A stretch of 32,028 nt of DNA, from NCBI GenBank assembly GCA_022865345.1, contig JALHSU010000085.1, positions 1 to 32,028 on the forward strand, written 5' to 3'. The notes below the pieces were generated by a model. It was not told where the DNA came from. It did not search any database and worked only from the letters and a program-made list of their open reading frames with translations. This DNA is from Candidatus Zixiibacteriota bacterium. GTDB lineage: Bacteria; Zixibacteria; MSB-5A5; RBG-16-43-9. Both the position numbers and the translations under genes were made by a program. Every line of letters starts with the position of its first letter. Within the stretch, counting starts at the first letter, position 1. Below, piece by piece: positions 1 through 32,028 of the stretch.

Positions 1-336
1 AGGGTTGCCGGGTATCCGATTAAAGTGTGTGAGCTTTTAGCCACCTTGGAAGCACCTGCTTATTTAGCCAGAGTATCAGTACACAAACCAGCCAATGTCT
101 TAAAAGCCAAAAAAGCCATTAAAAAGGCATTTCAAGTGCAGATGAACGATGAGGGGTTCTCCTTGGTGGAGATAGTTTCCCAGTGTCCCACAGACTGGTT
201 TATGACTCCTCTGCAGGGGATCGATTTTGTGGAGAAGATGATGATTCCGTTTTTCCCTCTGGGCGAGTACAAGACCATTGAAGGGAAAAAGGAGCAAGTT
301 AAGCCAGAGCCAAAGAAGGTTCTGGAAACGGTATAG
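1..336 (+). CDS. korB: 2-oxoacid:ferredoxin oxidoreductase, beta subunit (C-terminal part)
   Basis: The reading frame is open from base 1, so this is the 3' end of a gene starting left of the window; the GTG at 25 is internal. The visible 111 residues match the C-terminal part of the thiamine-diphosphate-binding beta subunit of 2-oxoglutarate/2-oxoacid ferredoxin oxidoreductases, including a CPTDW motif followed by a FPLGEYK segment typical of KorB/VorB tails. The enzyme decarboxylates a 2-oxoacid to acyl-CoA and reduces ferredoxin in the cytoplasm. The gamma-type subunit follows at 638, supporting the assignment. The TPP and Fe-S motifs lie outside the window, so substrate (2-oxoglutarate versus branched-chain oxoacid) cannot be decided. 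Confidence 0.8.
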   Translation, partial: RVAGYPIKVCELLATLEAPAYLARVSVHKPANVLKAKKAIKKAFQVQMNDEGFSLVEIVSQCPTDWFMTPLQGIDFVEKMMIPFFPLGEYKTIEGKKEQVKPEPKKVLETV

Positions 337-637
337 GTTGTGAAAAAAAAGATAGAACAAGGCTATTTCGAACTGACTTTAGTCAGGGTTTTTACGCCGC
401 TAAAGCGGCTATGAACTTGAAAGAAGCACAGTATAGATTGTTAAAAGAAATACAGAATGAAGCTGTGAGGTTTTACTGGTGTAGTGTCATTCTGAGTCCG
501 TAGGACGAAGAATCTGGATTCTTCGGTCATCCCGCTGAAAGCGGGACTCCCTCAGAATGACAAATAAGCTCTTACACCGCTAAAGTGAGTATGAACTGGA
601 AATAAAAGCATAGACTGATTATAAATCGGAGGAATGG
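337..637. other. Repeat-filled spacer inside the kor operon
   Basis: I see no gene here. A short hairpin (CTGACTTTAGTCAG, 374-387) lies first. Two diverged copies of a roughly 45-base unit follow, near 392-437 and 573-625; both contain a CCGCTAAAG core followed by TATGAACT and an A-rich tail. Between them sits a large palindromic element at 486-561. A related CTAAAG/TATGAAC unit occurs inverted near 31120-31141. Confidence 0.6.
486..561. repeat. GTCATTCTGAG-type nested palindrome, copy 1
   Basis: Outer arms GTCATTCTGAG (486-496) and CTCAGAATGAC (551-561) are perfectly complementary. The loop holds two more hairpins: CGAAGAATC/GATTCTTCG (506-525) and CCCGCT/AGCGGG (531-545). Folded as RNA this is a multi-branched structure. 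Related copies: 10233-10306, 17091-17178 and 26442-26507. Confidence 0.85.
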
Positions 638-1171
638 ATGTATCAAGGTGTTATAATGTCGGGCTTCGGGGGACAGGGGATAATCTCAGCAGGTATACTT
701 TTGGCTTATGCCGGGATGACAGACGGGAAATATGTTACCTTTTTCCCGGCTTATGGCGCGGAGATGAGAGGCGGGACTGCTAACTGTTCAGTGGTTATCT
801 CCTCTGAGGAGATAGCTTCTCCGGTGGTGGCTTATCCTGACACTCTGGTAGTGATGAACGAACCTTCTTTAGCCCGGTTTGAAGCTTCAGTTAGAAAAGG
901 AGGCCTGCTCTTAATCAATAGCTCCCTGGTTGCAGGAAAGCCTAAGAGAGAAGATGTGAAGGTCCAGTATATCCAGGCAAACGAGATCGCTGAAAAATTG
1001 GGCACTATCAAGATAGCCAATATGGTTATGATCGGGGCTTATTCTAAATTAACCGGTGCAATCTCTTTTGAAGGGCTGAAAAAATCTTTGCAAAAGGTGT
1101 TCTCCCACGCCAGGCAGGAGATTATAGATTTAGATTCTGAGGCTCTAAAAAAAGGGATGGAGACGGTATAG
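638..1171 (+). CDS. korC: 2-oxoacid:ferredoxin oxidoreductase, gamma subunit
   Basis: A 177-residue protein with the N-terminal GFGGQGI motif of the pyruvate/ketoisovalerate oxidoreductase gamma domain, followed by AYGAEMRGG, which is characteristic of KorC/VorC-type catalytic-domain III subunits. The length is normal for a stand-alone gamma subunit. It works in the cytoplasm with the alpha and beta subunits in ferredoxin-linked 2-oxoacid oxidation. The ATG at 638 is preceded by GGAGGA at 628-633. The beta subunit ends at 336; the 301-base gap is unusual for kor genes and is filled with repeats. A GC-rich hairpin followed by a T run directly after the stop may end the transcript. Confidence 0.9.
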   Translation: MYQGVIMSGFGGQGIISAGILLAYAGMTDGKYVTFFPAYGAEMRGGTANCSVVISSEEIASPVVAYPDTLVVMNEPSLARFEASVRKGGLLLINSSLVAGKPKREDVKVQYIQANEIAEKLGTIKIANMVMIGAYSKLTGAISFEGLKKSLQKVFSHARQEIIDLDSEALKKGMETV

Positions 1172-1184
1172 TCACAATTTGTCG

Positions 1185-1216
1185 TAGGGGCGGGGTTTCC
1201 CCGCCCCTAATTTTTT
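1185..1216 (+). terminator. Probable intrinsic terminator after korC
   Basis: A stem of TAGGGGCGGGG and CCCCGCCCCTA with a TTT loop (1185-1209) is followed by AATTTTTT. It has the form of a rho-independent terminator but also belongs to the GTAGGGGC palindrome family, so it may be a repeat used as a terminator. Confidence 0.55.
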
Positions 1217-1321
1217 GTAGAGACGCATAGCTATGCGTCTCTGCGCCTGTCGTAGCGCGACCCTTTCAGGGTCGCACACATTGTAGGGACAGAATCCACC
1301 TGTGGCGGATTCTGTCCCTAC
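1217..1321. repeat. Tandem run of three further palindromes
   Basis: Directly after the preceding hairpin lie three unrelated palindromes. The first is AGAGACGCATAG/CTATGCGTCTCT (1219-1242), the second GCGACCCT/AGGGTCGC (1257-1275), and the third a GTAGGGACAGAATCC arm paired with GGATTCTGTCCCTAC (1283-1321). Each has relatives elsewhere: the first at 17281, 18603 and 31386; the second at 31189 and 31359; the third at 18564. Confidence 0.8.
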
Positions 1322-1402
1322 ATTCTTGTAGATTTTTCTCTTTATTTATTTTATCTTTGGCTGAGTGTATTTATTCTAAAAAAATAACGGGCATAAGATA
1401 CT

Positions 1403-3955
1403 ATGCACCCCTTGTCTGAAAGAATAAAAAAAGAATTTCTTCCTTTTGTGATGAAGCCCGGCAGATATGTCGGGAATGAGCTGAACGTCATCAAAAAGGA
1501 ATCTGAGGGGAAACTTAAATTTGCCCTGATCTATCCTGATATCTATGAGAACGGAATGTCATATTTAGGTTTGCAGATTTTGTATCATATCATCAATCAA
1601 AGACCTAATTCCCGTTGTGAGAGAGCTTTTTTGCCCTGGCCCGATGCAGAGGAAATTTTGAAAAATAATTCCATACCTCTTTTCTCACTGGAAAGTCATA
1701 CTCCTTTGAAGGAATTCGATGTTCTCGGATTTTCCCTGACCTATGAACTTAATTATACCGGGGTGCTGAACGTCCTGAGTCTGTCCGGTATACCCTTATT
1801 CTCAAAGGAGAGAGGAGAAGATTTTCCACTGGTCATAGCTGGCGGGTTTTCGGTTTTTAATCCTGAGCCGATGGCTGATTTCTTTGATCTTTTTGTGATA
1901 GGGGATGCAGAGGAGGTCATTCATCAGGTTCTGGATTCAATTGAAAAAGGGAAAAAAGAAAACCTTAAAAAAAGAGAGCTTTTAGTCGAGCTTTCCAGAA
2001 TCTCCGGAGTTTATGTTCCATCTTTTTACAAGCCAAAATATGATGCTAATAATCGCTTCATAGGGGTCTGGAGGAAAATTCCAGAAACACCAGAAAAAGT
2101 CAACGCTCAAACTGTTTCCGAGTTAAAGCCTGAATATTATCCTCAGGCGCCTCTGGTTCCCTTTATTGAGACAACTCATGACCGGCTTACCTTAGAGATT
2201 ATGAGAGGGTGCGGCCAGGCTTGTCGTTTTTGTGAAGCCACTTCGATCTACAGACCCAAAAGGGAAAAGGACATAGAGCAGATTTTAAAAGAGGCAGACT
2301 GCGGACTCGCCAGTACCGGCTATGAGGAGATCTCCCTGCTTTCTCTTTCATCAACTGATTATAAAAATCTGCCTGAGTTAGTCCAGAGATTGCAGAAGAA
2401 ATTTTATCCTAAAAGGGTCTCCATTGCCCTGCCCTCTTTGCGTCCGGGCTCATTTTCTATGGAGATAGCCAAAACCATCACCCAGACCAAAAAGACCGGG
2501 TTGACTTTTGCACCTGAGGCTGGAACCCAAAGATTAAGAGATGTCATAAGAAAAAATATCACTGAGGAGGACTTGCTTTCAAGCGTGGAGATAGCCTATT
2601 CCTCTGGCTGGAACCTGATCAAGCTATATTTTATGATCGGACTTCCCACTGAGACGGATGAAGATTTAAAAGGAATTGCCGATTTGGTCGGGAAAGTGTT
2701 CAAGCTAGGTAAAACTTTCGGTCCGGGAAAAAGTGTTAACGTAACTATCTCCCCTTTCACACCCAAGCCATATACTCCTTTTCAATGGGAAAAACAGGAA
2801 AAGATTAACGAGATCGAAAGGAGGATTTCACTCCTTAAAGACTTGCTGGATTTCAGAAATCTAAAAGTAAGTTATCGGGACCCTCTGGTATCTTTCTTAG
2901 AAGGGGTATTAGGAAGAGGAGACAGAAAACTCGGCAAAGTCATTCACTCTGCCTGGAAAAATGGGGCGAGATTAGATGCCTGGACTGAGTTTTTCAACTA
3001 CGTTTATTGGAGAAACGCTTTTGAGGAAAATGGGATTGACCCGCAAGATTACCTTAGTCCCAGAGACTTAAATGATGTCCTTCCGTGGGATCACATAGAT
3101 AAAGGGCTGAGTAAAGATTTTCTCAAAAGGGAAAGAGAGAGGGCTTTTTCCACAGAAAAGGTGGCTGAGGAAAAAAAGTTAGAAGACGAAAAGACTCCTT
3201 TGTATTTGGCTCAACCAGAGAAAAAAGAAGAGGAGCTTTACGGCAGAAAAAAGAAAAAAGTCACCTCAACACCAACCTCAACTGTTGCCCGGAGCAAGGT
3301 CAGGTTAAAATGGAGTAAGGGAGAGGGAGTAAGATTTACCTCTCATTTAGATGTGCTCAGGACTTTTGAGCGGGCAATCAGGCGCTCTGGAATTCCGATT
3401 GCCTATTCGGAAGGCTTTCATCCTCATCCCAGGATTGCTTTTGGTCCACCCCTTCCTCTGGGGTTTGTGTCAGAGGCAGAATATTTAGACATTCAGCTGA
3501 CTGAGCCTTTTTCCAATGAGCATCTTTCAAGGTTAAATAAAGCTCTGCCTCAAGGATTTAAGATTATGGAAGGGAAGACAATCTTTACTAAAGCGGAGTC
3601 CTTATCTTCAGCTATTAATGCGGCTTTTTATAAAGTGGAATTAACTTTCTCAGGAAAGGAAATACAGGGGAAAATAGAATATGTCCTCTCACTGAGGAAT
3701 CTGATGGTATCCCGTGTATCAAAAGAAAAGCTAAGAGAAGTAGATATAAGATTTGATATTTTGAAGCTTGAAAATGAGGATTCTACCTTGAATTTGCTCT
3801 TGTCCGTAGGCAGTGCCGGATATGCCAAACCACAGGAGGTATTAATCTCCGGGTTCGGGATGAAGGAAAAAGAGGTTTTGAGTTTGTTGTTTAGAAGGGA
3901 AGGGCTTTTGATCAAAAGACAGGATCAATTATTGTCGCCTATGGAAATAATATGA
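1403..3955 (+). CDS. B12-binding radical SAM protein fused to DUF2344 (TIGR03960/TIGR03936 type)
   Basis: An 850-residue protein. Residues about 1-200 form a B12-binding-like N-terminal region. A radical SAM domain follows, with the CxxxCxxC cluster ligands at C270, C274 and C277. After a charged linker (about 580-630), a DUF2344 domain starts near residue 633 with its conserved FTSHLD and EGFHPHPR motifs. The two-part architecture equals the fused TIGR03960 plus TIGR03936 proteins found in many anaerobes, often beside RNase G or ribosomal genes. The substrate is unknown to me; an RNA or ribosome-related modification has been suggested by context only. The ATG at 1403 lacks a clear ribosome binding site. 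The neighbour downstream is the rRNA methyltransferase gene rsmB. Confidence 0.85.
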   Translation: MHPLSERIKKEFLPFVMKPGRYVGNELNVIKKESEGKLKFALIYPDIYENGMSYLGLQILYHIINQRPNSRCERAFLPWPDAEEILKNNSIPLFSLESHTPLKEFDVLGFSLTYELNYTGVLNVLSLSGIPLFSKERGEDFPLVIAGGFSVFNPEPMADFFDLFVIGDAEEVIHQVLDSIEKGKKENLKKRELLVELSRISGVYVPSFYKPKYDANNRFIGVWRKIPETPEKVNAQTVSELKPEYYPQAPLVPFIETTHDRLTLEIMRGCGQACRFCEATSIYRPKREKDIEQILKEADCGLASTGYEEISLLSLSSTDYKNLPELVQRLQKKFYPKRVSIALPSLRPGSFSMEIAKTITQTKKTGLTFAPEAGTQRLRDVIRKNITEEDLLSSVEIAYSSGWNLIKLYFMIGLPTETDEDLKGIADLVGKVFKLGKTFGPGKSVNVTISPFTPKPYTPFQWEKQEKINEIERRISLLKDLLDFRNLKVSYRDPLVSFLEGVLGRGDRKLGKVIHSAWKNGARLDAWTEFFNYVYWRNAFEENGIDPQDYLSPRDLNDVLPWDHIDKGLSKDFLKRERERAFSTEKVAEEKKLEDEKTPLYLAQPEKKEEELYGRKKKKVTSTPTSTVARSKVRLKWSKGEGVRFTSHLDVLRTFERAIRRSGIPIAYSEGFHPHPRIAFGPPLPLGFVSEAEYLDIQLTEPFSNEHLSRLNKALPQGFKIMEGKTIFTKAESLSSAINAAFYKVELTFSGKEIQGKIEYVLSLRNLMVSRVSKEKLREVDIRFDILKLENEDSTLNLLLSVGSAGYAKPQEVLISGFGMKEKEVLSLLFRREGLLIKRQDQLLSPMEII

Positions 3956-4002
3956 GAAGGTTCAATAGTCCAATGGATCAAAGGTTTAAGGGTTGAAAAA
4001 CG

Positions 4003-4055
4003 GTGGAACAGGCATCTTGCCTGTTCCTTTGCTCAGGCAAGGATGCCTGAGCCAC
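4003..4055. repeat. Y-shaped double-hairpin element (GTGG/CCAC ends)
   Basis: Hairpin 1 is GGAACAGGCA/TGCCTGTTCC with a tiny loop (4005-4027). Hairpin 2 is GCTCAGGCA/TGCCTGAGC (4031-4052). The ends GTGG (4003-4006) and CCAC (4052-4055) can pair and close a Y shape. The same plan occurs at 12868, 14267, 20686, 28016 and 31184. Confidence 0.8.
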
Positions 4056-4103
4056 TAAAATAAAAAATGTGTGGCAAGGCTTCAGCCTTGCGAGAGGGAT
4101 TTT

Positions 4104-4232
4104 GTAGGGGAGACCCTTCCCTTCAACTTCGCTCAGGGATGGTGAGCCCGTCGAACCGTGTAGTCTCCCGCGGGTCGGGAAGGGACCCAGCTAAAGCGGG
4201 ATTTCGCAAAGCTCAACAAGCCCCTCCCCTAC
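4104..4232. repeat. Long nested palindrome with GTAGGGGAG ends
   Basis: GTAGGGGAG at 4104-4112 pairs with CTCCCCTAC at 4224-4232. The 110-base interior contains further inverted segments such as GGGTC/GACCC and a CGGGATTTCGCAAAGCTC module (4197-4214) that recurs at 6695. Confidence 0.7.
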
Positions 4233-4252
4233 AAAGGACAATAACTCCGAAA

Positions 4253-5584
4253 ATGAATAAAATCAACCCCAGAGAAATTGCTCTCAAGATTTTGTATGAC
4301 ATAGAAACCAAATCTGCTTTTGCGAATGAGACCGTTGAGGAATATTCAAAAAGATTCAAACTATCATCTTTGGATACAAGGTTCGTTCGGGAATTGGTCA
4401 ACGGTGTCACCAGGCTCAGAAGACGACTGGATTATATCACAAGTTTTTTCCTCAAAAGGAAGATTGAGGATTTGACTCCCTGGATACGGAATACATTAAG
4501 GCTGGGGTTCTATCAGATTGATTGTCTCGATAGGGTGCCGGACCGGGCAGCGGTAGATGAGTCAGTAAAATTAGCTAAAAAGTTCGGACATAAGGGGACA
4601 GCCGGTCTGGTCAATGCGGTTCTGAGGAACTATCTCCGCGATAAGAAAAGAGTCATTTTCCCTTCAATTGAAGAGGACAAGGTTAAAGCCATCGGAACAA
4701 TTTATTCTTTTCCGGACTGGATGATAAAGGATTGGCTTAAACAATTCGGTGAAGAGGAGACTGTAAAGCTGTGCGAGACTTTTAACCAAAAAGCAAAACT
4801 TTCCTTTCGGCTTAATTCCTTGAAGATCAGTCAAAAAGATTTGGAAAGAGCCCTGGAGCTGAAAAAGATAAAATACCGAAAAGGGAGTTTCTTTGAAAAC
4901 TTTTACTGGATAGAATCAAAAATCGATTTGGAATACCTTTTCCTTTTTCAGAAAGGCTATGTTTATCCCCAGGATGAAAGCGCCGGATTCCCGGTTAGAC
5001 TTTTAAGCCCTCAAGCCGGTGAGACTATTTTAGATATGTGTGCAGCACCGGGAGGTAAGTTGACCTACATTTCAGAATTAATGAAAAATTCGGGTAAGCT
5101 GATAGCTCTGGACTTAAATCCGGAAAGGATGGAAAAAGTAAAAGAAAATTGTGAAAGATTGGGAGTGAAAAACGTCTTGTTTCAAATCGGAGATGCACGG
5201 AATTATTCTACTGAGCCGGTGGATAGGATTTTGATTGATGCACCTTGTTCCGGTTTAGGGGTCTTGGGCAGAAATTCTGATGCCAGATGGCAGAAGAAAA
5301 AAGAGGATATAAAAAGGCTGGCTGAGCTTCAGTCGGCCATACTTTTAAATGCGGCGAAACTGGTTAAAAAGGGTGGGATTATCGTTTATAGCACCTGTAC
5401 TCTCACTAAAGAGGAAAACGAGGAGGTGATCGAGCAGTTTCTCGAACAGGGAAGGAACTTCAGAAAAGAGAGTGCCTCGGATTACGTTGATAGAAAAGTA
5501 GTAAATGAGAATGGATTTGTTCGAACGTATCCTCATATTAATGGCCTGGATGGAACTTTTGCGGCGCGGTTAAGGAAGGTTTAA
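4253..5584 (+). CDS. rsmB: 16S rRNA (cytosine-C5)-methyltransferase RsmB
   Basis: A 443-residue protein from the ATG at 4253. An N-terminal NusB-like RNA-binding domain (about 1-140) precedes an RsmB/NOP2-type SAM methyltransferase domain. Motif I is DMCAAPGGK starting at D261. The two conserved cysteines are C332 in the DAPCSGLG motif and C382 in the YSTCT motif, spaced exactly as the paired cysteines of E. coli RsmB. It methylates C967-equivalent in 16S rRNA. The frame is open to 4067, but those 62 extra codons run through the palindromic repeat, so I place the start at 4253, where the family's N-terminus begins. The following genes (PASTA protein, rpe) match a common bacterial order. Confidence 0.93.
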   Translation: MNKINPREIALKILYDIETKSAFANETVEEYSKRFKLSSLDTRFVRELVNGVTRLRRRLDYITSFFLKRKIEDLTPWIRNTLRLGFYQIDCLDRVPDRAAVDESVKLAKKFGHKGTAGLVNAVLRNYLRDKKRVIFPSIEEDKVKAIGTIYSFPDWMIKDWLKQFGEEETVKLCETFNQKAKLSFRLNSLKISQKDLERALELKKIKYRKGSFFENFYWIESKIDLEYLFLFQKGYVYPQDESAGFPVRLLSPQAGETILDMCAAPGGKLTYISELMKNSGKLIALDLNPERMEKVKENCERLGVKNVLFQIGDARNYSTEPVDRILIDAPCSGLGVLGRNSDARWQKKKEDIKRLAELQSAILLNAAKLVKKGGIIVYSTCTLTKEENEEVIEQFLEQGRNFRKESASDYVDRKVVNENGFVRTYPHINGLDGTFAARLRKV

Positions 5585-5692
5585 TGGTTTAATTGTTCAA
5601 AGGAGGAAAGACGTAAGAAGTTAGACGTAAGACGGGTATAAAAAGACACATTTTTTTTGGACTTTGGGTTTGGAAAGATTATATTTAACCGA

Positions 5693-6463
5693 ATGGATTG
5701 GAATAAAATAAAAGCTGGGCTCGTTCAACTCATCAAAAGGAAATGGGCACGACGTATCGGAGTCTATATCCTGGCGGTTCTGTTTCTTGCCATTGTTTTC
5801 GACCAGGTTTTGATGCCGTTTTTTGTAAGATTAGGTCAGGAGTCTGTGGTTCCGAATCTGACAGGTTTGACTCAAGAAGAGGCTGAGACCATACTCAAAG
5901 ATAAAGGTCTGGGCCTGAGGGTCATAGGCGAAGAATATGATTTGAAACAGCCAGCCGGGACGATTATCTATCAAATGCCTGATTCAGAGTCCAAGGTCAA
6001 AAAGAGCAGAAAGATAAAAGTAGTGCTGAGCAAAGGCGGGGAAAAAGCAACTGTTCCCCAGCTTAAAGGGATGACTTATCGGCAGGCTGAGTTAGCCCTG
6101 GCTAATCGTGGTTTGAAAATCGGTAACCCGGTATATGTTTCGGTAGACAGTCTGCCCAGGGATGAGGTGATTGTCAGCTTTCCATCTGCAGGAACAGTTG
6201 TGCCGCTTGGGATGGAGATAAGAGTTGTGGTTAATCAGGAGCAGACAGATACCCTGGAGATAGTCAAGGTGCCAAAATTCAAGGGTGATAATATCAGAGA
6301 CGTAAGCTCCAAGATAGAAAAACTCGGCTTAAAAATAGGAAAGATCGAGTATAAGGTAAAAAACAAATTGCTTCCAGGAACAGTATTAAAACAAATTCCC
6401 AAAGAAGGGGCTGAGGTCAGGAAAGGGAGCATAGTGGAGTTAGAGGTTAGCACGACGGACTGA
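5693..6463 (+). CDS. Membrane-anchored PASTA-domain protein
   Basis: A 256-residue protein with a short basic cytoplasmic start, one hydrophobic transmembrane segment (about residues 20-42) and three PASTA repeats outside the membrane (roughly 48-113, 114-185 and 190-256). Each repeat has the VPxLxGxxxxxA core. PASTA domains bind peptidoglycan fragments or act as spacers in penicillin-binding proteins and Ser/Thr kinases. No kinase or transpeptidase domain is present. The position between rsmB and rpe is where many bacteria keep a PASTA kinase, so this may be a kinase-less counterpart. The frame extends upstream to a TTG at 5657, but the ATG at 5693 gives a more typical positively charged N-terminus. 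Confidence 0.85.
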   Translation: MDWNKIKAGLVQLIKRKWARRIGVYILAVLFLAIVFDQVLMPFFVRLGQESVVPNLTGLTQEEAETILKDKGLGLRVIGEEYDLKQPAGTIIYQMPDSESKVKKSRKIKVVLSKGGEKATVPQLKGMTYRQAELALANRGLKIGNPVYVSVDSLPRDEVIVSFPSAGTVVPLGMEIRVVVNQEQTDTLEIVKVPKFKGDNIRDVSSKIEKLGLKIGKIEYKVKNKLLPGTVLKQIPKEGAEVRKGSIVELEVSTTD

Positions 6464-6805
6464 AATAGCTTGTGGCTGGTAGCAAGGAGCAGGTAGCTAC
6501 AGACTAAAAATCGCGTAGAGGAGGCTTTATGTCTCCGAGCGTAAATGTCAGACAAGTCTGCCGAGCTAAAAACAGGCTAAAGGCAGAAGTCCAAAGTCTT
6601 AAGGCAGGAGGCAAAAGGAATAAAAAAATTAAGAAATCGCATAGGGGCGTCCAATTGGACGCCCTTGACAAAGAGGGTGGAGAGACCCCGCAGTCGGGAT
6701 TTCGCAAAGCTCAACAAGCTCCACCCCTACGCAGTCTGGAGACCAACAGAGAGTGATGAAACAAGAACCATGAACTATGAACCAACAGCTAAAGATGGTG
6801 GGAAG
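6464..6805. other. Spacer before rpe with repeats
   Basis: No convincing gene. It contains short low-complexity runs and a Y-shaped palindromic element at 6639-6732, then a segment GTCTGGAGACCAACAGAGAG (6734-6753) that recurs at 18687-18706. An open frame at 6529-6756 is made of these repeats. Confidence 0.5.
6639..6732. repeat. Y-shaped palindromic element before rpe
   Basis: Outer arms GCATAGGGG (6639-6647) and CCCCTACGC (6724-6732) pair with one mismatch. Inside lie a perfect palindrome GGGCGTCCAA/TTGGACGCCC (6645-6664) and GGGTGGAG/CTCCACCC (6675-6682 with 6719-6726). The loop of the second holds the module CGGGATTTCGCAAAGCTC (6695-6712) shared with 4197. Confidence 0.75.
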
Positions 6806-7453
6806 TTGATTAAAATCGCGCCATCCATACTTTCAGCAGATTTTAGAAATTTAGCAGGTGAAATAAGGGAGGTGGAAAAGGCCGGAGCGGACTTGATTCA
6901 TCTGGATATTATGGATGGTCATTTTGTTCCTAATATCACCTTTGGACCGATGGTTGTGAATTTAGTCCGATTGTGTACTAAATTGCCTTTGGACGTGCAT
7001 CTGATGATTGATAACCCTGATTTGTATCTGGAGAAATTCGTGGAAGCAGGCGCAGATTACCTTACTGTTCACTTGGAAGGGAACAGACACCTGCACCGGA
7101 CTCTGACCCGGATCAAGAGCTTGGGAGTGAAAAACGGATGCGTGCTCAATCCGGCTACTCCATTCTGCCTGGTAAAGCCGGTAATCGGGGAGATTGACCT
7201 GCTTCTTTTGATGAGTGTGAACCCGGGGTTCGGAGGGCAAAGATTTATTCCCTCTATCTTAGACAAGGTAAAGGAAGCTAAGAAGTTCATTCAGGATAAC
7301 AACTTAAAGATCGAAATCGAGGTGGATGGGGGTGTCAATTCCTCAACTGCTGGGAAAGTGAAGCAGGCAGGTGCAACGATCTTGGTGGCAGGGGATGCAG
7401 TGTTCAAAAGCAGGGATTACAAAAAAATAATAAAAGAGCTAAGAGAGGGTTAG
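6806..7453 (+). CDS. rpe: Ribulose-phosphate 3-epimerase
   Basis: A TIM-barrel enzyme interconverting ribulose 5-phosphate and xylulose 5-phosphate in the pentose phosphate pathway. Family motifs are present in order: IAPSILSADF at the start, HLDIMDGHFVPN, DVHLMI, the SVNPGFGGQ phosphate-binding loop and EVDGG near the end. With a TTG start at 6806 the protein is 215 residues, the usual family length, and begins MIKIAPS. A GGTGGG stretch at 6797-6802 could serve as ribosome binding site. An in-frame ATG at 6770 is the alternative. The frame is open further upstream only because of repeat sequence. Confidence 0.92.
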   Translation: MIKIAPSILSADFRNLAGEIREVEKAGADLIHLDIMDGHFVPNITFGPMVVNLVRLCTKLPLDVHLMIDNPDLYLEKFVEAGADYLTVHLEGNRHLHRTLTRIKSLGVKNGCVLNPATPFCLVKPVIGEIDLLLLMSVNPGFGGQRFIPSILDKVKEAKKFIQDNNLKIEIEVDGGVNSSTAGKVKQAGATILVAGDAVFKSRDYKKIIKELREG

Positions 7454-7460
7454 ATTTTTC

Positions 7461-7488
7461 TTGCTTTTTCAGGTTTGACTGTTATATT
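7461..7488 (+). promoter_or_regulatory. ffh: Possible sigma-70 promoter for the ffh operon
   Basis: TTGCTT (7461-7466), 16 bases, then TATATT (7483-7488). It lies in the 122-base gap between rpe and ffh. The match is moderate and no other control site was seen. Confidence 0.35.
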
Positions 7489-7575
7489 AAAAATTTGCAA
7501 TCCCAACAAAATGGTGCTGGTTATAAACTCCTTTAGAAGTTGGGTAAATTAGTCTAAGGACTTAAGGGTTTTTTT

Positions 7576-8892
7576 ATGTTTGCTGAGCTGTCTAACAGGT
7601 TAGAGTCGATCTTAAAAAAACTCCGCGGCCAGGGAAAACTCACGGAGAACAATATCAAGGAAGCCTTAAAAGAGGTAAGGCGTGCTCTTTTAGAGGCGGA
7701 TGTCAACTACAAAGTGGTCAAAGATTTCATCTCCAAAGTTGAGGAGAAATCGATTGGCCAGGAAGTATTAAGGAGTATAACCCCCGGGCAGCAGGTTGTA
7801 AAAATCGTCTACGATGAGCTGACTCTGCTTCTGGGAAAAGATAGCTCAGTAATGAAATTCTCCTCATCAGGTCCCACGGTCTGGATGTTAGCAGGATTGC
7901 AAGGCTCAGGCAAGACCACTGCCTGCGGGAAATTAGCCAGCTTTTATCGAAAAAAAGGGAAGTCTCCTTTTCTTATAGCCGCAGACGTCCAGAGGCCTGC
8001 GGCAGTCGAACAACTGAAGATACTTGGAAAAAGTTTGAGTTTACCAGTGTATTCCTCCAAAGAAAACCCGGTGAAGATCTGTCAATCCGGAGTGGCTAAA
8101 GCCAGGGAAGAAGGACTGGATCTGGTTATAATAGATACTGCTGGAAGACTGCACATAGACGAGAAACTGATGGAAGAGCTGGCCTTGATAAAAAAGGAAG
8201 TTACTCCTCAGGAGGTAATCTTAGTTGCAGATTCTATGACCGGCCAGGATGCAGTGAATATCGCCTTAAGCTTTGAGGAGAGGTTGGGAATAGACGGAAT
8301 CTTCTTAACCAAATTAGACGGGGATGCCCGGGGAGGTGCAGCTCTCTCACTTAGAGCGGTAACTGGAAAACCGATTAAGTTTGTCGGCACCGGTGAGAAG
8401 TTAGATGCCATAGAGGTTTTTTATCCTGAGAGGATGGTTTCCCGCATATTAGGGATGGGTGACGTCGTTACCCTGGTGGAGAAGGCTCAGGAGGCTATAA
8501 GCCAGGAAGAGGCAGAAAAATTAGAGAAGAAACTACGCGAAGAACAATTTTCCTTTAAAGATTTCTATTCTCAGCTCCAGCAGTTGAAAAAGATGGGCTC
8601 ATTAGATTCGATTCTGAGTATGATCCCTGGAATAGGCGGGTCTTTAAAAGGTTTTTCTGTGGATGATAAAGCACTGGTGAGGGTAGAAGCCATCATAAAC
8701 TCGATGACTGAAGAGGAAAGGTTAAAGCCCCAGATCATAGATGGTTCGAGAAAGAAAAGGATCTCCTCAGGCAGCGGAACTGATTTGCAGGAAATCAACC
8801 GGCTTTTGAAGCAGTTTTTTATGATGAAAAAGATGATCAAAGATTTTAATAAAATGGATTTGAGGAAACTGAAAACCATGTTTAAACCTTAA
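7576..8892 (+). CDS. ffh: Signal recognition particle protein Ffh (SRP54)
   Basis: A 438-residue GTPase that with 4.5S RNA recognises signal sequences of nascent membrane proteins and hands them to FtsY. It has an N-terminal helical domain, then the G domain with P-loop GLQGSGKTT at G107-T115, the DTAGRLH motif and the TKLDGDARGG motif. A C-terminal M domain (about 325-430) carries the IPG motif (MIPGIGG) and a methionine-rich, basic end. It heads a block of translation genes with close spacing: rpsP follows by about 30 bases. The length and motifs are fully typical. Confidence 0.97.
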   Translation: MFAELSNRLESILKKLRGQGKLTENNIKEALKEVRRALLEADVNYKVVKDFISKVEEKSIGQEVLRSITPGQQVVKIVYDELTLLLGKDSSVMKFSSSGPTVWMLAGLQGSGKTTACGKLASFYRKKGKSPFLIAADVQRPAAVEQLKILGKSLSLPVYSSKENPVKICQSGVAKAREEGLDLVIIDTAGRLHIDEKLMEELALIKKEVTPQEVILVADSMTGQDAVNIALSFEERLGIDGIFLTKLDGDARGGAALSLRAVTGKPIKFVGTGEKLDAIEVFYPERMVSRILGMGDVVTLVEKAQEAISQEEAEKLEKKLREEQFSFKDFYSQLQQLKKMGSLDSILSMIPGIGGSLKGFSVDDKALVRVEAIINSMTEEERLKPQIIDGSRKKRISSGSGTDLQEINRLLKQFFMMKKMIKDFNKMDLRKLKTMFKP

Positions 8893-8921
8893 TTCTGTAA
8901 CGGTAAAGGAAGGAGGTGAAT

Positions 8922-9317
8922 TTGGCAGTCAAGATAAGACTGAGGAGGATGGGGGCCAAGAAAAGGCCCTATTATCGAATCGTGGTGGCGGATTCTCGTA
9001 CTCCCAGGGATGGCAGATTTATCGAAGCTATCGGACAATATAGCCCGATAGACAAACCAGCCTCGGTCAGGCTCAAAGAAGAGAGGGTTTTTCACTGGCT
9101 CAAGCAGGGAGTTCAGCTCACAGATACGGTCAACTCTCTTTTCCGAAAGATAGGCCTGCTGGGGAAATGGTTAGCCCTGAAAAAAGGGGCAGATGTAAGC
9201 GGAATGGAAATCTCCAATACTATTCCGGAGAGGAGGAGAAAGAAAAAGAGAAAAGGCAAAGGAGCAAAAGAGACTGAACCCAAAGAGACCAAAGGGACTG
9301 AACCAAAAACTGAGTAA
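8922..9317 (+). CDS. rpsP: 30S ribosomal protein S16
   Basis: S16 binds 16S rRNA early in 30S assembly. Residues 1-80 carry the family hallmarks: [11 protein letters not shown] at the start, [13 protein letters not shown] and [10 protein letters not shown] choose the TTG at 8922 because it gives the canonical N-terminus and sits 5 bases after AGGAGG (8911-8916); a GTG at 8916 would overlap that site. At 131 residues it is longer than the usual 80-90 because of a Lys/Arg/Glu-rich C-terminal tail, which probably reaches over rRNA or is disordered. It lies between ffh and khpA. Confidence 0.95.
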
Positions 9318-9337
9318 CTGTTTAAAGGAGGTTTAAG

Positions 9338-9568
9338 ATGAAACAGTTCATTGAGACCATAGTGAAGAATCTGGTGGATCATCCAGATCAGGTTTCCGTA
9401 TCAGAGGTGGAGGGGGAAAAGACAACCGTGTACGAGCTGAGGGTTGGGCCTGGAGATTTAGGAAAGGTCATCGGAAAGAAAGGGAGAACTGCCGGCGCCA
9501 TCCGCATCCTGATCTCAGCAGCCTCTGCCAAGAAGGGGAAACGGGCAATGCTGGAGATCCTGGAGTAA
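9338..9568 (+). CDS. khpA: KH-domain RNA-binding protein KhpA
   Basis: A 76-residue single KH domain protein with the GxxG loop in [13 protein letters not shown]. KhpA-type proteins bind RNA, often together with KhpB/Jag, and are nearly always encoded between rpsP and rimM, as here. AGGAGG at 9326-9331 precedes the ATG at 9338. The spacing to rimM is only 8 bases, so the genes are very likely cotranscribed and translationally coupled. Confidence 0.95.
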
Positions 9569-9576
9569 AGAGTTTT

Positions 9577-10083
9577 TTGGAAAGAGTAGCAATCGGCAAA
9601 ATCCTCCGAGCCTGGGGAGTCAAAGGCGAGCTTTTAATAGCTCCCTTTTGCGAGGATTTAAAAAGATATTCCCAGGTGGAAAAAGTCTTTATCTCTGATG
9701 CAGATGCCAAAGAAAAGCCCTACCGGATAAAGAGAAGCAGGATTTTCCAGGGGGAAGTCCTGCTTCAACTTGAAGGGATTGACAACCGGACTAAAGCAGA
9801 GGGACTCAAGGGGAAATATTTAGAAATCGATAAAAAAGACGTTCCTCTGCTGACAGAAGGGTGTTATTACGTCTTTGATTTGGTCAACTGTCAGATTCTC
9901 ACTCTGAAGGGTAAGAAGATAGGCGAGGTCATGGAGATTCTCCTTTTCCCGGCAAACCCGGTTCTTTCAGTAAGAAAAGGGAAGGAAGAATATTTGATCC
10001 CTTTCGTAAAGGAAGTGGTAAAAAAAATCGACTTGGAAAAAAGGGTTATCTGGATCGAACCGATTGAAGGTCTCTTGGATTAG
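9577..10083 (+). CDS. rimM: Ribosome maturation factor RimM
   Basis: A 168-residue 16S rRNA processing protein that assists assembly of the 30S head and binds S19. It begins with the family's G-I-RAWGVKGE pattern (IGKILRAWGVKGE) in the N-terminal beta-barrel and has a PRC-barrel C-terminal half containing PLLTEGCYYVFDLV and a hydrophobic IPFVKEVV stretch. The start is TTG 9577; GGAG at 9563-9566 in the end of khpA is the likely ribosome binding site. A hairpin plus T run 30 bases downstream might weaken transcription into trmD. Confidence 0.93.
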   Translation: MERVAIGKILRAWGVKGELLIAPFCEDLKRYSQVEKVFISDADAKEKPYRIKRSRIFQGEVLLQLEGIDNRTKAEGLKGKYLEIDKKDVPLLTEGCYYVFDLVNCQILTLKGKKIGEVMEILLFPANPVLSVRKGKEEYLIPFVKEVVKKIDLEKRVIWIEPIEGLLD

Positions 10084-10112
10084 GTTCTTTGAAAAAATTA
10101 AAATAATGGAGT

Positions 10113-10136
10113 GTAAAGCTTTAGCTTTACTTTTTT
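10113..10136 (+). terminator. Terminator-like hairpin after rimM
   Basis: GTAAAGCT/AGCTTTAC (10113-10130) followed by TTTTTT. The stem is AT-rich, so it is probably weak. A similar GAAGGCT/AGCCTTC hairpin lies at 25297-25312. Confidence 0.4.
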
Positions 10137-10140
10137 AACC

Positions 10141-10168
10141 TTCTGTCAGGACTGAGGTCCTGACAGAA
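10141..10168. repeat. Perfect 12-bp hairpin
   Basis: TTCTGTCAGGAC, loop TGAG, GTCCTGACAGAA. A relative with the CCTGAC/GTCAGG core lies at 12519-12540. Confidence 0.75.
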
Positions 10169-10232
10169 CTGAAAAAAAACTTCGTTTCTCTGCCGGGTCA
10201 GGGGACCCGACCGGCACGGGAAACGACCCGAT

Positions 10233-10306
10233 GTCATTCTGAGCGGAGCGAAAAATCTCTGAAGATTTTTCAGTCGTCTCGCCCGTAGGGACTCCTTCAG
10301 AATGAC
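10233..10306. repeat. GTCATTCTGAG-type nested palindrome, copy 2
   Basis: Left arm GTCATTCTGAG (10233-10243); right arm TTCAGAATGAC (10296-10306) with one change. The loop contains AAAAATCT/AGATTTTT (10251-10270) in place of the GAAGAATC hairpin of copy 1. It ends 18 bases before trmD. Confidence 0.8.
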
Positions 10307-10324
10307 AGGATTGGTATTCGGTTT

Positions 10325-11074
10325 ATGCAAATAGACATTCTAACTATCTTCCCGAACTTTTTTGCAAGTCCTTTAAATGAAGGGCTGGTGAAAAAAGCAC
10401 AGGAAAGTAAGTTAATAGAAGTGAAAGTTACCGACATCAGAGATTTCACCATAGATAAACACAGAAGCGTGGATGATACTGCTTTTGGAGGCGGAGCCGG
10501 GATGGTAATGATGGTGGAGCCTTTAGCTTCTGCCTTGAATTCGATTCTGTCTGAAACTCCATCTGCGGAGAATAAAGACAAATATCCCATAATTCTGACT
10601 TCAGCTCAGGGTAAAAAATTTGACCAGGAAAAAGCTAAAGAGTTTTCCAAAAAGGAGCGTCTGGTAATAATCTGCGGGCACTATAAAGGGGTGGATGAGA
10701 GGATAAAATTATTATTTGATTTGGAAGAGCTTTCGATTGGGGATTATGTTTTGACAGGCGGCGAGATTCCTGCTCTGGTGATTACGGATAGCGTCATTCG
10801 CTTAATCCCAGGATTCATCGGGAATTTTCAATCAGCCGAAACTGACTCTTTTTACGAGGGTCTCTTGGGTTACCCGGAATATAGCCGGCCTGCAGAGTTT
10901 AAAGGTCTGAAAGTGCCGGAGGTGCTCCTGTCCGGGAATCACGAGAAGATAAGGTTATGGAGAAGAAAAGAGGCATTAAAAAAAACCATAGAGCAAAGAC
11001 CTGAGCTTCTGGATAAAATAGAGCTAAGCAAAGAGGATAAAAAATTACTTTCGGAGATAGAAAAGGAGAGATAA
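10325..11074 (+). CDS. trmD: tRNA (guanine-N1)-methyltransferase TrmD
   Basis: A 249-residue SPOUT methyltransferase that makes m1G37 in tRNAs and prevents frameshifting. It shows the N-terminal DILTIFPxxF motif, the DDTAFGGGAGM loop, CGHYKGVDER, and the trefoil-knot SAM site containing SIGDYVLTGGE. The C-terminal domain has LLSGNHEKI-WRR. The length is typical. It lies in the conserved order rimM-trmD-rplS but is separated from rimM by 241 bases filled with palindromes, which is unusual since these genes are commonly tightly linked. Confidence 0.96.
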   Translation: MQIDILTIFPNFFASPLNEGLVKKAQESKLIEVKVTDIRDFTIDKHRSVDDTAFGGGAGMVMMVEPLASALNSILSETPSAENKDKYPIILTSAQGKKFDQEKAKEFSKKERLVIICGHYKGVDERIKLLFDLEELSIGDYVLTGGEIPALVITDSVIRLIPGFIGNFQSAETDSFYEGLLGYPEYSRPAEFKGLKVPEVLLSGNHEKIRLWRRKEALKKTIEQRPELLDKIELSKEDKKLLSEIEKER

Positions 11075-11103
11075 TTATCGTAATAAATACGCAAATGTGA
11101 CAA

Positions 11104-11173
11104 GTCGGGCAGGGTGCCCGACCTACGAGAGATTGACAATATTTATTCTCGTAGGCGGGGCTCCCAGCCCCGC
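11104..11173. repeat. Three-hairpin composite repeat, copy 1
   Basis: In order: GTCGGGC/GCCCGAC (11104-11122), CTACGAGA/TCTCGTAG (11123-11154) and GCGGGGCT/AGCCCCGC (11155-11173). The same order occurs at 15841-15921. Confidence 0.8.
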
Positions 11174-11261
11174 AAAAAAATCGTGTAATGTAGTCGCTCG
11201 ATCCATCGAGCAAAGAAGATGTCCAGTAAATCGAAAATACAGGAACTAAAGGAGGAGAAAG

Positions 11262-11651
11262 ATGGATCTGGTATCAGCAGTTGAAGGGAAATACCTGAAA
11301 GAGAAAAAAGTAGATTTCAAGCCCGGGGATACGGTCAAGGTGCACGTAAGGATCAAGGAAGGCGACAAAGAGAGGATTCAGATATTTGAAGGGGCAGTGA
11401 TCCAGAAAAGAGGAAAAGGAGTTTCCCAAACTTTCACCGTGCGCAAGCTCTCCAGCGGCGTGGGAGTGGAAAGGGTATTTCCGATGCACTCACCTTTTCT
11501 TGCCAATATAGAGGTCATCAAAGAAGGAAAAGTAAAAAGGGCAAAGCTCTTCTACCTGCGCAAGATGAGAGGAAAAGCGGCTAAAATAAAGGAGATGGAG
11601 AAGGAAGAAGGGAAAAAAGAAGGGAAAGAAGAGGGAGAGGTAAAGGAATAA
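11262..11651 (+). CDS. rplS: 50S ribosomal protein L19
   Basis: A 129-residue protein at the 30S-50S interface. The family motifs [42 protein letters not shown] and KAKLFYLR-like ([19 protein letters not shown]) are all present. It ends with an extra acidic/lysine-rich tail of about 12 residues. AGGAGG at 11250-11255 precedes the ATG at 11262. In many genomes rnhB follows directly; here two unrelated genes intervene. Confidence 0.96.
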
Positions 11652-11805
11652 ATCAAGATTATGGTAGGTCAGACATTCTTGTCTGACAGGATAGGCAGGA
11701 ATATCTGTTACACTTCTTGTAGTTCCAGCTTGACCTCAAGGTGGGACGATAGACCTATGTTGACTGCAATATGACGATAAAAACAATATGTAAGAAGGGT
11801 ATAGA

Positions 11806-12426
11806 ATGAGTGCGCGTAAACAATTTGAAATTGAACTCAATCACCTTTTCCATAAAAGAACTCACTCTCTTCTCTCCGAGATGAATATAGTAAAACTTGG
11901 AAAACCTCCATCATTAGATCCGCAAAAACTAAATAAAAGTATAGAGAAACTTCAAGATATTGCTACCAAAATTTTAGCAATGGAAATAGCACGGCCAGAA
12001 CTTAGAAAACTCGATGATAAAAAACGAAAGCGTCAATGGCACAACAAAAAAGAAAAAGGATGGCGAGTAGTTGATAGGATGCGCAATTTCTCTGATTGGT
12101 ATGAATCCAATAAATTATCTCAATATTGTATTTATATATTCTGGGATGGACGAAAGTGTATATATCTTGGTAGCACTACGCAAGGTAAGAATAGAATATT
12201 AAATCACTTTGAAAAAAGATGGTTTCAATCAATAAAGCGTATTGATGTTTATTCTATTTCTAACCAGAGTGAGATTTCAAAAATAGAATGTTTAGCACTT
12301 CACTTTTTCACGCCACTAAAAAATAAGAATCGCTCAGCAAGTAAGAAGTGGCGTAAGAAGTGTCCTATATGTAGGAAGCGGGATCTTATATCGTATGAAC
12401 TGAAGAAAATATTTAAGTTCAAGTAA
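11806..12426 (+). CDS. GIY-YIG-like nuclease domain protein
   Basis: A 206-residue basic protein. Residues 108-173 fit a GIY-YIG fold: CIY at 108-110 in place of GIY, YLG at 120-122 in place of YIG, then R130, a candidate metal-binding E161 and N173 in a PLKNKN segment. An isolated CPIC pair (C186, C189) near the C-terminus may bind zinc or be structural. The N-terminal 100 residues are helical, charged and not recognised. Such stand-alone proteins are putative endonucleases, but no experimental role is known to me. The gene looks more AT-rich than its neighbours and splits the conserved rplS-rnhB order, suggesting acquisition. A purine-rich AAGAAGGG precedes the ATG at 11806. Confidence 0.6.
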   Translation: MSARKQFEIELNHLFHKRTHSLLSEMNIVKLGKPPSLDPQKLNKSIEKLQDIATKILAMEIARPELRKLDDKKRKRQWHNKKEKGWRVVDRMRNFSDWYESNKLSQYCIYIFWDGRKCIYLGSTTQGKNRILNHFEKRWFQSIKRIDVYSISNQSEISKIECLALHFFTPLKNKNRSASKKWRKKCPICRKRDLISYELKKIFKFK

Positions 12427-12518
12427 CATTTATTTCTTTTGTTGGTGCGGGAATTGGATTCCCCTCACCAGTTGTGATAAGAGCAAGCTCTTGCACTCCA
12501 CAATGCAATTTTATGTAG

Positions 12519-12547
12519 CGTCCTGACTCCTGTCAGGACGTTTTTTT
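12519..12547 (+). terminator. Terminator-like hairpin after the GIY-YIG gene
   Basis: CGTCCTGAC, loop TCCT, GTCAGGACG, then seven T. A canonical rho-independent form. Confidence 0.65.
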
Positions 12548-12577
12548 GGGTGGGTTAGACATTCCTGTTTCACCTAT

Positions 12578-12689
12578 CGTAGCGCGAGGCCGTCAAGGGT
12601 CTTGAGACTTTCAGCCTCGCAATGCGACCCTGTCCTACGGTGGCTACGCCAGACGTAGTCTCCGTTATCAGGAAAAGGGTCGCGCTACG
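12578..12689. repeat. Large Y element with CGTAGCGCGA ends, reversed order and loop insertions
   Basis: Outer arms CGTAGCGCGA (12578-12587) and TCGCGCTACG (12680-12689) are perfectly complementary. Inside come a GCGAGGC...GCCTCGC hairpin and then a GCGACCCT...AGGGTCGC hairpin, the reverse order of the element at 31184-31234. Both loops carry extra sequence, including another GGCTACGCC-type palindrome. Confidence 0.8.
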
Positions 12690-12736
12690 AAAACCGAACA
12701 GGCAAGATGCCTGTTCCACCTGTAGGATATTGTAAA

Positions 12737-12794
12737 GGCGACCCGGCAGTTCGACAGGCTCACTGCTCTGAGCAAAGCCGAAGAGCGGGTCGCC
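12737..12794. repeat. GGCGACCCG/CGGGTCGCC palindrome
   Basis: A 9-bp stem (12737-12745 with 12786-12794) flanked by GTAGG (12722) and CCCTAC (12794-12799). The loop contains a GTTCGACAGGCTCACTGC segment related to an inverted stretch near 4125-4160. Confidence 0.65.
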
Positions 12795-12867
12795 CCTACA
12801 TCCCAAAAATATCTTTACAACCCTTTTGATTTGCCGTATTATTTAGCAAAACCGGGAAAGGTTTTTT

Positions 12868-12919
12868 GGTAGGTCAGACATTCTTGTCTGACCGAACAGA
12901 CAGGGATGTCTGTTCTACC
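12868..12919. repeat. Compact Y-shaped double hairpin, best-preserved copy
   Basis: The ends GGTA (12868-12871) and TACC (12916-12919) pair. Hairpin 1 is GGTCAGAC/GTCTGACC (12872-12893). Hairpin 2 is GAACAGAC/GTCTGTTC (12894-12915). The hairpins abut with no linker. Relatives: 11664, 14267, 20686 and 28016. Confidence 0.85.
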
Positions 12920-12941
12920 GCTCATAGACAATCATAAATTT

Positions 12942-12969
12942 GTAGGGGCACGTTGCAACGTGCCCCTAC
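12942..12969. repeat. Perfect 28-base GTAGGGGC palindrome
   Basis: Arms GTAGGGGCACGTTG and CAACGTGCCCCTAC without a loop. The outer GTAGGGGC is shared with 1184 and 25323; the core differs in each. Confidence 0.85.
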
Positions 12970-12980
12970 TGTCTCAATCA

Positions 12981-14240
12981 ATGCTTGAAACTCAGAAAAA
13001 TTCAGGACAGGTTTCTACAATCCAGAGGCAGGGGAGGTTCTGGGAGACTTTTCGGTCGTTGAGGCACCGTAATTACCGGCTTTTCTGGTTCGGGCAGATG
13101 ATCTCCCTGATCGGGACCTGGATGCAGAGTATGGCTCAGGGCTGGATGGTCCTGAGACTTTCCAATTCTCCATTTCTCTTGGGGCTGGTCAGCGCTTTTG
13201 CAGGTCTGCCGGTTTTTTTCCTCTCCCTTCCAGCCGGAGTGCTGGCTGACCGGATCAAGAAAAGAAAGTTCCTCATCTTCACCCAATCAAGCTCAATGGT
13301 GTTAGCCTTTATCCTATCTTTTCTGGCTTTTACCGGACTGGTGAGGGTCTGGCATGTTATGGTCTTGGCTTTATGCCTGGGTCTGGTTAATGCCTTTGAT
13401 GCTCCGACCAGGCAGGCTTTTGTCAAAGAAATGGTTGGGAAAGAGGACCTCTTTAACGCCATCGCTTTAAATTCCTTCATATTCAACAGTGCCAGAATAT
13501 TAGGACCTGCAGTTGCCGGGATTTTAATCAGTCTGGTAGGAGAGGCAGGGTGTTTTTTCTTAAATGGTGTGAGTTTCATAGCAGTGATTGTTGGTCTATC
13601 TCTTATGAGGATGGAAGATATTGTTTTTGAGACAAAGAATAACTCTTTTTTTACCAGCTTCAAAGAAGGGGTGTCCTATGTAACCGGTAATAAAAGGGCA
13701 TTGGCTTTGATCCTTATGGCCTCCACCATGAGCATTTTTGGTTTTTCCTACGCGGTTTTGATGCCGGTTTTTGCTAGGAACATCTTGAAAGCGGGTCCCT
13801 CCGGTCTGGGGTTTCTTATGTCCGCAGTCGGCGCTGGTGCTATAGCTGCTGGATTGGGTTTAGCCTCCAGGAAAACCGAGGAGAAATTAAAATATATGCA
13901 AGCCGGGATAATAGTCTTCTTCCTTTCCCTGATATTTTTCTCTTTTTCCGGGAATTTCTTCTTATCCTTGATTTTCCTGGTAGGAGCCGGCTGGGGGATG
14001 ATATCTTTAATCGCAACCTGCAATACCTTATTGCAGGAGATTGTTCCTGACCAGCTCAGGGGTAGGGTGATGGGGCTTTTTGTAATGATGTTTATGGGAA
14101 CTATGCCTATAGGAAGTTTTATTGCCGGGACCTTGGGACAGGTATTAGGGGTTATCTGGGCAGTCAGAATAGGTGTCGTTTTTTGCGTGGTAATCTCTTT
14201 ATACCTTTTCAAGAGGTTCATCCAGAAGGAGGTTATGTAG
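12981..14240 (+). CDS. MFS transporter, EntS/MFS_3-like
   Basis: A 419-residue polytopic membrane protein with about 12 hydrophobic segments in two halves. The start of TM1 (RNYRLFWFGQMISLIGTWMQ) and the loop DRIKKRK after TM2, the MFS motif A position, match the EntS/DHA3-type exporter family. Other marks are a DAPTRQAF motif in the central part of the first half and LRGRVMG in the second half. The substrate is unknown; relatives export siderophores or drugs. I use the ATG at 12981; the frame continues upstream to 12906 only through two palindromes. Together with the GIY-YIG gene it interrupts the rplS-rnhB neighbourhood. Confidence 0.88.
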   Translation: MLETQKNSGQVSTIQRQGRFWETFRSLRHRNYRLFWFGQMISLIGTWMQSMAQGWMVLRLSNSPFLLGLVSAFAGLPVFFLSLPAGVLADRIKKRKFLIFTQSSSMVLAFILSFLAFTGLVRVWHVMVLALCLGLVNAFDAPTRQAFVKEMVGKEDLFNAIALNSFIFNSARILGPAVAGILISLVGEAGCFFLNGVSFIAVIVGLSLMRMEDIVFETKNNSFFTSFKEGVSYVTGNKRALALILMASTMSIFGFSYAVLMPVFARNILKAGPSGLGFLMSAVGAGAIAAGLGLASRKTEEKLKYMQAGIIVFFLSLIFFSFSGNFFLSLIFLVGAGWGMISLIATCNTLLQEIVPDQLRGRVMGLFVMMFMGTMPIGSFIAGTLGQVLGVIWAVRIGVVFCVVISLYLFKRFIQKEVM

Positions 14241-14266
14241 TTGCCCAATTCATTGGGTATGTTGAG

Positions 14267-14338
14267 GCGGGTCAGGCATCCCTGTCCTACGGACCCGCTT
14301 CCAGGGCCTGACCAAACAGGCAAGATGCCTGTTCCACC
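14267..14338. repeat. Y-shaped element with an inserted loop
   Basis: Hairpin 1 is GGTCAGGC/GCCTGACC (14270-14277 with 14306-14313); its loop carries extra bases that also pair GCGGGTC (14267-14273) with GACCCGC (14292-14298). Hairpin 2 is AACAGGC/GCCTGTT (14315-14333), then CCACC. Confidence 0.7.
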
Positions 14339-14418
14339 ATTATTCTGGTACCTCGGAAGTGAAAGTGAGTTGCTCCTTGAATCAAGTGTGAGAAATCATT
14401 CAAATCGAAAAGGGCAGG

Positions 14419-15096
14419 ATGAAGAAAACAAAATCGGTTGATAAGCTTTTTTATGAAAGGGAGCTTTGGGGTAAGGGGTACAAGCTCGTTGCCGGGGTGG
14501 ATGAGGTGGGAAGAGGTCCCTTAGCTGGTCCGGTTGTGGCTGCGTGCGTCATATTTCCAGAGGATGTTAATCTTCCAGGGATCGATGATTCGAAAAAACT
14601 CACTGCGGAGAAAAGGGAGAAACTATATGCGAAGATCAAAGAGAATGCTCTGGATTTCGGTATAGGAATCATCCAGGAAAAAGAAATTGATGAGCTGAAT
14701 ATCTTCAGGGCCTCATTAAAGGCGATGCAGAAAGCTATCTCCTGTTTGAAAAATACCCCGCATTTTCTGCTGATAGATGGAAACCAGAAGATACCTCATC
14801 TGGATATCCCTCAATTGCCGGTGATCAAAGGTGATACTCTCTCTTTATCCTGTGGCGCTGCCTCTATTATCGCCAAGGTCGAGAGGGACAGGCTAATGAG
14901 AAGACTGCACAAAAAATATCCCCAATTCTGTTTTGATCGAAACAAAGGTTATGGATCAAAGGAGCATCTGGAGGCTTTAAGGAAATTCGGACCCTGTAAG
15001 GTTCACCGCAGGTCATTCAAAAGAGTGATGGAATGTATCGTCCTGCAGGAGCATCTCGATTTAGATGGAAAAGATGAAAACCGTTCAGAAGGGTAA
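14419..15096 (+). CDS. rnhB: Ribonuclease HII
   Basis: A 225-residue endonuclease that cleaves RNA in RNA-DNA hybrids and starts removal of misincorporated ribonucleotides. The catalytic DE pair is D28-E29 in GVDEVGRGPLAGPVV, followed by DDSKKL, the LLIDGN acidic motif and the SIIAKVERD helix. The KGYGSKEH motif is also present. The length is normal. The ATG at 14419 follows a GGGCAGG stretch. Its end overlaps yraN by 32 bases, so the two are probably translated together, as is common for rnhB-yraN. Confidence 0.96.
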   Translation: MKKTKSVDKLFYERELWGKGYKLVAGVDEVGRGPLAGPVVAACVIFPEDVNLPGIDDSKKLTAEKREKLYAKIKENALDFGIGIIQEKEIDELNIFRASLKAMQKAISCLKNTPHFLLIDGNQKIPHLDIPQLPVIKGDTLSLSCGAASIIAKVERDRLMRRLHKKYPQFCFDRNKGYGSKEHLEALRKFGPCKVHRRSFKRVMECIVLQEHLDLDGKDENRSEG

Positions 15097-15436
15097 ATCA
15101 GGCGAGAGAATCGCTGCAGAATATCTCAAAGCTAAAGGGTTTGAGATACTGTTTACCAATTACCGTTATGGCCACAAGGAAATCGACATAATTGCCAGGG
15201 ATAAAAGTTACATCGTATTTGTCGAGGTTAAAGCTGGCAGGAGTAAAGCTTATGGTCCTCCTGCCGGGTGGGTCAATCTGAGAAAACAGAAAAAATTAGC
15301 AGAGGTAGCAACTGCCTTTATGCAGGAGCACCAGTTTCCGGGTTATGATTTCAGGTTCGACGTAGTGGCTATAGATACCAGTTCAGGCAAAGAGATAATC
15401 GAGCATATCCAGAATGCTTTTTATTTAGAAGGCTGA
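15065..15436 (+). CDS. yraN: YraN/UPF0102 family protein (endonuclease-like fold)
   Basis: A 123-residue protein with the conserved GExxAAEYL start, NYR, EIDIIARD and VFVEVKAG motifs of the UPF0102 family. The D-(x)n-ExK pattern (D in EIDIIA; EVK) is that of a restriction-endonuclease-like fold, but the cellular role is not settled. It overlaps rnhB (32 bases). The start may be the ATG at 15065 or the one at 15074; the first is used. Its last 16 bases overlap the convergent gene on the other strand. Confidence 0.92.
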   Translation: MEKMKTVQKGKSGERIAAEYLKAKGFEILFTNYRYGHKEIDIIARDKSYIVFVEVKAGRSKAYGPPAGWVNLRKQKKLAEVATAFMQEHQFPGYDFRFDVVAIDTSSGKEIIEHIQNAFYLEG

Positions 15437-15759
15437 GTTTTCTCTCTTTCGATCAATTCAGATAAACGCTGGCTTATCTTCTCCCAGAGCTCAACCCACT
15501 TTTCCGGATGTTTCTGGTAAAACTTAATGAATCTATCCAGTTCTTTTTGAGAGTACTTATATTCTGAAAAAACCTTCTTTCTCTCAGCCGCTAATCTCTC
15601 AGGGTTGTCCTGAAATTTCATCTGGGCTATGGAAAGCTGTATGTAGACCTCTACGAACTTGTCCTCATCCGGACTCTTAGGGCGAAACAGCAGAAATAGA
15701 ACCAAGGCAACTATGACCAGGGCGAGGAGAATAAGTATGATTTTATACCTGGAAAACAT
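15421..15759 (-). CDS. Small membrane-anchored protein, DUF4296-like
   Basis: A 112-residue protein with an N-terminal hydrophobic anchor (about residues 6-25) and a charged helical remainder. The pattern (VYIQLSIAQ, then YKYSQKELDRFIKFYQKHP, then a final helix ending in LSELI) resembles the DUF4296 family of FCB-group bacteria, though that is pattern recognition only. AAGGAGT lies 7 bases before the ATG on the minus strand, supporting translation. It faces away from ispG and converges on yraN with a 16-base overlap. Function unknown. Confidence 0.65.
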   Translation of the reverse strand: MFSRYKIILILLALVIVALVLFLLFRPKSPDEDKFVEVYIQLSIAQMKFQDNPERLAAERKKVFSEYKYSQKELDRFIKFYQKHPEKWVELWEKISQRLSELIEREKTQPSK

Positions 15760-15840
15760 CGGGACTCCTTAATCTCGAACTAATCTACATAGAAGCGGTT
15801 TTATGTCAAGAACTATCTCTGAGAAAGACGGAATATAAAA

Positions 15841-15921
15841 GTCGGGCAAGGGTGCCCGACCTACGAGGAATTGATAATATGGGCTTTCGTAGACAGTCCG
15901 CCACAGGCGGACCAGCCCTGC
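15841..15921. repeat. Three-hairpin composite repeat, copy 2
   Basis: Same module order as 11104-11173: GTCGGGC/GCCCGAC, then CTACGAG paired with TTCGTAG, then a GCCCTGC remnant. A GTCCGCC/GGCGGAC hairpin has entered the third unit. Confidence 0.75.
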
Positions 15922-15955
15922 TAAATAAGTTTATCGAAAACTTTCAAGAAAATAG

Positions 15956-15984
15956 TTGACAAAAACAGATTTAAGTTAAATAAT
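15956..15984 (+). promoter_or_regulatory. ispG: Sigma-70-type promoter of ispG
   Basis: TTGACA (15956-15961), a 17-base spacer, then AATAAT (15979-15984). It is 21 bases upstream of the ispG ATG, so the 5' leader would be very short. Confidence 0.65.
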
Positions 15985-16005
15985 AAAGGTTCAAGAGGAC
16001 TATTT

Positions 16006-17070
16006 ATGCTTACCCCGCGAGAAAGGACCAGAAGGGTTTATGTAGGTAAAGTGCCGATTGGTGGAGGTGCTCCGATTTCAGTCCAATCGATGTGCTCAAC
16101 TGACACCCGGGACGTTAAAGCCACTTTAAGGCAGATAAAAAGGCTGGAAAAGGCAGGGTGTGAGATAGTCAGATTGGCAGTTCTGGACCAAAAGGCGGGT
16201 GAGGCGATATCAATAATAAAAAAGGTAGCGAAAATTCCTCTGGTTGCAGACATCCATTTCGACTACCGTCTTGCCCTAAGAGCACTTGATTCTGGAGTGG
16301 ATAAGCTGAGGATAAATCCAGGCACGATTGGAGCTCTGTGGAAAGTAAAAGAGGTGGTAAAGGCTTCGAGAGAAAGGAAGATTCCGATCCGAATTGGGGT
16401 CAATGCGGCATCTCTTCCTAAATCTATTTTAAGTAAATATGGAAAAGCTACACCTGTTGCTATGATGGAGGCAGCTTTAGAACAGATCAGAATATTAGAG
16501 GATTTGGATTATCTGGAGATAGTCGTCTCCCTGAAAGCTTCGGACGTTCTGACGACTATCGAGGCCTATAAGCTTTTCTCAGAAAAAAGAGTCTACCCTT
16601 TGCATTTGGGCGTGACGGAAGTTGGAACTCCGAAAGTTGGCTCGATAAAATCTGCTGTTGGAATAGGGACACTTCTTTTCCTGGGATTGGGTGATACCAT
16701 AAGAGTCTCATTGACTGGCGATTCGGTTGAAGAAGTAAAAGTTGGTTATGAGATTTTGAAATCTTTGAATTTGAGAGAGTATGGTCCAACTTTGATCTCC
16801 TGCCCCACCTGCGGAAGGATGGAAATCGATCTGCTGCCAATAGTGAAGCAAGTCGAGAAGAAATTGGCTAAACTAAAAGCACCGATCAAGGTAGCGGTTA
16901 TGGGATGCGTGGTAAATGGTCCGGGAGAAGCTAAGGAAGCAGATATCGGAGTAGCGGGTGGAAGAGGAGTTGGTTTGATTTTCAGAAAGGGGAAGATTAT
17001 TAAGAAAGTTAAGGAAAAAGATATTGTGAAGAGTTTGATGAAGGAATTAGAAGGTTTTTTAAAGGGATGA
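16006..17070 (+). CDS. ispG: 4-hydroxy-3-methylbut-2-en-1-yl diphosphate synthase (IspG/GcpE)
   Basis: The penultimate enzyme of the MEP isoprenoid pathway, a [4Fe-4S] enzyme converting MEcPP to HMBPP. The 354-residue protein is the short bacterial form without the plant-type insert. Residues 1-250 form a TIM barrel ([30 protein letters not shown]). The C-terminal reductase-like domain carries the cluster ligands C266 and C269 (SCPTCGR), C301 and E308 (GCVVNGPGE), spaced as in the E. coli enzyme. It appears to be transcribed alone from its own promoter. Confidence 0.97.
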
Positions 17071-17090
17071 AGAGCATGAATTCGTTAAAT

Positions 17091-17178
17091 GTCATTCTGA
17101 GGGAGTCCAAATGGACGACCGAAGAATCTATGGTTTCTGGCGTAAGGCAGATTCTTCGTCCTGCGGACTCAGAATGAC
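17091..17178. repeat. GTCATTCTGAG-type nested palindrome, copy 3
   Basis: Perfect outer arms (17091-17101 and 17168-17178). Inner hairpins are GTCC/GGAC (17105-17116) and GAAGAATCT/AGATTCTTC (from 17121 and ending near 17158). Confidence 0.85.
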
Positions 17179-17248
17179 AAAAAAATCTATCTTAGTTTCG
17201 AGATAGAAGAAAAAGCATCATTACCTATGATGCTCTTCACTCGGTACC

Positions 17249-17277
17249 CCCACCTTGCCCCCAAGGCGGGTTTGTTT
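17249..17277 (+). terminator. Terminator-like hairpin (CCCACCTTG family)
   Basis: CCCACCTTG/CAAGGCGGG (17249-17270) with one A-C mismatch, followed by a T-rich TTTGTTTTT. Relatives at 18533, 24841, 26526 and 28074. Confidence 0.5.
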
Positions 17278-17318
17278 TTCGTAGAGACGCATTCTATGCG
17301 TCTCTACCACAAAATCAC

Positions 17319-17347
17319 TTGACAAAACCACCATAAAAGAGTAAAAT
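17319..17347 (+). promoter_or_regulatory. Sigma-70-type promoter of the TPR gene
   Basis: TTGACA (17319-17324), 17 bases, TAAAAT (17342-17347). It is 33 bases before the ATG, with AAGGGG as ribosome binding site between. Confidence 0.7.
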
Positions 17348-17380
17348 CTTTTAAGCCCATTTCACAAAAAGGGGAATTGG

Positions 17381-18526
17381 ATGAAGGTTTTAAAGTGGCT
17401 TTTTGAACAAGTTTTCCTTCGTTTCATAATAGCCTTTATAGCTGGTGTCATAGCAATTCTAATATTTCTCCCGGAATTTCCTGTTTACTACTGGGCATTC
17501 CTTACTGAGATATATACAATATCCATTCTAATTATTTTATTAATCATAGGTTTTGCTTTTTATGGCTTGCATAGAGAGAAGTTAAGTGAAAATAGAGAAA
17601 GATTAAAAAAGAGACTGAGAGAAAAAGAAGAAAGATTAAGGAAATTATTAGAAGGTTTTAAACGTAGTTTTCCAGTTTATAAACCTATTTATGATTTGAA
17701 AAACTACCCGGAGGCTGAAAAAGAATACAGAACCGTTATTAAGATTAACCCGGTTGATGCAGAGGCACACAGCAATCTGGGCATTCTACTTTATTCTTTG
17801 AAAAACTACTCGGAGGCTGAAAAGGAATACAGAACCGCTATTAAGATTAACCCGTATTATGTAGAGGTATACAACAATCTGGGCAATTTACTTTCTGATT
17901 TGAAAAACTACCCGGAGGCTGAAAAGGAATATCGAACCGTTATTAAGATTAACCCGGGTCATGCAGACGCACACAACAATCTGGGCATTCTACTTTATGA
18001 TTTGAAAAACTACCCAGAGGCTGAAAAAGAATATCGAATTGCTGTTAAGATTAACCCGGATTATGTAGAGGCACACAACAATCTGGGCATTCTACTTGCT
18101 GATTTGAAGAACTTCCCTGAGGCTGAAAAAGAATATCGAACCGCTATTAAGATTAACCCGGATTATGTAGAGGCACACAATAATCTAGGCGTTCTACTTT
18201 ATGATTTGAAAAACTACCCAGAGGCTGAAAAAGAATATCGAATTGCTATTAAGATTAACCCGGATCATTCAAAGGCACACTACAATCTGGGCATTCTACT
18301 TTATGATTTGAAAAACTACCTGGAGGCTGAAAAAGAATATCGAACCGCTATTAAGATTAACCCGGATGATGCAGAGGTATATGCGAACCTTGGACTTCTT
18401 TATATTGAGATGGGTAAAAAAGAGGAGGCAAAAAAGGAATTACAGAAAGCAAAAGAGCTTTTTAAGAAACAGGGCAGAGAGGAGGATGTAATAAAAATAG
18501 AGGATATTTTGAAGGATTTGGGATAA
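17381..18526 (+). CDS. Membrane-anchored TPR repeat protein
   Basis: A 381-residue protein with two N-terminal hydrophobic segments (about 10-31 and 37-60), then a strongly charged coiled-coil stretch (64-90) rich in RLKKRLREKEERL. From residue 104 come seven tetratricopeptide repeats of exactly 34 residues, then a diverged eighth. Each unit follows the pattern LKNYPEAEKEYR, then IKINP, then AHNNLGILL. TPR superhelices bind partner proteins; the partner is unknown. The repeats are almost identical at DNA level (102-base period, 17690-18403), indicating recent expansion or gene conversion. It has its own promoter and a strong hairpin after the stop, so it is likely monocistronic. Confidence 0.9.
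   Translation: MKVLKWLFEQVFLRFIIAFIAGVIAILIFLPEFPVYYWAFLTEIYTISILIILLIIGFAFYGLHREKLSENRERLKKRLREKEERLRKLLEGFKRSFPVYKPIYDLKNYPEAEKEYRTVIKINPVDAEAHSNLGILLYSLKNYSEAEKEYRTAIKINPYYVEVYNNLGNLLSDLKNYPEAEKEYRTVIKINPGHADAHNNLGILLYDLKNYPEAEKEYRIAVKINPDYVEAHNNLGILLADLKNFPEAEKEYRTAIKINPDYVEAHNNLGVLLYDLKNYPEAEKEYRIAIKINPDHSKAHYNLGILLYDLKNYLEAEKEYRTAIKINPDDAEVYANLGLLYIEMGKKEEAKKELQKAKELFKKQGREEDVIKIEDILKDLG
17690..18403 (+). repeat. Seven tandem 102-base coding repeats
   Basis: Direct repeats in phase with the 34-residue TPR units. Segments such as GAGGCTGAAAAAGAATA and ATTAAGATTAACCCG are identical in most copies, including at synonymous positions. Confidence 0.9.
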
Positions 18527-18532
18527 CAGTAG

Positions 18533-18562
18533 CCCGCCTTGCCCTCAAGGCGGGATATTTTT
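18533..18562 (+). terminator. Probable terminator of the TPR gene
   Basis: CCCGCCTTG, loop CCCT, CAAGGCGGG (18533-18554), then ATATTTTTT. It begins 7 bases after the stop codon. Confidence 0.6.
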
Positions 18563-18729
18563 TGTAGGGACAGAACATTGTTCTGTCCTAACGCGGAAAA
18601 AAGTAGAGACGCATGACTATGCGTCTCTACAAATTCTACAAACTTCCTCGTCCGGCGTGATCTCGGACGCTACGTAACCTCTGTTGGTCTGGAGACCAAC
18701 AGAGAGCAGTAAATAAGATAATTAATAAT

Positions 18730-18820
18730 GTCATTGCGAGGAGGTCATCTGACCGACGAAGCAATCCGTCTCGTATGAAGTCGAGGGATTGCTTCGTCCC
18801 CTACGGGGACTCGCAATGAC
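18730..18820. repeat. GTCATTGCGAG-type nested palindrome, copy 1
   Basis: Outer arms GTCATTGCGAG (18730-18740) and CTCGCAATGAC (18810-18820). Inside, CGAAGCAATCC pairs with GGATTGCTTCG. The plan equals the GTCATTCTGAG family with other bases in both stems. The second copy is at 24724. Confidence 0.85.
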
Positions 18821-18830
18821 AATATGAAAA

Positions 18831-20564
18831 TTATTTTATTATCTTCGGCTCGACTAAAATCGATTTCATCTTTTCGACTTTGACCAGGCCGGGTGGAGCA
18901 TTTTTTGACTTTTTCACATATTTGGCCAAGGTATAAATCACAGTTACTTTTCTGGAAGACTTCGCCTGGCTGTAATAGGCGGCTAACGATGCGGCCTGCT
19001 GGATGGCTTTTGGCGTAGGATATTTTTTTCTCTCACCCTTTTTCAAGACCACGTGAGAGCCGGGTACGTTCTGGGCATGAAACCACAGGTCATCCGGTTT
19101 GGCTATTTTAAAGGTCAGAAAATCGTTTTCCTTATTGTTTCTCCCCACTAAGATTTTAAACCCATCTGCGGAGATAAATTCGCGAGGGGAATATCTCCCT
19201 TTTCTCTTTTCTTTCTTCTTTGGTCTGAGAACTTTCAACAAACCAAGAGAGGTAAGCTCAGATTCGATTTTTTCTAAATTAACCTTCTCTTTTCTCAGCA
19301 GGTCAGACTCGATTTTGCTTAAATGCTTTAGCTGGCTTTCAGTCACAGCGATTCTCTGGTTGAGCTTTGTAATTCCGGTCTGGGCTTTCTGGTATTTTTT
19401 AAAGTAGGCTTCGGCATTCTTTTTCGGCGATAAAGAAGGGTCGAGTGAAAGTCTTATCTTCTTGTGTTCCTCGGTGGAATAGTCAGTTAACTCGATATAT
19501 TCGGCACCTCTCTTAATCTCTGATAGATGATTCAGGAGCAAATCTCCATATTTCTTGTAGGCCTGAGCATCCTCCAGAGAAGAAAGCTCTTTTTTCAATT
19601 TTTCTTCGGTTTTTTTCAATTTCTCAATTCCGTTTCGAGTCACAGAAATCAGAGTTTGTAGTTTTCTGCCTTCCTGGCTTGCTTCGATCTCCAGAGAAAA
19701 AAGTTTCTGTAGTGCCTGGTTTAAATTGTCAAATGAAATCTTTTGCTCTTCAGGAATTGAATTTAAGTCAAACAAGGATATCCCTATAGGTTTTTGTTCG
19801 GAATCCAAAATCAGATGTGGAGAGATCTCATTTGCAGGAATCCGGTCAAGTACCGATTTGAAGCCTTTCCAGAGATGCTCCAGAGGCAAAGGTTTTAAAG
19901 GGAAAACACCGACTGATTCTTCCACTATTTTCTCAGCCAAAAGCGCGTCTATTCCCATAAAATGTGAGGTCAAAACCTGAAGCAGGTTTTCTTCCGGATG
20001 ATCCAGGATTATCTTCTTGAACTCCTCCTCTGGAGTTGCATAAGGATTATGTTTTCTGGGCGCGGGAGGCAAAAGATATTTTATCCCTGGCAATATCTGG
20101 CGGAATCTGCTCTGGGCAGGTCTTACTCTTCTCAGGGCATCCTGGATCAAGCCGGACTCTCTAAAGGCAAGAATGGCATTGGCATTTCTTCCGGTAAGCT
20201 CAAAGTATAGCTCGAATTCGATTTTATCAAATTCCGTATCTTTCTGGCAAGAGAACTTTATCACCCGGTCGAAATCGACCTGCTCGATATTCAAGATGGT
20301 TGCGTCCAGAAGTTGTGAAAACAGGGGTGTTATACCCCATTCCAGAAAAGCTTTGGATTCCTCCTCTGTCAAACTGACTATCCGGCACAGTAGAGGGTCG
20401 GCTGAAAACAGAATTGCTTTTGATCCTCTCTCTTTGCGAGTCAGAATCACAAGCTCTCTCTGGTCAGGGGAAAGACGGAGCTCCTTGATCTTGAAAGAAA
20501 TGAAGTTCTCTTTAAGCTCGGGAATTAAGGCACAGATTATGGAAGAATTTATCAGCATAAGCAT
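18831..20564 (-). CDS. rqcH: NFACT-family protein, RqcH-like (Rqc2 homolog)
   Basis: RqcH binds stalled 50S-peptidyl-tRNA complexes and adds C-terminal alanine tails in ribosome quality control. The protein has an NFACT-N region, long central coiled coils (about 290-440) and the NFACT-R/DUF814 domain at the C-terminus with SADGFKILVGRNNKEND, DDLWFHAQNVPGSHVV and ASLAAYYSQAK. A DR pair at D99-R100 (VDFDRVI) matches the position of the D97/R98 pair needed for RqcH activity. The usual DG near the N-terminus is not obvious. From the ATG at 20564 the protein has 577 residues. The frame extends to 20678 through a palindrome, and no clear ribosome binding site identifies the start. Confidence 0.85.
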   Translation of the reverse strand: MLMLINSSIICALIPELKENFISFKIKELRLSPDQRELVILTRKERGSKAILFSADPLLCRIVSLTEEESKAFLEWGITPLFSQLLDATILNIEQVDFDRVIKFSCQKDTEFDKIEFELYFELTGRNANAILAFRESGLIQDALRRVRPAQSRFRQILPGIKYLLPPAPRKHNPYATPEEEFKKIILDHPEENLLQVLTSHFMGIDALLAEKIVEESVGVFPLKPLPLEHLWKGFKSVLDRIPANEISPHLILDSEQKPIGISLFDLNSIPEEQKISFDNLNQALQKLFSLEIEASQEGRKLQTLISVTRNGIEKLKKTEEKLKKELSSLEDAQAYKKYGDLLLNHLSEIKRGAEYIELTDYSTEEHKKIRLSLDPSLSPKKNAEAYFKKYQKAQTGITKLNQRIAVTESQLKHLSKIESDLLRKEKVNLEKIESELTSLGLLKVLRPKKKEKRKGRYSPREFISADGFKILVGRNNKENDFLTFKIAKPDDLWFHAQNVPGSHVVLKKGERKKYPTPKAIQQAASLAAYYSQAKSSRKVTVIYTLAKYVKKSKNAPPGLVKVEKMKSILVEPKIIK

Positions 20565-20685
20565 TAAGAAAGTTCTTCGCAGGAGTAATGTATCAACTAT
20601 TAGTGAAGTGTCAAGTTTAAAGAACGGTTCCCCTGCAAATGGTAATCCCATCTTCACCCAAGATGGGATTGGTAACACAGTATTA

Positions 20686-20778
20686 GTAAGTCAGACATTC
20701 CTGTGGCTACGAGCCAGCCCGCCCTTCGGGCGCCAGGCTTAGCTCTCTGACCGAACAGACAAGGATGTCTGTTCTACC
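20686..20778. repeat. Y-shaped element with a palindrome inserted in hairpin 1
   Basis: GTCAGA (20690-20695) pairs with TCTGAC (20746-20751); hairpin 2 is GAACAGAC/GTCTGTTC (20753-20774). The first loop holds about 35 extra bases with a CGCCC/GGGCG hairpin. The compact form at 12868 lacks this insertion. Confidence 0.75.
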
Positions 20779-20857
20779 GGGCCCGACTTGCGGACAAGGC
20801 GGGTTTACCGATTTCTCTAGGGCGAGGTAACCTCGCCCCTACTGTAAAAAGAAGAAG

Positions 20858-20885
20858 TTGACATTAGCTCAAATGGAGTTATATT
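20858..20885 (+). promoter_or_regulatory. prfB: Sigma-70-type promoter of prfB
   Basis: TTGACA (20858-20863), 16 bases, TATATT (20880-20885), 34 bases before the prfB ATG. Confidence 0.6.
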
Positions 20886-20919
20886 AAATTTCAAAGACTT
20901 AATGCGAAAAGGAGGCATT

Positions 20920-22063
20920 ATGGCTGAGGAAAGAAGTTTGGCAGAGCTGAAAGACAGGGTCAAAAAATTAGGGGAGTATCTTTGACCTGGGTGAGAAGAA
21001 TAAAAAACTATCCGAACTGGAAAAAGTGACGCACGAGCCTGATTTCTGGAAGGATAATGAGAAAGCCCAGTCGATTTTAAGAGAGATCACCTCCATAAAG
21101 AAATGGAATGAGAGATGGGAAAAACTCTCAAAGGATCTGGAAGAGGTACAGGTTTTAGACGAGCTTTCCCTGGAGGATGACACACTTAAGCCAGAGCGCG
21201 AAAAAGAGCTAGAAAAATTAGAAGGAGAGATAAAGGATTTCGAGTTCTCAACTATTTTATCTGGAGAGGATGACCCTAAGAATGCGCTTTTGACAATCCA
21301 TTCAGGCGCAGGAGGAACAGAGTCTCAGGATTGGGCACAGATGCTCCTGCGGATGTATTTAAGATGGATAGAGAGAAAGGGGTTTAAGGGGGATGTCATA
21401 GACCTGCAGGCAGGCGAAGAAGCAGGGATAAAAAGTGTCACGGTCGAAGTTAAGGGCGAATACGCTTTCGGTTTTTTAAAGGCGGAAAGCGGGGTTCACC
21501 GGTTAGTAAGAATTTCTCCTTTTGATGCCAACAAAAGAAGACATACCTCGTTTGCCTCGGTTTTCATCTATCCGGAAATAGAAGACAATCTCACAGTCGA
21601 AATGAAAGAGGACGACCTGCGAATCGATACTTTCAGAGCATCTGGGCACGGCGGACAACACGTGAATAAAACCTCCTCAGCGGTGAGGATAACTCATCTT
21701 CCGAGCGGAATCGTGGTGCAATGTCAATCTGAAAGGTCCCAGTTCCAGAACAAAGAAAATGCTATGAAGGTGCTGAAATCGCGCCTGTACCAGTTATATA
21801 AGGAAAAAGAGGAAGAGAAACTTGCGGAGATGGAAAAAAAGAAAAAGAAGATCGAATGGGGAAGCCAGATCCGCTCCTATGTTTTTCATCCTTACATCTT
21901 GGTCAAGGACCACCGCACTGGCCTGGAGACAGGTAACGGACAGGCAGTTATGGATGGGGAGATAGATGATTTCATCCGGGCATATTTGAGCCAGTCAAAG
22001 GAATCAGACAATAAGGTAAAAAGTAATTCCAAGTCAAAAACCAAAGACGAGGTCAAGGGCTAA
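20920..22063 (+). CDS. prfB: Peptide chain release factor 2, programmed +1 frameshift
   Basis: RF2 ends translation at UGA and UAA. Frame 0 starts at ATG 20920 (GGAGG at 20911-20915) and reaches an in-frame TGA at 20983-20985 after 21 codons. The site GGGGAG TAT CTT TGA C has the internal Shine-Dalgarno, spacing and slippery CTT of the classical RF2 autoregulatory frameshift. Skipping one base at 20983 gives join(20920..20982, 20984..22063), a 380-residue protein. The anticodon-like SPF is S199-F201 and the catalytic GGQ is G244-Q246, both offset equally from E. coli RF2. When RF2 is scarce, termination at the UGA slows and frameshifting rises. The C-terminus has a short lysine-rich tail. Confidence 0.97.
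20971..20986 (+). promoter_or_regulatory. prfB: RF2 programmed frameshift signal
   Basis: GGGGAG (20971-20976) acts as internal Shine-Dalgarno, followed by TAT, the shift codon CTT (20980-20982), the stop TGA (20983-20985) and C (20986). It differs from the E. coli site by one base in the G run. Confidence 0.93.
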
Positions 22064-22076
22064 CGCTGGTAAATAG

Positions 22077-23174
22077 ATGGTTAAGATTAATTACATAATC
22101 ACATTCTTGCTCTTAAGTTGCAGTCTGGGATATTCGGAGCAGAACAAAGTTAAGATAGTTTCGTGCGATGATTATTATTGCACGCAACTGGCAACAGGTG
22201 AACAGCATAAGATAGTCAAGCAGGTTGACTGGGGACTTAACAAGTTGACCCTTTCTCCGGATGAAAAATATGTAGCTTACACTACAAGCAACTGGTTGGG
22301 GTTTGAGAACGAAGGGAGGGATGTTTTTTACTGTAAAGTGGACGGGAGTGAAAGGATGTTTCTACATAAATTTCAGATTTGTGTACATACCCTGCTATGG
22401 GAATCTTCTGATAGTAGAAGCTACATTTTTGTCGTACCTAAAAACTGTGGGATTGGCGGGCAGATCCAGGTGATCGACTGGCAGTCAAAGAATGTGGTTT
22501 TTACTTGTGCAGGGGATAGCCTTGGAGAAATTCCAGGAACAGACTGTTATGAGGTATATTACAATGGTAATCCACCTTGGGCGGCAAGACAAAGGATTTG
22601 CTTACACGATTTAGAAGCTATAAAAAAACCTGATAGTCTCAATATGAGATTTTTTATTGGTTGGGGAAATTGGGATATATATATCTCCACTCAAAGAGAT
22701 CAGATTTTGAGATTTAACGAGCTCGCGAAATCGACAAGAGAACAAGAACAATCACTTAGGAATGTTATGTTTAGAGAACAGTTTGCACACTCCAAAATCA
22801 TCTCTGACGCAAAGGATAATGTCATCGTTTTCTTTAGCAACGACAAAACTTCCGGTTTCTTTGGTGTGGTCGATACTGAGAACAAGAAGTTACTGTTGTT
22901 TGATAAATCAAATAGCCTTAGATTTTCGGCCCCTACATGGTCTCCTGACGGTAAGCGATTAGCGGTGTTGAGAACCAGCGATTGGGACAGGTATTTCGAT
23001 TTTTATGAGATCGATGATAAAGGGGAGATGAATCTGATTAAGACTTACAGGGTCGAGACTGACAGGGCACTTTCTGATTTCAGGTGGTCGGATGATTCAA
23101 AGAAGTTTTATTATTCTTATCTTTTTTCCAACTATCAAAAAGTCCAGGTTGAGGTAGAGCTAGAGGATAAATAA
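22077..23174 (+). CDS. Secreted beta-propeller-like protein
   Basis: A 365-residue protein with an N-terminal export signal (hydrophobic residues about 4-18). The C15 after LLLS could be a weak lipobox cysteine, so either a periplasmic protein or a lipoprotein is possible. The rest is rich in beta strands with repeated LSPDEKYVAYTTSN-, SPDGKRLAV- and WSDDSKKFYY-like segments, the signature of TolB/WD40-like (PD40) propellers. Several cysteines near the N-terminal half (CDDYYC, C of CKVDG) may form disulfides. No function can be named. It starts 13 bases after prfB but lacks a strong ribosome binding site. Confidence 0.7.
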   Translation: MVKINYIITFLLLSCSLGYSEQNKVKIVSCDDYYCTQLATGEQHKIVKQVDWGLNKLTLSPDEKYVAYTTSNWLGFENEGRDVFYCKVDGSERMFLHKFQICVHTLLWESSDSRSYIFVVPKNCGIGGQIQVIDWQSKNVVFTCAGDSLGEIPGTDCYEVYYNGNPPWAARQRICLHDLEAIKKPDSLNMRFFIGWGNWDIYISTQRDQILRFNELAKSTREQEQSLRNVMFREQFAHSKIISDAKDNVIVFFSNDKTSGFFGVVDTENKKLLLFDKSNSLRFSAPTWSPDGKRLAVLRTSDWDRYFDFYEIDDKGEMNLIKTYRVETDRALSDFRWSDDSKKFYYSYLFSNYQKVQVEVELEDK

Positions 23175-23194
23175 GGTTTTAAAGGAGTTATCTT

Positions 23195-23491
23195 GTGCTC
23201 TGCTGGAGCTGTAAAAAAGAGATAGAGGTTCCGCAAAAGATAAGCCGCAAGGATGCCTGCCCTAACTGCGGGGTGGATTTAAAGTGCTGTTATAACTGCC
23301 AGCTTTATGACAAGGATGCTTTTCATCAGTGTCACGAGACTGAAGCTGAATGGGTGAGGTATAAGGAGAAAGGTAATTTCTGCGAGTTTTTCGAGCCGGG
23401 AACAAGGCCGGTTAAGTCTGCGGACGATGAGCCTCAGACAAAAGAAAACCTGAAGAGGAAGTGGGATTCTCTTTTCAGAGACGAAGGGTGA
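23195..23491 (+). CDS. Small zinc-ribbon protein
   Basis: A 98-residue protein with two treble-clef or zinc-ribbon pairs, CWSC (C3, C6) and CPNC (C22, C25), then further cysteines (CCYNC, QCH, NFC). These arrangements suggest two metal sites. The C-terminal third is charged and ends near KRKWDSLF. The family looks like a conserved hypothetical found in candidate-phylum bacteria; function unknown. The GTG at 23195 lies 7 bases after AAAGGAG, which supports the start. It is probably cotranscribed with the propeller gene upstream. Confidence 0.75.
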   Translation: MLCWSCKKEIEVPQKISRKDACPNCGVDLKCCYNCQLYDKDAFHQCHETEAEWVRYKEKGNFCEFFEPGTRPVKSADDEPQTKENLKRKWDSLFRDEG

Positions 23492-23588
23492 ACATCCTTT
23501 AACTGGACAGTCATCTCTCTAAACCAAAGATTAGAAAATACTGACAAACTAACAAACTCTAAACAGTCAAACTTCCAAAAGGAGCGGT

Positions 23589-24578
23589 ATGGATATCATT
23601 AAAAGGATCAGGGATAAAGCTAAAGCCAAACACAAAAGGGTGGTTCTGCCAGAGGGGACCGAGGAGCGGATGATTAAAGCCGCAAAGGAGATTGTCTCCG
23701 AAAAGATAGCTGAAGTCATGCTGTTAGGGGAGAAGAAAAGAATAGAGGAGTTAAGCAAAGCCTCAGGACTTGACGTGGGACTGGTTAAAGTAGTTGATCC
23801 TGTGACTTCTTCAGAATCCGGGGAGTATGCTGCAGAGTATCACCGGCTCAGAGAAAAAAAGGGCATGACCGGGGAGGAAGCCAGGCAGTGCATGCTGAAT
23901 CCGTTATTCTACGGGGCGATGATGGTGAGGAAAAATGAGGTGGATGGGTTTGTAGCAGGTTCGGTCAATACCACCGGGGACGTTTTAAGAGCAGGATTGC
24001 ACATAATCGGATTGGCTCCGGGGATAAACGTGGTCTCCAGCTCATTTATAATGGTGGTGCCGGAGTTCTTAGGGGTAAAAGACAAGATCTTCGTATTCGG
24101 CGATTGCGCAGTTATGCCTAATCCAGACCCGAAGCAGTTAGCCTCAATTGCTCTGTCCTGCGCCAGAACAATGCGGGAGCTGGTTGGGGATGAGCCAAAA
24201 ATAGCAATGCTGTCTTTCTCCACCAAAGGGAGTGCTCAGCATGAGATGATCGATAAAGTCTTGGAGGCAACCAAAATCGCCAGAGAACAGGACCCGAATC
24301 TGAAAATCGATGGGGAGCTGCAGGTAGATGCAGCTATTATTCCTAAAGTTGCTCAGAAGAAATGCGCGGACAGCATTCTGTGCGGAGAAGCCAATGTCTT
24401 GATTTTCCCGGATCTAAATGCGGGGAATATAGCCTATAAGTTAGTCCAGAGATTAGCTAAGGCTGAGGCAATTGGCCCTATCATTCAGGGCTTAGCCAAG
24501 CCGGCAAATGACCTATCCAGAGGATGCAGTGTAGATGATATCGTGAATGTGGTGGCGATTGCGATGTGCCTGGCGTAA
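23589..24578 (+). CDS. pta: Phosphate acetyltransferase
   Basis: A 329-residue protein consisting only of the PTA_PTB catalytic domain, the short class I Pta of many anaerobes. It interconverts acetyl-CoA and acetyl phosphate, linking ferredoxin-dependent oxidoreductases to ATP formation through acetate kinase, which is not in this window. Recognisable motifs are LPEGTEERM near the start, DGFVAGSVNTTGDVLRAGL, FGDCAVMPNPDP, SFSTKGSA, QVDAAIIP and FPDLNAGNIAYKL. AGGAG lies just before the ATG at 23589. A bifunctional or phosphotransbutyrylase role is less likely given the close match to Pta motifs. Confidence 0.94.
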   Translation: MDIIKRIRDKAKAKHKRVVLPEGTEERMIKAAKEIVSEKIAEVMLLGEKKRIEELSKASGLDVGLVKVVDPVTSSESGEYAAEYHRLREKKGMTGEEARQCMLNPLFYGAMMVRKNEVDGFVAGSVNTTGDVLRAGLHIIGLAPGINVVSSSFIMVVPEFLGVKDKIFVFGDCAVMPNPDPKQLASIALSCARTMRELVGDEPKIAMLSFSTKGSAQHEMIDKVLEATKIAREQDPNLKIDGELQVDAAIIPKVAQKKCADSILCGEANVLIFPDLNAGNIAYKLVQRLAKAEAIGPIIQGLAKPANDLSRGCSVDDIVNVVAIAMCLA

Positions 24579-24723
24579 AAAAAGCAGGTAGCAGGTAGCT
24601 CAGGAAAAGCAGGGGCGATCCTTGTGGTCGCCCGATGGGTGGATGGAGAAGGATTTGAAGATAGAATCCCACTTAAGCTCAAGGTAGGTTAGATGTCCAC
24701 CCTGGAGGTTGAGGAATAAGGTG

Positions 24724-24824
24724 GTCATTGCGAGTCCGCCAAAGGCGAGACGAAGCAATCCTTATACTTTGCACAGATTGCTTTGTCGTCTCCCGCAAAA
24801 TGCAGGGAGACTCCTCGCAATGAC
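24724..24824. repeat. GTCATTGCGAG-type nested palindrome, copy 2
   Basis: Perfect outer arms (24724-24734 and 24814-24824). Inner segments include CGAAGCAATC paired with GATTGCTTTG and a GGGAG/CTCCC type pairing. Confidence 0.8.
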
Positions 24825-24840
24825 AGAGCGTGGAAGCGGT

Positions 24841-24868
24841 AGACCCACCTTGCCCACAAGGTGGGTCT
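24841..24868. repeat. Perfect 12-bp CCCACCTTG hairpin
   Basis: AGACCCACCTTG, loop CCCA, CAAGGTGGGTCT. Compare 17249, 18533, 26526 and 28074: covarying bases keep the stems paired. Confidence 0.8.
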
Positions 24869-24883
24869 AATTGAGCGAGATTT

Positions 24884-25294
24884 ATGAAGATCAAAACTAT
24901 TTTCATTGCCGGGATTATCCAGGGGTCTAGAAAGGGAAAGGTTCTGCATAATCAGGATTACAGAAAAGATTTAAAAAGAATCCTGAATAATTATTTTCCT
25001 GAAGCCAGAATAATCGACCCGGTTGCGGTACACCCTGAATCGGTCTATTATACTTTTGAGACTGGAAAGAAGGTTTTTCATAATTCGATAAAACAGGCGA
25101 TTTCCTCCGACTTAGTCATCGCCTACCTGCCGGAAGCCAGCATGGGTACTGCGATCGAGATGTGGGAATGTCACCGGAAAAAAGTCCCGGTCTGGACGAT
25201 CTCGCCCCTGCGGGAAAACTGGGTGGTAAAATTTCTTTCGAAAAAGGTGTTTTCTTCTTTAAATGATTTTGAAAGTTATTTGAAAAGAATGTAA
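24884..25294 (+). CDS. Nucleoside 2-deoxyribosyltransferase-like protein
   Basis: A 136-residue Rossmann-like protein. It starts with IFIAGIIQG, has a D-P segment after a strand (RIIDPVAVHPES), a SDLVIAYLPEASMGTAIEMW segment and a final PVWTISP strand. The DLVIAYLPEASMGTAIE motif, with its glutamates and G-T-x-x-E, is that of nucleoside 2-deoxyribosyltransferases and related nucleotide-sugar hydrolases (such as DUF4406 proteins). The exact substrate cannot be told; a role in nucleotide salvage is an inference. No strong ribosome binding site precedes the ATG at 24884. Confidence 0.7.
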   Translation: MKIKTIFIAGIIQGSRKGKVLHNQDYRKDLKRILNNYFPEARIIDPVAVHPESVYYTFETGKKVFHNSIKQAISSDLVIAYLPEASMGTAIEMWECHRKKVPVWTISPLRENWVVKFLSKKVFSSLNDFESYLKRM

Positions 25295-25322
25295 GGGAAG
25301 GCTTTAGCCTTCAAATTTTAGT

Positions 25323-25348
25323 TAGGGGCACAGCATGCTGTGCCCCTA
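25323..25348. repeat. Perfect 26-base TAGGGGC palindrome
   Basis: TAGGGGCACAGCA paired with TGCTGTGCCCCTA without a loop. Same ends as 12942-12969, different centre. It separates the convergent genes at 25294 and 25357. Confidence 0.85.
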
Positions 25349-25356
25349 CAGCTTAG

Positions 25357-26388
25357 CTACATGTTGGCTTTCAATTGTCCGCAGGCGGCCTGGATGTCTT
25401 CTCCTTTGCTTCTGCGCAAGGTCACGGCTGGAGCTCTGGGATACAAAATATCCCGGAACTTCATTAGAGTCTCTTCATCCGGCTTTTTATAAGGGTATTC
25501 TTTTATTGGATTATAAGGGATGAGGTTTATCTTGCAGGGGATTCCTCGGATGAGCTTTGCCAGCTTCAAAGCCTGTTCCTCAGAGTCATTTACGTCTTTT
25601 ATCAAAACATATTCAAAGGTTATGCGGGTATCATTTTTTTTAGCATAACATTTCAAAACCTCTAAAACTTCGGATAGAGGATATTTTTTGGTAATGGGCA
25701 TAAGTTTTCTCCTCAGCTCATCATCCGGGGCATTCAAGGATAGGGCTAATTTTATCTTCAACCCTTCATCAGCCAATTGGCGAATCCCTGGAATGATCCC
25801 GGAGGTGGAAACGGTAATCCTTTTAGCGGAAATAGATAGACCGATCTCTGATTGAATAATCCTGATTGCCTTAACGGTATTTTCATAATTTAATAAAGGC
25901 TCTCCCATGCCCATTATCACCACATTGGTTATTTTTTCATCTTCGTTCAGGTAAGCCCTGACAGCGATTATCTGGTCAACGATTTCGCCGGCAGAAAGAT
26001 TTCTTTCAAAACCTGATTTTCCAGTGGCGCAGAAAATACAGCTTAAAGTACAGCCAACCTGGGTGGAGATGCAGACGGTAACCCGGTTTTTTTCCCTCAT
26101 CAGCACCGTTTCGATTCTTTTGCCATCAAAAAGCTCAAATAGGAATTTTTCCGTCTGGTCGAGCTTAGATACCTGTTTTCTTATCAGCTTAAGCTTTCCG
26201 ATATAGGCGACTTCTGACAATTTCCGCCTGAGTTCTTTAGACAGGTCAGTCATCTGCTCAAAATCTGTTACCCTTTTGTTATAAATCCACTTGGCTAACT
26301 GCTTAGCCTTGTACTTTTTCTCCCTCAGCTTGTCCAGAAAGCTCTCTAACTCTTCTATCCAGAGACCTTTTAAATTGAGTTTTTCCAT
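25357..26388 (-). CDS. rlmN: Dual-specificity 23S rRNA/tRNA adenine C2-methyltransferase RlmN
   Basis: A radical SAM enzyme methylating A2503 of 23S rRNA and A37 of some tRNAs. From the ATG at 26388 it has 343 residues. The cluster motif is GCTLSCIFCATG with C113, C117 and C120; the mCys near the C-terminus is C336 in the AACGQL motif. Other family motifs are GMGEPL, STSG and SLNAPDDELR. An N-terminal accessory domain (1-90) includes YKAKQLAKWIY. The frame is open to an ATG at 26415, but the family's N-terminus starts nearer 26388. No clear ribosome binding site precedes either ATG. Confidence 0.95.
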   Translation of the reverse strand: MEKLNLKGLWIEELESFLDKLREKKYKAKQLAKWIYNKRVTDFEQMTDLSKELRRKLSEVAYIGKLKLIRKQVSKLDQTEKFLFELFDGKRIETVLMREKNRVTVCISTQVGCTLSCIFCATGKSGFERNLSAGEIVDQIIAVRAYLNEDEKITNVVIMGMGEPLLNYENTVKAIRIIQSEIGLSISAKRITVSTSGIIPGIRQLADEGLKIKLALSLNAPDDELRRKLMPITKKYPLSEVLEVLKCYAKKNDTRITFEYVLIKDVNDSEEQALKLAKLIRGIPCKINLIPYNPIKEYPYKKPDEETLMKFRDILYPRAPAVTLRRSKGEDIQAACGQLKANM

Positions 26389-26415
26389 ATTTGGGAAATT
26401 TGGAAGCCAACCCAT

Positions 26416-26676
26416 ACGGGCAAACCGTAAGTTATTTTCTTGTCATCCTGAGTCCGAAGGATGAAGGATCTAAAGATTCTTCGTCCCCTTCGGGGACTCA
26501 GAATGACCACAAGTAACACAATAATCCCGCCTTGCCCTCAAGGCGGGATAAATTATCAGGCACTCCGTCATTTCAAAAATATGACAATTCTTATCAAAAA
26601 CAAAGAAAAATCTCTTTTTGATTTATGTCCAGCAACTATGTCCTTACTAAAAAAATGCAAAAAATTAAAAAAATAG
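26416..26676. other. Divergent spacer before the AbrB-arsM operon
   Basis: No gene supported. It holds a TACGG/CCGTA hairpin just upstream of rlmN, a GTCATCCTGAG element (26442-26507) and a CCCGCCTTG/CAAGGCGGG hairpin (26526-26547), then AT-rich sequence up to the operon promoter. Confidence 0.55.
26442..26507. repeat. GTCATTCTGAG-type nested palindrome, copy 4
   Basis: Left arm GTCATCCTGAG (26442-26452) differs by one base from right-arm complement CTCAGAATGAC (26497-26507), leaving a C-A or wobble-like position. Inner GGATC/GATTC and CCCC/GGGG pairings are weaker than in other copies. Confidence 0.75.
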
Positions 26677-26705
26677 TTGACAAACAGAGATCGCTTACGT
26701 ATATA
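26677..26705 (+). promoter_or_regulatory. Promoter of the AbrB-arsM operon
   Basis: TTGACA (26677-26682), exactly 17 bases, TATATA (26700-26705). The expected start of transcription falls in the palindrome at 26712-26737. Confidence 0.65.
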
Positions 26706-26711
26706 TATTCA

Positions 26712-26737
26712 GATAATTCTGATTAATCAGTATTATC
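26712..26737. promoter_or_regulatory. Palindromic operator of the AbrB-arsM operon
   Basis: A near-perfect dyad: GATAAT, T, CTGATTAATCAG, T, ATTATC. Only the two T positions are unpaired. A further half site CTGATTAT lies at 26746-26753. Its place just after the -10 box suits repression by a dimeric regulator such as an ArsR-family protein, whose gene is not in this window. Confidence 0.6.
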
Positions 26738-26779
26738 AATGTATGCTGATTATTTAAAACTGAGGAGGTGAGGAGATTG

Positions 26780-27055
26780 GTGAAAAAAGGTAAAAACAAA
26801 GCATGTTGTGAGCCTGTGGATAAAATGGGCTGCTGCCAGGTTGAGTCGTTAATCAGCGTGGATGAGCGTGGGCAGATGGTGCTTCCCAAGGAGATAAGGG
26901 ACAAGGCAAAGATCAAGCCCGGGGATAAATTTGCAGTGATAAGCTGGAAAAAAGACGGTGAGATCTGCTGTATCTCACTGGTTAGTGCCGGAGAGTTAGG
27001 CCAGATGGTAAAAAGTCTGCTCGGACCCATGGCAAAGGAGATACTTCAAAAATAG
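26780..27055 (+). CDS. AbrB/SpoVT-like protein with Cys-rich ends (HgcAB-associated type)
   Basis: A 91-residue protein. The N-terminal tail has two vicinal cysteine pairs, CC at 7-8 of KACCEPV and CC of MGCCQVE, then an AbrB/SpoVT swapped-hairpin domain with SVDERGQMVLPKEIRDKAKIKPGD. A further CC lies in GEICCISL, and the C-terminus is helical (GPMAKEILQK). The layout resembles the family called HgcAB-associated proteins near mercury-methylation genes; no hgcA or hgcB is visible here. It may bind DNA or a thiophilic metal(loid). The GTG at 26780 is used; TTG 26777 is an alternative after AGGAGG at 26763-26768. arsM follows 61 bases on. Confidence 0.75.
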   Translation: MKKGKNKACCEPVDKMGCCQVESLISVDERGQMVLPKEIRDKAKIKPGDKFAVISWKKDGEICCISLVSAGELGQMVKSLLGPMAKEILQK

Positions 27056-27116
27056 AAAGACTGGCACGAAAAGGGGATTCTACTTGAATAACCAATAAAA
27101 AGAAAGGAGAAAGAAA

Positions 27117-27947
27117 ATGAAACAGGAAAAGATTAAAAAGGCAGTAAGAGAGGGGTATGCAAAAATCGCTAAAAAGGAAGCCTCCTGCTGCTCTCCGGTA
27201 AAATCTTGCTGCGGAGGAGATAATCCATCAGAGAGCATAAGCAAGTCTATCGGTTATACTGACGAGGAGCTTAAAGGTGTTCCAGAAGGCGCAAACTTAG
27301 GCTTGGGGTGCGGGAATCCGGTTGCCCTGGCATCCCTGAAACAAGGGGAGATCGTGCTTGACCTGGGCTCTGGTCCAGGATTGGATTGTTTCCTGGCGGC
27401 TAACAAAGTCGGCAAGACCGGCAAAGTGGTCGGCGTGGATATGACCCCGGAGATGATCGAGAAAGCAAGGGAAAACGCCAGGAAGGGCAAGTACGGAAAC
27501 GTTGAGTTCAGATTGGGAGAGATCGAAAATCTTCCAGTAGCGGACAACTTCGTAAATGCAGTTATCTCAAACTGCGTGATCAACCTGGTGCCGGACAAAA
27601 AAAGGGTCTTCAGGGAGACTTTCAGGGTTTTAAAACCCGGGGGCAGGCTGATGATTTCGGACCTGGTTTTGCTTAAAGAGCTTCCGGATTTCATTAAGAA
27701 CTCGGTTGAGGCATATATTGGCTGTCTTTCCGGGGCGATAATGAAAGATGATTACCTGAATGCCATAAAAGCAGCAGGTTTCAGGGAAGTCAAAATAATC
27801 GATGAGACCTCTTTTCCAATTGAGCTTATGGCTAGTGACTCGACTGCAAAAGCGTTAATCGAAGAGATGAAAATCCCTATGGAAAAGCTGAAAGATGTTG
27901 CCCGGTCGGTTGTCAGCATAAAAGTTCAGGGGATAAAACCTGAATAA
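27117..27947 (+). CDS. arsM: Arsenite methyltransferase ArsM
   Basis: A 276-residue SAM-dependent methyltransferase turning trivalent arsenic into methylated species. Vicinal cysteines lie at 24-25 and 31-32. Further cysteines are C65 (LGLGCGNP), C153 (ISNCVINLVPDK) and C203 (IGCLSGA); the last two match the As(III)-binding pair of characterised ArsM enzymes. Motif I is VLDLGSGPGLDCFLAA. AGGAGAAAG precedes the ATG at 27117. It is cotranscribed with the upstream Cys-rich AbrB-like gene from a promoter with an operator, consistent with metalloid-inducible detoxification. Confidence 0.93.
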   Translation: MKQEKIKKAVREGYAKIAKKEASCCSPVKSCCGGDNPSESISKSIGYTDEELKGVPEGANLGLGCGNPVALASLKQGEIVLDLGSGPGLDCFLAANKVGKTGKVVGVDMTPEMIEKARENARKGKYGNVEFRLGEIENLPVADNFVNAVISNCVINLVPDKKRVFRETFRVLKPGGRLMISDLVLLKELPDFIKNSVEAYIGCLSGAIMKDDYLNAIKAAGFREVKIIDETSFPIELMASDSTAKALIEEMKIPMEKLKDVARSVVSIKVQGIKPE

Positions 27948-28015
27948 AAGACTGAGGTTTCAGAAAACCTCCATATCCTGACCCAGGTTGAGGACAACCT
28001 GGGTCTACCAGGTAT

Positions 28016-28066
28016 GTTAGGTCAAACATTCCTGTCTGACCTAACAGGCAGGGATGCGTGTTCCAC
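28016..28066. repeat. Decayed Y-shaped double hairpin
   Basis: Hairpin 1 is GGTCAAAC...GTCTGACC (28020-28041) with mismatches; hairpin 2 is AACAGGC...GCGTGTT; the end is CCAC. Mixes features of the GTAG and GTGG subtypes. Confidence 0.6.
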
Positions 28067-28124
28067 TAATGGTAGTCCCACCTTGTCCTCAAGGTGGGGA
28101 CTAAAAGCTTCTGTTATTTTGGGT

Positions 28125-28153
28125 TTGACAGAATCTGAAGTTAAAGTTATGTT
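28125..28153 (+). promoter_or_regulatory. Promoter upstream of the beta-CASP gene
   Basis: TTGACA (28125-28130), 17 bases, TATGTT (28148-28153). The leader would be about 75 bases and contains two small hairpins. Confidence 0.5.
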
Positions 28154-28232
28154 AGCGAAGAAGCCGATGAATCGGCTGACTTCAAGATAAAACAGTAGCT
28201 GATAAATCAGCTAACTACAAAAGGAGGTCAGA

Positions 28233-29624
28233 ACGAAGATAACATTTTTGGGAGCAGCTAAGTCGGTTACTGGCTCGATGCACATACTGGAGTCGAATGG
28301 CAAGAAAATCTTGATCGACTGCGGGCTTTTCCAGGGAAGAAGGGAGGAGTCAAACCAGAGAAACAGGAATCTTCCTTTTGAGCCTGGGGGCATAGAACGG
28401 GTGGTGTTAGGGCATGCTCATCTGGACCATTCCGGGAATATTCCCACTCTGGTAAAAAATGGATATCAGAATACAATTTACTCCACCTTTGCCACCAGAG
28501 ATTTATGCCTGGCAATGCTCAAAGATTCAGCTCACCTGCAGGAAAAAGATGCTGAATATCTGAATAAGAAGAATGAGAAAAGGTCATTCCCAACTGTGAC
28601 TTCTCTTTATACTGTGGAAGAGGCTGAAAGGTCCTTGGAGCTTTTTAAAGGGGTAGGATATAACAGATCCTTCTATGCGACCTCAAATGTCCGGGTAACT
28701 TTTCACGATGCTGGGCATGTGCTGGGTTCTGCGCTCACATTTATGGAAATCTTCGAAAACGGGAGGAAGGTCAGACTGCTATATGCGGTCGACTTAGGCA
28801 GAAAAAATCTACCCATATTAAGAGATCCAGTCCAGGTGAAAGATGTAGATTATCTTATACTCGAAAGTACCTACGGGAACCACCTGCATGATGATTTCAG
28901 CACCACATCTGATAAATTAGCTTCGGTAATAAATCAAGCCTATCAGAGGGGAGGGAAGATACTGGTCCCGGCATTCGCCTTAGAGAGAACCCAGGAACTA
29001 ATCTATTTACTGTACCTTCTGGAAAAAGAAGGCAGGATACCAAAATTCCCGGTCTATGTGGACAGCCCTCTGGCGGTCAACATAACTGAAATTTTCAAGC
29101 TTCATCCCGAATGTTTTGACAAGGAAACCAAAGCTCTTTTGGAAAAAGAGGAAGACCCGTTCGGTCTAAAACGGATCACTTACATAACTGAATCAGAGGA
29201 TTCAAAAAAATTGAATAATCTTCAGGAACCCTGTATGATAATCGCGGGCTCAGGGATGTGCGAAGGCGGGAGGATACTGCATCACCTTAAAAATAATATC
29301 GAAGATCCAAAAAATACCATCCTGGTCGTGGGTTACATGGCTGAAAATACCTTGGGCAGAAAGATCGCGGAAAAATATCCTAAGGTCAGAATATTCGGTG
29401 AAGAATACAGCCTTAAATCCGAGGTTGAGGTACTTCACTCCTTTTCAGCTCATGCGGACAGAAATGAGCTTCTGCAGTATGTGGAGCAAGCGAAAAAAAA
29501 TCTGAGAGGAATTTTTCTGGTGCACGGTGAGGAAAAAGAAAGCCAAGCCTTAAAAAAATCGATCGAAGGTCTGGGAATTCAAAACGTGACAATACCGGAT
29601 AGGGGTGAGGAGATAACTCTTTAG
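28233..29624 (+). CDS. MBL-fold, beta-CASP RNA-processing exonuclease-like protein
   Basis: A 463-residue protein of the metallo-beta-lactamase/beta-CASP family related to CPSF73-type nucleases. The zinc motif HAHLDH follows an N-terminal LIDCGLFQG strand; later motifs are FHDAGHVLGSA, ESTYG, the beta-CASP core VYVDSPLAVNITEIF, GMCEGGR and SFSAHADR. It probably cuts or trims RNA using two zinc ions. No ATG, GTG or TTG fits: AAGGAGG (28221-28227) lies 5 bases before ACG at 28233, and KITFLGA, the conserved first strand, follows it. The first standard start, TTG 28248, is 20 bases from that site and would delete the strand. Confidence 0.9.
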   Translation, partial: TKITFLGAAKSVTGSMHILESNGKKILIDCGLFQGRREESNQRNRNLPFEPGGIERVVLGHAHLDHSGNIPTLVKNGYQNTIYSTFATRDLCLAMLKDSAHLQEKDAEYLNKKNEKRSFPTVTSLYTVEEAERSLELFKGVGYNRSFYATSNVRVTFHDAGHVLGSALTFMEIFENGRKVRLLYAVDLGRKNLPILRDPVQVKDVDYLILESTYGNHLHDDFSTTSDKLASVINQAYQRGGKILVPAFALERTQELIYLLYLLEKEGRIPKFPVYVDSPLAVNITEIFKLHPECFDKETKALLEKEEDPFGLKRITYITESEDSKKLNNLQEPCMIIAGSGMCEGGRILHHLKNNIEDPKNTILVVGYMAENTLGRKIAEKYPKVRIFGEEYSLKSEVEVLHSFSAHADRNELLQYVEQAKKNLRGIFLVHGEEKESQALKKSIEGLGIQNVTIPDRGEEITL

Positions 29625-29791
29625 CACAAAAGCTCTTGAAAGATGGGATGAAGTTTGGCAGATTCCATGCTCCTTATGGATGTGATCATCCACAAGAGAA
29701 AAGCTGGCGAGGATGATAACATCCTCGCCGAGCGAAAATTTTAGGGCTAAAGATATTGACAAATTAAGTCGAAAATAAAAAGGAGGATGGT
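29625..29791. other. Short spacer with GGATGATAACATCC-type hairpin
   Basis: It holds TGGATG/CATCCA (29677-29692) and GGCGAGGATG, loop ATAA, CATCCTCGCC (29706-29729). Relatives occur at 31289-31312 and 31495-31516. A TTGACA at 29756 has no good -10 partner. Confidence 0.55.
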
Positions 29792-30592
29792 TTGAAAATC
29801 GGGTTTGTGCAGTTTTGTCCGATCTTTGGCAAAAAAGAGGAAAATCTCGAAAGGGTAGAAAAGCTTATCCAGAAAGAAGAAGCAAACCTTCTGGTTCTGC
29901 CTGAGCTTTTTAATACCGGGTATATTTTCGCAGATAAAGAAGAGCTGGAGAGCTTAGCAGAGAAGATTCCTGAAGGAGAAACCAGCAGATTCTTACTTGA
30001 GCTTTCCAGGCAGAGAAAGATGAGCCTGGTATTCGGCATAGCGGAGAAAGACAAGGATAAAATTTACAACTCCGCAGTTCTGCTTACGCCTGAAGGGGTA
30101 AAGGGAATCTATCGCAAGCTCCACCTGTTCGATCAGGAGAAATTCCTTTTCGATCCGGGTGAGAATGAGCCAGAGGTTTTTGATGATGGAAAAGCGAAAA
30201 TAGGGATGATGGTCTGCTTTGACTGGCTTTTCCCGGAAGTGGCAAGGGTCTTAGCCTTAAAGGGTGCGGAGATAATCTGCCACCCTTCGGATTTGATTCT
30301 ACCCTACGCCCAGGAGGCAATGAGAATCAGAAGTCTGGAGAACAGGGTTTTCACCATAACCTGTAACCGAACCGGTGAAGAAAGCAGAAGAGGCAGGAAA
30401 CTTTCCTTTACCGGAAGAAGCCAGATAACCGATACACGGGGGAATATTCTCCTGAGAGCAAGCCAGGATAGAGATGAAATCGGGTATGTGGAGATCGATC
30501 CTCTTTTAGCCAGAGACAAAAAGTTCACTGAAAATAACTTTATTTTTGATGATCGAAGGCCAGAGTTTTATAAAAGGCTTTTAACCAAGTAA
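29792..30592 (+). CDS. Carbon-nitrogen hydrolase (nitrilase superfamily)
   Basis: A 266-residue protein with the complete Glu-Lys-Cys triad: E38 in LPELFNTGY, K109 in YRKLHLF and C142 in MVCFDWLFPE. The fold is the alpha-beta-beta-alpha nitrilase type. The superfamily cleaves amides, including omega-amidase, N-carbamoylputrescine and biotinidase-like reactions; this one cannot be placed more precisely from motifs. The start is TTG 29792, 5 bases after AGGAGG (29781-29786), which clearly decides it. The response-regulator gene follows after 14 bases, so the two may be cotranscribed. Confidence 0.9.
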   Translation: MKIGFVQFCPIFGKKEENLERVEKLIQKEEANLLVLPELFNTGYIFADKEELESLAEKIPEGETSRFLLELSRQRKMSLVFGIAEKDKDKIYNSAVLLTPEGVKGIYRKLHLFDQEKFLFDPGENEPEVFDDGKAKIGMMVCFDWLFPEVARVLALKGAEIICHPSDLILPYAQEAMRIRSLENRVFTITCNRTGEESRRGRKLSFTGRSQITDTRGNILLRASQDRDEIGYVEIDPLLARDKKFTENNFIFDDRRPEFYKRLLTK

Positions 30593-30606
30593 AATCAGGG
30601 GGGAGT

Positions 30607-31041
30607 ATGAATTTGACAAAGAACCCATCACCGATTGGCTCAACTAGGCTGGAGAAGAAGACCAAAAGCGGCAAGATTCTGGTAATAGATGACGAGGCTG
30701 AGATCACCGAGATAGTCGAGACGTTTCTCAAGGATGCCGGGTATCAGGTTCTGGTGGAGAATTCCAGCGTAATGGGGATAGAAAGGGCTAAAAGCTTCAG
30801 GCCGGACCTGATACTTTTAGATATAATGATGCCTTTTATGGACGGGTATGAGGTATGCGAAGAACTGAAGAAAAACAAGGAGACAGAAAATATCCCGGTA
30901 ATCTTCCTCACCGGCAAGGATGCCAGATCAGATGAAGGAAAAAGCTTCAAGGCAGGCGGGGACATGTTCATCAAAAAACCGTTTAACTGTGAACGGCTTT
31001 TGGAGATAGTGCGGATTGTGCTTTTGAGTATAAATAAATAA
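30607..31041 (+). CDS. Stand-alone response regulator receiver protein
   Basis: A 144-residue CheY-like receiver with an extra N-terminal stretch of about 20 residues rich in Thr, Pro and Lys. The acidic pocket is D28-D29 (VIDDE), the phosphorylation site is D72 (LLDIMMP), then LTG and the KKP lysine near the end. It has no output domain, so it probably acts through protein contacts. No histidine kinase is in the window. GGGGG lies upstream of the ATG at 30607. A strong terminator follows at 31077. Confidence 0.93.
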   Translation: MNLTKNPSPIGSTRLEKKTKSGKILVIDDEAEITEIVETFLKDAGYQVLVENSSVMGIERAKSFRPDLILLDIMMPFMDGYEVCEELKKNKETENIPVIFLTGKDARSDEGKSFKAGGDMFIKKPFNCERLLEIVRIVLLSINK

Positions 31042-31076
31042 AGATATAGATTTAAGAACGAAAGGTCCAAAAAAGG

Positions 31077-31102
31077 ATCCCGCCAAAAAGCGGGATTTTT
31101 TT
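31077..31102 (+). terminator. Intrinsic terminator after the response regulator
   Basis: ATCCCGC, loop CAAAAA, GCGGGAT, then seven T (31096-31102). A canonical rho-independent terminator. Confidence 0.8.
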
Positions 31103-31602
31103 ATTCAGAATTATTATGGTTCATAGCCACTTTAGTGGCGTCTTTTGTTGACTTGGTCTTCTCCTGAGAGGAGAGGTAAATTCGTAGCGCGACCCTTTCA
31201 GGGTCGCATTGCGAGGCTGAAAGCCTCGCGCTACATACCTCAGCTCACGGCAAAGCCCTCTCCTAAGAGGAGAGGGAACACTTTCTCTCGGCAAGGATGT
31301 TGTTATCCTCGCCCATTTTTATCTTGTGAATATAAGAAAGGTTGGGGAAACCCATAGCGCGACCCTTTCAGGGTCGCAGAGATTTGTAGAGACGCATCGA
31401 ATGCGTCTCTATTCTTATGACCTAACCCTCTCCTAAGAGGAGAGGGAAATACTATAACTCAAAGAGCTATGCTATCACACCCTTCGCTTTCATCTTGTGG
31501 ATGATAACATCCACAATGAGCATAACTAATTCGTTTTTTGATTTTTTTCGTATTATATATGGTTTTTTTTGAAAAAATTACCAAAAAGTCTCAAAAAAGG
31601 TA
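31103..31602. other. Palindrome-rich spacer before the archaemetzincin gene
   Basis: No gene seen. In order: a GCCACTTTAGTGGC stem (near 31126), a Y element (31184-31234), CCCTCTCCT/AGGAGAGGG hairpins at 31256-31276 and 31426-31446, GGCAAGGAT/ATCCTCGCC (31289-31312), GCGACCCT/AGGGTCGC (31359-31377), AGAGACGCAT/ATGCGTCTCT (31386-31410) and TTGTGGATG/CATCCACAA (31495-31516). Confidence 0.65.
31184..31234. repeat. Perfect Y-shaped double hairpin, GTAGC/GCTAC ends
   Basis: GTAGC (31184-31188) and GCTAC (31230-31234) close the structure. Hairpin 1 is GCGACCCT/AGGGTCGC (31189-31207), linker ATT, hairpin 2 is GCGAGGCT/AGCCTCGC (31211-31229). Hairpin 1 alone also occurs at 1257 and 31359. Confidence 0.85.
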
Positions 31603-31631
31603 TTGACAGATTAAGGGTTTGTGCTTATGAT
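31603..31631 (+). promoter_or_regulatory. Sigma-70-type promoter of the archaemetzincin gene
   Basis: TTGACA (31603-31608), exactly 17 bases, TATGAT (31626-31631). It lies 41 bases before the ATG. Confidence 0.7.
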
Positions 31632-31672
31632 AAATCAGAAGGAACGGAGAAGCCGGTGAGGCGGAAAGGAAG

Positions 31673-32028
31673 ATGATCGAAAAGAAAGCAGTCAGCACCA
31701 AAAGCAAGATCGTTATCGTCCCTTTGGGGGATGTGGATTACGGGCTGATAAATAAATTAGCTACCGCGCTGGTTTCGGTTTTCAACGCGGGAGTGGACAT
31801 CCTGCAGGGGATAAGAATCCCGGCTGAGGCATATAACCGAAACAGGGGACAGTATTATTCCACAGTCATACTCAACAAATTAGAGCTTTTGAAAGCTAAT
31901 CCACGGGAAAAGGTTTTAGGGGTTATAGATGAAGATCTTTACGTTCCTTCTTTAAATTTTGTCTTCGGTGAAGCTGACCCTTTAAGCAAGGTGGCGATTA
32001 TCTCTCTCCAGCGGCTTAAACAGGAAAA
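31673..32028 (+). CDS. Archaemetzincin-family metalloprotease (N-terminal part)
   Basis: The frame stays open from ATG 31673 to the window end (118 full codons). The segments IVIVPLGDVD, NRNRGQYYST, the DEDLYVPSLNFVFG stretch and AIISLQRL match the N-terminal half of archaemetzincins, zinc metalloproteases of archaea, vertebrates and some bacteria. The catalytic HExxH site and the CxxC structural zinc site would follow beyond the edge and could not be checked. AAAGGA precedes the ATG and a good promoter lies just upstream. The biological substrate of bacterial members is unknown. Confidence 0.85.
   Translation, partial: MIEKKAVSTKSKIVIVPLGDVDYGLINKLATALVSVFNAGVDILQGIRIPAEAYNRNRGQYYSTVILNKLELLKANPREKVLGVIDEDLYVPSLNFVFGEADPLSKVAIISLQRLKQE

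Follow-up and report, generated by a model that had tools for sequence, protein, structure and literature searches.

The double hairpin at positions 12868..12919 of a Zixibacteria contig raises the question of what kind of element is built in this way, and why similar shapes made of other letters recur along the same contig. The window analysed here is the 32,028-nt contig C85 of a Zixibacteria MAG (G000, a 2.86-Mb assembly). The first-pass annotation pointed to eight places that share one plan rather than one sequence, and proposed selection on a DNA cruciform, an RNA junction or a mobile unit that needs this shape. On our analysis they are very probably paired GT[AG]G-tagged REPs (BIME/REPIN). 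Several families of them coexist, and RAYT (TnpA-REP) single-strand transposases encoded elsewhere in the genome or genus very probably spread them.

The view that no named family has exactly this form has to be given up. Two inverted hairpins with GTAG or GTGG heads facing outward are the textbook BIME or REPIN, and REPs are defined by the head GT[AG]G (PMC3733652, PMC6006769, PMC8266576, PMC3116915). RAYTs flanked by inverted GT[AG]G palindrome pairs and genomes with several families are already described, as are 'double foot' REPs, transposase genes that contain a REP and RAYT classes with atypical heads (same sources). GTAG repeats are known from Proteobacteria, Cyanobacteria, Chloroflexi and PVC, a list that does not include Zixibacteria (Di Nocera et al. 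2013, PMC3733652), and we found no mention of Zixibacteria in the papers on REP elements that we searched.

A REP is made up of a 4-nt head and, directly after it, a perfect hairpin; two REPs joined tail to tail form the unit. At all eight annotated places two hairpins lie side by side, and their ends are roughly complementary. The 4-nt ends are exactly complementary at 4003, 12579, 12868 and 31184 and decayed or split at the other four. Three places are intact with exact heads (elements are on the forward strand unless stated): the reference element at 12868..12919, a pair of the CAGRCA family in which a GTAG-GT-type and a GTAG-AA-type REP lie tail to tail between GTAG and CTAC; 4003..4055, also of the CAGRCA family (GTGG-AACAGGCA..TGCCTGTT with a CTCAGGCA-type REP, ending in CCAC); and 31184..31234, a GCGACCC/GCGAGGC-family pair with GTAG/CTAC. 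The pair at 12579..12688, of the GCGAGGC/GCGACCC family, has exact GTAG/CTAC ends and inserts in both loops. The remaining four have a decayed head or an insert, or both. At 6641..6730, a GTAGGGG-type pair with a second-loop insert, the left head is ATAG, and the other three are CAGRCA-family pairs: at 14267..14337 the left half has the decayed head GCGG and a loop insert beside an intact right half, 20686..20777 has a GTAA head and a 42-nt insert in its first loop, and 28016..28066 has decayed heads (GTTAG). Further elements are a GTAGGGG-type pair with extra internal sequence (4104..4232), a GTAG-TCGCTCGAT..ATCGAGC hairpin with a decayed partner (11190..11236), a CAGRCA-family REP (GTAGGTCAGACATTCTTGTCTGAC) with a decayed partner (11664..11713) and, from the genome-wide pattern search, a single CAGRCA-family REP (GTGGAACAGGCATCTTGCCTG) on the reverse strand (12699..12719).

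The same plan is common beyond the window. Copy numbers were obtained from genome-wide pattern searches and the other counts from a 220-kb sample of G000. Strict elements, in which both stems are perfect and 7 bp or longer and the 4-nt ends exactly complementary, occur 23 times in the 220 kb compared with 0.6 in first-order Markov shuffles. Among the tetramers directly 5' of 544 hairpins in this sample, GTAG ranks first of 256, with 37 occurrences where about 1.2 are expected (30-fold). Further copies had been predicted genome-wide, and the CAGRCA subtype alone (GTRG-NN-CAGRCA..TGYCTG) far exceeds the eight places with 108 exact single REPs in G000, whereas the same pattern read backwards has no match in any genome searched. 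The subtype has 59, 92 and 25 copies in two congeners and a confamilial genome (G001-G003), and 0-1 copies in the rest of the order; its presence across the class is patchy, with 18, 20, 9 and 4 copies in a small number of genomes. Another GTAG family, CGTCCTC..GAGGACG, is confined, among the genomes searched, to the three of the genus, which hold 35, 16 and 17 copies. Counts for the GCGACC family were left out because the loop limit of its search pattern excludes the copies in the window itself. GTRG hairpins lie between genes in 94 of 110 cases and within genes in 16, in sequence that is 84% coding. These repeats have the features of GTAG REPs: GT[AG]G directly 5' of a short palindrome, in high copy and mainly extragenic.

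The claim that the bases differ while pairing is kept is borne out by counting directly on 120 unique REPs of the CAGRCA subtype. The two pairs at the base of the stem are formed in 115 and 118 of them, compared with 80.5 and 58.9 if the two sides were independent; for a third variable pair the corresponding figures are 118 and 95.1. Most of this covariation comes from two old subtypes (AA..TT and GT..AC) and several rare ones, so the independent events are fewer than the sequences. A direct case is the 4003 site, where pairing survives two double changes in the syntenic relative L028 (GTGGAACAGG..CCTGTTCC to GTAAAACAGG..CCTGTTTT).

As in BIMEs and REPINs, the CAGRCA subtype forms inverted pairs with outward heads and a single unit, of which we found 27 unique examples. 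Each of the 27 joins two different subtypes (AA with GT in 25), although 45% of randomly joined pairs would be identical (P ~1e-7 on the assumption, not fully valid, that pairs are independent). Of the 27 natural pairs, 26 fold as the proposed Y of two hairpins under DNA parameters; with RNA parameters the shape does not hold for 4003 and 12868, which become one long hairpin. When natural halves were re-paired into identical pairs, one long hairpin resulted in seven of seven tried, as expected of a palindrome, so the use of different subtypes keeps the Y fold. Listings of the GGAGT and GTCATTCTGAG families also suggest a mixed-subtype rule, the paired halves of the latter listed for G000 being always of GAG-GGRA and GAG-YYC type. 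The rule is not universal, as L126, from a distant genome, is an identical pair with a one-hairpin fold.

Comparison with relatives shows how the units behave. Among named relatives, a window protein has its closest counterparts in L026 (JAUYBY010000045.1, 90% protein identity for that protein) and L028 (RBG_16_43_9), both from Zixibacteria and both syntenic with the window; presence and absence were read from aligned intergenic regions that are about 90% identical in L026, L028 and G001. The 4003 pair has an orthologous pair in L028, from which the 4104..4232 pair is absent. At the site of 6641..6730, L026 retains the GTAG head, and the alignment places a GTCATTCTGAG element in L028 instead of the GTAGGGG-type pair. 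The 11190..11236 hairpin is tandemly duplicated in L026, where the pair at 11664..11713 is intact. The halves of the 12868 element are split by a GTAGCGCG element in both L026 and L028. The 42-nt insert at 20686, which begins directly after CT, is missing from both, and after window position 20852 L028, alone of the three, carries a further GTAG..CTAC element. In G001 the 28016 pair is better preserved and an extra element lies near window position 29739; the 31184 element has no match at the orthologous G001 site, near which there is a run of N. In these alignments whole units are plainly gained, lost and nested at orthologous sites, as BIMEs and REPINs are, though the direction is polarised for only some of the changes.

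The annotation also suggested a search for RAYT genes with matching ends, and RAYT genes flanked by the very same elements do exist. Y1 transposases are present in 28 of the 30 genomes of the set, with five Y1_Tnp matches in G000, and nearly all RAYTs carry HUH motifs. L002 and L003 from G000 and L091 from the congener G001 score above NCBI's cut-off for REP-associated tyrosine transposases; L094 and L005 have this family as best match at scores below the cut-off, and L001 is closer to the IS200 family. The nearest solved structure to L002 is TnpA-REP 4er8. A two-hairpin element lies within 600 bp of the gene at 34 of 69 RAYT loci in the strict test, compared with 1.1 in shuffled sequence, and a GTAG/GTGG-headed element at 14 of the 69, compared with 0.0; many more loci show repeats on inspection. 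L002 lies between GTAG-CGTCCTC/CGTTGCC pairs and L091 between CAGRCA-subtype pairs, the subtype of the 12868 element, so that both genes are flanked on both sides by the same REPs, the arrangement of a REPtron. L004 (G000) adjoins CAGRCA-subtype repeats on one side, on a contig (C122) off whose end it runs, and L094 adjoins them as well. The GCGAGGC/GCGACCC family of 12579..12688 flanks L090 and L098, L090 lying between GCGACC/GAGGCT pairs that resemble the window element at 31184, and GTAGTTGCCCGAT pairs resembling the 11190 hairpin, whose family they represent, adjoin L128.

Repeat type follows the RAYT tree: 12 repeat labels mapped on a tree of 74 RAYTs require 11 changes, the reported minimum, compared with 18.5 when shuffled. 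The shared plan without a shared sequence is thus accounted for by several separate REP families that coexist, each with its own RAYT lineage. CAGRCA-subtype repeats adjoin two separate clades, L091 with L116 and L004 with L094, both of which are candidates for the cognate RAYT of this subtype.

Three other explanations were weighed, and each is rejected as the main one. The first is a family of structured RNAs or transcription terminators, in which an RNA junction between genes is kept for regulation. The intergenic bias of the hairpins, their covarying stems and the likelihood of intergenic transcription speak for it, but there is no Rfam match at gathering thresholds, presence/absence, nesting and tandem duplication at orthologous sites are unlike a conserved riboregulator, the GT[AG]G head lies outside the hairpin and is common to families with unrelated stems, and the same elements flank RAYT genes. 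We regard this explanation as very unlikely, and the elements may still have a secondary RNA role. A classical MITE would also be short, non-coding and mobile with inverted ends; such an element derives by deletion from a DDE-type insertion sequence, moves by way of terminal inverted repeats and duplicates its target site. Here, however, the terminal match is just the 4-nt head and the conserved part is the hairpin on each side, the linked transposases are Y1/HUH proteins, and no clear target-site duplication was seen by eye at the few clean insertions (the 20686 insert and the L028 element after 20852). We regard a MITE origin as extremely improbable. Terminator-like hairpins do occur in intergenic regions, but that the elements are chance hairpins or ordinary terminators chosen by eye is hardly credible and is refuted by the element, head and copy counts given above.

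The idea of a mobile unit that needs its shape was right: it fits the presence/absence pattern, the RAYT flanks and the covarying stems. From work on E. coli, Stenotrophomonas and Marinomonas (PMC8266576), we infer that the two hairpins would form when the strand is single, as on the lagging strand, and that a RAYT would bind a hairpin together with its head, the head guiding cleavage at a nearby dinucleotide such as CT. The excised unit would then re-insert, mostly between genes and sometimes within other REPs, and by the same analogy RAYTs would mobilise such units in trans. The mixed pairs would be explained if the enzyme required separate hairpins whose ends differ, or else if long perfect palindromes were purged by the cell. 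A more speculative proposal, which we consider possible but rather doubtful, is that the unit has true left and right ends for which two REP subtypes are obligatory, identical halves snapping into a long hairpin that is unusable or destroyed, and that many coexisting RAYT lineages, some with GGAGT or GTTC, each keep their own head as a guide code coevolving with the enzyme.

The elements resemble the REP/BIME system of E. coli (Y and Z REPs with TnpA-REP) in their GTAG head, hairpin and intergenic position, in the inverted pairing of two different REP subtypes and in the REP-flanked transposase (PMC6006769, PMC8266576). In contrast to E. coli REPs, which have a conserved mismatch bulge, the Zixibacteria stems are perfectly paired, and they belong to another phylum with many more families per genome. 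With the Pseudomonas fluorescens REPIN they share the RAYT-linked inverted doublet, compensatory changes (Bertels and Rainey 2011, PMC3116915) and alternative clover and long-hairpin folds (PMC3116915), which match our results with DNA and RNA parameters; the CAGRCA doublets differ in joining two REP subtypes, with linkers of ~2-26 nt. TnpA-REP subclass 2.4, with its 'double foot' REPs, is similar in having a REP within the transposase gene, as in L004, and an NH-hydrophobic-H motif followed by WQ (PMC6006769). In L004 a GTAGGGGCAGGC..CTAC REP pair lies in frame inside the RAYT gene (1673-1731 of G000:C122).

The form of the elements is therefore mostly ordinary, and what is added is lineage-specific detail and the Zixibacteria host. 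Less expected are the mixed-subtype pairs, the nested elements and the non-GTAG heads (GGAGT, GTTC) beside several RAYTs. The RAYT/REP system is extended to Zixibacteria, where single genomes hold many repeat families, a richness that provides natural enzyme/repeat pairs for learning how RAYTs recognise heads and hairpins, while in sister genomes of about 90% identity gains, losses and nesting can be seen directly. In annotating such genomes, much of the structured sequence between genes should be treated as mobile REP pairs and not as unknown RNAs.

Other repeat families share the window. A family separate from the 12868-type elements, GTCATTCTGAG..CTCAGAATGAC or GTCATTGCGAG, occurs at 485-562, 10234-10306, 17090-17179, 18730-18821, 24724-24824 and 26441-26507. 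The three genomes of the genus carry 95, 108 and 79 of its half-elements, and no other genome searched carries more than 9. The family resembles CGTC-tagged REPs and the Rickettsia RPE (PMC3733652), without an adjacent RAYT: none of the 74 RAYTs has a copy within 600 bp. The genomes of the genus hold 51, 62 and 59 copies of a TGGAGT-headed family (GTAAAGC..GCTTTAC with GTAAACC..GGTTTAC; window 10107-10130), and one genome from a different taxonomic family holds 40. GGAGTG elements flank the RAYTs L003 and L093, so these repeats look like REPs that are linked to RAYTs but have a head other than GTAG. GTTC/GAAC-headed pairs (AACTGAC..GTCAGGTT with CGCCACT..AGTGGC; 365-416 and 31117-31140) number 22 copies in G000 and cluster around the divergent RAYT L005. 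At 11104-11176, GGGCAGGGTGCCCGACCTACGAGA and CTCGTAGGCGGGGCTCCCAGCCCC are of the REP kind found around RAYT L033, but placed head to head.

Two open reading frames lie among these repeats. A 206-aa frame at 11806-12426, in a REP-rich gap, has a GIY-YIG-like motif (CIYIFWDGRKCIYLGSTT); it gave no match in a Pfam search and is missing from the otherwise syntenic L026 and L028. The longest frame of an MFS transporter, 12906-14240, begins within the 12868 element. Because conservation with relatives starts near 12976, the true start of the transporter is probably the ATG near 12980, which would place the 12868 element in its leader.
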